DNA of 64,000 nt from Pyrococcus sp. ST04. Lineage in GTDB: Archaea; Methanobacteriota_B; Thermococci; Thermococcales; Thermococcaceae. The stretch lies in assembly GCF_000263735.1 (NCBI RefSeq), contig NC_017946.1, forward strand, positions 289,348 through 353,347. The letters run 5' to 3'. Positions 1-64,000 of the stretch are shown here, in pieces (within the stretch, counting starts at the first letter, position 1; every line of letters starts with the position of its first letter). Made by a program: the position numbers and the translations under genes. The notes beneath the pieces were generated by a model. It was not told the DNA's origin. It did no database searches and saw nothing but the letters and a program-made list of their open reading frames with translations.

Positions 1-1
1 T

Positions 2-1369
2 GATCGTTTCAGGAAGGTTCCTAAAAACGTCCCTCAGGAGTGGAGGGAATACTTGGGAATGCCTGTTAGCGAAGTTCCTGACCCTTGGGGCTGCCACGAC
101 AGCTATGCAGAGCACTTTATGGAGAAGTTTGAGGAAGAGGTTGGAAGGCTTGGAATAGAGGTGGATTTCCTTAGAGCAAGCGAGCTATACAAAAAAGGAG
201 AGTATAGTGAGGAAATAAGAAGAGCCTTCGAGAACAGGGATAAGATCATCGCTATTCTAAATAGGTTTAGAGAAATCGCCAAACAGCCCCTACTTCCAGA
301 TAGTTGGTGGCCTGCGATGGTATACTGTCCAGAGCACAGGAGGGAGAGTGAAATCATAGACTGGGACGGAAAGTGGAAGGTCAAGTACAGGTGTCCAGAA
401 GGTCATGAAGGATGGACGGACATTAGGGAGGGGAATGTTAAGCTCAGATGGAGGGTCGACTGGCCAATGCGCTGGGCACACTTTAACGTCGACTTTGAAC
501 CTGCTGGGAAGGATCATCTGGCTGCGGGTTCAAGCTACGATACTGGGAAGGAAATAATAAGGGCTGTATATGGAAAAGAACCTCCTGTTCCCTTAATGTA
601 CGAGTTCGTTGGTATCAAAGGACAAAGAGGCAAGATGAGTGGGAGTAAGGGGAATGTAATACTGCTATCCGACTTATACGAGGTTCTTGAACCTGGTCTA
701 GTGAGGTTCATATTTGCCAGACATAGACCAAACAAGGAGATAAAGATAGATGTGGGTCTCGGCCTGCTTAACTTGTATGATGAGTTTGATAGAGTCGAGA
801 GAATATATTTTGGAGTTGAGGAGGCGAAGGGAGACGAGGAAGAACTAAAAAGAACTTATGAACTCTCTGTTCCGAAGAGGCCTGAGAGATTGGTAGCACA
901 AGCTCCTTTTAGATTTCTTGTTGTTCTTGTTCAGCTTCCTCATATGGATGAAGACAGGATAATATCTACCCTAATATCCCAGGGTCACGTTCCTAAAGCT
1001 CTCGATTACGAAGATGTTGAGAGGATCAAACTCAGGATTAAACTCGCCAAAAACTGGGTCGAGAAGTATGCTCCAGATGAAGTGAAATTTACTATTTTGG
1101 AGGAGCCGCCAAAAATAGAAGTTCCCAATGAAATTAGGGAAGCAATGTTAGAGGTTGCGGAGTGGCTTAAGGATCATGAAAAGTTTACGGTTGATGAGCT
1201 AAATAACGTCCTATACAATGCCGCCAAGAAGAGAAATATACCTAGCAGGGAGTGGTTTAAGGTGCTTTATAAGATCTTCATTGGCAGGGAGAGGGGTCCA
1301 AGACTTGCAAATTTCTTGGCTTCCTTGGATAAGGAATTTGTCATTAGAAGACTTAGACTTGAATCCTAA
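2..1369 (+). CDS. lysS: Class I lysyl-tRNA synthetase, C-terminal part
   Basis: The frame is open from the first bases, so this is the 3' part of a gene that begins upstream of the window. The product charges tRNA-Lys in the cytoplasm. Class I features are visible: a KMSGSKGN loop near base 635, a zinc-ribbon-like pair (YCPEH and RCPEGHEG) and the [13 protein letters not shown] segment typical of archaeal LysRS-I. The HIGN motif would lie in the missing part. About 456 residues are present of the roughly 520 usual for the family. The helical C-terminal anticodon-binding region is complete. A T-run (CTTTTTAAAC) follows the stop and probably serves both as terminator and as the TATA of the next gene. 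Confidence 0.92.
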
Positions 1370-1399
1370 CTTTTTAAACTCCTTTTCCTAATTTTAACC

Positions 1400-2308
1400 A
1401 TGCTTAATGTTTCAGAAATTGGGATCAAGTTCCTAGGAGAAAATGTTGAAGAGTTCAAAGAAGGCTTTAAAACTTTATTTGCTAGAAGATATCTACCTGA
1501 CGTTCGAGAGAGTGTTGAAAAACCAAGTATAGTTATAGAGAGGTTCAGAGGAGAAGAATTTAGGATTTTCAGTGCAACATACGATCATATGGGTGTTGAT
1601 GAATATAAGATAGAATCTCCCAAACCTTCCGCTTATGGGAATGAAGCACCAATATTCTTTCTTCTTCAAGCTGTTGCGAGGGCCAGTGCCAAGGTTGGGC
1701 GAGTAGTAGTTACAGACTCAGTAGCCGTTTATGAAGATGGAGAGGTTGTACTTTTTGTTGGCTATCCCCACACGGGGAAGAGTACAATTTCTGTCCTAGC
1801 ATTAGCTAAAGGGCTTAATGTTCTCAGCACGGAGAATACTGTGGTTGAAGTAAAAGACAGTTTGAGGGTAGTTGGTGGAACCGAGGTATTAGTTTATGAT
1901 CCCTCTGTTAAACATATTTATGGGGTTAATGTTCCCCATGACTCCTCGACGAAGAGTGGCTATCTCATAAAGGATCTAAAGGGAGAGATGAGGGAGAATA
2001 TCCTTAAGAAGAAACCTAAAGTGTCTAAAATCGTTCTTTTGCATGCTGCTTTTAATTGTTCTGGTTATTCATTTTCGCAAATGAGGGGAAGGAAGATCAA
2101 GAAGACCCTTTGGTACTTCTCAACTGCCCTATTAAAGGGTCTCGATTACTATGAACCTATGCCATTGCATGTTCCACTGAATGATAAGATAAAGGAGACT
2201 CTGGCAAAGTTTCTTGATGTAGCCTCTTCGCTTGACATGATTGAGGCTTTTGGCAACCATAAGTCAATATTTGAGGCATTATTTGGGCCTGTAAACGAGA
2301 AGGTATGA
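1400..2308 (+). CDS. HPr-kinase-like P-loop protein, function unknown
   Basis: A soluble 302-residue protein. The clear feature is a Walker A loop, GYPHTGKST, at residues 121-129. It follows a beta-hairpin (VAVYEDGEVVLFVG) in the manner of the HprK C-terminal kinase fold. A segment with LSTENTVVEV about 20 residues later fits the place where HprK proteins contact the nucleotide. The N-terminal 100 residues look like a separate alpha/beta domain. No HPr protein or PTS gene is seen in this window, so the substrate is unknown. The start ATG at 1400 has no ribosome binding site. It lies about 25 bases after a TATA-like TTTTTAAA, so a leaderless message is likely. The 3' end overlaps the convergent methyltransferase gene by 30 bases. 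Fold assignment is moderately sure; function is open. Confidence 0.7.
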   Translation: MLNVSEIGIKFLGENVEEFKEGFKTLFARRYLPDVRESVEKPSIVIERFRGEEFRIFSATYDHMGVDEYKIESPKPSAYGNEAPIFFLLQAVARASAKVGRVVVTDSVAVYEDGEVVLFVGYPHTGKSTISVLALAKGLNVLSTENTVVEVKDSLRVVGGTEVLVYDPSVKHIYGVNVPHDSSTKSGYLIKDLKGEMRENILKKKPKVSKIVLLHAAFNCSGYSFSQMRGRKIKKTLWYFSTALLKGLDYYEPMPLHVPLNDKIKETLAKFLDVASSLDMIEAFGNHKSIFEALFGPVNEKV

Positions 2309-2962
2309 GTAATCGTTTATTTTCTCTTCCCCTATCTTTTCAAAGTATAGCTTTGCCAATAGCTCCACAGCAACTTTTCCCCAGACATTGAACCTAACCC
2401 TAAAGCTATCCCTCTCGCTCATAAATTCTATCATCACAGTTTTTTCGTCGCTATCTGGGAGTATTTTACTTATCCAGTATTCCTGACCTATGACCAGTCC
2501 ATCTTTTAATCTAGGTAGGAGCTCTCTAAGGTCTGTGAACTGGATTAGGAATTTACCTTCCGGCTTGAGGATTCTTCTAACTTCTTTGAAAACCCTGTTG
2601 AGCTCTATGGGTTCGAAGTGGACAAGGCTGTCGATGAAGATAACGTAGTCAAAACTCTTGTCTTCGAACGGTAAGTTGGTGGCATCTCCTACTATGAATT
2701 TTACTCTAGATTCCCTGGATTTGGCATACTCTCTTGCCTTTTCTATCATTTCTTCACTGACATCTAACCCTATTACCTCAAATCCATGGTCTTCGAGGAG
2801 GAAGGAAAATCCCCCAACTCCACAAGCTAAGTCCAGAACTTTTCCCTTTCTTTTCATATGCTTAATGAGAAGTGGTTCAAGGTCATCCAATCTTTTCTTG
2901 TATTCTTCTGAGTGTATATCAGTATATGTGGGGAATGCTTTGTAGTACTCTTTAAATCCCAT
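2279..2962 (-). CDS. SAM-dependent class I methyltransferase
   Basis: A 227-residue protein with the Rossmann-type methyltransferase fold. Motif I is VLDLACGVGGFSFLL near residue 40, followed by an acidic motif II (VIGLDVSEEMI), a GDATNLPFEDKSFD motif and a post-motif EVRRILKPEGKFLIQF. This is the UbiE/MenG-like 'Methyltransf_11' pattern. The substrate cannot be read from the sequence. The gene is convergent with the HPrK-like gene and divergent from the RFAP-synthase-like gene. The two divergent genes share a short AT-rich promoter region near 2985-3001. The ATG at 2962 is close to the predicted transcription start. Confidence 0.8.
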   Translation of the reverse strand: MGFKEYYKAFPTYTDIHSEEYKKRLDDLEPLLIKHMKRKGKVLDLACGVGGFSFLLEDHGFEVIGLDVSEEMIEKAREYAKSRESRVKFIVGDATNLPFEDKSFDYVIFIDSLVHFEPIELNRVFKEVRRILKPEGKFLIQFTDLRELLPRLKDGLVIGQEYWISKILPDSDEKTVMIEFMSERDSFRVRFNVWGKVAVELLAKLYFEKIGEEKINDYSYLLVYRPK

Positions 2963-2984
2963 GTTAGTATCTTCATACTTTTCT

Positions 2985-3001
2985 CGATATAACTTTTAAG
3001 G
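2985..3001. promoter_or_regulatory. Shared TATA region of two divergent genes
   Basis: The AT-rich block contains ACTTTTAAGG on the plus strand and CCTTAAAAGT/TTATAT on the minus strand. These are about 25-30 bases from the starts of the RFAP-synthase-like gene (+) and the methyltransferase gene (-). The call is inferred from position and base content only. Confidence 0.45.
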
Positions 3002-3030
3002 CAAATTGCCATCTTAGGTGGGGATGTTTC

Positions 3031-3978
3031 ATGAGGATAAAAGCACCTGCCCATCTTCATGCTGGTAATCCGGATCTCAGCGGGGACATGGGAAGGTTGT
3101 TTGGCACCGTTGGTTTTGCAATAGCCGAACCCTACCTTGAAATTGAAGTAAGGATAGGAGATAGAGATAAATCAAACGATGAGGATGCCCTAAAGTTTCT
3201 AAAAAGGCTTAGAGAGAGGTTTGATTTCCCGCCCGTTGAAGTTGAAATTAGGAGGTACATTCCAAAGTGGGTAGGAGTAGGATTCCACACAACCCTTGCC
3301 CTAACTCTGGGAGAGGCCGTTAACAGGATGTTTAACTTAGGTCTTAGTTTAGAAGAGATAGCCCTAACTGTTAGAAGGGGTCTTATAACTGCTCTGGGCT
3401 TTTATGCTGTGAAGGTGGGTGGGTTTATAGTTGAGGGTGGCTTCCCAATTGATAGAAGGGAAAAAGTTGTTCCCCCTCTGATATTCAGAGGAGATGTTCC
3501 GGAAGATTGGTACTTTGTTGTTGCAATTCCAGAAACCCCTAGAAGGACTCTTGAAGAGGTAAGAAAAAGGGAAGATGAAATTTTAGAGAACTTAAAGAAA
3601 ATGCCTCCGGAACTTGCTGACAGGCTTTCGAGGATAGTGCTTATGAAGATAATTCCCGCTTTTGTGGAGAAGAACATTAAGGCATTTGGAGAGGGTTTAT
3701 ATCAGTTTAATAATTTGCTCGGACAGTTTTGGAGTGACTATCAAGATAACGTTTATTGCTGTGATATCGTGAATGAGGGAATTAAACTAATGCTTAACCA
3801 CACTTATACTGCATGTCAAACTAGCTGGGGTCCAACATTTTATGGGCTTGTGGACAGCTTTTCCAAGGCTCAAGAGGTTAAAAGCATAATTGAAAACTTC
3901 CTACGGGAAAATGGGGATGGGGGGGAAGTTTTCGTAACTAAAGCCGACAATATGGGGATGGTGGTGCTGGATGGTTAA
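3031..3978 (+). CDS. Beta-RFAP synthase-like GHMP-fold protein
   Basis: A 315-residue protein resembling beta-ribofuranosylaminobenzene 5'-phosphate synthase, the first committed enzyme of tetrahydromethanopterin synthesis (p-aminobenzoate plus PRPP). The N-terminus (RIKAPAHLHAGNPDLSGDMGR) matches the family start 'R-x-P-A-R-L-H-x-G-x-x-D-L-x-G-x-x-G-R'. The central PKWVGVGFHTTLALTLGEAVN segment is the glycine-rich GHMP loop. An AGGRL-type ending is absent but the length fits. The ribosome binding site GGTGGGGATG precedes the ATG. The next gene starts eight bases before this one ends, so the two are co-transcribed and probably translationally coupled. Thermococcales are not methanogens, so the product may be a modified folate. 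Another GHMP-type activity is possible. Confidence 0.75.
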   Translation: MRIKAPAHLHAGNPDLSGDMGRLFGTVGFAIAEPYLEIEVRIGDRDKSNDEDALKFLKRLRERFDFPPVEVEIRRYIPKWVGVGFHTTLALTLGEAVNRMFNLGLSLEEIALTVRRGLITALGFYAVKVGGFIVEGGFPIDRREKVVPPLIFRGDVPEDWYFVVAIPETPRRTLEEVRKREDEILENLKKMPPELADRLSRIVLMKIIPAFVEKNIKAFGEGLYQFNNLLGQFWSDYQDNVYCCDIVNEGIKLMLNHTYTACQTSWGPTFYGLVDSFSKAQEVKSIIENFLRENGDGGEVFVTKADNMGMVVLDG

Positions 3979-5122
3979 GGCGATTGGTATTGACTCTGGA
4001 ACAAAGAGCATGGACATATTTGGATTTGATGATGAAACAGGCGAAGTGATAGTGGACACTGCCGTTGACAGAAATGAGGTAACGAAGAATCCAAGAATAA
4101 TAATTGACATTCTTAGAAGCGTTCAGGAGGAGTACGGAAAAATAGATGCTATAGTTGGGCCTTGTGGATATGGTATCCCCCTAAAACCTGCAAGGGAAGT
4201 TACCGACGAGGAAATAGCGCTGGCTACTTTTATAACTAGGGCTGATGTGGAAAGGAGGCTTAAGATTGTAGGATTAAGAGAATTAATGGTTCTAATGAGA
4301 GAAGCAAAGGACTTAAACATATACTTCACCCCAGGAGTTATTCACTTACCAACCGTCCCGGAGTGGAGAAAAGCAAATAGAATTGATTTGGGGACTGCAG
4401 ACAAAGTGTTTACAGTTGCCCTCTCTATTGTTAGGCACTCCGAAAAGGAAGGGATTCCTTACAATAAGGTAAATCTGATAGCAGTTGAGATAGGATTTGC
4501 CTATACTTCAGCAATGGCAGTTAAAAATGGACAAATAGTTGATGCCATGGCAGGAACCGCTGGATTTCCTGGATATCTTGGAATGGGCTTTATGGATTCT
4601 GAACTTGCCTATGCTCTTGCAAATGCTCTTGATGACTTTGGCAAGTTAGTCCTGTTTGAGGGAGGAGCCGCTTACATAGCTGGCATCGACCCATTTAGTA
4701 TATCTCCGGAGGAGTTTGTTAGGCTGGCAAAAGAAGATGAGAACATTGCTAAAGGATACAGGGCGATGATTGAGGCTATAGTTAAGGATGTCTTTGCTAT
4801 TTTACCGTCAACAAAACCTGATGCAATTTATCTGAGCGGTAGGTTTTCGAGAATTCCTGAGTTCTTTAAGGATGTTAAAGTTGCGTTGGAGGAGGCGTTC
4901 TCTTCTTATGGGTTCTCCATAGAGGTTAAAAAACTCGAGAGCAGAGCAAAGGCCAAGGAAGCTGCTGAGGGAAGTGCAATTATTGCAAATGGAATTGCGG
5001 GTGGGATGTATGAGGAACTTATTGAGGTTCTGAGACTTAGAGAAAGTTCGGGAGGAATATTTGACTGGGTTTATCTTAAGGAGAGAGACAAACTGAGAAT
5101 TTTTGAGAAGCTTGAGCTTTAA
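3971..5122 (+). CDS. DUF1464 family protein, ASKHA (acetate/butyrate kinase-like) fold
   Basis: A 383-residue protein that opens with an ASKHA phosphate-1 motif (AIGIDSGTKSMDIFGFD). Later it has VDAMAGTAGFPGYLGMG and LVLFEGGAAYIAGID, and near the C-terminus an adenosine-type motif IYLSGRFSRIPEF. This pattern fits the archaeal DUF1464 family, sometimes annotated as butyrate kinase-like. The true substrate is not known to me. It overlaps the RFAP-synthase-like gene by eight bases and is followed 40 bases later by an iorB homologue. The three form a likely operon, which suggests a shared but unidentified pathway. Confidence 0.75.
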   Translation: MVKAIGIDSGTKSMDIFGFDDETGEVIVDTAVDRNEVTKNPRIIIDILRSVQEEYGKIDAIVGPCGYGIPLKPAREVTDEEIALATFITRADVERRLKIVGLRELMVLMREAKDLNIYFTPGVIHLPTVPEWRKANRIDLGTADKVFTVALSIVRHSEKEGIPYNKVNLIAVEIGFAYTSAMAVKNGQIVDAMAGTAGFPGYLGMGFMDSELAYALANALDDFGKLVLFEGGAAYIAGIDPFSISPEEFVRLAKEDENIAKGYRAMIEAIVKDVFAILPSTKPDAIYLSGRFSRIPEFFKDVKVALEEAFSSYGFSIEVKKLESRAKAKEAAEGSAIIANGIAGGMYEELIEVLRLRESSGGIFDWVYLKERDKLRIFEKLEL

Positions 5123-5162
5123 CTTTATATTTTCCTTCCCTTAGATATTTTCGGTGGATGAG

Positions 5163-5747
5163 ATGGAGTTCAATTTAATAATAGCTGGAGTTGGAGGTCA
5201 GGGTGGATTAACACTTTCTAGGATCATAGGGAATGCGGCGATGGTAGAGGGGTACAGGGTTAGAATAGGAGAAACACTCGGAATGAGCCAGCGCTATGGT
5301 AGCGTTTTAAGTTATATGAGGTTCGGAGAGAATGTCTACTCCCCTCTAATAGAGGAGGGTAAGGCAAATTTGATGCTGGCTCTTGAGCCAGTTGAAGCTT
5401 TGAGAAACGCTAGATTTCTCGGTAAGCAAAGTTACGCCATTATAAATGCGTATCCCATTCACACGGCAACTACACTTGTTGGTAAGGAAAGATATCCAAG
5501 CCTGGATGAGATTAAGGAGGCTATTGGCAAGATATGTAGTGTTGACATGATGAACTTCCAGAAAGAGGCGGATAAAATAAACCCGAGAACCCTTGGAGTT
5601 GTTATGCTCGGTTATGCATATGGAAAGGGATTGGTACCTTTAAAGAAGGAGAGCATAGTTGAGGGGATAAAGTTAACCTTGAGAGAAAAGTTATGGGATA
5701 TAAATTTTAAGGCTCTTGAGAGGGGAATTGAGCTAGCCAAGTCTTAG
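5163..5747 (+). CDS. iorB: Indolepyruvate:ferredoxin oxidoreductase beta subunit homologue
   Basis: A protein of about 194 residues in the gamma/beta family of 2-oxoacid:ferredoxin oxidoreductases. The N-terminal IIAGVGGQGGLTLSRIIG and the ETLGMSQRYGSVLSYMRFG segment are the hallmark IorB motifs. IorB works with IorA, which carries thiamine pyrophosphate and the iron-sulfur clusters, to oxidise aryl pyruvates to aryl-acetyl-CoA. No iorA lies next to it here, so it may be a second IorB-like subunit or have another partner. I chose the ATG at 5163 because GGTGG at 5153-5157 is a suitable ribosome binding site. A GTG at 5154 would overlap that site. It closes the RFAP-like/DUF1464 operon. Confidence 0.82.
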   Translation: MEFNLIIAGVGGQGGLTLSRIIGNAAMVEGYRVRIGETLGMSQRYGSVLSYMRFGENVYSPLIEEGKANLMLALEPVEALRNARFLGKQSYAIINAYPIHTATTLVGKERYPSLDEIKEAIGKICSVDMMNFQKEADKINPRTLGVVMLGYAYGKGLVPLKKESIVEGIKLTLREKLWDINFKALERGIELAKS

Positions 5748-5802
5748 TCTCCTTTATCTTTTTCTCTTGGGATTTGTGTTAACTTTTTCTCTTGAAAGTC
5801 TT

Positions 5803-5814
5803 GCCCTTCAGGGC
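5803..5814. terminator. Small GC hairpin between convergent genes
   Basis: GCCCTTCAGGGC can fold as GCCC/GGGC with a UUCA loop. It lies between the ends of the iorB homologue (+) and the MFS gene (-), so a two-way terminator is possible. A T-rich CTTTTTCTC stretch precedes it. The form CCCTTCAGGGCGG also resembles the subterminal hairpin of IS200/IS605-type elements, but no transposase is present. Confidence 0.3.
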
Positions 5815-5816
5815 GG

Positions 5817-6974
5817 TCAGTTATTATGCTTTATGAAGAACGAGTAAAACAATCCCGTTGCTAGAATGTAGAGCACTGCGGTGGCATAGAATGGATAAGA
5901 TAGGGATATTGCAAATAGTAATCCTCCACTGTAATTTCCAAGTGCTCTCATGAAAGTTGAGAATGCTCTCCTGATTCCTGCAGCCGTCGCTTTTTCTTCA
6001 GTAGAGAAGAAGCCCATCATAAAGGAGTCATTTACTGGCCAGACTATGTTCATTAAAATTGATCTGACAACATAAACTAATGCCGCTAGTAGAAACGTTG
6101 GAATTGAGGGAAATATTAGGAATAAAAGTGCTGCACTCCACTGGAAGTATGTTATCACCTTGACAGGTCCAAGTTTCCTTACTAGAATTGGAAGGATGAA
6201 TGAACCTAGGCCCATCACCAATTGTTGTCCGAAGAAGACCCAGCTTATCTCCTTTATACTTCTCCCGAATCTCATATTGAAGTAAATGCTCATGAAGGGT
6301 ATAGTTATTCCTGCTCCGAGTCCTATTATAGCACTTGGTAGTGAAAACTTTAGGATTTTTACAACAAGCTCTCTTCTCCACTTTATTCTTTGCTCCTTAA
6401 CTGGAACATCCCTAATTATGGCTAGGGCTGGTAAAACTATTGCAAATTGGATTAAGGCGAGGGAGAGAATTATTCTGTATGCTATTTCATTTTTAAATCC
6501 CATTCCAATAAGGTATTCTGGCAGATGTCCAGCAACTAAAACCCCAAGAGCGTTTGCTAGGGTTCCCAATCCGAAAGAGTATGAGAATAATTTATGCCTC
6601 TCTTCTTCGCTTGAGACTTTCTCACTTAGTAGTGCGGAATAGTTTGGATCTCTCAGCCCCATATTGATGCCGACCAGGAAGAACCCAAGAACCAGTGTTA
6701 GAAAGTTAAAGGCCAGGATTTGAAGTACCCTACCTAGAGCACCTAAGATTGCGGCAATTATTAGGGTCTTCTTGTATCCAAGTTTCAATGACATTTGTCC
6801 AGCGAGAAGGAAGAATACACCTCCCGTTAATGTTTGAACTGAAAACAGTGCCCCCATTTTGTCTGTTCCGTATCCTAGGGCCTTGAGGTAGAAGGGCATA
6901 ATAAACCATGAGAACTGAAGGAAAAGCTGTCCTACTGCCGTTGCTGCTACTATTACTGGGACATCTTTTTCCAT
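5817..6974 (-). CDS. MFS transporter
   Basis: A membrane protein of about 385 residues with around 12 hydrophobic segments in two six-helix halves and a basic central loop (PVKEQRIKWRRELVVK). It is a major facilitator superfamily permease, possibly a sugar or drug exporter; the substrate is not evident. I place the start at ATG 6974 rather than 6992. A strong TATA (CTTATAAACG on the minus strand, 6995-7006) sits about 26 bases upstream of 6974 and only 10 upstream of 6992, so the message is probably leaderless from 6974. It is divergent from the PhoU/AbrB gene and convergent with iorB. Confidence 0.82.
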   Translation of the reverse strand: MEKDVPVIVAATAVGQLFLQFSWFIMPFYLKALGYGTDKMGALFSVQTLTGGVFFLLAGQMSLKLGYKKTLIIAAILGALGRVLQILAFNFLTLVLGFFLVGINMGLRDPNYSALLSEKVSSEEERHKLFSYSFGLGTLANALGVLVAGHLPEYLIGMGFKNEIAYRIILSLALIQFAIVLPALAIIRDVPVKEQRIKWRRELVVKILKFSLPSAIIGLGAGITIPFMSIYFNMRFGRSIKEISWVFFGQQLVMGLGSFILPILVRKLGPVKVITYFQWSAALLFLIFPSIPTFLLAALVYVVRSILMNIVWPVNDSFMMGFFSTEEKATAAGIRRAFSTFMRALGNYSGGLLFAISLSYPFYATAVLYILATGLFYSFFIKHNN

Positions 6975-6994
6975 GTTTGTAACGATAGTCATAG

Positions 6995-7006
6995 CGTTTA
7001 TAAGAT
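6995..7006 (-). promoter_or_regulatory. TATA box of the MFS gene
   Basis: On the minus strand the sequence ATCTTATAAACG has the archaeal TATA form. It lies about 26 bases upstream of ATG 6974 and so supports that start codon as a leaderless one. Confidence 0.55.
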
Positions 7007-7062
7007 TATCGAAGTGAACTATTTATTTTATAGAGAAATCTAAATATTAGTTGGTGAAATCT

Positions 7063-7977
7063 ATGGAGTTTAGGAAAATTCAGTTTACTGGGAGAAGTTC
7101 ATATATAGTTTCTCTTCCGAAATCTTGGGTAAAGGAGCATGGATTAAAACAGGGAGACGTTGTTTCTCTTGTAATTAATCCTGACGGGAGCATCACTATT
7201 TTTCCGGGAAAACCTAAAGAGACATCTCTTTCTAAGATAATAAGAATGTCAAAGAAGTTCTCTCCAGATATGGCAGTAAGACTTGTTATTTCGGCATATA
7301 TCCAAGGGTATGACATTATAGAGATTGAGCTTGAAGAAGAGATGCCGCTCTATAAGGTAGTGATTAGGAAGACCCTTCAGAGTCTCCCTGGTGTTGAAAT
7401 AATCTTAGATGAGCCCCAGAAAATCGTTGCAAAGAGTCTCTTGGATGAGGATGAGATTAATTTAGCCGAACTTCTTGGTAGGATGGAGTCCATTGTGAAA
7501 TCTATGTTTGGTGATTTAGAACTCATAATCCAGAACCCAGGGGAAAAAGAGTTGCTGAGAGATATCAATGATTTAGAGAACGAGCTTGATAGGTTCTACT
7601 TTTTAATAATAAGGGCCGTCAATAGGCTACTTTCTAAAAAAGGAGTCACAGAGGAGAGTGGACTTATAAAAAGAACATTTGACTTGATTGGAATTCTGCT
7701 CATAGCCAGGAACATAGAGAGAATTGGTGATCACATAATTAGAATAGCCGAGAATCCAAGTGACGTTAATGTTAGATATATGGCTGAGAAGTTTTCTAAG
7801 ATGCTTTCTCAAATAGAGACTAAGGACTTAGAAAAAGTGGATAAGCTTATGCTTGAACTAAGTGAAGAGATAAGAAATACTGACTATAGAGCATCAATTG
7901 CCATGGACAGTTACAGGAGGATTCTTGAGTACCTTGAGAACATTGGGGAGACCATAATAAACATGGCTATAAGTTAG
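7063..7977 (+). CDS. PhoU-domain protein with N-terminal AbrB/SpoVT domain
   Basis: A protein of about 304 residues. The first 50 residues form a swapped-hairpin AbrB/SpoVT DNA-binding-type domain (SSYIVSLPKSWVKEHGLKQGDVVSLVI). Two helical PhoU repeats follow, with the typical metal-ligand pattern seen in LENELDRFYF and IARNIERIGDHIIRIAE. Archaeal PhoU-AbrB fusions are thought to regulate phosphate transport. No pst genes are in this window, so its partner lies elsewhere. The start ATG at 7063 follows GGTGA at 7053-7057. TTG 7051 and GTG 7054 would overlap that site and are less likely. Confidence 0.85.
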   Translation: MEFRKIQFTGRSSYIVSLPKSWVKEHGLKQGDVVSLVINPDGSITIFPGKPKETSLSKIIRMSKKFSPDMAVRLVISAYIQGYDIIEIELEEEMPLYKVVIRKTLQSLPGVEIILDEPQKIVAKSLLDEDEINLAELLGRMESIVKSMFGDLELIIQNPGEKELLRDINDLENELDRFYFLIIRAVNRLLSKKGVTEESGLIKRTFDLIGILLIARNIERIGDHIIRIAENPSDVNVRYMAEKFSKMLSQIETKDLEKVDKLMLELSEEIRNTDYRASIAMDSYRRILEYLENIGETIINMAIS

Positions 7978-8029
7978 TCGTTTCCATAATTCTTTTAACC
8001 TTTCGACATTGTTAAATATGGGGGTGAGC

Positions 8030-8947
8030 ATGGTAGCTATTATCGTTCATGGTGGGGCTGGAACAATAAGAAAGGAGGATAGAATTCCGAAAGTAGTTGA
8101 GGGCGTTAAAGAAGCTGTGTTGGCCGGATGGAAAGAATTAAAGAGAGGGTCTGCCTTAGATGCTGTGGAGGAAGCCGTCAAGGTTCTTGAGGATAATCCC
8201 TTATTCAATGCTGGAACCGGGAGTGTCCTTACAATTGATGGTAAAGTTGAGATGGATGCAGCAATAATGAGAGGAAAAACTCTCGAAGCGGGGGCTGTTG
8301 CTAGTATATGGGGGGTTAAGAATCCAATAAGTGTTGCGAGAAAAGTAATGGAGAAAACAGACCATGTTCTATTGGTTGGCGAAGGAGCAGTTAAATTCGC
8401 ACGGCTCATGGGATTTCCGGAGTATGACCCAGTAACCGAAGAAAGAAAGAAACAATGGAGAGAACTTAAGGAGAAGCTCTTAAAGGGAGAAGTTAGGCAT
8501 TGGAAAAAGCTTGGTGAGTTAATAAAGGAGTATCCAGAGGTTTTAAGGAGTACGGTTGGTGCAGTGGCCTTTGATGGAGAAGAGGTAGTTGCTGGAACAT
8601 CCACTGGAGGAGTATTTCTTAAGATGTTCGGAAGGGTTGGAGATACGCCACTCATTGGGGCAGGAACGTATGCTAATGAAGTAGCAGGAGCATCTTGTAC
8701 GGGTCTGGGTGAAGTGGCCATAAGACTTGCGCTAGCTAAAACTGCCACAGACTTCGTTAGACTCGGAATGAATGCACAGGCTGCGAGTGAAGCTGCAATA
8801 AGTCTCGCAACGAAGTACTTTGGGAAGGATACAATGGGAATAATTATGGTAGACTCTTCAGGCAACGTTGGTTTTGCCAAGAACACGAAGCACATGAGTT
8901 ATGCATATATGAAGGAGGGCATGAAAGACCCGGAGGCTGGGGTTTAG
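8030..8947 (+). CDS. Plant-type L-asparaginase / isoaspartyl peptidase
   Basis: A protein of about 305 residues in the Ntn-hydrolase asparaginase-2 family. The N-terminal IIVHGGAGTIRK is the family hallmark. Autocleavage would occur before Thr in the RSTVGAVAFD segment, which makes that Thr the nucleophile of the beta chain. The downstream STGG and GAGTYAN substrate-binding loops are present. It hydrolyses L-asparagine or beta-aspartyl dipeptides in the cytoplasm. Start ATG 8030 follows GGGGTGA. The upstream in-frame starts (8009) lack a ribosome binding site. The next MFS gene begins at the last base of this gene, so they are co-transcribed. Confidence 0.9.
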   Translation: MVAIIVHGGAGTIRKEDRIPKVVEGVKEAVLAGWKELKRGSALDAVEEAVKVLEDNPLFNAGTGSVLTIDGKVEMDAAIMRGKTLEAGAVASIWGVKNPISVARKVMEKTDHVLLVGEGAVKFARLMGFPEYDPVTEERKKQWRELKEKLLKGEVRHWKKLGELIKEYPEVLRSTVGAVAFDGEEVVAGTSTGGVFLKMFGRVGDTPLIGAGTYANEVAGASCTGLGEVAIRLALAKTATDFVRLGMNAQAASEAAISLATKYFGKDTMGIIMVDSSGNVGFAKNTKHMSYAYMKEGMKDPEAGV

Positions 8948-10107
8948 TGTTGAAGAATTTATGGTTCCTCAACTTCTCAACATTCTTTTTCTTCTTGGGA
9001 ATAAGCCTCTTAAATCCGCTAATATCACCTTATGCCATAACCCTCGGGGCTCAACCCTTTATTGTAGGCCTAGTTGCAGGGGTTGCTAGTGCTATTTCCC
9101 TGTTTTCTAAGCTCTTTGGGGGTTACATTGGGGATAAGGGGTATAGGTTCCATGCAATGTTTATTGGAAATATTCTTGGAATTATCGCTGGATTCTTGTA
9201 TATCCTCTCCGGCTTTCTGAATAGCATACTAATATTTGCAATTGGAAGGGCTATTCATGGGTTTGCAATGGGGATATTCTTTCCATCCTCTTTATCATCT
9301 GCTGTAGACTTGGCCCCTAAGGGGAGAGTTGGAGAGGCATTGGGCTGGAGGGGTATGATGTTCTCTTTGGGGAATATTATTGGACCTGCAATTGGTGGAT
9401 TTATCTCTGATAAGTTTGGCTTCTCCTCAGCGTTCGTTCTGACCGTTGTATTTTCTGCAATAGGGGCCGTTTTTGTTCTCTCTGTTTGGAAGGATGTTGG
9501 GGAGATTAAGGTTGAAAAACATGAGACTCACTCTGGATACAAGGAGCTCTTAAGGCCATACTTTATTTCTGCTTCATTGGCCTTATACTTCATTTCTATG
9601 GCCTATTCTGGTGTTGTAACCTTCTTACCAGCCCTGTATAAGGTGGTTGGCCTTGGTCAAGGAATTTTTGGTTTTTACATGATGTTAATGGGCCTTTCCT
9701 CATTCTCAACGAGAGTTGTGGGAGGGAAAAGTGCCGATAGGATAGGTCCCATTCCAGTTGCGAGAATTGGAATATTTGGGGTGTTTATTGGTTATTTAAT
9801 TCTTCTGGCTTTCAAGTTTCCTCCCTACTCCTATATACCAGCAATCATCTCGGGTGCGGGATTTGGGCTTGCCCTTCCGGCTCTACAGTTTATGGCGCTT
9901 GCGCGACTTCCCCAAAGGATAAGAACAATGGGATCAAGTATATATACGATGTTCTTTGACCTGGGAATGCTTTCTGGTCAGGTAGCTCTGGGGTATGTGG
10001 CTCAGCTCAAAGGTTATGAAGGCGTTTTTCCTGTTGTGGCGTTCCTTCCAGTAGTATCCCTTATAATAGTTAATGTCCCTCTGTTATGGAGGGATAGAAA
10101 TGGTTGA
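8947..10107 (+). CDS. MFS transporter
   Basis: A 386-residue integral membrane protein with about 12 hydrophobic segments. The MFS loop 2-3 motif appears as GGYIGDKGYRF and its repeat as GGKSADRIGPIPVAR. The substrate is unknown. The GTG start at 8947 shares a base with the stop of the asparaginase gene, and a GGAGG lies 10 bases upstream. A TTG at 8950 is an alternative. Its coupling to the asparaginase gene suggests export or uptake of a product of that enzyme, but this is inference. It overlaps the start of the radical SAM gene by 8 bases. Confidence 0.83.
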   Translation: MLKNLWFLNFSTFFFFLGISLLNPLISPYAITLGAQPFIVGLVAGVASAISLFSKLFGGYIGDKGYRFHAMFIGNILGIIAGFLYILSGFLNSILIFAIGRAIHGFAMGIFFPSSLSSAVDLAPKGRVGEALGWRGMMFSLGNIIGPAIGGFISDKFGFSSAFVLTVVFSAIGAVFVLSVWKDVGEIKVEKHETHSGYKELLRPYFISASLALYFISMAYSGVVTFLPALYKVVGLGQGIFGFYMMLMGLSSFSTRVVGGKSADRIGPIPVARIGIFGVFIGYLILLAFKFPPYSYIPAIISGAGFGLALPALQFMALARLPQRIRTMGSSIYTMFFDLGMLSGQVALGYVAQLKGYEGVFPVVAFLPVVSLIIVNVPLLWRDRNG

Positions 10108-11032
10108 AATGATTAGGGTTTCCTATGGAACTGCAATAGCCATGGGGCTCATTAAGGCGAGACTTTTGGCTAGGCCAACAACTGCATATCTCATGCTTTA
10201 TCATCAGGGAAAGTGTATGAACGATTGTAAATTCTGTCCTCAGGCAAGGTCAAGTAAGGCTGGAAGTGAGAAACTGTCGAGGGTTACTTGGCCTGAATTT
10301 CCTATTGAGAGGGTTAGGGTTTACTTTCCTAATGGTAATTTTAGGAGGGTGTGTCTACAAACTATTGATTACCAAGGGATGATAGATGATACACTAGAGA
10401 TCCTGGGCATGTTAGCTGATTTTAATGTCCCTATTTCTGTCTCTATAACTCCAGTTCCTAGAGATGTGCTTGAGGAGTTTAAAGAGCTTGGGGTAGATTA
10501 TATAGGAGTTGGTCTTGACGTTGCTAGTGAAAGAATTTACAAGGAAATTAAAATTTCAAGGCACTCTTGGGCGGAGATGTGGAGATTTTTTCATAATGTC
10601 GTGAAAGTCTTTGGGAGGGGAAGAGCTGTCGTTCATTTAATAGTTGGATTGGGAGAGACAGATAAAGAACTCTTAGAGACAATTCATAAGGTGTATGAAG
10701 AAGGGGGATTAGTTTCTCTCTTTGCCTTTACACCAATTAAGGGAACAGCTTTGGAAAACTTGGCTCCTCCCCCAATAGAGAGATACAGGAAAATACAGGC
10801 GGCTCATTACCTTATAAAAACTGGTGTCGCTGGATTGGAAGACTTCGAGTTTGATGAGAACGGTAATCTAATAAGGTTACCGAAAGTAGACATACCAGCC
10901 ATTGCCTTTGTAACCCAGGGATGTCCCTGGTGTAATAGACCCTATTATAATGAGAGACCAGGTAAAGAACCCTACAATTTCCCCGATGTGGAGCTTGTTG
11001 ATGTTGAAAAGATTAAAAGAGAGTTAATCTAG
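10100..11032 (+). CDS. Radical SAM protein, biotin/lipoyl synthase-like
   Basis: A 310-residue protein with the radical SAM cluster motif CMNDCKFC (Cys39, 43, 46). A C-terminal CPWCNRPYYNERPG segment could bind a second cluster or zinc. The GVGLDVASERIYKEI and LIVGLGETDKE segments are typical of the BioB/LipA/MiaB-type half barrel. The closest group by eye is the archaeal BioB-like radical SAM family, which also contains the two-component lipoyl synthases LipS1/LipS2 of Thermococcus. I cannot tell which member this is. The start ATG 10100 follows GGAGGGAT. The ORF extends further upstream only by overlapping the MFS gene. Confidence 0.75.
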   Translation: MVEMIRVSYGTAIAMGLIKARLLARPTTAYLMLYHQGKCMNDCKFCPQARSSKAGSEKLSRVTWPEFPIERVRVYFPNGNFRRVCLQTIDYQGMIDDTLEILGMLADFNVPISVSITPVPRDVLEEFKELGVDYIGVGLDVASERIYKEIKISRHSWAEMWRFFHNVVKVFGRGRAVVHLIVGLGETDKELLETIHKVYEEGGLVSLFAFTPIKGTALENLAPPPIERYRKIQAAHYLIKTGVAGLEDFEFDENGNLIRLPKVDIPAIAFVTQGCPWCNRPYYNERPGKEPYNFPDVELVDVEKIKRELI

Positions 11033-11608
11033 CTCCTCTTCTTCAGATCTTTCGTTTGAGAGCTCTCTCAGTTTGTCAATTCCAGCACCAACGGCTATTA
11101 GGATATCATCCTGCTTTATTACCTCGTCGCTTGAGGGGTTATATATGTATCTATTTCCTCTCTTTATTGCAATTAGCCTTACTCCTATTTTTGATGGAAG
11201 TTTAAGCTGCTTTAGACTCTTACCTATCAGAATTGACCCCTCGTGGACTCTAACTCTTCCAATTTCCTCTTCTACATCGTGCATTATCTTCCTTATTATT
11301 GGATGAGGCTCCACATCTCTAAGGATTATGTCTGCTATTTCATATGCTGAGTCGCTTATCTGTTCATTAATTGTGGCCATTTCTATTACGCTCAGCATAC
11401 TTTCTGGATCGTCTAGGTTTTTTGCTGCCCTTAGCGCCAGTTTCTTAACCTTTAGGGTAAGCTCATCTATTTTTTCTTCAAGGAGATAAACTTCTTCCGC
11501 TATTTCTTCGCTGTTATACATTACTGAAGAGAACGCTAAATCGACCATCAAAGAGGATAAGTTTCTCATTTCAATAAGGCAGTCTTTAATCTCTTCCAAT
11601 TCTTTCAT
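11024..11608 (-). CDS. PhoU-like / TrkA-C domain protein (paralogue 2)
   Basis: A protein of about 194 residues. The N-terminal 110 residues form a PhoU-like helical bundle (LVDLAFSSVMYNSEEIAEEVYLLEEKIDEL). The C-terminal 75 residues form a TrkA-C/RCK-C domain (GRVRVHEGSILIGKSLKQL...GVRLIAIKRG...DDILIAVG). Such proteins are thought to sense a ligand for potassium or divalent cation channels. It is homologous in its whole length to the preceding gene on the same strand, so a tandem duplication is clear. The ATG at 11608 follows GGTGATT. The 5' end overlaps the paralogue by 23 bases, and the 3' end overlaps the convergent radical SAM gene. Confidence 0.82.
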   Translation of the reverse strand: MKELEEIKDCLIEMRNLSSLMVDLAFSSVMYNSEEIAEEVYLLEEKIDELTLKVKKLALRAAKNLDDPESMLSVIEMATINEQISDSAYEIADIILRDVEPHPIIRKIMHDVEEEIGRVRVHEGSILIGKSLKQLKLPSKIGVRLIAIKRGNRYIYNPSSDEVIKQDDILIAVGAGIDKLRELSNERSEEEELD

Positions 11609-12212
11609 TTCCAATCACCCTAATTATCCCCCTGGCTATTTCCTTCAGTTGGTCTATTGAAGTTCTCGTCCCTCTACCTATCAGAATATCTCCAGCTCTT
11701 ATTTTGAAGTCCTTGTCTGGTCCAAATATCCATCTCTTTCCCCTTCTTACTGCTATTATCCATACTCCAGTATTCGTCGCTAGCTCAAGCTCTCCGAGTG
11801 TCCTTCCAACTAGAACAGACTCTGGTGTGACTACAATCCTTCCTATTATTTCTTCTCCTTCGAGGATAGTTTCTTTTATTATCGGATGCAACTCAACTCC
11901 TTCAAGGACCATTTTTGCTAAATCTCCCGCGGCGTTTGATATGTCTTCTATTGCATTTGCCATTTGGAGTATTGTGGTTGCTTGTTCTGCTTCTTTAACA
12001 TTCCTTGCCGCTAGAACGGTGTGTGTCATGAGCTGATAGTTAAGTAAGTCTATTCTCTCTTCGAGCTCAAGTACTTCTTCTGCAATCTCTTTATCTCCAA
12101 AGAGAATCGATGCGTATGCAAGATCTATCATGAGTTCAACAGTGTTCTTCATTTCAATAAAGATCTCTTTGACGCTCTTTGGCTCGTACTTAAATTCTTC
12201 AATATCTTCCAT
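11586..12212 (-). CDS. PhoU-like / TrkA-C domain protein (paralogue 1)
   Basis: A 208-residue protein with the same plan as its downstream neighbour: a PhoU-like helical part (LMIDLAYASILFGDKEIAEEVLELEERIDLL), then a TrkA-C domain (GRIVVTPESVLVGRTLGEL...GVWIIAVRRG...GDILIGRG). It is the first gene of a two-gene operon. The pair may act as a heterodimer that regulates cation transport; no channel gene is adjacent. The ATG at 12212 has a GGAAGGG upstream. Confidence 0.82.
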   Translation of the reverse strand: MEDIEEFKYEPKSVKEIFIEMKNTVELMIDLAYASILFGDKEIAEEVLELEERIDLLNYQLMTHTVLAARNVKEAEQATTILQMANAIEDISNAAGDLAKMVLEGVELHPIIKETILEGEEIIGRIVVTPESVLVGRTLGELELATNTGVWIIAVRRGKRWIFGPDKDFKIRAGDILIGRGTRTSIDQLKEIARGIIRVIGNERIGRD

Positions 12213-12267
12213 CTTTACCCTTCCCCTCCACTAGAAACTCTAACAAAAAGGTAAATTAAGTTAACGT

Positions 12268-13059
12268 CTAGAATACGGAATTCAGCCTTCCTCCATCAAC
12301 TGGGATCATTGCCCCATTTATGTATGAGCCCAAATCACTAGCGAGAAATGCGACTAGATATCCTATCTCTTCTGGCTTCCCGAGCCTGCCTAATGGGATT
12401 GGCTTTGCATATTCTTCTAGCGCTTCTTCTAAAGTCTTACCTTCCCTTTGGGCTCTATCTTTTGCTAGTTGAATCACTCTATCAGTTTGGATTATTCCAG
12501 GCATAATTCCGTTAACTGTTATTCCTTTTGGCCCAAGCTCCTTTGCTAATGTTCTTACTAACCCTGCGAGGGATATCCTCACGACATTACTTAGAGCGAT
12601 ATTGGGAATTGGCTCTTTTATAGCTACGCTGGTTAGGTATATTATCCTGCCAAAGCCTTTTCTCTCCATTCCAGGAACGAGTTTTCTTGTCAAATACACT
12701 GCTGGATATAGGAGTAATTTTACCGCTTCCTCCCAGTCGCTCATTTCCATTTCCATAAAGTATCCTGGCTTTGGCCCTCCTGTTGAGTAGAAGAATATAT
12801 CTGGATCCCCAATGTTTTCTACCTCTTTAACAGCTTTCTCGAGATCTTCTCTTTTTGTTAGATCAGCCACTATATAGCTTACATCTACATTGGCTACTTC
12901 TTTTATTTTATCCCTTGCCTTCTTTAGGTTCTCTTCATTTCTGGAAAGCAGTATAACGTCTGCTCCTGCCATTGCAAGGACTTTTGCAACACCAAACCCT
13001 ATTCCTTTGCTTGATGCTGTGGTAAATGCGAGCCTATTAGAAAGGTCGATCTTTATCAT
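12268..13059 (-). CDS. Short-chain dehydrogenase/reductase family protein, atypical active site
   Basis: A protein of about 263 residues with the SDR Rossmann fold: TASSKGIGFG for cofactor binding, STGGP in place of NNAG, TVNGIMPG, and the C-terminal PVDGG. In the catalytic region the Ser is kept (TSVAI), but the positions of the usual YxxxK are occupied by Ser and Arg (SNVVR). This is seen in a subgroup of archaeal and bacterial SDRs, and the reaction is uncertain. The start ATG 13059 follows GGGTGG. The ORF reaches ATG 13071, but that would overlap the ribosome binding site. Confidence 0.8.
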   Translation of the reverse strand: MIKIDLSNRLAFTTASSKGIGFGVAKVLAMAGADVILLSRNEENLKKARDKIKEVANVDVSYIVADLTKREDLEKAVKEVENIGDPDIFFYSTGGPKPGYFMEMEMSDWEEAVKLLLYPAVYLTRKLVPGMERKGFGRIIYLTSVAIKEPIPNIALSNVVRISLAGLVRTLAKELGPKGITVNGIMPGIIQTDRVIQLAKDRAQREGKTLEEALEEYAKPIPLGRLGKPEEIGYLVAFLASDLGSYINGAMIPVDGGRLNSVF

Positions 13060-13123
13060 AGTTCCACCCATTATACATTTGGGTTAGCAAATACTTTTAA
13101 GAAATTCGGATAAGTTTGTGTAG

Positions 13124-13744
13124 ATGACAAAGCAACAAAATATCTTAGATCTCTTAGACATTGAGGCGAGAAAGTTTGAAGAAAGAGCGAAAGTATTGGA
13201 AGAGGTTATTATCAGGAGCGAAAGCTCTCTTGTTAAGAAGTATGAGGATAAGCTTAGAAGAAGAAATTCATATTTGCTGATATTTTTAGGTTTGATGATA
13301 GTTATCCAAGCAATTGTAATCTTAATTCTTAGGTGGAAATATCCTATACTTGGAGTTAAAATGAGCAGGATTTTAATTGTCTTCTTAATCCTTGTTTTTG
13401 GATTGTTGCTCATAGGTGTTTTGTTTGGCCAAGAGAAAGAGGTTGATGAGGGGGATCTAAAGGAGAAGATGAATGCTTATCGTATCGTTGCTAAAAAATT
13501 CTACAGGAGACTTAGAGAGGCTTTAGAAAACGAGGATATGGAAAGTATTAAGGGGATAGCCGATGAGATACTTGAGGATCCCATTTTTGGGAAAGCTCTT
13601 CAGGTAGCTAACATTGGAGACCCTAAGGTTGTTGCTTACATTCTATATGTTTATTTGAACAGGGAAAGCTTAAGTAGGGAGGAGATTGAGGAAGCTAAGA
13701 GACTTGCTCCCGGACCTTTAGCTAAACTATTTGAGGGTGAATGA
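13124..13744 (+). CDS. Hypothetical membrane protein with two TM segments
   Basis: A 206-residue protein. The N-terminal 45 residues are charged and probably coiled coil (EARKFEERAKVLEEVI). Two hydrophobic segments follow (about residues 49-68 and 82-102), then a helical, soluble C-terminal domain of about 100 residues. I do not recognise a family. The ATG has no ribosome binding site but lies about 26 bases after a TATA-like CTTTTAAG near 13096, which fits a leaderless start. It is followed three bases later by another unrecognised gene, so the two are likely co-transcribed. Confidence 0.65.
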   Translation: MTKQQNILDLLDIEARKFEERAKVLEEVIIRSESSLVKKYEDKLRRRNSYLLIFLGLMIVIQAIVILILRWKYPILGVKMSRILIVFLILVFGLLLIGVLFGQEKEVDEGDLKEKMNAYRIVAKKFYRRLREALENEDMESIKGIADEILEDPIFGKALQVANIGDPKVVAYILYVYLNRESLSREEIEEAKRLAPGPLAKLFEGE

Positions 13745-13747
13745 AAG

Positions 13748-14551
13748 ATGAGAATAATGGTTTCATCAAGAAACTATATGAATGAGCTGTCAAAGCTACT
13801 CAGCAAAGCTGGAATTATGAACAAAACCAGGGAAGAGCTAGACTGGGAGATTAGGCATGCCATAAGCATAAAGAAGAAATTCTCAGAGTTGAAAAAGATC
13901 GAGATAGCGGAAGTAAAGGAAAAAGTCCGTGAGTTTGAGGCTGTTTACTCTAGCATTATGAAAAAGCTCGAAAAAGGGAATATATCGTTTGAGGATATTG
14001 TTGACGATGATATTGTTGCTATAGAAGTTTTGGAGGCATTGGAGAAGGCTGGCGGTATTGAGGTTGAGGATAGTGGCAAAATAAAGCTTGTAAAGAGAGT
14101 CCCGTTAGATGATTTAGTCCTTGAAATTATTCTTCCCCTTGAAGATGTTATAGATAAGCTTGAGGAGCTTGAAGAAGTTGGAGGGAAGATAATTACTGAA
14201 GTTGCTATAGTTAAGAAGTACTACGTTGAGGTCATGGAAGTCGAGCTCGAGGCCATCCAGAAGGCTATTGAGATTGCGGAGGATTACGCCGATGAAGAAG
14301 TTATCTTTGATGCAACCGTCGGTGGTGTTGCCAAGAGTGCGTTGGCGAATGTTATTCTCGATTTAGTAAAAAATGTTAGGAAGAAAGATGAACTTATTGA
14401 GGTCTTATCGGCTTTAGAACCAATAACTTTGCCTGGAGATAAGGGGGAGATGAGGATCTACTATGACGAGGATGCTATTGAGGATATCCTAAAAGAGCTT
14501 CAGACCCTTGGATACCTAAAAGTAAAGGGAAACAGGATATGGTTCTATTAG
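13748..14551 (+). CDS. Hypothetical charged helical protein
   Basis: A 267-residue soluble protein, very rich in Glu, Lys, Ile and Val. It has long helices in the first half and a short mixed C-terminal domain (GYLKVKGNRIWFY) that resembles a winged-helix wing. No enzyme motif is visible. The ribosome binding site GGTGA overlaps the end of the upstream membrane-protein gene, so the two are probably translated from one message. It is convergent with the AIM24-like gene with a 4-base overlap. Confidence 0.6.
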   Translation: MRIMVSSRNYMNELSKLLSKAGIMNKTREELDWEIRHAISIKKKFSELKKIEIAEVKEKVREFEAVYSSIMKKLEKGNISFEDIVDDDIVAIEVLEALEKAGGIEVEDSGKIKLVKRVPLDDLVLEIILPLEDVIDKLEELEEVGGKIITEVAIVKKYYVEVMEVELEAIQKAIEIAEDYADEEVIFDATVGGVAKSALANVILDLVKNVRKKDELIEVLSALEPITLPGDKGEMRIYYDEDAIEDILKELQTLGYLKVKGNRIWFY

Positions 14552-15204
14552 GACTTTGGAAGGTGAGGTAAAATCCAGCTCAAGAATCCATCAAGGCTCC
14601 TAGTTTGAATATATACGTCTCCAGTTCCACTAAACTCAAAAACGAGTCCTTCCCCACTAAATAGCGTGCTCTTTAGTCCTCCAACTCTTTTTATTGTGAA
14701 GTTTATTCCTTCTGTAAATGCTACCATGTGACCAGTATCAACGATTAGGCTTTCATTGTTAAGGCTTATCTTCTGAATTGCACCATAGCTTGAAAGAAAA
14801 ACTGTGCCATGTCCTTTCATCTCCAAGAGAAAAATTCCTTCTCTACCTATGAACGTCTTTGCACCTCCAAATTTGACATCAATATCAATGTTCTCTGAAG
14901 CTGCTATGAACGCTCCACTTTGGGCGTATAGTTTTCCATTGACTTCCATTGCTACAATATCTCCCGGATATCCTGGAGCAAATCCAACTCTTCCTGGTCC
15001 TCTAAATATATTCACAAAAAAGCTTTCTCCCCCGAGAACGGATCTCTTTAGGGCTCCTAATATTCCTCCACGGGCCTTAGTTTCAAGTTTAATTGTAGGA
15101 TCCATGTAGACCATTGCACCAGCCTCGGCTTGGATGGCTTCCCCGTCTCTGAGATTTATTTCAAGTAAAGAAAAGCTTGGTCTATGTTCTATCTTATACT
15201 CCAT
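14548..15204 (-). CDS. AIM24 / TIGR00266 family protein
   Basis: A 218-residue all-beta protein. Characteristic segments are EAIQAEAGAMVYMDPTIKLETKARGG near the N-terminus, LGGESFFVNIF, and GLVFEFSGTGDVYIQTR near the C-terminus. This is the AIM24 (tryptophan RNA-binding attenuator-like) fold, common in archaea and bacteria and of unknown biochemical role. It stands alone between a convergent hypothetical gene and purC. The ATG at 15204 has a GGTGATAC a few bases upstream. Confidence 0.82.
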   Translation of the reverse strand: MEYKIEHRPSFSLLEINLRDGEAIQAEAGAMVYMDPTIKLETKARGGILGALKRSVLGGESFFVNIFRGPGRVGFAPGYPGDIVAMEVNGKLYAQSGAFIAASENIDIDVKFGGAKTFIGREGIFLLEMKGHGTVFLSSYGAIQKISLNNESLIVDTGHMVAFTEGINFTIKRVGGLKSTLFSGEGLVFEFSGTGDVYIQTRSLDGFLSWILPHLPKS

Positions 15205-15252
15205 AGTATCACCGAATTATCACTAGAAGTTATGGTTTATAACTATTCTCAT

Positions 15253-15957
15253 TTAGAATTGAGGTTTCTCTCCAGTAAGCCTTTCGTAGAGCTCCTTGTA
15301 TGCTTCAATTAAGTCCCCTTTATCGAACCTGAAAACATCTTTATCTAAGCTTCTCTTAGTCTCTGCATCCCAGAATCTGCATGTGTCCGGGCTTATTTCA
15401 TCTGCCAAAATTATCTCTCCTCTCTTGTTCTTTCCGAATTCAAGTTTGAAGTCCACTAAGATTATTCCTCTCTCTGCAAAGAATTCTCTCAGGATTTCAT
15501 TAACCTTTAGGGCTATTTTTTCCATCTCTTTAATTTCCTCCTCTTTCACGCCTAGAATTTTTGCATGGTAGTAGTTTATCATAGGATCGTGGAGTTCATC
15601 GTTTTTGTAGTAAAGCTCAACTATTGGCTCTGGAAGCTCATATCCCTCTGGGAGGGGAAGTCTTTTCTTTAGGCTTCCTGCAACTACATTCCTTACAACA
15701 ACTTCGAGGGGGTACATTTCAAGTTTTTCTACTATCAGTCTGTTGTCTCCAGCGATTCCAATGAAGTGAGTTTTTATGCCGTGTTCTTCAAGCAGTTTGA
15801 ATAATCTTGCAGAAATTTGAGCATTCAGCCAGCCTTTGCCCTTAAATTTTGCCTTTTTAGTCCCATCAAAAGCCGTTGCATCGTCTTTGAATTCCATGAT
15901 GAGCTTATCTTCATCAATGGGTATCATCTTTTTTGCTTTCCCTTCATATATGTCCAT
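15253..15957 (-). CDS. purC: Phosphoribosylaminoimidazole-succinocarboxamide synthase
   Basis: A protein of about 234 residues that makes SAICAR from CAIR, aspartate and ATP in purine synthesis. It starts MDIYEGKAKKM, the family's nucleotide-binding start. Further motifs are DDATAFDGTKK, LEMYPLEVVVRNVVAGS, LVDFKLEFG and the DEISPDTCRFWD signature. The full length is present. The start ATG 15957 follows GGTGAAAGAC; ATG 15969 overlaps that site. It is divergent from purF across about 90 bases that must hold both promoters. Confidence 0.95.
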   Translation of the reverse strand: MDIYEGKAKKMIPIDEDKLIMEFKDDATAFDGTKKAKFKGKGWLNAQISARLFKLLEEHGIKTHFIGIAGDNRLIVEKLEMYPLEVVVRNVVAGSLKKRLPLPEGYELPEPIVELYYKNDELHDPMINYYHAKILGVKEEEIKEMEKIALKVNEILREFFAERGIILVDFKLEFGKNKRGEIILADEISPDTCRFWDAETKRSLDKDVFRFDKGDLIEAYKELYERLTGEKPQF

Positions 15958-15988
15958 GTCTTTCACCATGTTTATGTAAAAATCATAA

Positions 15989-16000
15989 TCCTTTTAAGCA
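15989..16000. promoter_or_regulatory. Divergent purC/purF promoter core
   Basis: The sequence CCTTTTAAGC lies about 28 bases upstream of the predicted purC leader on the minus strand, where it reads GCTTAAAAGG. On the plus strand it lies about 60 bases before the purF start. One AT-rich core may therefore serve both directions. The call is inferred from position. Confidence 0.4.
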
Positions 16001-16051
16001 TTTTTAGACAAGTAGCCGTCAAAGAAGAGAAAAGCAGAAAGAGGTGAAATA

Positions 16052-17380
16052 ATGAGAGAAAAATGCGGTATTTTTGGAGCTTATGCTCCTGAAGCACCTA
16101 AGAAGGCTTATTATGCTCTAATTGCTCTCCAACATAGGGGCCAGGAAGGTGCTGGAATAAGTTTCTGGAAAGGATTTATAAAAACTGTAAAAGGTCGTGG
16201 TCTTGTCTCTGAAGTTTTTAAGGAGGGTAGTCTTAATGGCGCCGATTCTCTCCTTGCGATCGGTCATGTTAGATATTCTACGTCTGGATCTTTGAGCGAA
16301 GTTCAGCCTATTGAAATTGAGTGCTGTGGATACAGGCTTTCGATAGCACATAATGGAACTTTAACGAATTTTCTTCCAGTAAGGAGGAGATATGAGGAGG
16401 AGGGATTTAAATTTAGGTCTTCAGTGGATACTGAGCTGATAGGAATTTCTTTCCTTAGGCATTATGCCGAACTTAAGGACGAGTTTGAGGCCATGAGAGA
16501 GGTATTTAGGGAGGTTAGGGGAGCGTATTCCGTGGTTATGCTTTTTGATGGGAAACTTATAGTTGCCCGTGACCCGGTTGGGTTTAGGCCTTTGAGCTAT
16601 GGGTTTAATGATGGTCACTATTTTGCATCGGAAGATTCTGCTTTGAGAATGTTTGGATTAGAAGTCAGGGACGTTAAGCCCGGAGAAGTTTTCCTGGTTC
16701 AGGATGGAGAAGTCCAAAGCAGGATCCTTGAAAAGGCAGAAACGAGGCATTGTGTTTTTGAGTATATCTATTTTGCTAGACCTGACAGCGTTATAGATGG
16801 CATAAGTGTTTACTGTGCCCGCTATAGAATGGGGGTTGAACTTGCTAGAGAGAGCCCTGCTGAGGGGGATGTTGTGATAGCTGTTCCTGATTCTGGAAGA
16901 ACAGCAGCATTGGGCTTTGCTCATGAGAGCGGGATTCCTTATATGGAGGGGCTCATAAAGAATCGCTACATTGGGAGAACGTTTATAATGCCTAGCGGTA
17001 GAGGTCTTAAGGTTAAGCTGAAGTTATCTCCCGTTAAGGAGGTTGTAAATGGGAAGAGAGTAGTTTTAGTTGATGATTCCATAGTCAGAGGTACTACAAT
17101 GAGAAGGATAGTCAGAATGCTAAGGGGTGCTGGGGCGAAAGAGGTCCACGTTAGAATAGCTTCCCCTCCCATAAGGTATCCGTGCTATATGGGAATAGAC
17201 ATACCCACTAGACATGAACTCATTGCAGCATGGAGAAGCGTTGAGGATATAAGGAGAGAAATAGGAGCAGATTCATTGGCGTACCTAAGCATTGAGGGGC
17301 TTAAGAGGGCTATAGGTACAGATAAGCTTTGCATGGCATGTTTAACAGGTGAATATCCAAAATGGGCATTTGAATTTTGA
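16052..17380 (+). CDS. purF: Amidophosphoribosyltransferase
   Basis: A 442-residue enzyme that makes phosphoribosylamine from PRPP and glutamine, the first step of purine synthesis. The glutaminase nucleophile is Cys5 (MREKCGIFG), so a short propeptide is removed. The PRPP-binding motif [13 protein letters not shown] is present. Four cysteines placed as in the Bacillus-type [4Fe-4S] enzyme are visible ([18 protein letters not shown] and DKLCMACL). Start ATG 16052 follows AGAGGTGAAATA. Confidence 0.95.
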
Positions 17381-17402
17381 GAGGATAAAAAGAAAAAGGC
17401 GA

Positions 17403-18707
17403 TCATGGATAAATTCTGGCAGGTGTTCTTGGGAAGAGTGCTGCCCATCTTATGTGGTCGAGCTTTAAGACCCATGCAACTAATCTCTCAACACCAAGTC
17501 CGAATCCACTGTGTGGAACGCTTCCGTATCTCCTCAAGTCGAGATACCACTCATAATCTTTTGGATCCATCCCTTCTTCTATTATCCTTTGGACTAGCTT
17601 ATCATAGTTATCCTCTCTCTCTGATCCACCTATGATTTCTCCATATCCCTCTGGGGCCAGCATGTCGGCTGCAAGAACTTTTCTTGGATCTTGTGGGTCT
17701 TCTTTCATGTAAAATGCTTTTATATGCTTTGGATATCCATAAACGAAGAAAGGTCTGTCAAATTCTTCTGTGAGAACTCTCTCTTCATCAGCTCCCATGT
17801 CGTCTCCCCATTCTATCTTTACACCCTTTTTCTGCAGTATTTCTATTGCTTCATCATAGCTAATTCTTGGAAATGGAGGTTCAGTGTTCTTTAGAGTTGT
17901 CAAGTCATCCCTAAACATTTCGATTTCTTTTCTTCTTAATTCTAGCGTTCTCTGAACCATATAGCTCACTAGCTCCTCCTCGACTTTCATAATGTCCCAG
18001 AGATCCATCCATGCCGCTTCAAGTTCTAGGTGCCAAAATTCTGTTAAGTGCCTTCTTGTTCTGCTTTTTTCGGCTCTAAAACTTGGGGTTAGGGACCAAA
18101 CCTTTTCAAGACCAAATATCGCCGCTTCAAGGTAGAGTTGAGCGGATTGGCTTAGGTAGGCGTATTTGTCGAAGTATTTTAGTTTGAAGAGTGTCGCTCC
18201 CCCCTCAACTGCTCCAGTTACGAGGATTGGGGGGAATACTTCGTGCCAGCCCTCTCTGAGTAGCCATTCTCTTGCGGCCATGATTAGGGTCTCTTTAACT
18301 TTCATTATTGCAGAAACCTTTGGAGACCTTATGTGTAGATGCCTATAATCTAAGAGAAGCTCGGGGCTAGCTTGATCGGGGTTTTCGGGAATTGGAAATT
18401 CACTTACTGTCTGTATAACTTCCAGTTTTTCCACGTGAACTTCTGCCCCTCCGGGAGCTCTCTCGTCTGCTTTGACGATTCCTTCAACTATCACACTAGA
18501 TTCTCTTCCAAGTTTCTTTGCTTTTTCAAATATTTCCTCTCCGACGACGTTTTTTGCTATTACAGTCTGGACTATTCCAGTTGAATCTCTTATCCAAAGG
18601 AATATTTTCTTTCCAACCCTCATGTTGCTGTAGACCCATCCGGCAAGTCTTACTCTTTGTCCATCGAGCTCTGGTTTTATCTCAGAGCAATAGGTTTTCT
18701 CTATCAT
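17403..18707 (-). CDS. asnS: Asparaginyl-tRNA synthetase
   Basis: A class IIb synthetase of about 434 residues. It has an N-terminal OB fold for the anticodon (VRLAGWVYSNMRVGKK), motif 2 (FRAEKSRTRRHLTEFWHLELE) and motif 3 (GFGLGVERLVAWV). The GGSEREDNYDKL segment and WYLDLRRYGSVPHSG favour AsnRS over archaeal AspRS. The start ATG 18707 follows AGGTGATAAAG; the GTG at 18716 overlaps this site. A strong TATA (TTATATATAAAAGG on the minus strand) lies about 45 bases upstream. Two small RNA genes lie further upstream on the same strand. Confidence 0.9.
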   Translation of the reverse strand: MIEKTYCSEIKPELDGQRVRLAGWVYSNMRVGKKIFLWIRDSTGIVQTVIAKNVVGEEIFEKAKKLGRESSVIVEGIVKADERAPGGAEVHVEKLEVIQTVSEFPIPENPDQASPELLLDYRHLHIRSPKVSAIMKVKETLIMAAREWLLREGWHEVFPPILVTGAVEGGATLFKLKYFDKYAYLSQSAQLYLEAAIFGLEKVWSLTPSFRAEKSRTRRHLTEFWHLELEAAWMDLWDIMKVEEELVSYMVQRTLELRRKEIEMFRDDLTTLKNTEPPFPRISYDEAIEILQKKGVKIEWGDDMGADEERVLTEEFDRPFFVYGYPKHIKAFYMKEDPQDPRKVLAADMLAPEGYGEIIGGSEREDNYDKLVQRIIEEGMDPKDYEWYLDLRRYGSVPHSGFGLGVERLVAWVLKLDHIRWAALFPRTPARIYP

Positions 18708-18745
18708 CTTTATCACCTGTGACCGTTACTTGGCATTATTGTTGG

Positions 18746-18760
18746 CCTTTTATATATAAG
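18746..18760 (-). promoter_or_regulatory. TATA box of asnS
   Basis: On the minus strand, CTTATATATAAAAGG is a near-ideal archaeal TATA box. It predicts transcription start near 18730, giving a leader of about 23 bases before ATG 18707. Confidence 0.7.
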
Positions 18761-18816
18761 TCCTTCGGTTTTTTATCGTAATTTGTCTAATTTTCCGAAA
18801 CAAAATTGTCAGAAAG

Positions 18817-18875
18817 AAGGTCAGCGAAGGGCGTGATCATCATCTATTCAGCAAAGCAAAAGTTCTTCATCCCTT
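18817..18875 (-). ncRNA. C/D box guide sRNA
   Basis: Read on the minus strand, the order is: C box GGGATGA (18873-18867), a 15-base guide, D' box CTGA (18851-18848), a 4-base spacer, C' box ATGATGA (18843-18837), a 12-base guide, and D box CTGA (18824-18821). Flanking AAGG and CCTT can form the terminal stem. These spacings are those of archaeal 2'-O-methylation guides. The D guide is complementary to CGAAGGGCGUGA and predicts methylation of the fifth base of that target. Its 5' end coincides with the 3' ACA tail of the H/ACA RNA, so the two are probably made as one precursor. The C box has G in place of the usual U at position 2. Confidence 0.75.
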
Positions 18876-18933
18876 GTAGGCCCGGCCGGAACCCCCGGTT
18901 CATGGATCCCCGGAGAGGGCGGGAGCCGGGCCC
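18875..18933 (-). ncRNA. H/ACA box guide sRNA with K-loop
   Basis: This is a GC-rich island in AT-rich surroundings. On the minus strand an 8-bp outer stem (GGCCCGGC with GCCGGGCC) is followed by U and an ACA box. Inside are a pocket and an upper stem (CUCCGG with CCGGGG), closed by GGAUCCAUGAA. That loop carries the same GAU...AUGA pattern as the K-loop of the structurally studied P. furiosus H/ACA RNA Pf9. The pocket strands (CCCGCC and UUCC) match GGAA-UU-GGCGGG in archaeal 16S rRNA, the target of the Arch915 probe. This predicts pseudouridine at the first U (E. coli 920 by my count). The unpaired U lies 14 bases from the ACA, as required. Confidence 0.8.
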
Positions 18934-18952
18934 ATGTGTTCATTTACATTTG

Positions 18953-18963
18953 AAAATATAAAA
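18953..18963 (-). promoter_or_regulatory. Promoter of the H/ACA-C/D sRNA pair
   Basis: The minus strand reads GCAAAGTTTTATATTTTC: a TATA box (TTTATATT) with a purine-rich BRE-like run before it. It sits about 26 bases upstream of the predicted 5' end of the H/ACA RNA at 18933. Confidence 0.6.
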
Positions 18964-19044
18964 CTTTGCGAAAGATGTAAATAGTTATTGGCTGTACTTA
19001 TTATGATAGAGGGCCTCTTCTTGGGGTCCTTGGAGGTGCTAAGT

Positions 19045-20085
19045 TTGAAAAAGTTGGCATTGTTAAGCTTGGCGATCGCTGTTCTAATGATCAGCGGTTG
19101 CCTTGGAGGTGGGGGGACTTCTACAATAGTTCCCTCTAGTAATGGAGAAGATGAGCAGTACACTCAAACAGAAACACCCGAAACGTCGGAGATCCCTACA
19201 GAAACTCAAACTCAAAGTGAAACCTCACAGGAAAAAGCTTCATGGGCTTCTCCCTGGGACATATCCTCCCCTATAACTGTTGATGGGAGATCATACAAGA
19301 TAGTGGCCATAAAGTATAGGTACAAAGTTAGACATCCTGATTCAGAGAAGGTTTTCGAGTACATAGTTGAGAAGAGAAAAAGCCAAACTGAGATAATGCT
19401 CTATGGTGGGGAATTAAATCTTGAGAGTGGCAATGTGGAAAAAGTGGAAATTGGAAAAGTGAAAGTCTATGAGTACTATACAAAATTAACTCCGGTCTCT
19501 GGAGAATTTGGTGATCCGGTAGAGTTCTATGTGTGGACATCTGATCCAAGTAGCGTTGATACGTACTTTGCTTATCCCGCCTCAATGACGTTGCTACTAG
19601 CACCAGGAGTTGTTGCAACAAAGGTTGCTAGTGGGGACAAGTTTTACATCTTCTACAATCCCCCAGGAATAGGGAACTATGATTATATGCCCTATACGGA
19701 GGGAAGTTTGGACTGGTTTAAGAACTCCAAGGATGTTGAGAGTTTGTACTTGAGCTTTATGGTCGTTACAACATTCCCATTCTGGGGAGCTTTGGAAGAG
19801 GATAATCTCTACTCTCCTCATGAGGAGTCCTATTCAGTTTTGGGGTTCTCTTATAACTATCGTGTGACTCCTGACTCTGAAGTGTCCATAAGTGAACATA
19901 CGTATAGAACTTCAAAGGTGGAGTGGACGTACTCTATTCCTGGAGGAGGGAACGGTAAGGGCTCTGCACTTATATCAGCCTCTCTTCCGATCCCAATAAA
20001 GCTTGAGGGAGTTTTTGTGTCTCCCCAGGGAGACGGGTGGTATCTTTCTATGGAACTCCTCGAGCTTGGCCTCGAGGAGGCCTGA
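19045..20085 (+). CDS. Secreted lipoprotein, function unknown
   Basis: A protein of about 346 residues. I place the start at TTG 19045, six bases after GGAGGTG. This gives a clean lipoprotein signal (MKKLALLSLAIAVLMISGC) with the lipobox Cys at residue 19. A Thr/Glu/Ser-rich spacer of about 50 residues follows, as in other Thermococcales surface proteins. The mature domain is mostly beta (for example YKIVAIKYRYKVRH), and no enzyme motif is seen. I do not recognise the family. It stands alone, divergent from the sRNA/asnS locus and convergent with aglB, which may glycosylate proteins of this type. Confidence 0.75.
   Translation: MKKLALLSLAIAVLMISGCLGGGGTSTIVPSSNGEDEQYTQTETPETSEIPTETQTQSETSQEKASWASPWDISSPITVDGRSYKIVAIKYRYKVRHPDSEKVFEYIVEKRKSQTEIMLYGGELNLESGNVEKVEIGKVKVYEYYTKLTPVSGEFGDPVEFYVWTSDPSSVDTYFAYPASMTLLLAPGVVATKVASGDKFYIFYNPPGIGNYDYMPYTEGSLDWFKNSKDVESLYLSFMVVTTFPFWGALEEDNLYSPHEESYSVLGFSYNYRVTPDSEVSISEHTYRTSKVEWTYSIPGGGNGKGSALISASLPIPIKLEGVFVSPQGDGWYLSMELLELGLEEA
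20056..20079 (+). terminator. 9-bp hairpin at the end of the lipoprotein gene
   Basis: CTCCTCGAG and CTCGAGGAG form a perfect 9-bp inverted repeat with a 6-base loop. It lies over the last codons of the lipoprotein gene. T-runs follow at 20089-20102 (CCTTTTTAAATTTTT). This looks like an intrinsic terminator, or an element that blocks read-through into the C/D RNA downstream. Confidence 0.5.
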
Positions 20086-20117
20086 ACCTTTTTAAATTTT
20101 TAAGAAAAGAAAAATGT

Positions 20118-20174
20118 GGGATGATGAATTTTTCCCTCACTCTGAGCTATGATGAGGAGCCGATGCTCTGACCT
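20118..20174 (+). ncRNA. C/D box guide sRNA, antisense to the 3' end of aglB
   Basis: On the plus strand: C box ATGATGA (20121-20127), a 14-base guide, D' CTGA (20142-20145), a 3-base spacer, C' ATGATGA (20149-20155), a 12-base guide, and D CTGA (20168-20171), then CC pairing with GG before the C box. All four boxes are perfect. A TATA-like TTTTTAAATTTTT lies about 25 bases upstream. The D guide predicts methylation of the U in AGCAUCGGCUCC. The D' guide can pair with GUGAGGGAAA, a segment I remember as highly conserved in 23S rRNA. It overlaps the last 35 or so bases of aglB on the other strand. Confidence 0.85.
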
Positions 20175-23070
20175 CAAGCATGACGTATTCCTTCTCTGCT
20201 ATGAAAACTGGTTCTACTCTTATTCCTCTGATTATAAGCTTGTCTCCGTATTCGGCTTCAAGTTTCTTCTTATAATCACTTATAACGTTCTCGGGCATCT
20301 TTGCTTCTACTGTTACTTCATTTTCCCCTTTATGCAGGCTTATTCCTGACTTGAGTTTAGTTATAAAGAACACGTCCATATGAGGCTCAAATGCTGCATT
20401 GTAGTCGTCGTTACTTGTTCCGGATTTTCTGACTAGGTATATGAAGGTGGCCCTGAGGTAGAGGTCGGCTTTGTAGTCTTTGTCAACACCAACTTTCAAT
20501 TCAAGTCTTCCTGATTCTCCATCATTTAGAACTCTAACTGGATTAGCTATCTTTCCATTAACCTTGGGTGGTGCTGTTAGGACTCCAACTGGGCCTTTTT
20601 GTACTAGGACAAACTTATACTTATCGGCATCTGGTAATGTGACGTTTACTGTTATTGGTGTTTCATTGAGATGGCTCATGTACTTAATCTCGCCGATCTT
20701 TATCCTCTGAATTGTCCTGTTGTCCTTAATTGCATCAATATAAAGGGTTGCGTTTTTTATATCCCTTCCAAAGGCTGAGATGTATAATTTTAATGTATGT
20801 TTGCCTGGGGATAGTGTAGTTATGGTTTTCCATGTTCCATTTGTGAATTCTTGAAGCTTGTATATTGCAAACGGTCTGAATTCGTAAATAACAACGTTTC
20901 CTTCCTGGTATACCATTTTGAAGTTAGAGAAAAGCTTATCAGTAAATCCGGGCTCTTTGGATGCCGGTATCCCATATGCAAGCTTCAGAAAGTTGCTTGT
21001 TGCTACCTTATAATATGAGATTACTCCTAAAGTTGGGGTTAAATAAACAACGAAGGGAAAGCTACCTCCGTTGGTACATGATCCTTGCCCTTTTACCTTT
21101 TTGTTTCCCGGTATGAAAACTGTCATCAACGGACTACATGTAGTTGATCCAATCGTTACTGTAACCTGGGAATTGTTGAGTACTTTTATGGAAACTCCAT
21201 TGTATGGGTTTATGTACTGCTCTCCGAATCTTGGAGCTAAAATAATTGTTGGGATGCTACCTCTTCCTTTTTCATCTCCACTGTATTCCCTCTTTGTTAT
21301 TGCCCCTCCAAGGTAACTTATTGCATTGAATTTGGCCCAATCGTTTAGGTAAACTATGAAGTAATTTAACTCCCAGCTTTCAAAATCAACTTCGCTGACA
21401 TTTCCATCTCTTGCGAGGAAGAGTGCGAGGATATGATCTCTATCCCTTGCATGACCTCCATCGGCACTTGCCCTTCTATTTCCAAGGAGGCTTGATTCTA
21501 TCCAGTATCCATAGTCCCACCAAGAAGTTGCGGTGGCATACTTTGGCGTGTTGTTCCTGAGCCATTTCAATGCCTGTTCCCATCCTGATGTTTCGACCTC
21601 TGTTTTGCTCATGGCCTTTGCACTCCTTGCAAGTACAGGACCGTGTGTTATTGGGATCAGTAGAATCATTATTGAGATAACAATTGCAAGGGCGGCTTTT
21701 ATTCCCACGTTCTCTTTCATCTTCTCTATAACTTCCAGACCATATCCAACAAGAATGCCTGCAAATAGGGCTATTGCATAACTTGCTAAGAATAGGAATC
21801 TGACAGCCAAGCTCATTAAGTATATTGACATGACATAGAATGTTATTCCAAGTAGTTCTTTATTTGGACTCTCGCTTTTGCTCCAAAGTCCTATTAGATA
21901 TAGACTAAGCATTATCAAGAATCCAGGTATGCTAAGGAAGAAGATTAGCCCATTCGCTTTTTCTACACCGTAGTAAAGCTTTATGTCCTGCATGCTTGTC
22001 TTTGCGAGCTCTTGAACAGTCTGGTATACTTGCGTTGATTGGTATGCTCCTCCCATAAGCCTAAAGAGCTTAGGGCCAACATATGCATAGGCTCCAGCAA
22101 ATCCTATGAGTACTATAATGGCAACTACAAGGAATCTATGCTTCTTGTCGGAGTAGTTCAAGAATTTTTCTCCATAAAGCATGACAATTGCTAGGAATAC
22201 GAGACCAAGGAACACTTCAAATGCGAACCTTATAAAGCTCTGAATCTTAGCAAGTCCAGGGATAGTTAGCAGGTAGCTGAGTATTAGAACTGAGACATAA
22301 GCGGGGTAAAATTCTTTGATGAACTTCTTTAGCTCGTCAATTTTTCCAAAGATAAAGAGGGCTATGGTCTGGAGAGATGCAAACCCTAGGAGTACCATTA
22401 AGCCAAAGGGAGAACCATTCCAGGCCATTGTGGAAAGTCCGGCTAGAATTACAAAAAGGGCTCCCCACACGGCTTTTCTCTTTATTCTAGCTTCTTCAAG
22501 GTAATACAACAATGCAACCATGGAGAAAACGAATAGCATCATAAATGGTCCGTCACCTCTAGCATTTCCCGAGAAAGTTCTTGAAAAGTTTGCCGTAGAC
22601 ACTGCTAGGATTGCAGCGGCCCATAGGCCTGCCCACTCATTGAGAATTTTCCTTCCTAAAAGGTATACACCAATAACACTTAGGAAGCCAACGAACGGAG
22701 GCCATAGCAAAAACGCTTGAAACTCGTTGTATCCAAAAGCTGAGAGAATCTTGTAAAATATGGCTGGGAGAATATATAGACCTAGAGGCTCGCCAATCAA
22801 GCTACCAAAGGGAGCATCTGACATTGGGTAGTATTTTGGTAGCCCCTCTTTTAGAACAAGCTTATAGATTTCATAGTGATAAAAAGTGTCTGGGTCTGGA
22901 AAATACTTACCGGCTGTTAAGTGTCTTATGTGGAAAGCATACCATGCGAAAATCAGCGTGACAATAAATGTTAATGCTAGTTTTATCTTTCCATAGTGTC
23001 TAGATATGTTTCCTATTTCTCTCTTTTCTTTTCTATCTTTCTTTTCTCTTTTAACTTCGACTTTTACCAA
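20137..23070 (-). CDS. aglB: Oligosaccharyltransferase AglB (STT3)
   Basis: A protein of about 977 residues that transfers lipid-linked oligosaccharide to Asn in N-x-S/T sequons on the outer face of the membrane. The N-terminal half has about 13 TM segments. A catalytic DxD lies in the first external loop (FPDPDTFYHYE), and SGNARGDGP follows. The soluble half begins near TSWWDYGYWIE, the WWDYG signature, and continues as a beta-rich domain. The length fits the long AglB-L group. I chose TTG 23070, five bases after GGGGTGA; the ORF reaches TTG 23091, overlapping glmS. With glmS just upstream it forms a natural operon: GlmS supplies amino sugar for glycan synthesis. Confidence 0.93.
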   Translation of the reverse strand: MVKVEVKREKKDRKEKREIGNISRHYGKIKLALTFIVTLIFAWYAFHIRHLTAGKYFPDPDTFYHYEIYKLVLKEGLPKYYPMSDAPFGSLIGEPLGLYILPAIFYKILSAFGYNEFQAFLLWPPFVGFLSVIGVYLLGRKILNEWAGLWAAAILAVSTANFSRTFSGNARGDGPFMMLFVFSMVALLYYLEEARIKRKAVWGALFVILAGLSTMAWNGSPFGLMVLLGFASLQTIALFIFGKIDELKKFIKEFYPAYVSVLILSYLLTIPGLAKIQSFIRFAFEVFLGLVFLAIVMLYGEKFLNYSDKKHRFLVVAIIVLIGFAGAYAYVGPKLFRLMGGAYQSTQVYQTVQELAKTSMQDIKLYYGVEKANGLIFFLSIPGFLIMLSLYLIGLWSKSESPNKELLGITFYVMSIYLMSLAVRFLFLASYAIALFAGILVGYGLEVIEKMKENVGIKAALAIVISIMILLIPITHGPVLARSAKAMSKTEVETSGWEQALKWLRNNTPKYATATSWWDYGYWIESSLLGNRRASADGGHARDRDHILALFLARDGNVSEVDFESWELNYFIVYLNDWAKFNAISYLGGAITKREYSGDEKGRGSIPTIILAPRFGEQYINPYNGVSIKVLNNSQVTVTIGSTTCSPLMTVFIPGNKKVKGQGSCTNGGSFPFVVYLTPTLGVISYYKVATSNFLKLAYGIPASKEPGFTDKLFSNFKMVYQEGNVVIYEFRPFAIYKLQEFTNGTWKTITTLSPGKHTLKLYISAFGRDIKNATLYIDAIKDNRTIQRIKIGEIKYMSHLNETPITVNVTLPDADKYKFVLVQKGPVGVLTAPPKVNGKIANPVRVLNDGESGRLELKVGVDKDYKADLYLRATFIYLVRKSGTSNDDYNAAFEPHMDVFFITKLKSGISLHKGENEVTVEAKMPENVISDYKKKLEAEYGDKLIIRGIRVEPVFIAEKEYVMLEVRASAPHHSSE

Positions 23071-23083
23071 AGATTTCACCCCC

Positions 23084-24880
23084 TTACTCAACGGTTACAG
23101 ATTTTGCTAAGTTCCTAGGTCTATCTGGATTATGACCCTTAATTACAGCTAAGTGATATGCTAATAACTGTAACGGAACAACATACACTATCGGTGATAG
23201 CTCTTCTGGAACTCTTGGCATTCTCAGAAAAACATCACTAACGTTAGACAGTCTGATATCGTCTCCTAGGGATATTATATGCCCACCCCTGGCCTTTGCT
23301 TCTTCTATATTGGAGAGCATTTTTTCAAACACCTTACCGCTAGGAGCAACAGCCACAACTGGGACTCCCTCTTCTATTAGGGCGAGGGGTCCATGTTTAA
23401 GTTCTCCTGCGGATAGTCCTTCTGCATGTACGTAAGCTATCTCCTTTATCTTAAGGGCTCCTTCTAAAGCAGTTGGGACACTTATCCCCCTTCCAATGTA
23501 GAAGAAGTCTCTCTTCCCCTTGAGCTCATGAGCAAGTGTTTTTATCTTTTCATCAAATTTAAGGACAGAATCTACTATCTCTGGCAGTCTTGGGATGTGC
23601 TTCTCTATACTTTGGACATCGATTCCAATTCTTTTGGCGAGGCTAAGTGATAGTAAAGTTAAAACAGTCAACTGAGTGGTGTATGTCTTTGTTGCGGCAA
23701 CTCCAATTTCTGGCCCTGCGTGGGTGTAGAGGGTCATGTCAGCGATCCTAGTAGCTAAGCTTCCAACGACATTAACTATTCCAACGACTTTGGCCCCTTT
23801 GCTCTTTGCTAACTTCATGGCTGCAACGGTATCTGCAGTCTCTCCACTCTGAGTTATGGCAATAACGAGCGAGCTCTCGTCGATGATATTTTCATATTCA
23901 TACCTGAATTCACTAGCGTCCTCCACTATGACAGGTGTTCTTCCCATCCTTTGAATCAGGTACTTGCCAACAAGCGCCGCATGATAGGATGTGCCCATTC
24001 CAATTATAATTATCCTCTCGTATTTGGATACCAACTCGGCGACTTTGTCAATTACCTCAATATTTCCATAAACGGCATCTTTTATCGCTCTTGGTTGCTC
24101 AAATATTTCTTTGAGCATAAAGTGCTCATATCCCCCTTTTTCAGCCATCTCCAATGTCCAAGATATTTCATGAACATGCTTAACCTTGGGCAATCCCGTT
24201 ACTATGTCCCTTATTTGAAACCAATCCTTATGCACAACTCCATATTCACCATCGTCTAAAAATACGGCCTTTCTAGTATGGGCTAAGAATGCTGGAATAT
24301 CACTGGCTATGAACATCTCTCCATTTCCTATTCCGATTATCAATGGACTATCTTTCCTTGCAATGTAAAGTCTCTCTGGATCATCTGCAAAGAGAACAAC
24401 AAGGGCATATGAACCTCTAAGCCTTAGTAGCGTCATCCTAAAAGCATCTTCAAAATTTTTGGTTATTCTCAAGTTCTCTTCTATTAGATGGGCAATAACC
24501 TCAGTATCCGTATCACTCTTGAATACATGCCCCTTTTTTAGCAGTTCCTCCTTTAGTTCTTGGAAATTTTCTATTATTCCATTGTGGACAACGGCAATTT
24601 TCCCTGTACAATCCGTATGGGGGTGGGCATTTATGTCGTTAGGAACTCCGTGGGTTGCCCATCTTGTATGACCGATTCCAATATTTCCAGGGAGTTCTTG
24701 TAATTTGAGCTTTTTAATGAGCTCATTTATTTTTCCGGCTCCTTTTTTGATGAATATCCTACCTTCATAACAAGTTGCAATTCCCGCTGAGTCATATCCT
24801 CTGTATTCCAACCTTTTCAATCCTTCGACAATAATCGGAGAAGCCCTTTTTGGGCCAATGTATCCAATAATACCGCACAC
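23084..24880 (-). CDS. glmS: Glutamine-fructose-6-phosphate aminotransferase
   Basis: A 598-residue enzyme that makes glucosamine-6-phosphate from fructose-6-phosphate and glutamine. The start codon is GTG followed by TGC, so after Met removal Cys is N-terminal and acts as the glutaminase nucleophile (CGIIGYIG). HTRWATHG and HNGIIEN are the glutaminase motifs. Two SIS sugar-isomerase domains follow ([13 protein letters not shown] and [17 protein letters not shown]), and the C-terminus ends in AKSVTVE, the invariant tail. It lies directly upstream of aglB. No glmS ribozyme-like leader is seen, as expected for an archaeon. Confidence 0.96.
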
Positions 24881-24977
24881 TCTTTTCCACCATTTGGGGA
24901 CTATTTTAGAAACTTAAATATCTTATGAGGTTAAAATTAGATGAACAGATTTAAGGAGAAGAGGCGTAGAATAAAAT

Positions 24978-25036
24978 GGCGGGGATGAGCTGGATCCGAA
25001 CTGATTTAGGATGATGAGGGAGGTACAGCCTGAGCC
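24978..25036 (+). ncRNA. C/D box guide sRNA, antisense to the 3' end of the metalloprotease gene
   Basis: On the plus strand: C box GGGATGA (24982-24988), a 12-base guide, D' CTGA (25001-25004), a 5-base spacer, C' ATGATGA (25011-25017), a 12-base guide, and D CTGA (25030-25033). GGC before and GCC after form the terminal stem. Both guide lengths are exactly 12, the archaeal norm. Predicted targets are UUCGGAUCCAGC (D') and GCUGUACCUCCC (D). A TATA-like GATTTAAGG lies about 26 bases upstream. The RNA overlaps about 30 bases of the metalloprotease coding region on the other strand. Confidence 0.82.
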
Positions 25037-26061
25037 TTCAGAATTACGAATTTTCCTTCTCTTGCTATATTATACCTTGCTATCTTAACGCCGTAGGAAA
25101 GACTTCTTATTGCTTTTTCAAATTCCTCGCTAGCATCTTCTGAGGAAAACTCTACCTTCCAGAACAAGGTTAGATTTTTAGTCAGAACGAGCTTATCTCC
25201 ACTCCAGCTCTTTGCAATTTTCAGTGCTTCATTCCAGTCGTATACCTGCCATGCAATTAGGAACACATAATACGCTCCTAACGTGTCTTCAATTATTCCA
25301 CTCTCGTTAATAGTCACATTTTTGGGTGCCCATCCTTTTAGGTATAGCTCCGGAAACATGACAACTTTTGTTGAGGTTGGAGGATTTCTGTAGGCTTCAT
25401 TAACTAACTCCCACCCACCCTTTTGGTAAAGGAATTGAACGAACTTATCTCCAAAAACGTACGGAAACACATTTAGGCTCCAATATAGGTATCTTTTACT
25501 TATATTTGTAATTTTCACGATTTTTATCCCATTTCTCTTGCAAAACATATCTGCAACGAGGTCTGCATCCCCTTCAACTAGGGCTCTAATTGCTAATGTT
25601 TCATCCAGGGTACTTCCAGAATATGTGGCGTTTAGGTTTCTTTGAAGGATGTGCGTGAGCTCGTGTGCAGTTGCTCGTAGTGCAACGTCTCCCGACTCCA
25701 AGAAGTTCTCTCTAATTATATAGATTTTATTACCGACCGTTGCCGCTATCCATCTTGCTGTGTCCTCTTTCTCTTCTTTGTAGAGGCTTGCATCTTGGGG
25801 AAGGATGAACGTTATTTTATAAATCAGCTCCCACAGTTTCATTTCTTCCGTAGGTTTGGGAGGAGAGAACAGAAGTTTTGCTTCGTCCCGAGTGATTATT
25901 ATAACTTTTGGCCTTTCTTTGAATTGTAAACCCCTTATCTCCTGAACCTGTTCCTCAATGAATGTAATTTTCTTTAAGACTTCATCAGGAGGGGATATCG
26001 AGGAGAGAGATTGAAATAGGATTATAAAAATAAGAAGGGTGCAAATATATGTTTTCTTCAT
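25006..26061 (-). CDS. Secreted gluzincin-type metalloprotease, putative
   Basis: A 351-residue protein with an N-terminal signal peptide or anchor (KKTYICTLLIFIILFQSLSS). The zinc motif HELTH is followed about 24 residues later by ALVEGDAD, whose Glu would be the third ligand. This gives an HExxH-E layout, as in gluzincins. The rest is helical and lists no other known domain. It likely acts outside the cell or at the membrane. It lies downstream of psmB with a 16-base gap and on the same strand, so it is probably co-transcribed with the proteasome gene. Its 3' end overlaps a C/D sRNA on the other strand. Confidence 0.72.
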   Translation of the reverse strand: MKKTYICTLLIFIILFQSLSSISPPDEVLKKITFIEEQVQEIRGLQFKERPKVIIITRDEAKLLFSPPKPTEEMKLWELIYKITFILPQDASLYKEEKEDTARWIAATVGNKIYIIRENFLESGDVALRATAHELTHILQRNLNATYSGSTLDETLAIRALVEGDADLVADMFCKRNGIKIVKITNISKRYLYWSLNVFPYVFGDKFVQFLYQKGGWELVNEAYRNPPTSTKVVMFPELYLKGWAPKNVTINESGIIEDTLGAYYVFLIAWQVYDWNEALKIAKSWSGDKLVLTKNLTLFWKVEFSSEDASEEFEKAIRSLSYGVKIARYNIAREGKFVILKAQAVPPSSS

Positions 26062-26077
26062 GCTTTCAGGCTCCAGA

Positions 26078-26671
26078 TTAGGTAGTTACAAACTCTTCTT
26101 TCATTCCCTCCTTGGTTATCGTTACTACCTGCACCTTCTTACTTCCAGTATATACGTCCCTTTTTCCTGCCGCCCTCACCGCTTTTATTGCGAGCTCTTT
26201 GGCTTTTTCTATTCCGAGATTCTTTCTGTATCCCTCTTCCAGAACTGCTATTGCAAAGGGTGTTCCTGAACCTGTTGCGGTATAATCGTCGAATATGAGT
26301 CCTCCAAATGGGTCGAGGTTTGCTATTGTTGGTTCATCAACATATCCCCCAATTATTATCTGAACCAAATAGGGAAACCATTTGTGCTCGTTCAAAATAT
26401 TGCTCAGAAGGTTTGCCATGGCCTTTGTGCTCATTGGTCTTCCCCATGTGAAGTAGTAGTATCTTGCTTCGGCTTCCAAAATTCTGGCTAGAACTTGAAC
26501 ATCTCCAACGCTTCCGGCTGTTGTGATGGCTATTCTATCTGTTATTGGGATTATCTTTCTTATATTCAGCGTTTCCACCATGTGATCTAATGAAGCTTGA
26601 GTATCAGCGGCTAAAACTACACCATCTTTGACCTTAATCCCAACGGTTGTTGTCCCTGTCTTTCTCTCCAT
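26078..26671 (-). CDS. psmB: Proteasome beta subunit
   Basis: A protein of about 197 residues that forms the proteolytic inner rings of the 20S proteasome. A short propeptide (MERKTG) precedes [15 protein letters not shown]; cleavage after Gly exposes the catalytic Thr. The catalytic Asp (ADTQAS), Lys (IRKI) and the [11 protein letters not shown] region are all present, so the subunit should be active. The start ATG 26671 follows AGGTGGGAAAG. Pyrococcus usually has two beta genes; this resembles the constitutive, main one. Its neighbour downstream is a secreted metalloprotease. Confidence 0.95.
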
Positions 26672-26916
26672 CTTTCCCACCTATATTCATAACCTAAGCC
26701 TTCTGTTTTTAACTTATCTGTTGTCTTCTTCAGAATGCTATTAACTTCTGCAAAGCTATGAAGGATGAAAAATTCTCTGACATTATTGGCAGTTTTCCAA
26801 AACAATAAGAATTGTCGTATGTTCAAAAATAAGCATTCAAAGTAAATTTTTGGAATGTGAGGGAACACTAAGATTTAAAAGTACCTGGATAACTAAATAT
26901 CAAGGAGGTTGGGATT
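26672..26916. other. Intergenic region between psmB and the DUF257 gene
   Basis: About 245 bases hold the promoters of two divergent genes. On the plus strand AGATTTAAAAG (26871-26881) is a TATA candidate for the DUF257 gene, and AAGGAGGTTGGG is its ribosome binding site. I see no guide RNA boxes, no GC-rich island and no credible small ORF. Confidence 0.4.
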
Positions 26917-27531
26917 ATGGAATTTGAGGAGTTCTTGTCAAAATTCAAGCTTGGAGAGACTGTATTGGTCGAATACTCAGCATACTCGAGACCAGAGCTC
27001 TTCTTTTATAATCTTGTCACATATTCAAAATTACCTATAGTAGTGGATGATCTTATGGATACTCTTCGGGAATACTACATTAGGTTAAAACTTTCGGGAG
27101 TTGATACGACAATAATTAACAATATTAAAGTAATTAAGACGGGAGGGTCTCATAAAGTTGGCGACGTTCTTGGTAAGCTGGATCTTGGGAAATATATAAT
27201 GGATATTGGAGAATATACAAAAATCCTGGAAAAAGCCGGGAGACCTCCCTTTCTAAATCCAGTTCTTGGCTTACATAAGCTGTTCCTACTTGGAAATGTT
27301 CTAGAGAATATGAAACTGTTGAAAATGGTCTCAGATTACGTGGGGAATGAGAGTAGGGTTGCTTTTTACTTTGTAAACAGGGATGCCGTGGCTTCACATT
27401 CCCCGCCAACACTTGCAATGCTGGAAGAAATCTGCACTTCGATACTTTCAATTGAAGGAGAGAGGATAGTAGTAAAGAAGTCTGTAAATGAAGAGATATT
27501 AGATGAAAAATTCCCGCTTTTAAAACCTTAA
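26917..27531 (+). CDS. DUF257 family protein
   Basis: A 204-residue soluble protein that resembles the Thermococcales DUF257 family. These proteins look like a RecA/KaiC-type core without a Walker A loop. Characteristic are LGETVLVEYSAYSRPELFF at the N-terminus, ILDEKFPLL at the C-terminus, and the central FLNPVLGLHKLFLL. No catalytic residues can be named, and the role is unknown. It has a strong ribosome binding site (AAGGAGG). It is convergent with the ECF-type membrane protein, with an overlap of 12 bases. Confidence 0.7.
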   Translation: MEFEEFLSKFKLGETVLVEYSAYSRPELFFYNLVTYSKLPIVVDDLMDTLREYYIRLKLSGVDTTIINNIKVIKTGGSHKVGDVLGKLDLGKYIMDIGEYTKILEKAGRPPFLNPVLGLHKLFLLGNVLENMKLLKMVSDYVGNESRVAFYFVNRDAVASHSPPTLAMLEEICTSILSIEGERIVVKKSVNEEILDEKFPLLKP

Positions 27532-28089
27532 AGCCCTCCTCACGAAAGGCAATGAAATGAAGATATCAACTACAGTTTGGATTGTGTTGGGGAGTGCTAT
27601 TGCAATCCAGAACGGAACGTTCATCATTTCTTCCACAATTCTTACTACATCACTTCTACTGCTTATCTCGTAGCCCATCATCTTTAGGTAGAGAGGAAGC
27701 GCGAAGTAATAGTTAAGGGCTATCATTAAGCTATCCCTAATTAAAGTTGAAAGTATGAATGCTGTTATAAAGTATGCGACCTTCTTCTCTTTGACTATAT
27801 ACTCGGCTAATTTTAGCCCCAAGATTACCGAAAGCGTTGCAAAAAACTTCATTACTGGCCCAATCCCCATGCTATTGGCCCCACTAACTATAAATAAACC
27901 TAAGGTCATTACTGTTAATCCAAAAAGTGAGGCTTGAAATCCAAGCAGGAAGTATAAGGCGATTATTGGGACGGCAACTAAATCTATGTCCATTCCCCAT
28001 GGTGTTCTAAGCTTGAGAGGGGAGAGCTGAAGAAGTATGCTTAGAGCCGCCATAAGGGATGAGAATGCAATGACCTTTGCTTTGCTCAT
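27520..28089 (-). CDS. ECF transporter substrate-binding (S) component-like membrane protein
   Basis: A 189-residue protein with five or six hydrophobic segments. The N-terminus (KVIAFSSLMAALSILLQLSP) has the Ala-rich first helix of ECF S components, and the TPWGMDIDLVAVPIIALYFLLG segment follows the RibU/ThiW-like pattern. The ligand, a vitamin or a metal-like micronutrient, cannot be told. The energising ECF module (two ATPases and a T component) is not in this window. It is a single gene with its own promoter. Confidence 0.7.
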   Translation of the reverse strand: MSKAKVIAFSSLMAALSILLQLSPLKLRTPWGMDIDLVAVPIIALYFLLGFQASLFGLTVMTLGLFIVSGANSMGIGPVMKFFATLSVILGLKLAEYIVKEKKVAYFITAFILSTLIRDSLMIALNYYFALPLYLKMMGYEISSRSDVVRIVEEMMNVPFWIAIALPNTIQTVVDIFISLPFVRRALRF

Positions 28090-28221
28090 TTTAGCACCAC
28101 CATTTTCAAGAATTGAAACATATTTTTAAAATATTTGTTCCATATATGAGACTAACATGGCCAAGTGTGTCCAGAAATCCCTATTAACTGTTTTTGAAGT
28201 TAACTTCATTGGTGGCTTGTA

Positions 28222-29424
28222 ATGAAAATACCGGATGACGTTAGGAAGGATATCCCCCTAACAAATGAAGTCATATATTTCGACAATACCGCAACTTCTC
28301 TTACTCCAAGACCTGTAATAGAGGCTATGGACGAATACTACCTCAAATACCGTGCAAACGTTCATAGAGGTGTTCACAGACTGTCTCAACTCGCTACCCA
28401 CAAGTATGAAGAGAGCAGGAAGATTGTTGCCGATTTTATAAATGCGAAGTTCGAGGAAATAGTTTTCACAAAAAACACGAGTGAGAGTCTAAATTTAGTC
28501 GCCTTAGGTCTGGAGCACATCTTCAAGAGGGGGGACAAGATAGTCACAACACCATATGAGCATCATTCAAATCTATTGCCATGGCAAAGGTTAGCAAAGA
28601 AGCTTGGTCTCAGACTTGAGTTTATAGAAGGTGATGATGAAGGGAACCTCGACCTAAGTGATGCTGAAAAGAAGATAAAGGATGCAAAGCTAGTTGCAGT
28701 TCAGCACGTTTCGAACGCGTTAGGCGTGATTCATGAGGTGGAAGAGCTTGGAAGAATGGCTAAGGAGGCTGGAGCAATCTTCGTTGTCGATGCTGCTCAG
28801 AGTGTTGGTCATATGGAGGTCGATGTAAGGAAACTTCACGCGGATTTCTTAGCATTTTCAGGCCACAAGGGTCCAATGGGTCCCACAGGAATTGGTGTGC
28901 TGTATATAAATGAAGAATTCTTTGACGTGTTTGAGCCCCCCTTGATAGGTGGAGGAACTATTGAGGACGTCAGCCTTGAAGAATATAAACTAACAGAACC
29001 CCCGGAGAGGTTTGAAGCTGGAACTCCAAATATTGGAGGAGCAATAGGCCTTGCGGCTGGAATCAGATATATTGAGAAAATAGGGATAGAGAATATAGAG
29101 AAACAGGAAAGAAAACTAGTTAAAAGGACAACAGAAGGTCTGGATGAGTTAGAAATTCCCTGGTATGGACCTAGAGACCTCAAAAAGCATGCGGGGGTCG
29201 TTAGTTTTAATGTTCCACCTCTTCATCCCCACGACGTTGCATCAGTTCTAGATGAGCACAAAATAATGGTCAGGAGTGGTCATCACTGCGCCCTTCCAGT
29301 AATGAAGAGGCTGAAGATAAACGGGACAGTGAGAGCATCTTTCCATGTTTATAACAGTGTTGAGGAAGTTGAGACTTTCCTAAGCGTGTTAGAGGATTTG
29401 GTTAAGAAGCTTAGGTCCCAATAA
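28222..29424 (+). CDS. sufS: Cysteine desulfurase, SufS-type
   Basis: A 400-residue PLP enzyme that takes sulfur from cysteine for Fe-S clusters or thio-modified tRNA. The N-terminal [12 protein letters not shown], the PLP Lys in [11 protein letters not shown], and the active-site Cys in [10 protein letters not shown] (the RxGHHCAQPxM motif of group II desulfurases) are all present. The HVSNALG and VDAAQSVGH motifs are normal. No sufBCD neighbours are seen. It overlaps the convergent HAD gene by 14 bases. Confidence 0.9.
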
Positions 29425-30106
29425 TGTTTAAAACATCTATCAGACCCTTCACGTTTGGAACTTCGAATCCTCTTTCCTCAATTTTCTTAATTCCTTCCCC
29501 TTCTGGATTTATCCAAACTGCCCACATTCCAGCATTTCTTGCTCCCTGGTAGTCTTCAGCGTATGTATCTCCAATGTGAAGCGCCCTGTCAGGCTCAACG
29601 TTAAACGCTTTTAGGGCCTTTTCAAACATCTCTTTCTTTGGTTTGTAAGTCAGAACTTCATCTGCGAAAAACGTCTTGTCTATAAACTCCATAAGGCCAA
29701 ATCTCTCAAGAAGAACCCTTGTGTAAGAGCCAGGCCAAAACATAACGTTTCCAAGAACAGCGACTTTAATTCCCCTGCTTTTTACTTCCTTTAGGGTCTC
29801 CAAGCTTCCCTCGAGTACTAGTCTTTCATCAATCTCAAGTATTGCTCGTGCTCCAGCTCTCTTGACTAATTCCACATCTATGTTAAGCTTCTCTGCCAGC
29901 ATTTCTTGACTTCCACTAAGCACTTTTCTTGGATCTTCAGAAGCTTTGGCTCGCATCTTTTTTAATTCGTCCCTCACTTCTATGACTGCCTGAACAACGT
30001 CTGCAACGCACAATCCAGATATCTTTGCCAACTGAAATGAAAATTCATCTAACATAAGGTTTAGGTCGAGGAGCGTGTTCCAAACGTCAAAGGTTATCAG
30101 CTTCAT
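29411..30106 (-). CDS. HAD superfamily hydrolase
   Basis: A protein of about 231 residues with all HAD motifs: [11 protein letters not shown] (the usual second Asp is replaced by Asn-Thr, as in haloacid dehalogenase-like FDxxxT forms), II AVLGN, III Lys in YKPKKEMF, and [15 protein letters not shown]. The C1 cap is helical. The substrate is unknown; a small phosphomonoester is likely. ATG 30106 follows GGAGGGAGAAAAG, and the ORF extends to TTG 30121 within that site. It overlaps the LOG-like gene, and the site-2 protease, LOG-like and HAD genes appear to form one operon. Confidence 0.85.
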
Positions 30107-30614
30107 CTTTTCTCCCTCCAATTTTTACTGCAATCATTGCAGCTTCCTTGGGGTCATTTGTGAAAATTATTTTAACTATCCTCTTATGGTCAAAGTATCC
30201 ATCCTTTGCCAGCTCTTCTAGCCTATCACTTGGATACCCCGTGTCGGTGATAACCACTACTGGAACTCCTAGGTTATATGCCATTAGTGCCTCTATCATC
30301 GTCCCAACGCCTCCCCCGAGAACCACTAGGACATCTGCACTCTCAATCAAGACACCACTCCTTTCTACTGGGTTTAGACCAGTTTTTATCCTTATTGTGT
30401 TGTACTTGTTGCCTTCGTCACTATACGGAAGTATTCCAACTACAGTCCCTCCTCTTTTTGTGAACTCTTCACTAACTACTTCCATTATTCCTCCTCTTCC
30501 ACCCGTAAGAAGGACAACATCTAGTGGAAGGGCTCTAGCGAATTCTCTTGCTTTTTTCTCTGCTTTCTCAATAGGAGTCTTATCACTTGAACCCGCTATA
30601 GCGACTTGAATCAT
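30087..30614 (-). CDS. LOG/TIGR00725-like nucleotide-binding protein
   Basis: A 175-residue Rossmann-like protein of the lysine-decarboxylase-like (LOG) superfamily. The N-terminal IAGSSDK and the [17 protein letters not shown] segment are the family markers; the usual PGGxGTxxE appears as [12 protein letters not shown] proteins hydrolyse nucleoside monophosphates in plants and bacteria. The TIGR00725 subgroup has no proven role. It overlaps the site-2 protease gene by four bases. Confidence 0.8.
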
Positions 30615-31735
30615 CCTACAAGCCCCCTAATTGCTGGAATTATATTTATCACAAGGAGAAGCAAAGAAATTGCCATTATTGAGTATCCTACATGTTTTCC
30701 AAATCTTGGCCACAGCTCTTTCAAGCTATCCATCAGCATTCTTCCCCCATCCAGGGGATATAGAGGTAGTAGATTCATTAACCCAACACCAAGGTTTAGG
30801 ACGTATATCCAGTAAAACGTAAAGAATAACACCATGAGGGGTTTGTCAAATCCTATCTTAGAAACTAAATGTGGGGCTGGATATATTCCTATAAACCCTT
30901 TCCCAGGTCTTTCTGGATGTTCGGCCAATTTAATCTTCACTTCTTCCGAATTTCCATGTCTCAAAATTGTGAGAGTTATAACTTCACCAGGTTTTGTCTG
31001 GTTCATAATTTTTACGAATTCTTCAAATGTTTTGATATGCTCTCCATTGATACCTATTATGACATCTCCTGGCTCTAGAACTCCATATGCGGGGCTGTTC
31101 TCGATTACTCCTTTTACTTCAACTCCATTCTCTTCAAATGCCAGTCCTATAGCGTTCACTACCATCACTGCAAGAAGTGCAACTACTATGTTTGCAAGGC
31201 TTCCCGCTCCAAAGACCCTTAACCTGCTGATCAATGGAGCTTTGTTAAGCTTTTCCTCATCTGGTTCCACAAAGGCTCCAGGGATTACAACAAAAAGTAA
31301 CAGTCCAACGGATTTTAAGGGTATTCTTTCGGCTCTAGCAACAAATCCATGACTCAGTTCATGGACGATAACTAGAATTGCCAACCCTACTAGCCCGTAC
31401 CATAAAGGGATTGTTACCCCTGGAATTACCAGTTGTACCGAGGGGGTTACAGCTCCTTTTGGTTGGAGAATTTTCAAAGCCTGCTTTCCTAAATAAAACA
31501 CTATAAAGGCCATACCAATGAATCCTACTACGATTCCAATGTCACCATAAACTTTCCAAAATCTCTCATGGTTTCGCCCAACCCTATCTATGAAGTTTAA
31601 GAACTTTTTAGTTCTCCATATCACTTGAAAAGGGCCTACCTCGACGCTCTCGCTCTCTTTCCAAATAGTTGCTCCCATTAGAGTTATTACTGCCCAAAAT
31701 CCAAGTATTAGGAGGATTATTGTTATTGCTGTCAA
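30611..31735 (-). CDS. Site-2 protease family intramembrane metalloprotease (M50)
   Basis: A 374-residue membrane protein. The zinc motif VIVHELSHGF lies in a TM segment and the second motif is LPLYPLDGGRM, with Asp as third ligand. A PDZ domain (ENSPAYGVLEPGDVIIGINGE) lies between them. Such proteases cleave TM segments of regulators or leftover signal peptides. I count about six TM segments. The start is TTG 31735, six bases after GGTGGG. Its operon partners (LOG-like and HAD) do not suggest a substrate. Confidence 0.9.
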   Translation of the reverse strand: MTAITIILLILGFWAVITLMGATIWKESESVEVGPFQVIWRTKKFLNFIDRVGRNHERFWKVYGDIGIVVGFIGMAFIVFYLGKQALKILQPKGAVTPSVQLVIPGVTIPLWYGLVGLAILVIVHELSHGFVARAERIPLKSVGLLLFVVIPGAFVEPDEEKLNKAPLISRLRVFGAGSLANIVVALLAVMVVNAIGLAFEENGVEVKGVIENSPAYGVLEPGDVIIGINGEHIKTFEEFVKIMNQTKPGEVITLTILRHGNSEEVKIKLAEHPERPGKGFIGIYPAPHLVSKIGFDKPLMVLFFTFYWIYVLNLGVGLMNLLPLYPLDGGRMLMDSLKELWPRFGKHVGYSIMAISLLLLVINIIPAIRGLVG

Positions 31736-31806
31736 TTCATACCCACCGAGTTTAAGGTGGTGTGTGAATTAAAAAGTTTTAAGGCATTAACCCCTTTAGC
31801 CCACTG

Positions 31807-32307
31807 ATGATTCGGGAAGTTCATGAATTGCTCAATAGGATGTGGGAAGGAATATTTGAACTTAGAGAGGAACTCAAAAGTGAGCTTGTGGGGTTTGAAG
31901 TCGAGGAAGTTAGTGAGGTATTTAATGCATACCTCTACATTGATGGTGAATGGAGGGAGATGAAATATCCCCACCCTGCTTTTACAGTTAGACCTGCAGG
32001 TGAGGTGGGAGCCACTCTTCAGGGGTTCTACTTTGTCTTTGCATTTCCTAAAGATGACCTCAATCTGGAATTTATTAAGGAATTCATACAGAAGTTTGAA
32101 AGATCCTTTATATATGGAATGGAGAACTTCTTAGAGGACTTTTACAATTATGAGAGGCCAAGAACTCCAGAGGAAGTTTGGCGTTCCATTGAGGAGAGTA
32201 ATGAAGAGATGATAAACTTTGAAGTAGACACGTCTTTTGATAAAAACGAACTAAAGAGAGAACTGTTTAAGTTTATCGACCTTTCTAGGAGGTTCAACTT
32301 GCTATGA
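31807..32307 (+). CDS. DUF3201-like hypothetical protein
   Basis: A 166-residue soluble, acidic protein with a mixed alpha/beta pattern (VFNAYLYIDGEWREMKYPHPAF, then GATLQGFYFVFAFP). It seems to fit the small Thermococcales family DUF3201, with no known role. There is no ribosome binding site; TTTTAAGG about 26 bases upstream indicates a leaderless message. The stop overlaps the start of the NSUN-type gene by four bases, so the two are co-transcribed. It might assist RNA modification; this is inference. Confidence 0.65.
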   Translation: MIREVHELLNRMWEGIFELREELKSELVGFEVEEVSEVFNAYLYIDGEWREMKYPHPAFTVRPAGEVGATLQGFYFVFAFPKDDLNLEFIKEFIQKFERSFIYGMENFLEDFYNYERPRTPEEVWRSIEESNEEMINFEVDTSFDKNELKRELFKFIDLSRRFNLL

Positions 32308-33461
32308 CGTATCTTGAAGCTTTCCCAAAGGAGCTCCAGGATTACTATAGAAGACTCTTTGGCCCTGAAGCAGATGAGATTATGAAAAAGCTTAGGGAGC
32401 CTGTTGAGCACTATTACATTAGAGTTAATACCTTGAAGATAAGCAGGGACAAGCTAATAGAGGAGCTTAAAAAAGAAGGATTAAGACCTAGGAGAAGTCC
32501 ATACCTTTCTGAAGGTCTATACTTTGTTAGGGAGGGTCCAAACTTTCCTGATGACTACAATCCAGAGCTCCCTACAGTTACGGTAAATAAGTTTGCTGCC
32601 GAAAGTGTTTATCAGGGAGCAATGCTCTATGCTCCGGGAGTTCTTAAGGCAGACAAGGGAATAAAAGAGGGGGATGAAGTTCAGATAAGGGATCCTAGGG
32701 GGCTTTTAGTTGGAATTGGAATTGCTAGAATGGATTATCGGGAAATGATAGAGGCAACGAGGGGTCTTGCCGTTGAAGTTACCTTGCCAAAGTTTAAGCT
32801 CCCAAGTTTGAGCGAACTTAAATCTTTTGAAAAGGGATATTTCTATCCTCAGAGTCTTCCTTCCATGATAACTGCGAGAGTCCTTGACCCAAAAGAGGAG
32901 GATGTAATAATAGACATGGCTGCCGCTCCGGGAGGAAAGACGACTCACATGGCCCAACTACTCCAAAATAGAGGTGAGATTATAGCTATAGACAAGTCAA
33001 AAAATAGGCTCAAGAAGATGGAAGAAAATTTGAAAAGGTTGGGGGTTAAGAATGTTAAACTTGTCCAGATGGATGCTCGAAACTTACCTGAGCTTGGAAT
33101 AAAGGCAGATAAGATTCTCCTTGATGCTCCTTGTACTGCCTTGGGAGTTAGACCAAAACTTTGGGAAGAAAGAACTCCAAAACATATTGAAGCTACGGCC
33201 CGCTATCAGAGGGCTTTTATATGGGCCGCAATAAAATCGCTGAGAAAAGGTGGAATCCTAGTTTATTCTACATGTACGCTGAGCTATGAGGAAAATGAGG
33301 GGAATGTCAAGTTTATGTTAAAGAAAGGCATGAAACTTGAGGAACAGTCGATATTTATAGGTTCTCCTGGAATAGGTCTCGAAAAAGTTCAGAGATTCTA
33401 TCCTCACAAGCATCTAACTCAGGGGTTCTTCATAGCCAAACTTAGGAAGGTGAGGGAGTGA
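32304..33461 (+). CDS. NSUN6-like tRNA (cytosine-5) methyltransferase with PUA domain
   Basis: A 385-residue enzyme. An N-terminal region (HYYIRVNTLKIS) is interrupted by a PUA domain (AMLYAPGVLKADKGIKEGDEV...GIGIARM). The RsmB/NSUN methyltransferase domain follows, with motif I DMAAAPGGKTTHM, motif IV DAPCTALG and motif VI STCTLS; the last Cys is the expected nucleophile. This PUA-insert plan is that of archaeal NSUN6-like enzymes. They methylate C72 in the acceptor stem of certain tRNAs. The start overlaps the DUF3201-like gene, and the next membrane gene starts at its last base. Confidence 0.9.
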   Translation: MTYLEAFPKELQDYYRRLFGPEADEIMKKLREPVEHYYIRVNTLKISRDKLIEELKKEGLRPRRSPYLSEGLYFVREGPNFPDDYNPELPTVTVNKFAAESVYQGAMLYAPGVLKADKGIKEGDEVQIRDPRGLLVGIGIARMDYREMIEATRGLAVEVTLPKFKLPSLSELKSFEKGYFYPQSLPSMITARVLDPKEEDVIIDMAAAPGGKTTHMAQLLQNRGEIIAIDKSKNRLKKMEENLKRLGVKNVKLVQMDARNLPELGIKADKILLDAPCTALGVRPKLWEERTPKHIEATARYQRAFIWAAIKSLRKGGILVYSTCTLSYEENEGNVKFMLKKGMKLEEQSIFIGSPGIGLEKVQRFYPHKHLTQGFFIAKLRKVRE

Positions 33462-34486
33462 TGGGTAGAGCAAAGAAGTATTTCACTATATTCATTGGAA
33501 TACTAATAATAATGCTCTTATTATGGTGGGCAGGTTTAAGAAGCACACTTGAGCTAATGATGAAGGTTAATCCAAGATTTTTAGGGTTGGCTGTTCTGAT
33601 GTACTGCCTTACCGTTTTTTCTTGGGCTATTAGGTGGAAGGTGTTTTTAGATGGAGCAGGAGTTCATGCATCTTTTTTAAGAATATTAGAAGGAGTGTTT
33701 GTGGGGATATTCCTAAATAATTTAACTCCAGGTGCTAGAACTGGAGGTGAGGCTGTTAAAGCTTTATACATAGCTAGATCTTCTAACGGAACATATCCAA
33801 AGGTTTTTGCGACGGTTATGGCGGATAGGATTCTGGATGTAATACCAGTTGCTATATTTATGATTGTGGCATTCATATATGCAGTTGGCATTGGCTCTAA
33901 AGTTTTGCTTTATGTGCTTGGTGTGTCTATACTCTTAATAATTGTCGTTCTGGTGTTAACAGTCTTTTTCTCTGTAAAAGAAAATTATGCAGTTGCTCTA
34001 ATAATGAGGCTCTTAAGGTTCTTGAAAAAGTTGTTCCCAAGGAAGATATTCTCTCATGAAAAAAGTCTAGAAGAGAAGATAACGTCAGCAATAAGGGAAT
34101 TTAAGTCTACCCTAGTAATGTTGGCGAAGAAGAAAAGGGAAGTCCTTATAAGTATGATGTGGTCTTTTGTGCTCTGGATATCTGATGTCGTTAGGATGTA
34201 CTTCGTTTTTCTTAGCTTAGGTAGGAACATGTCAATAATACAGGTTTTACTTGTAAAGATGGCTTCTATGGCAATAGCGATGGTAAGTATAATTCCTGGT
34301 GGGATTGGAATAAATGAGGCTGTTCAATCTGCTCTATTCTTAGCTATTGGGGTTGAAAAAACTCTTGCAGTCTCAGCAACGATGCTTGATAGGTTAATAT
34401 CATTCTGGATTCCAACAGTGGTGGGAGGAGTGTTGGTAATAAAAAGGAGAGACGTTCTTAGCAGCTCTTCACTAGAGTATCATTAA
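33461..34486 (+). CDS. UPF0104/flippase-like membrane protein (LPG synthase TM family)
   Basis: A protein of about 341 residues with seven or eight TM segments. Typical family segments are SWAIRWKVFLDGAG, NNLTPGARTGGEAVKALYI and IPGGIGINEAVQSALF. The family includes the TM part of lysyl-phosphatidylglycerol synthase and archaeal flippase-like proteins, often in lipid or glycan contexts. The substrate is unknown. ATG 33461 shares one base with the stop of the NSUN gene and follows GGTGAGGG. Confidence 0.8.
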   Translation: MGRAKKYFTIFIGILIIMLLLWWAGLRSTLELMMKVNPRFLGLAVLMYCLTVFSWAIRWKVFLDGAGVHASFLRILEGVFVGIFLNNLTPGARTGGEAVKALYIARSSNGTYPKVFATVMADRILDVIPVAIFMIVAFIYAVGIGSKVLLYVLGVSILLIIVVLVLTVFFSVKENYAVALIMRLLRFLKKLFPRKIFSHEKSLEEKITSAIREFKSTLVMLAKKKREVLISMMWSFVLWISDVVRMYFVFLSLGRNMSIIQVLLVKMASMAIAMVSIIPGGIGINEAVQSALFLAIGVEKTLAVSATMLDRLISFWIPTVVGGVLVIKRRDVLSSSSLEYH

Positions 34487-34505
34487 TCTGATCCTTAATC
34501 AGATT
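34485..34505. repeat. Perfect 8-bp inverted repeat after the flippase-like gene
   Basis: AATCTGAT and ATCAGATT are perfect complements with a 5-base loop and lie at the stop codon of the flippase-like gene. A T-run follows at about 34523 (CGTTTTTAAG). It may be a terminator hairpin or a protein-binding palindrome. Confidence 0.4.
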
Positions 34506-34615
34506 GTAGGGATTTCTCTCCGTTTTTAAGAGTATTAGGTTGGGAACCTTTTGTGGTCTGGAAATCTCGTCCAGCTGAATGGAGACTTTTGCTTTATAAT
34601 AATAAGCCAGAGTAT

Positions 34616-36342
<1,727 letters not shown>

Positions 36343-36478
36343 TTACCTTTTGGACTGATCTGATAATCCTAAATTCAAATAAAAAGTTATTGCAATATAT
36401 GGGTTTTTCATTTCTATTTGTCGCATGACCAAAAGTGATTTATTAAGGAATTCTAATTCCGTTTGCAGGGGTGGTAAT

Positions 36479-37360
36479 GTGATCAAAGAGAAACTTAGGG
36501 TTCTGGTTGAAATGGAACCAAAGAAGATGATAATGTATCCCCTTATCGTTTTTGGAATTGCATTGATAATAATCCTTGCAAATTACGTGATGACTGGCAG
36601 CATTGTAAAGGAGGGCATTGAATTAAGGGGTGGATCTGTAATAACTTTGCAGGGGGTTAATGCAGATCCAGATGAAGTTGCTAAGGCTATCCAAAAGGAA
36701 ACTGGAATCCCGGTTAATGTTGAAAAATTCACGAGCTTGACTGGGGGAGGGGGAATTAGGGTATATGTTCCTGCGGGAGAAGATGTTGACAAGGTAAGAG
36801 ACGTTCTAAGGAAGATGTTTCCGAACGTTGAACCGCAGACCACCATTATAGGCCCGACCTTTGGAAGGATGGTAAAGGAGCAGGGAATAAAGGCAATAAC
36901 GTATGCCTTCATTGGAATGGCAATAGTTGTTTTCTTATTCTTCAGGGTTCCGGTTCCGTCTCTGACCGTTGTATTTTCGGCGTTCTCTGATATGGTCATT
37001 GCCGTTGCTCTAATGGATTTGTTTGGAATAGAGCTCAGCCAGGCAACGATAGCTGCACTTCTGATGCTTATAGGTTACTCAGTTGACAGCAATATCCTTC
37101 TAACTACTAGGCTCTTAAAGAGGAAAGAGTTTACGATTGAGGAGGCATATTACTCCTCACTTAAGACGGGCTTCACGATGAGCACTACTACTCTAGGAGC
37201 ATTAGTTTCCCTTTGGCTGTTTTCAACGGCCCAAGTTATAGATGACATAGCATCCGTGCTGATATTTGGACTACTAGCTGACTTCATGAATACGTGGATT
37301 CTTAATGCAGGAGTTTTAAGAACGTACATAGCTAAGAGGGAGAAGGAGGGTAGGAAATGA
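36479..37360 (+). CDS. secF: Protein translocase subunit SecF
   Basis: A protein of about 293 residues with six TM segments and an external P1 domain after TM1. The signatures are [14 protein letters not shown] near the N-terminus and [20 protein letters not shown] in TM4. SecF works with SecD to aid Sec-dependent export. The start GTG 36479 follows GGGGTGG; the ORF runs further upstream to 36425 but without a ribosome binding site. A TATA-like GATTTATTAAGG lies near 36440. It overlaps secD by four bases. Confidence 0.93.
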
Positions 37361-38874
37361 AGTGGAAGAAGCTCATGTTTAATTTTAGGATAATTTTACT
37401 CACATTTTTCCTGATAATCTCGATAGTCTCGCTCGCCACAAGAGGGTTAACCTTTGGCTTGGATATAAGTGGAGGTATTTCAATAACTGTGAAACTTGAA
37501 AAGCCCGTGGATCAGCAGACAATGGAGCAAGTTAGGATAGCGCTAGAGCAGAGACTTAATGCTTTAGGAGTCAAGGACATAACTATAGAACCTTGGGGGA
37601 ATCAGTTTGTAATAGTAAAAGTTGCTAGGGTTAGTGAAGAAGAAGCTGACCAGTTAGTAAAGACGATCGAAAGACAGGGTGTGTTCTACGCTGAGTTTCA
37701 AGGTGTTATATTTGCGACTGGAAAGGACATACTCAATGTTGGAAGTGTTAGCTACGATCCGAGGCAGGGTGCTTGGGTTGTTCCATTTAGAATATCTAAG
37801 GAGGCAGCTGAAAAATTCGCCAAGCTAGCCTTGGGTAAAGCTGGATATCCAGTGGACATGTTCCTAGATCCTCCTGTTAATTCTACTCTCGTTGTCTCGA
37901 AGGAGTTTTACGAAGCTTTAAATTCTCCAACATTCATGATGGCAGGAAACATGACCTTAGCTCAGAGGGTGGAAAAAGCCTTTGGAATTAAGATAATTGT
38001 ATACACCAACCAGACTCCAGAGGAAATTGCCAAGATTGCGAGAGGGTCAGAGAGAGTTATCCTCGTTGATGTTGATGGAAACTTGGCTAAAAAGCTTAGA
38101 GAACTTGGTCTAAGCGTTGAAGTTAGAACAAGGAATAAAGATGAGAGTATGGAGGATTTCGTTAGAAGAGTCCTTAGGCTCTACGGTCCATATAGAGTTT
38201 CTGAAGGTCTTGCAACTGGGCAACCAAGCACCCAAGTTATGGTCTCTATTGGTGGTTCTCAAAATGATATAAAAGCCAGGAATGATGCTCAAGTTGTGGC
38301 AGTTGTGTTGAGGAGTGGCTCACTTCCAGTAAAGCTCTCCATAGAAAGGATAGACTACATCTCTCCAAAGCTTGGAGAGAACTTTAAGAAGCAGGTTCTT
38401 ATAGCAGGCATTGCTGCCCTATTGGTGGTTGGAGCGATAGTATATCTCCACTACAGGAGGCTTAAGATAGCTATTCCAGTCATGTTCACTAGCTTTAGTG
38501 AGGTTTTAATAATACTTGGAATAGCTTCAATAATTCGCTGGAATCTTGACTTGCCAAGTATTGCAGGTATAATTGCCGCAATAGGAACTGGAGTCGATCA
38601 GCAGATCGTTATAACTGATGAGCTACTTGGTGAAACATCTTCACGGAGAATTGTTAAGAGGAGTGGTGTTCTTAAGAGGATGGGAAGGGCGTTTTTCATA
38701 ATACTGGCATCTGCAACCACTACGATAGTTGCTATGAGCTTTCTGTTCAAGTTCTTCGTTGGAGGACTCAGAGGATTCGCCTTTACGACGATTCTTGGTG
38801 TTCTGATAGGTATTCTAGTAACGAGGCCTGCATATGGAGAGATAGCCAAGTTCCTTATAGGCGAGGGGAGGTGA
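37357..38874 (+). CDS. secD: Protein translocase subunit SecD
   Basis: A 505-residue partner of SecF. TM1 and [19 protein letters not shown] start the protein, a large extracytoplasmic domain lies between residues 35 and 330, and five TM segments follow. The motif [20 protein letters not shown] carries the conserved charged residues thought to conduct protons. In archaea secF commonly precedes secD, as here. It ends four bases before trkA. Confidence 0.93.
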
Positions 38875-38878
38875 AGGG

Positions 38879-39562
38879 ATGTACATAATCATCATGGGGG
38901 CAGGGAGGATAGGAACGTTAGTTGCAGAAATGCTGGAGAACGCAGGCCATGATGTAACGATAATAGAGATGGACAAAGAAAGGGCAAAGGAGATTTCGGA
39001 ACATATAACAGGTTTGGTAATAGAAGGGGATGCAACTGACCAGAAAGTGCTTGAAGATGCAAACATAAAGAAGGCAAATGCTTTTGCTGCTTTAACTGGA
39101 AGGGATGATGCCAACATATTAGCTTGTATATTGGCCAAGCATTTAAATCCAAACATAATGACAATACTCAGAATTACTGATCCAACGAAGAAGAAGGTCT
39201 TTGAGGAAGTTAAAGAGTTGAAAACATATTTTGATATAGTAGTTTCTCCTGAAGCAATAGCTGCTAGTTACATTTTCAGGACCCTTGTTACTCCAGGATT
39301 TGATAGGGTTCTCCTTCCAAAGGAGGGTGCGGAAATAATTCAGTTCCAAATAACTGAAGACAGCGAAGTTGCTGGAAAACCTGTCAAGGAACTTGGTCTT
39401 CCAAAGGACTCACTTATAATAGCAGTCTATGACGAAAAAGGAAATTTAGTAATTCCATCGGGAGATACAGTACTTCCTACAAGAGGTCAGGTAGTCATCT
39501 TTGCTAAAAACTCTGCCCTTCAAGAAGTGAAAAAAATTATGGAGGCGAAGAGGAGAGAGTGA
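38879..39562 (+). CDS. trkA: Trk potassium uptake system protein TrkA
   Basis: A 227-residue regulator with one RCK unit: a Rossmann NAD-binding domain (YIIIMGAGRIGTLVAEML, acidic residue in IIEMDKER) and a TrkA-C domain (VAGKPVKELGLPKDSLIIAV). It gates a TrkH-type potassium channel according to bound nucleotide. No trkH lies in the window. It follows secD at four bases, with GGGGAGGTGA as ribosome binding site, so it is likely in the sec operon. Confidence 0.9.
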   Translation: MYIIIMGAGRIGTLVAEMLENAGHDVTIIEMDKERAKEISEHITGLVIEGDATDQKVLEDANIKKANAFAALTGRDDANILACILAKHLNPNIMTILRITDPTKKKVFEEVKELKTYFDIVVSPEAIAASYIFRTLVTPGFDRVLLPKEGAEIIQFQITEDSEVAGKPVKELGLPKDSLIIAVYDEKGNLVIPSGDTVLPTRGQVVIFAKNSALQEVKKIMEAKRRE

Positions 39563-39614
39563 TGTATTGAATTTATTTCACACAATGTGTACTTCCGTTG
39601 CAATTTTTCAACGA

Positions 39615-39636
39615 TTTTTCGAAAATATTTATAAAT
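39615..39636 (+). promoter_or_regulatory. Promoter of the ATP synthase operon
   Basis: TTTTTCGAAAA (39615-39625) contains a 10-base perfect palindrome and is followed at once by TATTTATAAATT, a TATA candidate about 55 bases before the start of subunit H. The same 11 bases occur next to the TATA box of dppB (59553-59563). Confidence 0.5.
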
Positions 39637-39689
39637 TCGTTCCCATACTTCCTCATGTGTTTTCATATTCATAAAAGGGGATGATGATC

Positions 39690-40001
39690 ATGGAAAACGT
39701 ACTTAGAGAGATCGTTAAAGCTGAAAAGCTTGCTGAAGAGAGAATTGAAAAAGCTAAAACTGAAGCAAAGCAAATTGTTAAGAATGCAAGAATTGAGGCA
39801 AGAACACTTGAGGAAGAGATCATCAAAAAAGCTGAAGAGGAGGCAAAAAATATCATAGAATCTAAAAAGAAAGAGGGTGAAGAAGAAGCCAAAAAAGTAA
39901 TTTCGGAAGGAGAGAAGGAAATTTCTGAAATGAGAAATAAAGCGGAGGAAAACTTTGAGAGAGCTGTTTCTGAATGCCTAAAGATAATAAGAGGGATGTA
40001 G
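39690..40001 (+). CDS. atpH: A-type ATP synthase subunit H
   Basis: A protein of about 103 residues, almost wholly alpha-helical and charged (EKAKTEAKQIVKNARIEARTLEEEI). It is the AhaH peripheral-stalk subunit that forms a coiled coil with subunit E and links the A1 head to subunit I. I chose ATG 39690 because GGGGATG lies six bases upstream; ATG 39681 falls inside that site. It is the first gene of the nine-gene operon H-I-K-E-C-F-A-B-D. Confidence 0.88.
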   Translation: MENVLREIVKAEKLAEERIEKAKTEAKQIVKNARIEARTLEEEIIKKAEEEAKNIIESKKKEGEEEAKKVISEGEKEISEMRNKAEENFERAVSECLKIIRGM

Positions 40002-40003
40002 GC

Positions 40004-41980
40004 ATGTTCAAGCCTGAACAAATGGTTAAATTAGAAATTATAACTCTAACAAGGTATAGGGATCCTCTTTTAACTTACCTTCATGAAAAGGGTGTAGTTC
40101 ATCTGGAGGAAGTTCCAATAGAGAACATCCAGAGAGAGACTCCAAATGAATTTTATAGGAAGGCAACCTCTTACAGCATAACAATTTCAAGGCTTGTTGA
40201 CACGTTAAAATCATACCTTCCTCCAAAATCTGGAGGATTAAAAGGGTTTATATTTCCCAGGGAAAGGAGTAAAAGGAAATACAGATACGAAGGCATCGAG
40301 AAGCTCATAAAAGACGTTGAAGAATTCCTCAGCGAAGTTGAACCGAAAGTTAGAGATGTCGAAGCGAGTGTCACTAAAATAAACAACGAAATAACAAACA
40401 TAAGAACGGCAATTGAGGCTCTCGAGATACTTTCTGCGCTAAATGTTGAATTGGAATATCTCAGGGCTGGGAGCTTTTTGAATATTGAAGTTGGCCTTCT
40501 GGAGAGAGATAAAGTTGAAAGGGCTGTAAAAGAACTTGAGGATGTCTTGTCGGGTAGGGTGTTCATTTTAAGAAGGGATCTTGGCGCCAATAGTATTCTT
40601 GTTGTAGTCACGCTTAAAGAAGATTCTTCGAAGGTTGCTTCAGTTCTTGCTAAATATGGATTTGAGAGAATTGAGATTCCCGAAGGTCAAGGGTATCCAA
40701 AGGATTTGATTCCGAGATATCTCGAGAAACTTGAAGAGAAGAAGAAAGAGCTCGAAGATGCTAAGAGAAGAGGACAGAAGTTAGCTGAGAAGTATTATGA
40801 CGATGTTGTCTTTTACAAGGAGCTCATGGATAATGAAAGGGATAAAGCTAATTACCTCTCCTACCTCGTGAGAACGGAAATGACATTTGGCCTTTTGGGA
40901 TGGGTGCCCAAGGGTGAAGTTGAAAAAATAGTTGAGGGCATTAAGAGAATAACTGAAGGGAAAGTCTACATGAACATCTCAGATCCGACTCCGGAGGAAA
41001 TAGAAAATGTTCCGGTTAAGCTGAAGAACCCTGAATTTATAAGCCAGTTCGAGATGCTCACCGAGATGTATGGTGTTCCCAAATATAACGAGCTAGACCC
41101 AACTCCAATAATGGCATTCACATATTCCTTCTTCTTCGGCTTCATGCTCACGGACTTTATGTATGGATTGTTGTTAGGCATAATATCGGCCCTTCTAGTA
41201 AAGGGACACTCAAGACTTAGAGATGGAACCTGGAGATTCGCGAAGATAATGCTCTGGGCATCGGCATTCACAATGTTCCTGGGAATTCTCTTCGGTAGCT
41301 ACTTTGGCAACGCATTGGACATGGCAGGTATCCATGTTCCAAGGCTCATGGACTCAATGAAGCAGGCGATGGATGTTCTAATGATAGCATTGGCCATTGG
41401 TCTGGCACACCTCTTTACGGGCTACCTTCTCGGCTTCATTGTTAGATGGAAGAACAATGACAAGAAGGGAGCTATATTTGAGCAACTCCCATGGTTGTTC
41501 ATAATAATAGGCGTTACTCTCTTTGCCCTCTCATCAAGGGTGGGGGTACCGCAAATAGCATTTAAGGCAGTGTTCGGGATTGGTTTGGTTTTGTTCGCCA
41601 TAGGAGAAATTCTAAGCAATGGGGCAATGGCATTGTTGCTTTTAATTTCGGACTTCTTTGGATTTGTGGGCAACTGGCTTAGCTATGCCAGATTGATGGC
41701 ATTGGCACTCGCTACATCGGGAATAGCTCTCGTCGTTAATATAATGGTTCAAATGATTTGGGGATTTAAGATAGGTCCAGTTCCGTTGGGAATAATCATA
41801 GGGCTTGTTGTCTTTATTGGGGGCCATATATTCTCTACTGCAATAAACGCCCTAGGTGCTTTCGTTCATGCTCTCCGTCTTCATTATGTTGAGTTCTTTG
41901 GAACGTTCTTTTCAGGCGAAGGTAGGAAGTTTGAACCTTTTGCTGCAAAAAGGGAGGTATCTGAGTTAGAAATTGAATAG
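40004..41980 (+). CDS. atpI: A-type ATP synthase subunit I (a subunit)
   Basis: A protein of about 658 residues. The N-terminal 340 are cytoplasmic and helical and bind the peripheral stalks. The C-terminal half has about eight TM segments that form the ion half-channels (TYSFFFGFMLTDFMYGLLLG, WLSYARLMALALA, NALGAFVHALRLHYVEFF). The conserved Arg of the last region (HALRLHYVEF) is present. The start ATG 40004 follows GAGGGATG, three bases after the stop of subunit H. The ORF extends 30 bases into H. Confidence 0.92.
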   Translation: MFKPEQMVKLEIITLTRYRDPLLTYLHEKGVVHLEEVPIENIQRETPNEFYRKATSYSITISRLVDTLKSYLPPKSGGLKGFIFPRERSKRKYRYEGIEKLIKDVEEFLSEVEPKVRDVEASVTKINNEITNIRTAIEALEILSALNVELEYLRAGSFLNIEVGLLERDKVERAVKELEDVLSGRVFILRRDLGANSILVVVTLKEDSSKVASVLAKYGFERIEIPEGQGYPKDLIPRYLEKLEEKKKELEDAKRRGQKLAEKYYDDVVFYKELMDNERDKANYLSYLVRTEMTFGLLGWVPKGEVEKIVEGIKRITEGKVYMNISDPTPEEIENVPVKLKNPEFISQFEMLTEMYGVPKYNELDPTPIMAFTYSFFFGFMLTDFMYGLLLGIISALLVKGHSRLRDGTWRFAKIMLWASAFTMFLGILFGSYFGNALDMAGIHVPRLMDSMKQAMDVLMIALAIGLAHLFTGYLLGFIVRWKNNDKKGAIFEQLPWLFIIIGVTLFALSSRVGVPQIAFKAVFGIGLVLFAIGEILSNGAMALLLLISDFFGFVGNWLSYARLMALALATSGIALVVNIMVQMIWGFKIGPVPLGIIIGLVVFIGGHIFSTAINALGAFVHALRLHYVEFFGTFFSGEGRKFEPFAAKREVSELEIE

Positions 41981-41988
41981 GGAGGTGA

Positions 41989-42474
<486 letters not shown>

Positions 42475-42504
42475 TCTCTTAATTCCTTTTAGGAGGACAG
42501 AAAG

Positions 42505-43101
42505 ATGAGCGGAGCAGAGCTCATAATTCAGGAAATAAACAGGGAGGCGGAGCAGAAGATAAAATACATCCTGGAGGAGGCAAAGAAGGAAGCTGAGAAG
42601 ATAAAGGAGGAAGCCAGAAAAAAAGCCGAATCAAGGGCTGAATGGATATTGAGGAAAGCAAAAACTCAAGCTGAGCTTGAAAAGCAGAGAATAATTGCCA
42701 ATGCAAGACTTGAAGTTAGAAGAAAAAAGCTTGCGGTTCAGGAGGAGTACATCACTAAAGTGATTGAGGAAGCAAAAAGGCGCCTTGCTGAAATGCCAGA
42801 GGATGAGTACTTTGAAACTATAAAGACTCTGCTAAAGGATGCAATTTCTGAGCTTGGTGAGAAGAGGGTAAGAGTTACGTCCAATGAGAAAACACTATCC
42901 CTAATAGCCTCTAGAATTGAGGAGATAAAGGCTGAGATCGGTGATGTTGCAATAGAGCTCGGTAATCCTATAGACACAATTGGGGGCGTCATAGTCGAAA
43001 GTGAGGATGGGAGCATTAGGATAGACAACACATTTGAATCAAGAATGGAAAGACTCGAGAACGAAATTAGGGCTAAGGTTGCTAAGGTTCTCTTTGGGTG
43101 A
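42505..43101 (+). CDS. atpE: A-type ATP synthase subunit E
   Basis: A 198-residue peripheral-stalk protein. The N-terminal 100 residues form a long charged helix (KEEARKKAESRAEWILRKAK) that pairs with subunit H. The C-terminal globular domain (IGGVIVESEDGSIRIDNTFESR) binds the top of subunit B. AGGAGGACAGAAAG precedes the ATG. Confidence 0.93.
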   Translation: MSGAELIIQEINREAEQKIKYILEEAKKEAEKIKEEARKKAESRAEWILRKAKTQAELEKQRIIANARLEVRRKKLAVQEEYITKVIEEAKRRLAEMPEDEYFETIKTLLKDAISELGEKRVRVTSNEKTLSLIASRIEEIKAEIGDVAIELGNPIDTIGGVIVESEDGSIRIDNTFESRMERLENEIRAKVAKVLFG

Positions 43102-43106
43102 TCTAG

Positions 43107-44219
43107 ATGGAAGTATCGACGATAACCGCAATCCTTGATACAACATTGGGGGTCGTTTTAACGTTCGTTGCTTACAAGACTGGTCAGATTATTTGGAAAT
43201 ATACCCCATATTCATACCCAAATGCAAGGATTAGGGCAATGGAAGCAAGACTCCTTTCAGACCAGAGAATAGAAGAGCTTGCCGAAAGTAAAAACCTCCA
43301 GAATTTTGTTGTTAATCTGGAGGATAGTGACTATGGAGAAAGGTTGACCTCAATAGAGAAAGTTAACCTGAAAAACATCGAACTCGCACTTGAATTGTCC
43401 CTTGTTGATCTTCTGGAACTGATGGTTAAAATCATGCCCAAGAGAGTTAAAGGATTCTTCGAGTTATTGCTTGAGGAGTGGGATGTAAGGAATATTTCAA
43501 ACATAGTTAAGGCTAAGCTCTCCAATCTGCCTGCTCAGGATTACATAATTCCAGCCGGAAGGATGTATCAGAAAGTTAAGGCTATGATAGAAGCAAAAAC
43601 AATGGAAGAACTTCTTGTCATCTTAGAGGGAACAGAGTACGAAGAACCACTTAGAAAACTTCTTCTCAAGGAAATAAGCCTTGAAGAGTTCGAACTTGAA
43701 CTTTACAGGCTTCATTACCAAAAACTTTTGAACTATGCAACCTCTAGAAGGGGAGAGGAAAAGACAATACTCTTGGAGTTTGTTAGGCTACTAATAGATC
43801 AGAAAAACATATCCTCAGTATTAAGGGCAAAGTCGGCTTCAATGCCCTCGGAGGAGATAAAGAAACTCATAATCGAGGGTGGCTCGCTGTCCAAAGTTAC
43901 TCTAGATGCAATGATAAACGCTGAAGATCCAATAATGGCAATTGGGGAACTTGAAGGGACAAAGTACGGGGAGATAATAAGGGAAGTAAGAGAAGACATT
44001 GAACAAGGAAGGCTGGATACAGTTGAAATTGCTCTGAGGAAATTCATGATTGCAAGAATGAAGGAGTTAGCTCAGTTCTATCCATTAAGTGTGGCAGTGG
44101 CTTTGGCCTACATCCTTGAAAGGGAAAGGGAAATTAGGAAACTAAAGGCAGTCGCTAAGCTACTCAGCGATGGAATAAGGGCTGAAAAAATTAAGCAGAT
44201 AGTTGGTGAGGTAGCATGA
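43107..44219 (+). CDS. atpC: A-type ATP synthase subunit C
   Basis: A 370-residue helical protein of the V-ATPase d/AtpC family, the socket between the central stalk and the K ring. The N-terminal [15 protein letters not shown] is typical of the family. It overlaps subunit F by four bases (ATGA). Confidence 0.93.
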
Positions 44220-44527
44220 AGGTAGTTGTTATGGGGGACTCTGATACCGTGGTTGGTTTCAAACTGGCGGGAGTTCATGAAGTGTATGAGTTCGATTACT
44301 CTGAGCTTTCCATAGAAAGGGCAAGAAATAAGCTTAGAGAGTTAGTTGAGAGGGAAGATGTTGGTATAATATTGATTACCGAAAGATTAGCTGAAAAAAT
44401 TGGTGAGCTTCCTGAGGTTAACCTTCCTATTATCCTTCAAATTCCGGATAAGTTTGGTTCCATTTACGGGGAAGAACTCCTGAAGGAGATAGTTAGAAGG
44501 GCAATTGGAGTTGAGATAAAGAGGTGA
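44216..44527 (+). CDS. atpF: A-type ATP synthase subunit F
   Basis: A 103-residue Rossmann-like protein ([18 protein letters not shown], then [13 protein letters not shown]) that binds subunit D in the central rotor stalk. Its ATG overlaps the stop of subunit C. Its length and motifs are normal for the archaeal family. Confidence 0.93.
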
Positions 44528-44533
44528 AGAAAA

Positions 44534-47395
44534 ATGCCAGCAAAAGGTAGGATAATTAGAGTTACAGGTCCTCTGGTTGTTGCGGATGGGATGAAAGGTG
44601 CAAAGATGTATGAGGTTGTAAGGGTAGGAGAGCTTGGTCTCATAGGAGAAATAATTAGGCTGGAGGGGGATAAGGCGGTAATTCAGGTTTACGAGGAAAC
44701 TGCTGGTTTGAGGCCCGGTGAACCTGTTATGGGAACAGGTTCTTCACTTAGCGTGGAACTTGGGCCTGGATTGCTGACATCAATATATGATGGTATCCAA
44801 AGACCTCTAGAAGTTCTCAGAGAGAAAAGCGGCGATTTTATAGCTAGAGGTATCACCGCCCCAGCCCTCCCTAGGGATAAGAAGTGGCATTTCATACCCA
44901 AGGTTAAGGTTGGAGATAAGGTTGTTGGAGGAGATATTATTGGTGAAGTTCCAGAGACGAGCATAATAGTTCATAAAATCATGGTACCCCCAGGGATTGA
45001 AGGTGAGATCGTTGAAATAGCTGAAGAAGGGGAATATACCATCGAAGAAGTTATAGCAAAAGTGAAAACCCCGAGTGGGGAGATAAAAGAGCTCAAAATG
45101 TATCAGAGATGGCCTGTGAGAGTAAAGAGACCATATAAAGAAAAGCTTCCTCCTGAGGTTCCCCTCATTACGGGCCAAAGAGTTATAGACACCTTCTTCC
45201 CGCAGGCTAAGGGTGGAACCGCGGCCATACCAGGTCCATTTGGGAGTGGAAAGTGCGTTGATGGAGAGACTTTAATTCTAACTAAGGAGTTTGGACTTAT
45301 CAAGATAAAGGATCTGTATGAGAAGCTTGATGGTAAGGGGAAGAAGTTCGTTGAAGGAAATGAAGAGTGGACTGAGCTTGAAGAACCAATCACAGTATAC
45401 GGATACAGAGATGGAAAAATTGTCGAGGTCAAGGCGACCCACGTCTACAAGGGTTACTCCGCAGGAATGGTTGAGATAAAGACGAGAAGCGGAAGGAAAA
45501 TAAGGGTAACTCCAATTCACAAGCTGTTTACTGGTAAAGTTACGGAGAGTGGACTTGTACTTGAAGAAGTCATGGCAATGCACTTAAGGCCCGGTGACAG
45601 GATAGCAATCGCAAAGAAAATTGACGGGGGAGAATACGTTGAATTGAACTTTGAGAGTGAGATTGTTCCTAAGGTTCTTGATGAGAAACTGGCAGAATTC
45701 CTAGGATACATTTTTGCTATTGGTAGTATAACACCAGATGGTATCATAATCAGGGGAGATGAGGGTGTTCTTGAGAGGATAAAGAAGCTTACTGCAGATA
45801 TCTTTGGAACGAACGAAGTAATAATCGACAGAGAGAACAGCATCTTAATTAACCAGGAAGAGATAGTTAGATTTTTAACTGACCTTGGGATTTTGGGAAG
45901 ACTAATACCAAAAGAGCTCCTCTTATCTCCACCTAGTGTTGTAGAAGCATTTCTTAGGGCCTATCTAGGAACCATTGGAGAACACAAGGGAGATAAAATT
46001 GAGGTTGTCACAGGTTCTATGGAGCTTGTCGCTAGTTTGTCCTACCTCCTCGCAAAGGTCGGCCTTGAGGCCATTATTGAAGACGATAGAATTGTAGTTC
46101 TCGAGAAATCGAGTGATGGTTCAGTTCCGGTTGAAATTGGTGAGACTCATGGAGTCTTAAGCTACGAGCAGTTCAAGGATCTTGCTGAGGCTATTGGCCT
46201 TAAGGAGGTTGCAGAAAATCACTTAACACATGTCGTCTTTGATGAAGTCGTTGAAGTAAAGTACATTCCTGAGCCTCAAGAGGTTTATGATGTCACAACA
46301 GAAACCCACAACTTTGTAGGAGGTAACCTTCCTACGATTCTTCACAATACGGTCACTCAGCACCAGCTTGCAAAGTGGAGTGATGCTCAGGTTGTAGTCT
46401 ACATTGGTTGTGGCGAAAGAGGAAATGAGATGACGGACGTTCTCGAGGAGTTCCCGAAGCTAACCGATCCAAATACTGGGAAACCCTTGATGGAGAGAAC
46501 GGTTTTAATAGCAAATACTTCAAATATGCCCGTAGCCGCTAGAGAAGCCTCAATTTACACGGGAATAACGATAGCTGAGTACTTCAGAGATATGGGATAT
46601 GACGTGGCTTTAATGGCAGATTCAACTTCAAGATGGGCTGAAGCACTGAGAGAAATTTCTGGAAGACTTGAAGAGATGCCTGGTGAAGAAGGTTATCCAG
46701 CTTACCTGGCATCAAAACTTGCTGAATTCTATGAGAGAGCGGGGAGGGTACTAACGCTAGGTAGCAAACCAAGAATTGGAAGTGTGAGTGTTATCGGTGC
46801 AGTCTCACCACCCGGTGGAGACTTCTCAGAGCCAGTAGTTCAGAACACACTGAGGGTTGTCAAAGTATTCTGGGCACTCGATGCAGATCTTGCTAGAAGG
46901 AGGCACTTCCCAGCAATAAACTGGCTTACAAGCTACTCGTTATACGTAGATTCTGTGCAAGGATGGTGGCATGAGAATGTTGACCCAGAGTGGAGAAAGA
47001 TGAGAGATAGAGCAATGGAACTGTTGCAAAAAGAGGCTGAACTTCAAGAGATAGTCAGGATAGTTGGTCCAGATGCTCTCCCAGAGAGGGAAAGGGCAAT
47101 ACTTCTTGTTGCAAGGATGCTCAGAGAGGATTATCTCCAGCAGGATGCCTTCGATGAAGTGGACACCTATTGTCCACCAAAGAAACAGGTTACCATGATG
47201 AGGGTTCTCCTTAACTTCTATGACAAGACCATGGAGGCAATAAGCAGAGGGGTACCCTTAGAAGAGATTGCAAAGTTGCCAGTTAGAGAGGAAATAGGTA
47301 GGATGAAGTTTGAGCCTGATGTCGAGAAAATTAGGGCTCTCATTGATAAGACAAATGAGCAGTTTGAGGAGTTGTTTAGGAAGTATGGGGAGTGA
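44534..47395 (+). CDS. atpA: A-type ATP synthase catalytic subunit A, intein-containing precursor
   Basis: A 953-residue precursor. The extein part is 588 residues, the normal length for archaeal subunit A. Removal of residues 241-605 joins GPFGSGK to [10 protein letters not shown] and so rebuilds the P-loop. The non-homologous A-type insert and the catalytic Glu region ([16 protein letters not shown]) are present, as is the nucleotide-contact [15 protein letters not shown]. Unspliced protein cannot bind ATP, so splicing is needed for activity. The ribosome binding site GAGGTGA lies upstream. The stop overlaps the region of the B start. Confidence 0.96.
45254..46348 (+). mobile_element. VMA intein with decayed homing endonuclease motifs
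   Basis: A 365-residue intein. The first residue is Cys ([10 protein letters not shown], block A), block B is TPIH, block F ends THNFVGGN, block G is ILHN and the +1 residue is Thr, so all splicing residues are present. The central region has the DOD endonuclease layout. In block C the motif reads LGYIFAIGS and in block [11 protein letters not shown]: the acidic metal ligand expected before the last Gly is Ile in both. The endonuclease should therefore be inactive while splicing is kept. The insertion point, in the P-loop between Lys and Thr, is the known VMA site of Pyrococcus and Thermococcus. Confidence 0.9.
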
Positions 47396-47400
47396 TGGGC

Positions 47401-48792
47401 ATGAGCAAGGAGTATTCAACAATTAGCAAGATTTACGGTCCTTTAATGATCGTTGAGGGCGTTAAAGGAGTTGCCTATGGTGAGGTCGTTGAGATAGAGA
47501 CTGAAAGTGGGGAAAAAAGAAAGGGCCAGGTCTTAGATGCAAGAGAGAACCTTGCTATAGTTCAGGTCTTTGAGGGAACCCGTGATCTGGACATAAAAAC
47601 GACAAGCGTTCGCTTCACTGGAGAGACCCTCAAGGTTCCAGTTTCAATGGACATGCTTGGGAGAATATTCAATGGTATTGGGAAGCCAATAGATGGAGGG
47701 CCTGAAATAATCCCAGAGGACAGAAGAGACGTTCACGGAGCTCCCCTAAACCCAGTTGCTAGGGCCTATCCAAGAGACTTCATTCAAACAGGTATATCTG
47801 CAATAGACGGGATGAACACGTTGGTCAGGGGTCAGAAGTTGCCTATATTCAGTGGTTCAGGTCTTCCTCACAACAAGCTTGCGGCTCAGATAGCTAGACA
47901 GGCAAAGGTTCTTGGTGAAGAGGAAAGCTTCGCAGTGGTTTTTGCTGCTATGGGAATTACATATGAAGAGGCAAACTTCTTCAAGAAGAGCTTCGAGGAG
48001 ACTGGGGCAATAGAAAGGGCAGTTCTCTTCCTTAACCTTGCAGATGATCCAGCAATTGAAAGAATAATAACTCCAAGAATGGCACTAACCGTCGCTGAGT
48101 ATCTAGCTTTTGATTATGATATGCAGGTCCTCGTAATTCTTACAGACATGACCAACTACTGTGAGGCTCTCAGAGAAATTTCCGCTGCAAGAGAAGAAGT
48201 CCCAGGAAGAAGAGGTTATCCTGGTTACATGTACACTGACCTAGCTACGATATATGAGAGGGCGGGAAGGGTAAGAGGAAAGAAGGGAAGTATAACTCAG
48301 ATGCCAATCCTTACAATGCCAGATGACGACATCACTCATCCAATTCCGGATCTTACTGGTTACATAACTGAGGGACAGATAGTTCTGAGCAGAGAGCTCC
48401 ACAGGAGAGGTATATATCCCCCAATTGATGTGTTACCTTCCCTCTCAAGGCTGATGAAGGATGGTATTGGCAAGGGCAGAACCAGAGAAGATCATCCTCA
48501 GCTGGCTCAGCAGCTCTATGCAGCATATGCAGAGGGTAGGTCGCTTAGAGATTTAGTTGCAGTAGTTGGTGAGGAAGCCCTTAGCGAGACCGATAAGAAG
48601 TACTTAGAGTTCGCTGACAGGTTTGAAAGAGAGTTTGTGGCTCAGGGATATGACGAGGACAGAAGCATTGAGGAAACATTGGATCTTGGATGGGAACTTC
48701 TCTCGATACTGCCAGAGAGCGAGCTAAAGAGAGTTAAGAAGGAAATGATAATGAAGTATCATCCAAAGTACAGGAAGCGCTCTTCTCAATAA
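47401..48792 (+). CDS. atpB: A-type ATP synthase subunit B (regulatory)
   Basis: A protein of about 463 residues, non-catalytic partner of subunit A. It has the [22 protein letters not shown] segment in place of a true P-loop (SGSGLPHN lacks the GK), as is usual for B. The [21 protein letters not shown] motif is conserved. I chose ATG 47401, eight bases after GGGGAG; ATG 47395 is also in frame. No intein is present. Confidence 0.94.
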
Positions 48793-48812
48793 ATTCTTTT
48801 TAGGTGACAAGA

Positions 48813-49457
48813 ATGCCAGAGATACTCAAGGTCAAACCAACAAGAATGGAACTACTTAAGCTAAAGAGGAGGGTCAAGCTGGCTGAAAGAGGTCATAAGC
48901 TACTCAAGGAGAAGCAGGATGCCTTAATTATGGAGTTTTTCACAATATACGATGAAGCTCTAAACCTCAGACGAGAACTTATACAAAAAATCAATGAGGC
49001 ATTTGAGGCACTTAGGAGGGCCCAAATTGACATTGGGTCCCTTAGACTTAGGGAAATTGCACTTGGGGTAAAGCCAAATAAAGAAATTGAAGTGAAAACA
49101 AGGAATATAATGGGTGTCAGAGTCCCCCTAATAGAGGCACCAGACCTCAAAAGAAAGGCTTCTGAAAGGGGATATGCATTCATATCGACATCCTCTGCTG
49201 TTGATGTAGCCGCTGAAAAATTTGAAGAAGTCCTTGAGCTAGCAATAAAACTTGCTGAAGTTGAAGAGTCCCTTAAAAGACTTGGAAAAGAGATCGAAAA
49301 GACAAAGAGGAGGGTAAATGCACTTGAGTACATAATAATTCCCAGAATGAAAAACACAATAAAGTTCATTGAGCAACATCTGGATGAGATGGAGAGGGAG
49401 AACTTCTTCAGGCTTAAGAGGGTTAAAGCATTAATCGAGGCAAGATCACAGACTTGA
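48813..49457 (+). CDS. atpD: A-type ATP synthase subunit D
   Basis: A protein of about 214 residues forming the coiled-coil rotor shaft. [24 protein letters not shown] at the N-terminus and [26 protein letters not shown] near the C-terminus are the family signatures. The ATG 48813 follows AGGTGACA. It ends the operon, and a short T-run (ATTCTTTTTGTG) follows the stop. Confidence 0.93.
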
Positions 49458-49539
49458 ATTCTTTTTGTGTTTATGTAGGTTATTGTGTAGGCAAATTGCT
49501 TAAATATTTCCTTTTTCAATCTTCTTCTGGTGAGGAAAG

Positions 49540-50307
49540 GTGGGAGAATACTTTATTGAGCCTGGGTTAGATCCTCGAAAAGATCATGTTCTATATAAAG
49601 ATGAAGAGCATATGGTTGTTTATCTTGGAACTCAGGAAGGAGGAATGGACGTAGATGTTAACAGTTACTTGATAGTAAGTAGGGGAAGAGGGATTTTAAT
49701 TGATCCTGGAGGGTACAAGATATTCTCGAAAGTGTTGGCTAATATTTCCAAGTACATAGACCCTAGAAACATAGATTACATCTATATGTGCCACCAGGAT
49801 CCAGATGTTGCTGGAAGTATCCCCCTTTGGAGGGAAGTTAGTGATGCAAAGATAATAGTTCACTGGCTCTGGGTTAGGTTCCTTCCACACTTCGGCTTTG
49901 AAAACATTGGAGGATATGCACATGAGCTCCAAGACGAAGGGGAAGTTATGAACTTTGGAGCGACAACTCTAGAGTTCATACCAGCGCATTTCCTTCACAG
50001 CCCAGGTCATTTTACGATCTACGACCATAGGAGCAAGTTTTTATTTACCGGAGACATAGGAATTTCCTTCCCTGAAGAAGGATATCTTGTCGTTGAAAAT
50101 TTTGAAAAACACGTTCAATACATGAGGCCTTTACATGAGAGACTCATGGCAAGTAATAAGGCCTTGAGAATTTGGGTGAGCAAGGTTAGACACTTGGATA
50201 TTGAAGCAATTCTCCCCCAGCATGGAGCCATAATACCAAGAAAATACGTAGGCAGGTTCTTTGACTGGCTGGAAAACCTAAAGGTGGGCGTTGACCTTAT
50301 GAGGTGA
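49540..50307 (+). CDS. ODP-like diiron metallo-beta-lactamase-fold protein, putative oxygen sensor
   Basis: A 255-residue protein with the beta-lactamase fold of flavodiiron proteins but no flavodoxin domain. Metal ligands can be read: His85-x-Asp87-x-Asp89 (HQDPD in place of HxExDH; the last His is Val90), His153 or His157 (FLHSPGHF), Asp172 (FTGDIG) and His228 (PQHGA). This matches the oxygen-binding diiron protein (ODP) group, which senses O2 for chemoreceptors in Treponema. It is followed five bases later by a soluble MCP-like protein, the expected partner. The GTG start at 49540 follows GGTGAGG. A TATA (TTAAATATTT) lies at about 49500. Confidence 0.75.
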
Positions 50308-50312
50308 GGGAA

Positions 50313-51080
50313 ATGAACCTCAGAAACATAGAGAAGGCTTCCAATGCTTTGGCTCAGTCCTTGAGGATAAAAACTTCAAGCAAAGAAGCTAGCAAAATTG
50401 TTGAGGAGCTTGCAGAAGAGATAAGCGGAAAGTTCATGGAGAACAATACAATGATCCTTGAGAACATTGAAAAGCTATCCCAAGTAATGGAGGAACTTGA
50501 GAAGTTTAGAAGAGAATTTTTGCCGTTTTTCCAGAAGTTTGAAGTTTTTGCCAGGGAGTTCAATACTCTAGTACAAAATCTTGAATACGTCTCAAAAATT
50601 AGCGATTCTATAGCGAGTGTAGCAAAGCAGACAAACTTAGTTGCTTTAAATGCTTCGATAGAAGCTGCGAGAGCTGGGGAAGCAGGAAGAGGGTTCGCTG
50701 TCGTCGCGGATGAGATAAGAAGGATGGCTGTTCAGACGATGAACCTTGCTAAGGAAATCAAAGATTTTAACTCCAGGGTGATGGCACAGCTTGATGCCCT
50801 TAGGGATGCTTTGGAAGTAATGGACAGAATAAAAGAGGGAACAGAGATTCTTGGAAGGGACATAGAGATGATCGTTGAGATAAGCAACGTCCTCAGTGGT
50901 ATTTCAAAAGAACAAGAAGAGTTTATAAACGACATCAAGAGGCTTAGTGGCATAGCACTGGCATTAAGGAAGTTTGCTGATATGCAGGATAAGTACAATA
51001 AAGAACTCGCTTCTCTTCTCAGGCTAATGGTTAGTGAATATTCTAAGGAGCAACTTAACGAGGAGGGTAGTGTAATATGA
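50313..51080 (+). CDS. Soluble methyl-accepting chemotaxis-type signalling protein
   Basis: A protein of about 255 residues, wholly alpha-helical, with no TM segment and no sensor domain of its own. The hairpin tip (KQTNLVALNASIEAARAGEAG, then RGFAVVADEIRRMA) is the conserved region where receptors contact CheA and CheW. The flanking helices form the coiled-coil signalling domain. ATG 50313 follows GAGGTGA. Because it lacks an input domain and lies directly after an ODP-like gene, I infer that the ODP protein is its ligand-sensing partner. No che genes are in the window. It overlaps alaX by four bases. Confidence 0.82.
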   Translation: MNLRNIEKASNALAQSLRIKTSSKEASKIVEELAEEISGKFMENNTMILENIEKLSQVMEELEKFRREFLPFFQKFEVFAREFNTLVQNLEYVSKISDSIASVAKQTNLVALNASIEAARAGEAGRGFAVVADEIRRMAVQTMNLAKEIKDFNSRVMAQLDALRDALEVMDRIKEGTEILGRDIEMIVEISNVLSGISKEQEEFINDIKRLSGIALALRKFADMQDKYNKELASLLRLMVSEYSKEQLNEEGSVI

Positions 51081-52291
51081 CCGAGAGAATGTATTATAAG
51101 GATCCCTATTTAAAGGAGGCTGAGGCCACTATTGTTGAGGTTAGGGAAGAAGGGGAGAAAGTTGCAATAAAGCTTGATAAAACAATATTCTATCCGGAAG
51201 GTGGAGGCCAGCCAGGGGACAGGGGAAAAATAATTGGAGAGCAATTTGAAGTCTTAGTTGAAAACACTATTGAAAAAGCTGATGGGATCTGGCATATTGG
51301 GAGTCTGAAAGGAGAGATTCCAGAAAAAGGGGAAAAAGTTAAGCTGCAACTGGACTGGGATTGGAGATACGAGAACATGAGAACTCACACTGGGCAACAC
51401 ATCCTCTCTGCGATTCTCAAGAAGCTCTATGACTTAGACACATCGGGATTTCAGATCTTTGAGGATCATGCCAAGATAGAAGTCAATGGAGAAGTTACAT
51501 GGGAAATGATTGAGAATGTCGAGATTGAGGCGAATAATATAGTTCTCCAGGATGTTCCTGTGACCATAGAGGAGTACAAGTATCTCCCAGATGACATAGC
51601 AAGAATCCTCAGAAAACACGTAACTAAGGTAAAGGACAAGATCAGGATTGTGAAAATCGGAGACATTGATGTAACTCCCTGTGGAGGAACCCACGTAAAG
51701 TCAACGAGGGAAGTTGGGCTGATAAAGGTCATAAGGTTTTACAAGAAGTCAAAGGGAACTTGGAGGATAGAGTTTGTATGTGGTAAAAGGGCTATAAAGA
51801 AGCTCAATGAGATCTTAAGGGATTACTGGACATCTCTTGACCTAATGCCAAATAAAAACCCACCGCTCTCTGAGAGGGTAAGAGAAGTCTTGAAGTCGAT
51901 TGACGAACTCGAAGAAAAGTTCGATAGTCAGCGGAAGGAACTGTGGAAATGGAAGGAACAGGCACTATTAGGAAGGAGTTGGGAGGTTGGACACTACAAC
52001 GTGGTGACTTTTGTTGAGGAATGGGAAATGAAAGATGCACAGGCATTTGCCGTTGATTTCGTGAAGAATAACCCGGGAACGATAGTCATTCTAGCGAGTA
52101 ATGACTACGTAATATTCGCAAGGAATGAAGAAGTTCCTGTCTCAATGAAAGAGCTGTTGCAGAAGGTCATAGATGAGCTTGGAGGTAAGGGAGGAGGAAC
52201 AGATAACCTTGCAAGGGGTAAAATAGAGGCTGAACCCGAGGACATAATTGATGTTGCTTTGGAAAAGCTAAAGGAGATGCTCGAGACCTAG
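51077..52291 (+). CDS. alaX: Alanyl-tRNA editing protein AlaX, long form
   Basis: A 404-residue trans-editing protein that removes Ser (or Gly) from mischarged tRNA-Ala. The N-terminal beta domain contains YPEGGGQPGDRG. The zinc-binding editing site is HTGQH and CGGTH. A coiled coil and a DHHA1-type C-terminal domain ending in GGKGGGTDNLARG follow, which makes this the AlaX-L form. The ATG overlaps the end of the MCP gene. The 3' end overlaps the convergent PP-loop gene by 24 bases. A functional link to the ODP-MCP pair is not evident. Confidence 0.92.
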   Translation: MTERMYYKDPYLKEAEATIVEVREEGEKVAIKLDKTIFYPEGGGQPGDRGKIIGEQFEVLVENTIEKADGIWHIGSLKGEIPEKGEKVKLQLDWDWRYENMRTHTGQHILSAILKKLYDLDTSGFQIFEDHAKIEVNGEVTWEMIENVEIEANNIVLQDVPVTIEEYKYLPDDIARILRKHVTKVKDKIRIVKIGDIDVTPCGGTHVKSTREVGLIKVIRFYKKSKGTWRIEFVCGKRAIKKLNEILRDYWTSLDLMPNKNPPLSERVREVLKSIDELEEKFDSQRKELWKWKEQALLGRSWEVGHYNVVTFVEEWEMKDAQAFAVDFVKNNPGTIVILASNDYVIFARNEEVPVSMKELLQKVIDELGGKGGGTDNLARGKIEAEPEDIIDVALEKLKEMLET

Positions 52292-53089
52292 CTTTTTATA
52301 TACATATTCCTTTTGTTCCCTCGGCACTCTTGGCCTTTCAACTTTTTTGAGTGCCTTTTCCTTGTCTAGAAGTCCATATCTAACAAGTGCGGCAATTCTT
52401 CTATGTTCAAACGAATATCCATGCTTCTCCCAAAATCTTTCCAATGCCGGTCCGAGGATTAGACAGTTACTTGTATATCCAGGGAGCTCTGGAAGCTTAA
52501 AAGGTAGCTTTTCTAGAATCCTCATCCTTTCTTCTTCTGTCATGAGGGAGAGTAGTCTTACTTGGATTACTCCTCCGCTCATTAACATATAAGGGTGATG
52601 TCCGAATGGAATCTCATGACCCGTTATTATATACTTATATCCATGTCTCAACGCATACTTCCTTAGGATTTCCATTGTTCTCTTTGAGCATTTTCTGCAG
52701 GGAGATTTAGCCTTTAGCAATGCCTCTCTGAATATATCGGAATAGTCCTTCTCTATTATAGTTAGCTTGACGTTGAGGTAATCGGCAACTTTCTTAGCAT
52801 TTTCTATTGCAGCAGGAGCCATAAAGCCGTGGTTCACCATAACAGCCTCAACGTCTAAGTTGTACTCTTTCCTGGCAAGATATAATGCTACTGTGGAATC
52901 TTTTCCTCCGGAATATGCAACTATAGCTTTGTCAATATTAGTTATAATTTCTTCTAGCTCTCTCTTGATCTTATCTTTATCCGGAGGATGCTCTAGAAAG
53001 GCCTTGCACTCTTTGCATATTGGCCTTCCATTTATTATCAGTATCTTTGTTACCCGCTCATCGTTTATGCAAAGTGAACACCTCAGCAT
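52268..53089 (-). CDS. PP-loop ATPase, TtuA/TtcA-like
   Basis: A 273-residue protein with the PP-loop AYSGGKDSTVALYLA. An N-terminal zinc finger (CSLC at the start, ICKEC 30 residues later) and a middle CRKC motif would bind zinc or an Fe-S cluster, as in tRNA thiolation enzymes. MVNHGFM and TGHEIPFGHH continue the family pattern. Enzymes of this group adenylate a base or a sulfur carrier; the exact tRNA position is not clear. It is convergent with alaX and divergent from DUF116. Confidence 0.78.
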   Translation of the reverse strand: MLRCSLCINDERVTKILIINGRPICKECKAFLEHPPDKDKIKRELEEIITNIDKAIVAYSGGKDSTVALYLARKEYNLDVEAVMVNHGFMAPAAIENAKKVADYLNVKLTIIEKDYSDIFREALLKAKSPCRKCSKRTMEILRKYALRHGYKYIITGHEIPFGHHPYMLMSGGVIQVRLLSLMTEEERMRILEKLPFKLPELPGYTSNCLILGPALERFWEKHGYSFEHRRIAALVRYGLLDKEKALKKVERPRVPREQKEYVYKKLGLEHLL

Positions 53090-53129
53090 TTTCGACGCCT
53101 ATACATTTTTAATCCCAGTTTTAAAGTTC

Positions 53130-53717
53130 ATGTTTGGGTTAGTTCCAATGACGCTTGATAATATTATTGCAAAACTACTAGCTCTTGGGGCCGATTTGAG
53201 TACAAGGAATGCTGTGAAGGCTGCCTTATCTTTGATAAGTGAGAACGAGGAATTAACTGATCAAATATATGTTGAACTCAAGAATAAAGCGTATAAAGAT
53301 GACTTTAAGAGAGTTCCAGTTGAGAAGAGGGCAATTTTTATTCCTCAGTGTCTCAGAAACATAAAAGCTTGTGAAGCGGAGTTTACTGAGTATGGTTGGA
53401 TCTGCAAGAAGTGCGGAAAGTGTCAAATCGGAGAAATAATAGAGTATGCTGAGTCTCTTGGATATAGGCAGTTTTACATTGTACCTGGAGGGAGTCTCGT
53501 TAAGAAGATTCTAAAGGATAAAGTTCCCAAGGGGGAAATTAAAGGGGCCGTAGGAATAGCTTGTTGGCCTGAGCTTGCTGAAGCCGCTGAAAAGTTATCT
53601 TCGCTGAAAATACCCATTCAAGGAATTCCCTTGCTTAGAGCTGGGTGCATAAATACTATCGTGGACGTTGAAAGAGTTAAAGAGGTTTTGCGACTCGGAA
53701 TTAGGATCGATTTCTAA
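53130..53717 (+). CDS. DUF116 family protein
   Basis: A protein of about 195 residues. It has a Cys-rich stretch (IPQCLRNIKACEAEF, then ICKKCGKCQIG) that probably binds a metal or Fe-S cluster, and a Rossmann-like second half (FYIVPGGSLVKKI, GAVGIACWPELAEAAEKL). Its role is unknown. The start is uncertain. ATG 53130 and ATG 53148 are both in frame, and TTTTAAAG about 26 bases before 53148 would suit a leaderless start there. The longer ORF upstream overlaps the divergent gene and is not credible. Confidence 0.75.
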   Translation: MFGLVPMTLDNIIAKLLALGADLSTRNAVKAALSLISENEELTDQIYVELKNKAYKDDFKRVPVEKRAIFIPQCLRNIKACEAEFTEYGWICKKCGKCQIGEIIEYAESLGYRQFYIVPGGSLVKKILKDKVPKGEIKGAVGIACWPELAEAAEKLSSLKIPIQGIPLLRAGCINTIVDVERVKEVLRLGIRIDF

Positions 53718-53747
53718 TTATTTCTAAATTGATAATTGCAGGCATGG

Positions 53748-54656
53748 TTAAAGATCTAGCTTACTCCTTTTAACTAGGGGAGCAACTTCCCTTGCAACTC
53801 TTTTCACGCTGAAGAGAGTTATTGGGTCCATTTGCTTCAGTTGAACCAATAGGCAACCACTTATCCTAACATCTATGTACTTCTTAGCCTCCATGGCTGC
53901 CTTCAAAAATTCCCTTATACTTTCAGCCCTTTCAAAGTCCAATCCCGCTTTTTTAAGCCTTTCAACATTTAGTTCGTGGATCGTTAATGGCTGGAGGAAC
54001 ATCTCATCTATTCCTGCTTCTGCTGCTATTTGGGCTATTTTTGGTATGTCTTCATCATTTATTCCTGGCATGAAAATAGTCCTTACAGCTGAAACTACGC
54101 TTTTGTCTTCGCCAACTATCTTCAGTGCATTTACGACATTTTCGAAGGTATCCGCATTTGTTATCATCCTATGTTTCTCCCTAGTCGCTGCATCTAGGCT
54201 TATCATAACAACGTCAAAATCCAACTTTTCCCAGAGTTCTCTAGTCAGGAGGGAACCATTCGTTTGTAGATCCAGTCTTGCCTCTGGAAATCTTTCTCTA
54301 AGCATCCTATTTACCTCAACTATTCTTGGCGATAAGAGAGGTTCTCCATACTGGGATATTGTTATTGCCTTTGGATTGTCCCATCCATAATAACCTGGCT
54401 TTGGTGCTTTCCCCAGCTTTACGGCTACGTTGGAGTAGCAGAATATGCAGTCATGGTTACAAGCTGGGGTCAGCTCGTAGCTGGGGTGATGGACAGGATT
54501 AGGATTTGTTAGGTCTAGCCCTTGGCAATAATTGCAGTGAGTTGGCCATGTTATCTCTTCTACGAACTTCTTTAGCATTCTTGCCTCTTTATTTTCTAGA
54601 ATTTGAGGCTCAACTCCCATTAATTTGGCAAATTCTTCCCACGAGTATTTCTTCAT
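53748..54656 (-). CDS. Radical SAM protein, function unknown
   Basis: A protein of about 302 residues. The cluster motif CNHDCIFC starts near residue 68 and is preceded by CNYC. YGEPLLSPRIVEVNRML and DLQTNGSLL continue the MoaA/PflA-like pattern. It is the last gene of a pyrC-pyrK-radical SAM operon; its start overlaps the stop of pyrK by four bases. A role in nucleotide metabolism is possible, but nothing in the sequence names the substrate. GGAAGGTGAGAGT precedes the ATG. Confidence 0.8.
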   Translation of the reverse strand: MKKYSWEEFAKLMGVEPQILENKEARMLKKFVEEITWPTHCNYCQGLDLTNPNPVHHPSYELTPACNHDCIFCYSNVAVKLGKAPKPGYYGWDNPKAITISQYGEPLLSPRIVEVNRMLRERFPEARLDLQTNGSLLTRELWEKLDFDVVMISLDAATREKHRMITNADTFENVVNALKIVGEDKSVVSAVRTIFMPGINDEDIPKIAQIAAEAGIDEMFLQPLTIHELNVERLKKAGLDFERAESIREFLKAAMEAKKYIDVRISGCLLVQLKQMDPITLFSVKRVAREVAPLVKRSKLDL

Positions 54657-55393
54657 ACTCTCACCTTCCTTCCGTCCGGTAACCTTGAGAATCTGCCAAA
54701 TTCTGTTTCCTTGAGTTGCTCTCCCGTGAAAACTGGCCCATCTCTGCAGACGAGGTATGGGCCTAGAGCACAACTACCACACACACCAATTCCGCATTTC
54801 ATGTACCTCTCTGCTGAGATCTGTACTCTTTGATAATTCATTATCTCGAGGATTTTAGCAAGCATTATCTCTGGCCCGCAGGCATAAACTTGGGAGAATT
54901 CTTCTTTTCTGTTCCTTAGAATATCCGTTGGAAATCCTTTTACTCCATAACTTCCATCGTCTGTAGTTATCACGACTTCATTAACATAGTTTTCAATGTC
55001 CAAAAGAGCTAGCTCCTCTCTGGTCCTAGCCCCATAGATCAGAACTTTTTCCTCTAACTTCCCATGCTTTGCGAGTGCGTATATGGGAGGTATTCCTATT
55101 CCACCCGCCATTAATGCGACTTTTCCCTCCACTTCCGTAAATCCGTTCCCATAAGGGCCTCTTATCCATATGTTATCTCCCTCTGTAAGGTTGAACATTT
55201 CACTTGTGAACTTTCCAACCCTTTTTACAACAATTAAATCCTTATCCGCCAGACTGAATGGTTTTTCTCCCTTTCCTGGTATCCATACCATTATAAATTG
55301 GCCTGGTGTGAAGTTTAGCCTTTTGGAAAATCTAAATGCTTTGATATTCTTTGCAACTTCCCACACTTCCCTAAGCTTGACCCTCTCTAACAA
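54653..55393 (-). CDS. pyrK: PyrK-like electron transfer subunit of dihydroorotate dehydrogenase
   Basis: A protein of about 246 residues with a ferredoxin-reductase plan: FAD domain (PGQFIMVWIPGKGEKPFSLAD), NAD domain (VALMAGGIGIPPIYAL, VYACGPEIML) and a C-terminal [2Fe-2S] motif (CGIGVCGSCALGPYLVCRDG). It passes electrons from PyrD to NAD. The exact start is unclear. TTG 55393 has a GGGGGGAGAGGG upstream, while the ORF reaches 55429 inside pyrC. pyrD is not adjacent. Confidence 0.85.
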   Translation of the reverse strand: MLERVKLREVWEVAKNIKAFRFSKRLNFTPGQFIMVWIPGKGEKPFSLADKDLIVVKRVGKFTSEMFNLTEGDNIWIRGPYGNGFTEVEGKVALMAGGIGIPPIYALAKHGKLEEKVLIYGARTREELALLDIENYVNEVVITTDDGSYGVKGFPTDILRNRKEEFSQVYACGPEIMLAKILEIMNYQRVQISAERYMKCGIGVCGSCALGPYLVCRDGPVFTGEQLKETEFGRFSRLPDGRKVRV

Positions 55394-56588
55394 CCCTCTC
55401 CCCCCTCGGCTTTCCAATAATTTCATCATTTTCCATTACAACTTCTCCCCTTAGAATCGTCATTATAACTTTTCCCCTGATTTTCCAGCCTTCATAAGGA
55501 CTCCATCCGGCTTTTGTGTAGAAGTTCTCTGGTTTTACAACCCATTCCTTCTTCATATCCACTATTATAAGGTCGGCATCCTTTCCCTCTTCGAACCCCT
55601 TGTTCTTTAGTCCAAATATCCTTGCTGGATTTAATGATGTTTTTTCAACAACATCTTTTAGCGTTAAAAGTCCTTTGTTGACTGCATCCAGGAGTAGATG
55701 GAGCTCTGTCTCAAGTTCAGGAAGTCCTGCTGCTCCTGCTTCTTTATCTTCTATCGTGTGTGGGGCATGGTCGCTGGCTATTATTGGGACATGCTTCAAT
55801 TTCTCCCATAGGTACCTTCTATGCTCTTCATCTCTTAACGGAGGGTACACTTTTAGGAGTTTGTTCTTTTCAAAGTCCTTTTTGGTTAGGAATAGATGGT
55901 GGGGAGTGACCTCGAAGCTTACCCACTCTAATTTATCTTTGAGAATTAGCTCTATTCCCTCCTTGGTGGAAACGTGGCATATGTGAAGTTTTTTCTTAAC
56001 TTCTTTGCTGGCCGATAGGGCCTTTTCTATTGCTCTGATTTCAACAATTGGTGGTCTGTTAGGGTATCTTCTTATTAGCTCATAATCTTCAGCATGCACG
56101 CTTACTATCCCAGGAGCCTTGGAGTAGTCCTCCTTAAAGTTTCTGGAGTAAATTCCTCCCGTTGAGGCTCCCATGAAGATTTTATAAAAATCTGCGTTTT
56201 TAGAGGGCTCATTTCCAGCTATTAAAAAACCTAGGGCATAATCTGCATAGCTTTTCTTTCTGAAGATATATTCTCTCATTTTCAAAGTTCTCTCATCCAT
56301 TATTGGGGGTTTTGTATTTGGCATATCAAATACCGTTGTAACTCCTCCATGGATTGCAGCTTTTGTTCCACTTTCTATGGTCTCCTTATAGGATTCTTCA
56401 AAATCTCGCAAGTGGACATGCACATCTATCATTCCTGGGAGTACTAGTTGGCCCTTTCCGACTCTTATTTCATTGTCTCCTTTTAGTTTCCTTAGTGAAA
56501 ATTTTGAAATTTTGCCATCATTCACTCCAATATAACCGTCAAATATCCTTTCTTTAAGGAAAAACTTGCCAGATATTACGAGATCCAC
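55371..56588 (-). CDS. pyrC: Dihydroorotase
   Basis: A protein of about 405 residues that closes carbamoyl-aspartate to dihydroorotate in pyrimidine synthesis. The metal motif DVHVHLRDFE, SVHAED, HICHVST and ASDHAPH are all present. A Lys in the FYKIFMGAST segment is the candidate for carbamylation, though it is not certain. I prefer GTG 56588 (MDLVISGK) because GGTGA lies five bases upstream; ATG 56603 is in frame and cannot be excluded. It overlaps pyrK. Confidence 0.92.
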   Translation of the reverse strand: MDLVISGKFFLKERIFDGYIGVNDGKISKFSLRKLKGDNEIRVGKGQLVLPGMIDVHVHLRDFEESYKETIESGTKAAIHGGVTTVFDMPNTKPPIMDERTLKMREYIFRKKSYADYALGFLIAGNEPSKNADFYKIFMGASTGGIYSRNFKEDYSKAPGIVSVHAEDYELIRRYPNRPPIVEIRAIEKALSASKEVKKKLHICHVSTKEGIELILKDKLEWVSFEVTPHHLFLTKKDFEKNKLLKVYPPLRDEEHRRYLWEKLKHVPIIASDHAPHTIEDKEAGAAGLPELETELHLLLDAVNKGLLTLKDVVEKTSLNPARIFGLKNKGFEEGKDADLIIVDMKKEWVVKPENFYTKAGWSPYEGWKIRGKVIMTILRGEVVMENDEIIGKPRGERVVREGQA

Positions 56589-56722
56589 TATTCTCACCAG
56601 CATGATGAGATGTTTTCTCGATTCTTAAGTTTTTTCTAAGTTTCCTATATCTTGATGGAAATTTAAATTGCAAATAAGGAGATTTCTGAGCTTTTTTATA
56701 AAATTCCTTGGATAGTTAAAGC

Positions 56723-56734
56723 TTTACAAGCTTG
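56723..56734. promoter_or_regulatory. TTTACAAGCTTG motif upstream of dppA
   Basis: The 12 bases TTTACAAGCTTG contain a 10-base palindrome with the next base (ACAAGCTTGT). The same 12 bases recur upstream of dppB at 59582-59593. Two copies in the two dpp leader regions suggest a regulator site. Confidence 0.4.
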
Positions 56735-56823
56735 TTAAGGTTTGATGTAGAAAATCGTTGTGATACGAGTTTTTTAGTAGCTTATTTGTAATATTGTCGT
56801 AATCCTTAAATACTGAATCCGAT

Positions 56824-56869
56824 GTATAAAATCATGCCATACCACTCTATTAGTGGCATTATTGTGCCA
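56824..56869 (+). promoter_or_regulatory. dppA promoter and operator-like TGGCA repeats
   Basis: A TATA candidate (GTATAAAAT) starts at 56824. It is followed by three half sites: TGCCA at 56835-56839, TGGCA at 56854-56858 and TGCCA at 56865-56869. The second and third form a perfect inverted repeat with a 6-base spacer. The cluster lies at and after the predicted transcription start, a usual place for an archaeal repressor. The rest of the 300-base region upstream of dppA is AT-rich with no small ORF or guide RNA. Confidence 0.45.
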
Positions 56870-56896
56870 TTTGAGATACACGGCAGGTGATATCCA

Positions 56897-59383
56897 ATGA
56901 AGAGGCTGTTTGGCATATTGACAATATTGGTTGCCCTTGGTATGATAGTGACTCCACTTCTAAAGCCAGTAGCTGCAGAAGATCAGAAAGTCCTTAAGAT
57001 AGCAATGTATTCAGCAACTGGTTCACTCTTTATGGGTGCCTGGAACCCAAGTGCAGCAGGTTTCAGAGATGTATACTCAACTAGAGCAGCAAGCCTCGCT
57101 CAAGATGAAGGGTCAAGTGTCTGGGGTATTGATGGAGACTATCATCCATATAGGTGTACTATAATAAAGGCTGAAGAGAATGTTAAGGTTCCCGATGATG
57201 CACTAGTTTTCAACTCAACCACGAAGAAGTGGGTTGCTGCTTATGCTGGAAAGACCGCCCCAACGGCAGTGACCTTCAAGTGCCAGAAGATATACTTCCA
57301 TGACGGTCACAAGCTTAGTGTCGCTGATGTGATGTACAGCTACTATTGGGAGTGGGAGTGGACAAGCCAGGATGGTGACAATGACCCATACTATGATAAG
57401 AACGAGGCAGACTGGAGTGCAGAGACAATGCAGAAGCTCCTCGGTATTAAGGTTGTAAGTGAAGATGACAACCACTTCGTTATAACGATCTACCACACCT
57501 ACACGTTCCCACCATACAAGAAGTACCAGTACTGGTACTTCACGCCATATGTATCCTTCCCATGGCAATTAATCTATGCAATGAGCGAAGTTGTTGCTCA
57601 CAACCCCAAGTATTCATTTAGTGAATCCACTGAGGAGGTTCAGCAGATTGATATGCTCACCCCCGAGCACGCAAAGGCTGTTATGGAGGAGCTTGAGAAG
57701 CTTAAGAAGGAGAAGCCAATTCCAGATGCTATTAAGCAGTTCATCTACAACGAGCAGGATGAAATTAAGGAGTATGACGACATAATTAACTTCATAAAGA
57801 AGCACAACCACATGTTTATCTCAACAGGTCCATACATAATCGATGTCTATAAGCCCGAGAACCTCTACCTTAGGTATGTAAAGTTTGACAAGTGGGTTAA
57901 GCCTGAGTATGCTGAGCCAATGTACAACTTTGAGCCATACTTCGATGTTATAGAGCTTTACGGTATACAGAACGAGAACACGATAATCCTTGGTGTTGCT
58001 AAGGGTGAGTATGACCTATCCTGGTACTCATTCCCATCATTCAAGTTCTCCGGTCTAAGCGAGGAGGACAAGAAGAACATTGACATGTACGTTAACATTG
58101 GTGGATTCTGGGACATGGTTTGGAACCCAGTTCACGACAAGGACAATCCATACCTGATCACAGTTGGAGACAAGAAGTACTTCAACCCATTCGCAATTAG
58201 GGAGATAAGATTTGCAATGGAGTATCTCATTAACAGAAACTACATTGTTCAGAACATCCTCCAAGGTTCTGGTGGTCCAATGTACACCCCATGGACGAGT
58301 GGTGACAAGCTTGCAATTGAGAAGCTCAAGCCTGTTGTCGATGCATTTGGAATTGATGCCCAAGGTGACGAAGAATATGCTCTCCAGCTCATTGATGAGG
58401 CAATGCAGAAGGCAGCTGAGGACCTCAAGAAGATGGGATACACATTAGAGAAGAAGGATGGAAAGTGGTACTTCAACGGAGAGCCAGTTAAGATCGTAGG
58501 TATCGGAAGACAGGAAGACGAAAGAAAAGATGAGGCATACTACATCGCCAACATACTCAAGAAGGCAGGATTTGAAGTTGAAGTCAAGATTGTTGACAGA
58601 AGAACTGCAAGCAAGATGGTCTACCTAACAGATCCAGCTAACTATGAGTGGAACTACTACACTGAGGGTTGGGTTGCAGGAGGAAGTGTCAAGTTCTCAA
58701 TTAGCAGGATTCTCCAGTACTACACCACCGCATGGTTCGGTCCTGGATTCGTTGGTTGGAAGTTCACTCCAGAGAACACCTACAGAGCAACAGTTAAGGA
58801 GGTTCTTGAGTTCCTTGGCAACGGAAACATCCAGGATGCAATTGACATGCTTGAGCTTGAGTACTACACAAGTGTTGACAAGCTTAAGCCAATCCTTGAC
58901 TGGACTGCAGATGACATTGGATGGCTTATCTATACCAGCCACTACAAGAACATGACCCTCGACTCTGAGGCTAAGTACTGGGACATGACCAAGCTCGGTG
59001 CTGCACTCGGTATTTATGAGAGCTTCAGAGTATTCACTGCAGAGAACTGGGAGTTCTTCCCAGTCAACAAGAAGATCAAGTTCAGGGTTATGGATCCAGC
59101 AGTTGGTCTTGGTAACAGCATCGTTATGAAGAGCGCATACCTTGCAGAAGCTCCCGAGACGCCTACTAAGACTGAGACAACAACTACACAAACCCAGACA
59201 CAGACAGCTACTCAGACAACAGCAACCCAGACTGTAGAGAAGACCCAGACCGTGACCCAGACTGTTGAGAAGACTGTGACTGTTACGCAGACTCAGACTG
59301 CTACTGGTGGAGGCATTTGTGGTCCAGCGGCAATAATTGCCCTGGCAGCAGTCCCACTCCTCCTAAGAAGGAGGAGGCGCTGA
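56897..59383 (+). CDS. dppA: Oligopeptide ABC transporter substrate-binding protein (family 5) with CGP-CTERM
   Basis: An 828-residue protein. The N-terminal signal peptide is KRLFGILTILVALGMIVTPL. A family 5 solute-binding domain of about 740 residues follows, with inserts that make it longer than bacterial DppA. A Thr/Gln-rich linker (about 59160-59300) of repeated TQT and VEKT units leads to CGPAAIIALAAVPLLLRRRRR, the CGP-CTERM signal for surface anchoring in Thermococcales. It captures peptides outside the cell for DppBCDF. The first TATA-type promoter lies within 75 bases upstream, and a hairpin follows at its end. Confidence 0.92.
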   Translation: MKRLFGILTILVALGMIVTPLLKPVAAEDQKVLKIAMYSATGSLFMGAWNPSAAGFRDVYSTRAASLAQDEGSSVWGIDGDYHPYRCTIIKAEENVKVPDDALVFNSTTKKWVAAYAGKTAPTAVTFKCQKIYFHDGHKLSVADVMYSYYWEWEWTSQDGDNDPYYDKNEADWSAETMQKLLGIKVVSEDDNHFVITIYHTYTFPPYKKYQYWYFTPYVSFPWQLIYAMSEVVAHNPKYSFSESTEEVQQIDMLTPEHAKAVMEELEKLKKEKPIPDAIKQFIYNEQDEIKEYDDIINFIKKHNHMFISTGPYIIDVYKPENLYLRYVKFDKWVKPEYAEPMYNFEPYFDVIELYGIQNENTIILGVAKGEYDLSWYSFPSFKFSGLSEEDKKNIDMYVNIGGFWDMVWNPVHDKDNPYLITVGDKKYFNPFAIREIRFAMEYLINRNYIVQNILQGSGGPMYTPWTSGDKLAIEKLKPVVDAFGIDAQGDEEYALQLIDEAMQKAAEDLKKMGYTLEKKDGKWYFNGEPVKIVGIGRQEDERKDEAYYIANILKKAGFEVEVKIVDRRTASKMVYLTDPANYEWNYYTEGWVAGGSVKFSISRILQYYTTAWFGPGFVGWKFTPENTYRATVKEVLEFLGNGNIQDAIDMLELEYYTSVDKLKPILDWTADDIGWLIYTSHYKNMTLDSEAKYWDMTKLGAALGIYESFRVFTAENWEFFPVNKKIKFRVMDPAVGLGNSIVMKSAYLAEAPETPTKTETTTTQTQTQTATQTTATQTVEKTQTVTQTVEKTVTVTQTQTATGGGICGPAAIIALAAVPLLLRRRRR

Positions 59384-59402
59384 TTTTCTCACCTTCTTTT
59401 TT
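59357..59402 (+). terminator. Hairpin and T-run at the end of dppA
   Basis: CTCCTCCT and AGGAGGAG form a perfect 8-bp stem with the loop AAGA inside the final codons of dppA. It is followed within 30 bases by T-runs (CTTCTTTTTTG). This looks like an intrinsic terminator that would separate dppA from dppBCDF. Confidence 0.55.
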
Positions 59403-59552
59403 GATTTTCTCTTCTAATTGTCGTTTTGAACTGTTTTTGTTATAGTACTACACTAAAACTCCTACAAAGAGAACCCTTATGGCATCGTAAATGCTTCTGT
59501 AATAATCATTAGTTTTTCCTATTAATTGATCTCTTTTTCTACCATTTCGATG

Positions 59553-59593
59553 TTTTTCGAAAAGAAAATATTTAAGGTAGTTTTACAAGCTTG
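59553..59593 (+). promoter_or_regulatory. dppB promoter region
   Basis: TTTTTCGAAAA (59553-59563) precedes AAAATATTTAAGG, a TATA candidate near 59570. TTTACAAGCTTG (59582-59593) lies just after it. The first motif is shared with the ATP synthase promoter, the second with the dppA region. The dppBCDF genes therefore have their own promoter. The remaining part of the 268-base gap is AT-rich without other features. Confidence 0.5.
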
Positions 59594-59651
59594 AAAAAGA
59601 TAATGCTCAAAAATGTTCGTTACGAATCGGAGTTGAACAGGAGGGTGAGAA

Positions 59652-60701
59652 ATGGGGATGGGTAAATATCTGCTCATAAGAGCTCTCAATGCTCTGATAG
59701 TCCTTTCAATAGTTACCCTAGTAGTATCAGCACTTTTCGTGAAAATGGCTGAGAAGGATTTAGAAAATAGAATACAGGAACTAGTAAATTCTGAGTATCA
59801 AAGTTTAGTTCAAAAAGGTAGAGCCCCTGCAGATCCAGAAGCTTGGAGAGAGGAGAGAATAGCATACTACAGGCATCAATTTAAACTGGACAGACCGTAC
59901 TGGTGGAGAGTTTTGTATTATGCGAAGAGGACAATAACCCTTGACTTCGGAAACACAAGAATACCAATATTTGGTACGGAAAGAAATGTTAAAAACATAA
60001 TAGCCCTCGCCCTACCGAGAACGATTCTCTTATTCACTACGGCTCAAATTATAGTCATTATCATAGGTCTGCTCTTGGGTGTTAAAGCAGCTCAAAAAGT
60101 TGGAAGTCTCTTCGACAGAGCACTCTCAATCCTGGCATTGATAACCACGAGCATACCAATGTGGTGGTTTGGAATGATGATGCTCCTTATATTCGCGTTT
60201 AAGCTGGGCTGGTTCCCAGCAAATTCAATGCCTGATCCTAATCTAACAGGTCTGGCCCATGTTTTGGATGTAGCTAAAAGGTTAGTTCTCCCTGTGACGA
60301 CAATAGTCTTTGTTCTGTTTGGAGGATGGGCATGGGTTACGAGAAACATAATGATTGGTACCATGCAAGAAGACTTCATAATGGCTGCTAGGGCTAAGGG
60401 TGTTCCAGAGAGGAAGGTTATCTATGGGCATGCTCTAAGGGCTGCTGCTCCACCAATAGTTACAATGACAATATTCTCCCTCCTTGGTTCCCTTGGAGGT
60501 GCAATAATTACCGAGAGTGTATTTAACTGGCCAGGGATGGGAAGAGTTTATTGGATTGCAATCCAGACAAACGAGATTAACCTCGTTATGGGGCTGACTT
60601 TCATTAGCGTGGCTCTCTACCTAATAGGTGTGATAATAGCTGACATATCCTATGGTTTCCTCGATCCGAGAGTAAGAGTTGGTGCCTCAGCAAAGATGTG
60701 A
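59652..60701 (+). CDS. dppB: Oligopeptide ABC transporter permease DppB
   Basis: A 349-residue inner membrane permease with six TM segments. The EAA-loop motif is MAARAKGVPERKVIYGHALRAA. An external stretch after TM1 of about 60 residues (SEYQSLVQKGRAP...YYRHQFKLDRPYWWR) matches the LxxxYxxLGLDxP-type segment of DppB. GGAGGGTGAGAA precedes the ATG. It heads the dppBCDF operon. Confidence 0.9.
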   Translation: MGMGKYLLIRALNALIVLSIVTLVVSALFVKMAEKDLENRIQELVNSEYQSLVQKGRAPADPEAWREERIAYYRHQFKLDRPYWWRVLYYAKRTITLDFGNTRIPIFGTERNVKNIIALALPRTILLFTTAQIIVIIIGLLLGVKAAQKVGSLFDRALSILALITTSIPMWWFGMMMLLIFAFKLGWFPANSMPDPNLTGLAHVLDVAKRLVLPVTTIVFVLFGGWAWVTRNIMIGTMQEDFIMAARAKGVPERKVIYGHALRAAAPPIVTMTIFSLLGSLGGAIITESVFNWPGMGRVYWIAIQTNEINLVMGLTFISVALYLIGVIIADISYGFLDPRVRVGASAKM

Positions 60702-60711
60702 GGTGAGTAAA

Positions 60712-62142
60712 ATGGTTAGGTGGGTTGATCTTAAGGACTCAATTTCAAACTTTTGGTTTGAGTTCAAAAGGCAGAAGACGGGTATACTTGGCATCCTCTT
60801 ACTAATATTTTGGATAGTTGTTGCAATAAGTGCTCCTTACATAACCGAGCCTGACATTCCAGATAAGTGGAAGACTATATGGATAGATTACCCAAAAACA
60901 GTTCCTCCAACTTGGGTTAAGTTCTTTACTGGGGTTGAAGAGGCTCCTCACTACGTTATTCACTCGGATCAGCTTCAGCAGTACATAACAACAACTTCTC
61001 GGGGTGTAATAATAGACATTCCCTATAACATGAAATATGATGTCCCACCTCAGGATATTGTTATCATGGATATTTCAGGAAACTCCACAAATAGACGTCT
61101 AAAGCCATCTCTAACGCTTAAAGTTAAGAGACCTGACGGGGAGGAAATAACTCTTGTATCTGGGTTAAAGATTAAGGGATCAACTGATGTCCAAGTTGCG
61201 AGGGATAGCTCAGTTAGAAAAGCCGTAATAAACTGGGTTAAGCAAAAGACTGGGGTTCAGTTAGATCCAACTAAAGAATTTGAGCTAATAACTACGTTGG
61301 ACACACTTAAGGTTGTGTTTGCTCAAGTATCACCTGACATGTTAGATAATCCAAAGCCCCTCAAGGGAGAGTATCATATCATAATAGAGATCAAAACTCC
61401 AAAAGGTACTTCTGTAGATCTATCAAAGACTGAAGTGATATTTACTGGAAGAACCTACGGATATTTAGGAACCGATGACAAGGGTAGAGATCTATTTGCT
61501 GGAATAGTCTGGGGATCGAGAGTTTCACTTTCGATTGGTATAGCAACGGCTGTTCTAACGGTTCTAGTGGGTATTTTCTACGGTGTTGCTGCAGCATACT
61601 TTGGAGGATGGACCGATGAGATAATGATGAGATTCCAAGAATTCATGGCTTCAATTCCGAGCTTGCCAATCCTTATCCTACTTGGTACATACTTTGGAGG
61701 CCACATACAGCTTTGGCAAATAGTTCTCTTACTTACCGTGTTCGGATGGGTAGGAATAGCGAGAGTTGCTAGAAGTATGGCATACCAGATCAAAGAGCAA
61801 ACTTATGTGGAGGCTGCTATAGCACTTGGTGCAGGTACTGGTAGAATAATCTTCAAGCACATGGTTCCGCAGTTATTGCCTTACGCATTCGCTCAAATGG
61901 CACTTAGCGTTCCAGGAGCAGTTCTTGCAGAGGCATCTCTTAGCTTTCTTGGTCTTGGTGATCCAACTCAAGTAACTTGGGGACAAATCCTTCACGATGC
62001 ACAAAATGCAGGAGCTGCAGTAAATGGTTATTGGTGGTGGGTAATTCCACCAGGACTTGCGATAGCTCTGGTAGCATTGACATTCGTGCTATTAGGTACT
62101 GCATTGGATAGAGTTCTTAACCCAAGACTCAGGAGATTGTGA
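60712..62142 (+). CDS. dppC: Oligopeptide ABC transporter permease DppC with extra external domain
   Basis: A protein of about 476 residues, against about 300 for usual DppC. TM1 (GILGILLLIFWIVVAISAPYI) is followed by an insert of about 200 residues. The insert is mostly beta and polar (for example LKPSLTLKVKRPDGEEITLV) and lies on the outer face. The usual YLGTDDKGRDLFAGIVWG segment then resumes, followed by five TM segments and the EAA loop VEAAIALGAGTGRIIFKHMV. ATG 60712 follows AGGTGAG. The insert may help dock DppA or bind peptide. Confidence 0.9.
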   Translation: MVRWVDLKDSISNFWFEFKRQKTGILGILLLIFWIVVAISAPYITEPDIPDKWKTIWIDYPKTVPPTWVKFFTGVEEAPHYVIHSDQLQQYITTTSRGVIIDIPYNMKYDVPPQDIVIMDISGNSTNRRLKPSLTLKVKRPDGEEITLVSGLKIKGSTDVQVARDSSVRKAVINWVKQKTGVQLDPTKEFELITTLDTLKVVFAQVSPDMLDNPKPLKGEYHIIIEIKTPKGTSVDLSKTEVIFTGRTYGYLGTDDKGRDLFAGIVWGSRVSLSIGIATAVLTVLVGIFYGVAAAYFGGWTDEIMMRFQEFMASIPSLPILILLGTYFGGHIQLWQIVLLLTVFGWVGIARVARSMAYQIKEQTYVEAAIALGAGTGRIIFKHMVPQLLPYAFAQMALSVPGAVLAEASLSFLGLGDPTQVTWGQILHDAQNAGAAVNGYWWWVIPPGLAIALVALTFVLLGTALDRVLNPRLRRL

Positions 62143-62152
62143 GGTGGGTAAT

Positions 62153-63112
62153 ATGGCGAAAAAAGTCCTTGAAGTTAAGAATCTTAAGATGTATTACTTC
62201 ACCTCTAGGGGTCCAGTTAAGGCCGTTGATGATGTTTCCTTTGACCTAGAAAAGGGAGAAGTAATGGGACTTGCAGGAGAGAGCGGCTGTGGAAAGTCTT
62301 CAATAGGGTTCACACTAATGGGAATGCCTCAGCCTCCCGGAAGAATTGTTGGAGGTAGCATAAAGATCGATGGAAGAGAAATAGTCGGACTTCCAGAAGA
62401 TGTTCTAAGAAGAGAAATTAGATGGCAGAAAATCTCAATGATATTCCAGGGAGCTATGAATGCTCTGAACCCAGTTTATACAATAGGGTACCAAATGATT
62501 GAACCTCTAATTTATCACAAGGGAATGGACAGAGAAGAGGCATTAGACAAAGCAATGAAATATCTAGAAATGGTGGGACTTGACCCAGAGATAGTTTATC
62601 GGTATCCTCATGAACTTTCAGGTGGTATGAAGCAGAGAGTCGTTATAGCCACGGCATTACTACTTGAGCCCGACATTGTCATAGCCGACGAGCCGACAAC
62701 AGCATTAGACGTTGTAGTTCAGGCTCAGATAATAAACCTCATGAAGAGACTCAAAAAGAAGCTCGGTCTTTCAATGATATTCATTACTCACGACCTTAGC
62801 ATTCTCGCAGAGATAAGTGACAAAGTTGCCATAATGTACGCTGGCAAAATAGTCGAGATAGGACCCAGCGAGAAGATATACAATGAGCCAGCCCACCCAT
62901 ATACACAGAAACTCCTTGCTGCAATTCCAAGGTTGCATGAAGATGTTGAAAAGCTTGAGTTCATCCCTGGAAGTCCACCAAACCTCATAAATCCACCGAG
63001 CGGATGCAGATTCCACCCAAGATGCCCATATGCAATGGATAGGTGTAAACAGGAGGAACCAAAGCTTGTTGAAGTTGATAAAGATCACTATGCTGCATGT
63101 TGGCTCCTGTGA
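62153..63112 (+). CDS. dppD: Oligopeptide ABC transporter ATP-binding protein DppD
   Basis: A protein of about 319 residues. Walker A GESGCGKSS, Q-loop FQGAMNALNP, signature LSGGMKQR, Walker B IVIADEPTT and the switch His in FITHD are all present. The C-terminal oligopeptide-transporter region has the Cys set GCRFHPRCPYAMDRCKQ, likely an Fe-S or zinc site as in other Dpp/Opp ATPases. ATG 62153 follows GAGGTGGG. It pairs with DppF. Confidence 0.94.
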   Translation: MAKKVLEVKNLKMYYFTSRGPVKAVDDVSFDLEKGEVMGLAGESGCGKSSIGFTLMGMPQPPGRIVGGSIKIDGREIVGLPEDVLRREIRWQKISMIFQGAMNALNPVYTIGYQMIEPLIYHKGMDREEALDKAMKYLEMVGLDPEIVYRYPHELSGGMKQRVVIATALLLEPDIVIADEPTTALDVVVQAQIINLMKRLKKKLGLSMIFITHDLSILAEISDKVAIMYAGKIVEIGPSEKIYNEPAHPYTQKLLAAIPRLHEDVEKLEFIPGSPPNLINPPSGCRFHPRCPYAMDRCKQEEPKLVEVDKDHYAACWLL

Positions 63113-63123
63113 GGTGAGAGGGA

Positions 63124-64000
63124 ATGGCTGAACCCGTGCTTAAAGTTGAAAATCTCAAAAAGTACTTTCCTGTTAGAAGAGGGCTGTTGGCTTCACTAAG
63201 AGGGGAGCCCCCAAAGTTCGTTAGGGCAGTTGATGGGGTTAGCTTTGAAGTTTACAAGCAGGAAGTGTTTGCGTTAGTTGGTGAGAGTGGTTGTGGTAAG
63301 ACAACAACAGGAAAGCTCGTAATGAAGCTGTTGGAACCAACGGACGGAAAGATATACTTAGAGGGCGTAGATGTTACTGAGTTAAGAACCAAGGAGGAGA
63401 TTAAGGCATACAGAAGAAAAGTACAGATGATATTCCAGGATCCGTTCAGTTCAATGAATCCAAGATTCAGGATATATGATGTCCTTGAAGAACCTCTCCT
63501 TATTCATGGAATAGGAGAAACAAGGGCAGAGAGAGAAGAGCTTATATACAAGGCCCTTGAAATGGTAAAAATAGTGCCTCCAGAAGAGTACGTTCACAGA
63601 TTTCCCCACATGCTCTCTGGAGGTCAAAGGCAGAGAGTTGCAATTGCTAGGGCTCTCATCTTGAATCCAACGTTTATAGTGGCTGATGAGCCGGTCTCAA
63701 TGCTTGACGTTTCTATTAGAGCAGAGATCCTGGAGCTTATGAAAGAGCTTAAGGAGAAAATGGGTGTTACCTATCTCTACATCACCCACGACCTCTCTAC
63801 GGCAAGATACTTTGCTGACTGGATAGCAGTGATGTACCTTGGAAGGATAGTTGAAATGGGCCCGGCCAAGGAGGTTATAGACAACCCAATACACCCATAC
63901 ACAAGAGCTCTATTAGCGGCTGTTCCGGAGCCTGATCCAACAAGAAAAGACGTTATAAAGGAGCTACCGATCAAGGGTGAAGTTCCAAGTGCCGTGAACA
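63124..64000 (+). CDS. dppF: Oligopeptide ABC transporter ATP-binding protein DppF, partial
   Basis: The ATG at 63124, after GAGGTGAGAGGGA, opens a frame that runs to the end of the window, about 292 codons. It has Walker A GESGCGKTT, the FQDPFSSMNPR Q-loop, LSGGQRQR, IVADEPVSMLDVS and ITHDLST. The C-terminal Cys region is cut off. It is the second ATPase of the transporter, and the operon may continue past the window. Confidence 0.92.
   Translation, partial: MAEPVLKVENLKKYFPVRRGLLASLRGEPPKFVRAVDGVSFEVYKQEVFALVGESGCGKTTTGKLVMKLLEPTDGKIYLEGVDVTELRTKEEIKAYRRKVQMIFQDPFSSMNPRFRIYDVLEEPLLIHGIGETRAEREELIYKALEMVKIVPPEEYVHRFPHMLSGGQRQRVAIARALILNPTFIVADEPVSMLDVSIRAEILELMKELKEKMGVTYLYITHDLSTARYFADWIAVMYLGRIVEMGPAKEVIDNPIHPYTRALLAAVPEPDPTRKDVIKELPIKGEVPSAVN

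Follow-up and report, generated by a model that had tools for sequence, protein, structure and literature searches.

A Pab21-type H/ACA RNA joined to the C/D RNA sR9 forms a probable dicistronic guide-RNA gene in Pyrococcus sp. ST04

On the minus strand of the 64,000-nucleotide stretch of Pyrococcus sp. ST04 DNA analysed here (the window), a match to the Rfam family RF00065 (snoR9) covers positions 18808–18933, scoring 140.1 bits against a gathering cut-off of 90 and spanning model positions 1–128 of 128. This full-length match and the box anatomy listed below bear out the first-pass annotation of the locus, which had read joined H/ACA and C/D guide RNA genes on this strand; the extent that it gave, 18817–18933, identifies the right locus, but the Rfam match is slightly longer. 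From 18933 down to 18817 there is no gap between the two RNAs, and the C/D RNA begins, as had been proposed, at the last A of the ACA box, where the terminal stem AAGG/CCUU opens. The features of the unit and of the gene next to it are as follows.

18953–18960, minus strand: TATA-like box assigned to the unit, TATATTTT, roughly 27 bases upstream of the 5′ end of the H/ACA RNA
18875–18933, minus strand: H/ACA guide RNA of 59 nt, orthologous to Pab21 of P. abyssi and made up of lower stem, pocket, upper stem, K-loop and ACA
18918–18925, minus strand: 5′ guide strand of the pocket, CUCCCGCC, predicted to pair with GGCGGGGG of 16S rRNA
18888–18891, minus strand: 3′ guide strand of the pocket, UUCC, predicted to pair with GGAA of 16S rRNA
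18875–18877, minus strand: ACA box, whose last A can open the C/D terminal stem
18817–18875, minus strand: C/D guide RNA sR9, with boxes C, D′, C′ and D
18870–18864, minus strand: sR9 box C, AUGAAGA
18851–18848, minus strand: sR9 box D′, CUGA
18843–18837, minus strand: sR9 box C′, AUGAUGA
18824–18821, minus strand: sR9 box D, CUGA
18875–18872 and 18820–18817, minus strand: sR9 terminal stem, AAGG with CCUU
18852–18863, minus strand: sR9 D′ guide, 10 bp with 23S 212–221
18825–18836, minus strand: sR9 D guide, 12 bp (one G-U) with 23S 51–62
18759–18750: TATA-like run between the RNA unit and asnS
17403–18716, minus strand: asnS-like aminoacyl-tRNA synthetase gene, next downstream, named from reading the open reading frame

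The H/ACA part also stands out by composition. Its 59 nt are 76% G+C, compared with 42% for the window, and only 5 of the 63,941 segments of that length in the stretch are equally GC-rich, all 5 of them at the H/ACA locus; the GC-rich island described earlier is therefore the richest 59-nt stretch of the window. Energy folding of 18933–18875 gives the lower and the upper stem, with an energy not better than that of shuffled sequences (z −1.37, 19/200 as good), and the fold energy of the C/D half gives no support either (z +1.46 against shuffles). Because energy alone does not beat shuffles, the H/ACA fold rests on homology and covariation.

Covariation was scored in an alignment, A1, of 62 H/ACA parts (44 distinct), which excludes two rows with damaged hairpins (L062 and L066) and retains one (L058) that has ACG for ACA and is partly misaligned. 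Across the 9-bp lower and 6-bp upper stems, standard pairs occupy 97.1% of cells, whereas shuffled alignments reach 89.9% and slid ones no more than 56.5%; the corresponding covariation scores are 0.284, 0.157 and no more than 0.088. Changes on both sides are found in 9 of the 15 stem pairs, so that covariation in related genomes, which the earlier reading had named as a check, is strong. The GA and UGA of the K-loop are invariant in all 44 distinct rows, and the ACA is present in 43 of them, with ACG in the remaining one. By its stems, pocket, K-loop and ACA, and by a pocket predicted to pair on both sides of an unpaired UN, the 5′ half thus has the make-up of an archaeal H/ACA guide.

The 3′ half has the make-up of an archaeal C/D sRNA, with four boxes, a terminal stem and guides of about 12 nt. 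Box C reads ATGANGA in all 62 genomes where the two halves are joined, and a terminal stem of 3–6 bp is found in 61 of these joint loci under the rule used by our script, which scored P. abyssi as 0. The D′–C′ spacer of sR9 is at least 10 nt longer in eight genomes of genus g3 (G038, G025, G028, G040, G033, G039, G044 and G054; the long-spacer loci are L055, L056, L059, L060, L063, L064, L065 and L103), and the extra spacer forms a GC-rich hairpin in most of the seven g3 loci that were folded.

The joined pair is one more instance of the curated Rfam family snoR9, and the finding is real but not new, because the pair is already known in Pyrococcus and its relatives. The accessible text of a 2008 paper describes snoR9 as containing both a C/D and an H/ACA sRNA and names P. 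abyssi, P. furiosus, P. horikoshii and T. kodakarensis (PMC2241582), and that of a 2015 paper has the P. abyssi snoR9 transcript begin, at its 5′ end, with the H/ACA guide Pab21. Our matches in the genome G004 coincide exactly with the published Pab21/snoR9 coordinates of P. abyssi. The order, strand, lengths, boxes and type of locus are the same here as in RF00065 and in P. abyssi Pab21 + sR9, and they differ only by the usual divergence of sequence, as in the K-loop. Pab21 is described as a single K-loop hairpin that assembles and is active in vitro (PMC3726423, in part). The hairpin had been called Pf9-like, a label that we consider mistaken because the 2015 paper, in the part available, gives Pf9 as the Pa160 ortholog: Pf9/Pa160 is likewise a Pyrococcus H/ACA guide, but a different one, set apart from the Pab21 of RF00065 by published assignment.

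A scan for a TATA-like 8-mer, by consensus match only, points to a single promoter. A match of at least 6/8 starts 28–39 nt before the H/ACA part in 56 of the 62 joint loci, and in the stretch from −45 to −20 of the C/D half there is no match above 4/8 in any of the 62, the window included. Of the 17 loci without the hairpin that were scanned, 16 have such a TATA-like box starting 28–40 nt ahead of the C/D part, many of these genomes being AT-rich. The TATA-like box TATATTTT at 18960–18953 agrees with the TATA that had been noted before the first RNA. With this box in front of the H/ACA part, no good one in front of the C/D part and a single transcript published for P. abyssi, the suggestion of a dicistronic precursor holds up well, and the unit would be served by a single promoter ahead of the H/ACA RNA, the C/D RNA having no promoter of its own.

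The rRNA targets of the guides are predicted from pairing. When both rRNAs of the genome were scanned, the H/ACA pocket fitted 16S U879 (AA[UU]GG; numbering from the Rfam match) with 8 + 4 bp, a position that we take to be 920 in E. coli. Judged from the single sequence the statistics of this duplex are weak, as 5 of 60 shuffled rRNA sets gave an equally good one. Some 23S pocket sites with a higher raw score were set aside; their pocket boundaries are incompatible with the covarying stems. In the alignment, guide columns 12–17 and 44–47 stay paired with 16S in 43 or 44 of the 44 distinct rows, and 14 cells with U for C remain paired as G-U; the weaker columns are 11, paired with 16S in 17/44 rows, and 48, in 7/44. 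The guide columns could be conserved for reasons other than 16S pairing. The earlier assignment of the first U of AAUUGG as the site to be pseudouridylated is nonetheless supported, as a prediction, by guide conservation over the 44 distinct relatives. The target U of Pab21 precedes another U according to the accessible text of PMC3726423, as is the case in AAUUGG; its mapped position was not found in the literature searched, most subscription papers being outside reach. For sR9, both guides obey the fifth-guide-base rule, and the predicted 2′-O-methylations fall on 23S G55 for the D guide (2/200 shuffles as good) and on 23S G215 for the D′ guide (4/200 as good; numbering from the Rfam LSU match).

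Our reading, to which we give a probability of about 0.95, is that the locus is the dicistronic guide-RNA gene snoR9, in which a Pab21-type H/ACA RNA and the C/D RNA sR9 are made from one promoter and guide modification of 16S and 23S rRNA. The promoter would yield a precursor of about 117–126 nt, which would be cut near the ACA. The 5′ hairpin would assemble with Cbf5, Nop10, Gar1 and L7Ae and guide pseudouridylation at the first U of AAUUGG in 16S rRNA, and the 3′ part would assemble with L7Ae, Nop5 and fibrillarin and guide methylation at the two 23S sites. The homology, anatomy, covariation and guide conservation of the unit are direct observations, and transcription as one RNA is reported for P. 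abyssi in the part of the 2015 paper available; we infer which proteins bind at this locus, which sites are modified and that the precursor is cleaved near the ACA.

To follow the unit through the family we searched 94 genomes. RF00065 matches 83 of them at E 0.001 (59 above the gathering cut-off). The 11 genomes that it missed were searched with a loose pattern, six stretches being read, and among the matches listed only G054 shows sR9, without the hairpin; adding it gives 84 genomes with sR9. No sR9 was found by these searches in the other 10 of the 94 (G003, G034, G045, G046, G050, G052, G055, G063, G064 and G083), most of which are drafts, with G034 consisting of one contig. Outside the family, RF00065 gave two weak matches in six genomes of the class, the best at E 0.31 and none above the cut-off.

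An intact H/ACA part lies upstream of box C in 62 of the 84 sR9 genomes. Of the remaining 22, 18 have no hairpin, two have a partial one (G092 and G066) and two a damaged one (G091 and G056). The hairpin is absent throughout genera g4 (12/12 with sR9), g2 (2/2) and g6 (1/1), and G092, of genus g5, keeps only the H/ACA 5′ half. In the decaying H/ACA parts of G092 and G091 (loci L068 and L062), the 3′ arm carries the same AT-rich replacement, GAAGAAATAA. In an asnS tree of 54 rows (52 of the 94 family genomes and 2 outgroup genomes), G092 groups with G086, which has an intact hairpin, with support of 100/95, and we therefore conclude that the hairpin was lost in the G092 lineage. The deep forks of this tree lack resolution and its outgroup branches are very long; with regard to g2, g4 and g6, the history of the H/ACA part may be either a gain or an early loss.

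A relocated Pab21 was sought in all 94 genomes with an H/ACA model, R1, under stricter filters that weak copies may escape. The model scores at least 59 bits in 62 of the 94, always at the sR9 locus, and among the matches listed it gives no strong Pab21 copy away from sR9. Weaker R1 matches were rejected as relocated copies, all 11 of the loci fetched having fallen on HgcF, HgcG, HgcE or Pab91. HgcF/Pab35, HgcG/Pab40, HgcE/Pab105 and Pab91 are also ACA hairpins, but they form separate Rfam families and none was seen joined to sR9. A pocket pattern run on 11 genomes recovered the known site in both positive controls, G000 and G086, and its other matches were of the same order in number as those of a reversed-pattern control. 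We did not find in print, in the literature searched, that part of the family has lost its H/ACA half, and this loss is a modest addition to what is known of snoR9.

The 22 sR9 genomes without an intact hairpin are also what would favor regarding the C/D half as the sole working part and the hairpin as a 5′ leader or remnant. Arguing against this are the strong covariation of the hairpin and the conservation of its guide strands in the 62 genomes that have it intact, together with the activity of Pab21 in vitro reported in the accessible text of PMC3726423, and we regard it as very improbable. The unit is even less likely to be a 5′ leader belonging to asnS. It does lie about 100 nt upstream of that gene, on the same strand, in the window, and it adjoins an asnS match in 9/9 g1 genomes; the earlier placement upstream of asnS is thus true here, but such a placement was encountered in no genus other than that of the window. 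About 17–30 kb separate the unit from the asnS match in G086, G089, G092, G001 and G002, the five genomes read from other genera, and in the window itself the TATA-like run at 18759–18750 stands between the two. Both guides remain together in 62 genomes of three genera despite these changing surroundings.

The spacing of the two halves bears on a third possibility, one that we consider unlikely, namely that the joined RNA is never cut and serves as a bipartite guide on which an H/ACA particle and a C/D particle sit next to each other. The ACA and box C are 3–7 nt apart in 62/62 joint loci, and therefore the RNA is either cleaved near the ACA or occupied by two particles at once. The published account, as far as the text available goes, gives one transcript with Pab21 at its 5′ end; a transcript annotation, however, does not reveal mature ends, Pab21 is active in vitro on its own (PMC3726423, in part) and the C/D half occurs alone in other genomes. 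It is conceivable, at roughly one chance in several, that an uncut RNA couples the 16S pseudouridine with the two 23S methylations, and that its H/ACA half is a removable module lost more than once, leaving some Thermococcaceae without that pseudouridine. We favor a precursor that is cut, and processing between two RNP types, which the first-pass annotation had inferred, is plausible. No statement on processing of the snoR9 precursor was found in the literature searched, with most subscription papers outside reach, nor were sR9 or snoR9 found in the circular-RNA papers searched.

Composite guides with C/D and H/ACA domains within one mature RNA exist in eukaryotes, for example U85. The unit shares with U85 the two kinds of domain in one RNA, but here they are arranged head to tail and may be separated. 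In the tRNA-C/D dicistrons of N. equitans, as given in the accessible text of PMC3491384, the 5′ end of a C/D sRNA likewise abuts another structured RNA; there the preceding RNA is a tRNA processed by RNase Z, whereas here it is an H/ACA RNA. The snoR9 unit offers a natural experiment: near relatives that differ in having the H/ACA half, such as G086 and G092 of genus g5, could show whether the 16S pseudouridine can be dispensed with or arises by another route, and how a precursor is matured when its H/ACA and C/D parts abut.

Several further features were seen around the unit. By eye, two genes appear to converge on the unit from either side at L041, L042, L072 and other loci of g3 and g4, with their 3′ ends facing it, and the orientation of the unit differs from genome to genome. 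In the window, a lipoprotein-like open reading frame at 18988–20085 on the plus strand, with ISGCLGG in its start region, is divergent from the RNA unit. Further along, a snoPyro_CD C/D sRNA at 20117–20174 on the plus strand (51.1 bits), with a TATA-like run upstream of it, overlaps in antisense the 3′ end of a minus-strand open reading frame at 20137–23091. The C/D sRNA sR49, which is predicted in the accessible text of PMC2584109 to guide Cm34 of tRNA-Met, lies at 24978–25035 on the plus strand (58.3 bits).

Follow-up and report, generated by a model that had tools for sequence, protein, structure and literature searches.

A predicted oxygen-binding diiron protein and a soluble chemoreceptor form a che-associated cassette with an EarA-like promoter box in Pyrococcus sp. 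ST04

Introduction

The closest described system is that of Treponema denticola, in which an oxygen-binding diiron protein (ODP) and the receptor TDE2496 influence CheA (PMC7666581). That ODPs are coupled to chemoreceptors (MCPs) in the signal transduction of both bacteria and archaea has already been published, as quoted in a paper citing that work. The main text of a survey of archaeal chemoreceptors (PMC9680633) mentions neither Pyrococcus nor a lactamase partner, and a literature search on aerotaxis in Pyrococcus gave nothing relevant. For the regulation of motility, a tandem EarA motif, A(C/G)(C/G)TACA(T/C), has been described at archaellum promoters of Thermococcales (PMC10665913); the published EarA work leaves targets beyond arl open.

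The window analysed here is a stretch of 64,000 nucleotides of Pyrococcus sp. ST04 (NC_017946.1, positions 289,348 to 353,347 of the forward strand), and plain coordinates refer to it. A sequence-only reading of this DNA had suggested that an ODP-like sensor and a soluble chemoreceptor act together here, as they do in Treponema, and that they might do so independently of chemotaxis. The pairing is supported by Pfam, PDB and Foldseek matches, by the arrangement of related loci and by a tree of MCPs. We consider it likely (probability about 0.8) that ODP-I, the product of the first gene, and the soluble MCP work together as a cytoplasmic sensor that feeds into chemotaxis, and that an EarA-type box ties expression of the two genes to that of the motility genes. 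What this adds to the published picture is the regulatory box, the che-linked pattern of the cassette and a second ODP paralog, ODP-II.

Results

The first gene encodes a predicted ODP

Both open reading frames of the sequence-only reading were confirmed at 49540-50307 and 50313-51080. The features of the coding region are as follows.

49540..50307, + strand: ODP-I, a predicted diiron sensor of beta-lactamase fold (PF19583, PDB matches, AF2 and Foldseek, ligand columns)
50313..51080, + strand: soluble MCP of 255 aa, predicted antiparallel helical hairpin (PF00015, AF2, tree of MCP cores)
50607..50756, + strand: MCP signalling tip, residues 99-148, with Glu123 at the turn (residues compared with those of the genome's four other MCPs)
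51077..52291, + strand: alaX-type alanyl-tRNA editing gene (NCBIfam AlaXM, 1.9e-57; follows atpD in cassette-free genomes)

ODP-I (255 aa) starts with GTG at 49540 and stops at 50307. It matches the Pfam family ODP (PF19583) with 242.4 bits (E=4.6e-72; family cut-off 27.2) and also the general Lactamase_B family. The Pfam search showed a stand-alone beta-lactamase fold with the flavodoxin domain absent, confirming the earlier assignment of a domain of the flavodiiron protein (FDP) type without flavodoxin. The top solved relatives are the ODPs of T. denticola (6qnm, 6r9n) and Thermotoga maritima (6qrq, 6qwo) with E values around 1e-60 (6qnm, 3.4e-63; 6qrq, 3.1e-59), and FDPs follow far behind. 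The AF2 model has a mean pLDDT of 94, and its ten best Foldseek matches are all ODP chains with TM scores of 0.84-0.91 (0.91 for 6qwo), compared with 0.68 for the T. maritima FDP. The HMM and structure comparison with the Treponema ODP, which had been proposed as a check, thus assigned the protein to the ODP family and fold.

Residues H85, D87, D89, H153, D172 and H228 align with the ODP ligand positions, and each is conserved with at most one exception among 143 ODPs; H150 is likewise invariant. As the bacterial set was retrieved through HQDPDV, invariance of this motif among its members derives partly from selection. The genome's own FDP carries HTEPDH, relative to which HQDPD represents an E to D and an H to V exchange. 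HQDPD had been described as an altered ligand set. It is indeed present and HxExDH is missing, but the alignment revealed HQDPDV in the T. denticola and T. maritima ODPs as well, and for this reason it is, on the sequence evidence, the canonical ODP motif and not an odd variant. ODP-I falls outside the definition of an FDP, as it has no flavodoxin and carries HQDPDV in place of HxExDH. Judged by these comparisons, gene 1 encodes a bona fide ODP, whose two-iron content and binding of O2 or Fe would be expected from the T. denticola and T. maritima homologues.

It is conceivable, although we rather doubt it, that the pair senses the iron or redox state (or NO or H2O2) instead of O2, by the same route through MCP and CheA. 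The bacterial ODP is said, in the title of the 2019 work of Muok, to be a sensor of Fe(II) and oxygen, Pyrococcus is strictly anaerobic, the related FDPs reduce both NO and O2, and the ligand set would be compatible with any of these ligands. On the other hand, ODP-I has the surroundings of the site in common with the O2-binding T. denticola protein, and sequence does not discriminate between these signals.

The second gene encodes a predicted soluble MCP of the ODP-linked class

If gene 2 starts with the ATG at 50313, the gap to gene 1 is five bases, as given in the sequence-only reading; an alternative GTG start at 50304 would instead produce an overlap of 4 bp. The product matches MCPsignal (PF00015, E=1.6e-27). 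It shows no transmembrane segment (maximal Kyte-Doolittle value over 19 residues 1.03) and no sensor or extra domain in the Pfam search, which agrees with the earlier description of an MCP-like protein lacking both. According to the AF2 model it forms a plain antiparallel hairpin of helices 3-120 and 122-252, and its tip, QTNLVALNASIEAARAGEAGRGFAVVADEIRRMA, is nearly identical to the tips of the other four MCPs of the genome. The best PDB sequence match is 3g67/3g6b (E 5.5e-17), which we take to be T. maritima TM14.

In a tree of signalling cores, archaeal and bacterial ODP-linked MCPs formed one group against the other MCPs with a support of 98/100, and the genome's own other MCPs fell outside this group. 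Placing the MCP with other thermococcal MCPs instead gave a poorer tree that the AU test did not reject (p-AU 0.11), and in both the ODP and the MCP tree the archaeal sequences sit on a long branch. The C-terminal arm fits that of the bacterial ODP partners (median 129), as opposed to 154-166 in the host's other MCPs. The N-terminal arm is about 36 residues shorter than in bacterial ODP-linked MCPs, which we count against the main reading. Taken together, the sequence data characterize the gene 2 product as a soluble, hairpin-shaped MCP that belongs with the ODP-linked receptors; contact with the ODP and modulation of CheA would be carried over from T. denticola.

ODP-I and the MCP behave as a portable cassette

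Among 75 Thermococcaceae genomes that were at least 90% complete, 29 encode ODP-I; the MCP was found in all 29 of these and in none of the others. Thus, the two genes do co-occur in relatives, where their separation would have spoken against the proposed pairing. In 27 of the 29 the pair occupies one site between atpD and alaX, while nearly all cassette-free genomes have nothing but a short spacer between atpD and alaX. In the remaining two (G001 and G074) the pair has been relocated with alaX still adjacent. Both the direct junctions and the relocated pairs with their alaX indicate that alaX was the original neighbour and that odp-mcp is the piece that was inserted or lost. ODP-I and the MCP therefore behave as one portable cassette. 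The placement of alaX in one transcription unit with the pair was correct insofar as it lies on the same strand and overlaps the MCP gene by 4 bp; since it adjoins atpD directly where the cassette is absent, alaX is a neighbour by position only and stands outside the ODP-MCP module.

Both cassette genes are under strong purifying selection, with dN far below dS. Relaxed selection on the MCP of G056 (branch 0.32) was considered and rejected: its truncated core explains the branch, and dN/dS is normal. In a search of 115 genomes of the phylum all ODP matches lay within Thermococcaceae. The nearest 80 bacterial ODP loci belong to Thermotogota, Synergistota, Aquificota, Spirochaetota and others, and in about 59 of them the ODP gene is followed, in the same order and within 200 bp, by a gene for a soluble MCP of 227-339 aa.

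Two further observations concern the neighbourhood of the cassette. At L084:7796-9037 (G025) and L070:9133-10362 (G056), the gene for an additional soluble MCP has been inserted between an EarA-like box and ODP; its product has about 410 aa, including an N-terminal domain of about 140 aa without a recognised match. In the window, the open reading frame for subunit A of the A-type ATPase (953 aa; 44534-47395) contains an apparent intein after GPFGSGK.

The ODP-I promoter carries an EarA-like tandem box

Upstream of ODP-I two regulatory features were recognised.

49473..49492, - strand: EarA-like tandem box; the reverse complement of ATGTAGGTTATTGTGTAGGC is GCCTACAC-AATA-ACCTACAT, with a 12-bp period and an exact match to RCCTACAYN4ACCTACAY
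49493..49509, + strand: predicted BRE/TATA-like core promoter AAATTGC-TTAAATATTT (from sequence; conserved beside the box where ODP directly follows atpD)

Cassettes directly behind atpD have in common TGTAGG-N6-TGTAGG upstream of ODP-I, which on the other strand reads RCCTACAY-N4-ACCTACAY, followed by a BRE/TATA-like stretch. An EarA-like box was present at 28 of the 29 ODP-I loci; the relocated cassette of G001 carries it and that of G074 does not. In G025 and G056 the box is situated in front of the inserted extra MCP. Cassette-free atpD-alaX junctions and ODP-II operons showed no such box.

The genome of Pyrococcus sp. ST04 contains a single further exact match, located upstream of the first archaellin gene. 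Eight Pyrococcus genomes yielded 12 exact matches, six at ODP and six upstream of the first archaellin gene, whereas simple arithmetic gives about 0.06 matches expected by chance. When one mismatch was allowed, most matches in these eight genomes were found at ODP, arlB0, the che divergon or an MCP. With two mismatches a control pattern was nearly as frequent, and hence only close matches were counted. The earA gene itself lies beside arlB (PF07381, 3.4e-33).

The box in the ODP promoter thus matches the motif of the archaellum activator EarA and may represent an EarA site, whose effect could be activation or repression. It is, however, inverted relative to arlB0 and abuts the BRE, so that it departs from the canonical EarA orientation and spacing. 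This inversion and the lack of a spacer to the BRE would fit a tentative alternative, to which we attach the smaller weight, namely that the box is the site of another regulator common to motility genes or a promoter feature of other use. Against it, the sequence is exactly the published motif with the same 12-bp tandem period, and the box co-occurs with earA and arlB0.

Other EarA-like boxes were seen outside the cassette. One tandem box lies in the genome's own che divergon between the cheR operon and a divergent MCP-cheW pair (L069:6950-7240), and the MCP at C1:642 kb also has one, which makes these genes candidates for an EarA regulon beyond arl.

Presence of the cassette follows the che system

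The earlier statement that no che genes lie near the ODP-MCP pair was locally true, but the genome carries a full che cluster at a distance of about 200 kb. This cluster (C1:548-560 kb) comprises CheW, an MCP, CheR, CheY, CheB, CheA, two CheC, CheD and another MCP, so the proposed genome search for cheA, cheW and cheY recovered all three. Further MCPs are located at 642 and 1728 kb, giving four MCPs besides gene 2, and the archaellum operon with earA is situated at about 601 kb. With the che system complete and the archaellum operon, including earA, also present, a role free of chemotaxis is not needed for this genome.

Canonical CheA/CheW was detected in 30 of the 75 genomes. Of these 30, 27 carry the cassette, compared with 2 of the remaining 45 (Fisher 8e-15). 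When phylogeny was taken into account with a tree built from atpB, atpD and alaX, 5-6 independent pairs of genomes pointed the same way and none the opposite way, which is borderline (p 0.03-0.06). Across genomes, the presence of the cassette follows the che system. The exceptions are three che-positive genomes without the cassette and two genomes, G044 and G056, with the cassette but without che. G056 is a complete genome in which archaellins are present and che is absent. Its MCP begins at residue 100 and has lost residues 1-99, the whole N-terminal hairpin arm, while its ODP is intact. In the draft genome G044 (96% complete) both cassette genes are intact, che genes and archaellins were not found, and a gene located beside che in the sister genome is also missing; the motility island has been either deleted or left unassembled.

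The suggestion of a function without chemotaxis is not supported, given the CheA, CheW, CheR, CheB, CheY, CheD, two CheC and four other MCPs of this genome, the association of the pair with che and its archaellum-type promoter box. Accounts that place the module outside chemotaxis, for example as an O2 scavenger or a metal-regulated factor with a vestigial MCP, could appeal to the intact genes of the G044 draft and to the che-independent paralog ODP-II. We regard them as improbable in view of the che association, the conserved CheA/CheW-binding tip, the EarA-type box and the truncated receptor of the che-null G056. It is more improbable still that gene 1 encodes an ordinary metallo-beta-lactamase-fold hydrolase without diiron sensing that lies beside an MCP by accident: the fold is common to hydrolases and the Lactamase_B family is matched, but ODPs are the best relatives by both sequence and fold, the ODP ligand set is present and adjacency to a soluble MCP is kept from Thermotogota to Spirochaetota.

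Some che genes of the related genomes deserve separate mention. In one finished genome CheA is split over two frames (G021:C1:539311-541670), owing to a sequencing error, a frameshift or a pseudogene, which bears on the choice of this strain as a model of chemotaxis. G054 (L074:1905-4704), G016, G018, G027, G030, G046 and G059 encode a second CheA-like kinase that is divergent, with 33-35% identity to the canonical CheA. Searches of five of these genomes (G016, G018, G030, G046 and G054) recovered neither canonical CheA/CheW nor any MCP. In G054 the kinase gene is preceded by a gene of CheY type and by an exact match to the EarA-like box.

A second paralog, ODP-II, is independent of che

ODP-II was detected in 26 of the 75 genomes, 17 of which are che-null, and showed no association with che (Fisher 0.62). 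It is 43-46% identical to ODP-I and 48-50% identical to the T. maritima ODP, and in the ODP tree it joins ODPs of Aquificota/Thermodesulfobacteria, apart from ODP-I, with modest support. Its operon (e.g. L072:5186-7066 and L076:5196-7136) encodes a protein of about 105 aa, a protein of about 264 aa and ODP-II, with no MCP. The 264-aa partner occurs in the same 26 genomes; it is a two-part protein with a weakly START-like N-terminus, for which we found only weak START-like Pfam hits and neither a solved relative nor a Pfam family. A link of ODP-II to the CheA-like kinase, to which it is near in G054, was dropped, the two being far apart in G059.

The relatives thus do possess an ODP independent of che, but it is this other paralog, which has partners of its own. 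We lean slightly towards the view that Thermococcales run two ODP systems, a che-dependent ODP-MCP cassette with an EarA box and a che-independent ODP-II operon without an MCP. If this holds true, oxygen or iron taxis would be part of the archaellum regulon, and ODP-II would be a signalling or protection module of a type without description in the literature searched.

Discussion

The reading that we prefer, a cytoplasmic chemotaxis module of ODP-I and its soluble MCP, draws on sequence for family membership, ligand set, signalling tip, cassette behaviour, dependence on che across genomes and promoter box. Metal content, binding of O2 or Fe, contact between ODP and MCP and regulation of CheA are inferred from the T. 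denticola and T. maritima homologues. By this analogy, ODP-I would hold two irons and bind O2 or report the iron or redox state, and its Fe/O2 state would alter the contact with the cognate MCP. The tip of the MCP would join CheA/CheW, probably within membrane arrays, and shift the activity of CheA, whereupon phosphorylated CheY would bias archaellum switching. The EarA-type box would express the module together with the motility genes. In a strict anaerobe such a module plausibly serves the avoidance of oxidized water, with the direction of the response a presumption.

ODP-MCP coupling has been characterised in bacteria. Here it appears as a clean, portable cassette of two genes in Pyrococcus and Thermococcus, archaea that are hyperthermophilic and strictly anaerobic. 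Some members of the group are genetically tractable, and che-null and cassette-free relatives provide natural knock-outs. The common EarA-type box predicts a single regulon of oxygen or iron sensing, che genes and archaellum.

Compared with known systems, the module resembles most closely those of T. denticola (TDE2498/TDE2496; 6qnm, 6r9n) and T. maritima (6qwo, 6qrq), with which it has the ODP fold and the ligand residues in common. In most of the bacterial relatives, as in Pyrococcus, a gene for a soluble MCP without sensor or transmembrane segment lies directly behind odp; a che system in the genome is a further common feature. Differences lie in the identity of ODP-I to the T. denticola and T. 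maritima proteins, 42-45%, and in the archaeal host; unlike the bacterial systems, the Pyrococcus cassette has a shorter N-terminal MCP arm and an EarA-type box and is placed behind an A-type ATPase operon. With FDPs (the genome's own FDP and T. maritima TM0755) ODP-I has the beta-lactamase-fold diiron domain in common, but it lacks flavodoxin, carries HQDPDV and not HTEPDH, and is much less similar to them. The soluble chemoreceptor 3g67/3g6b is, like the gene 2 product, a soluble hairpin, with low identity beyond the tip. Finally, the EarA archaellum promoters of Methanococcus and Pyrococcus furiosus show the same tandem motif near BRE/TATA and have earA beside the arl operon; in the putative site at ODP-I the motif is inverted and directly abuts the BRE.
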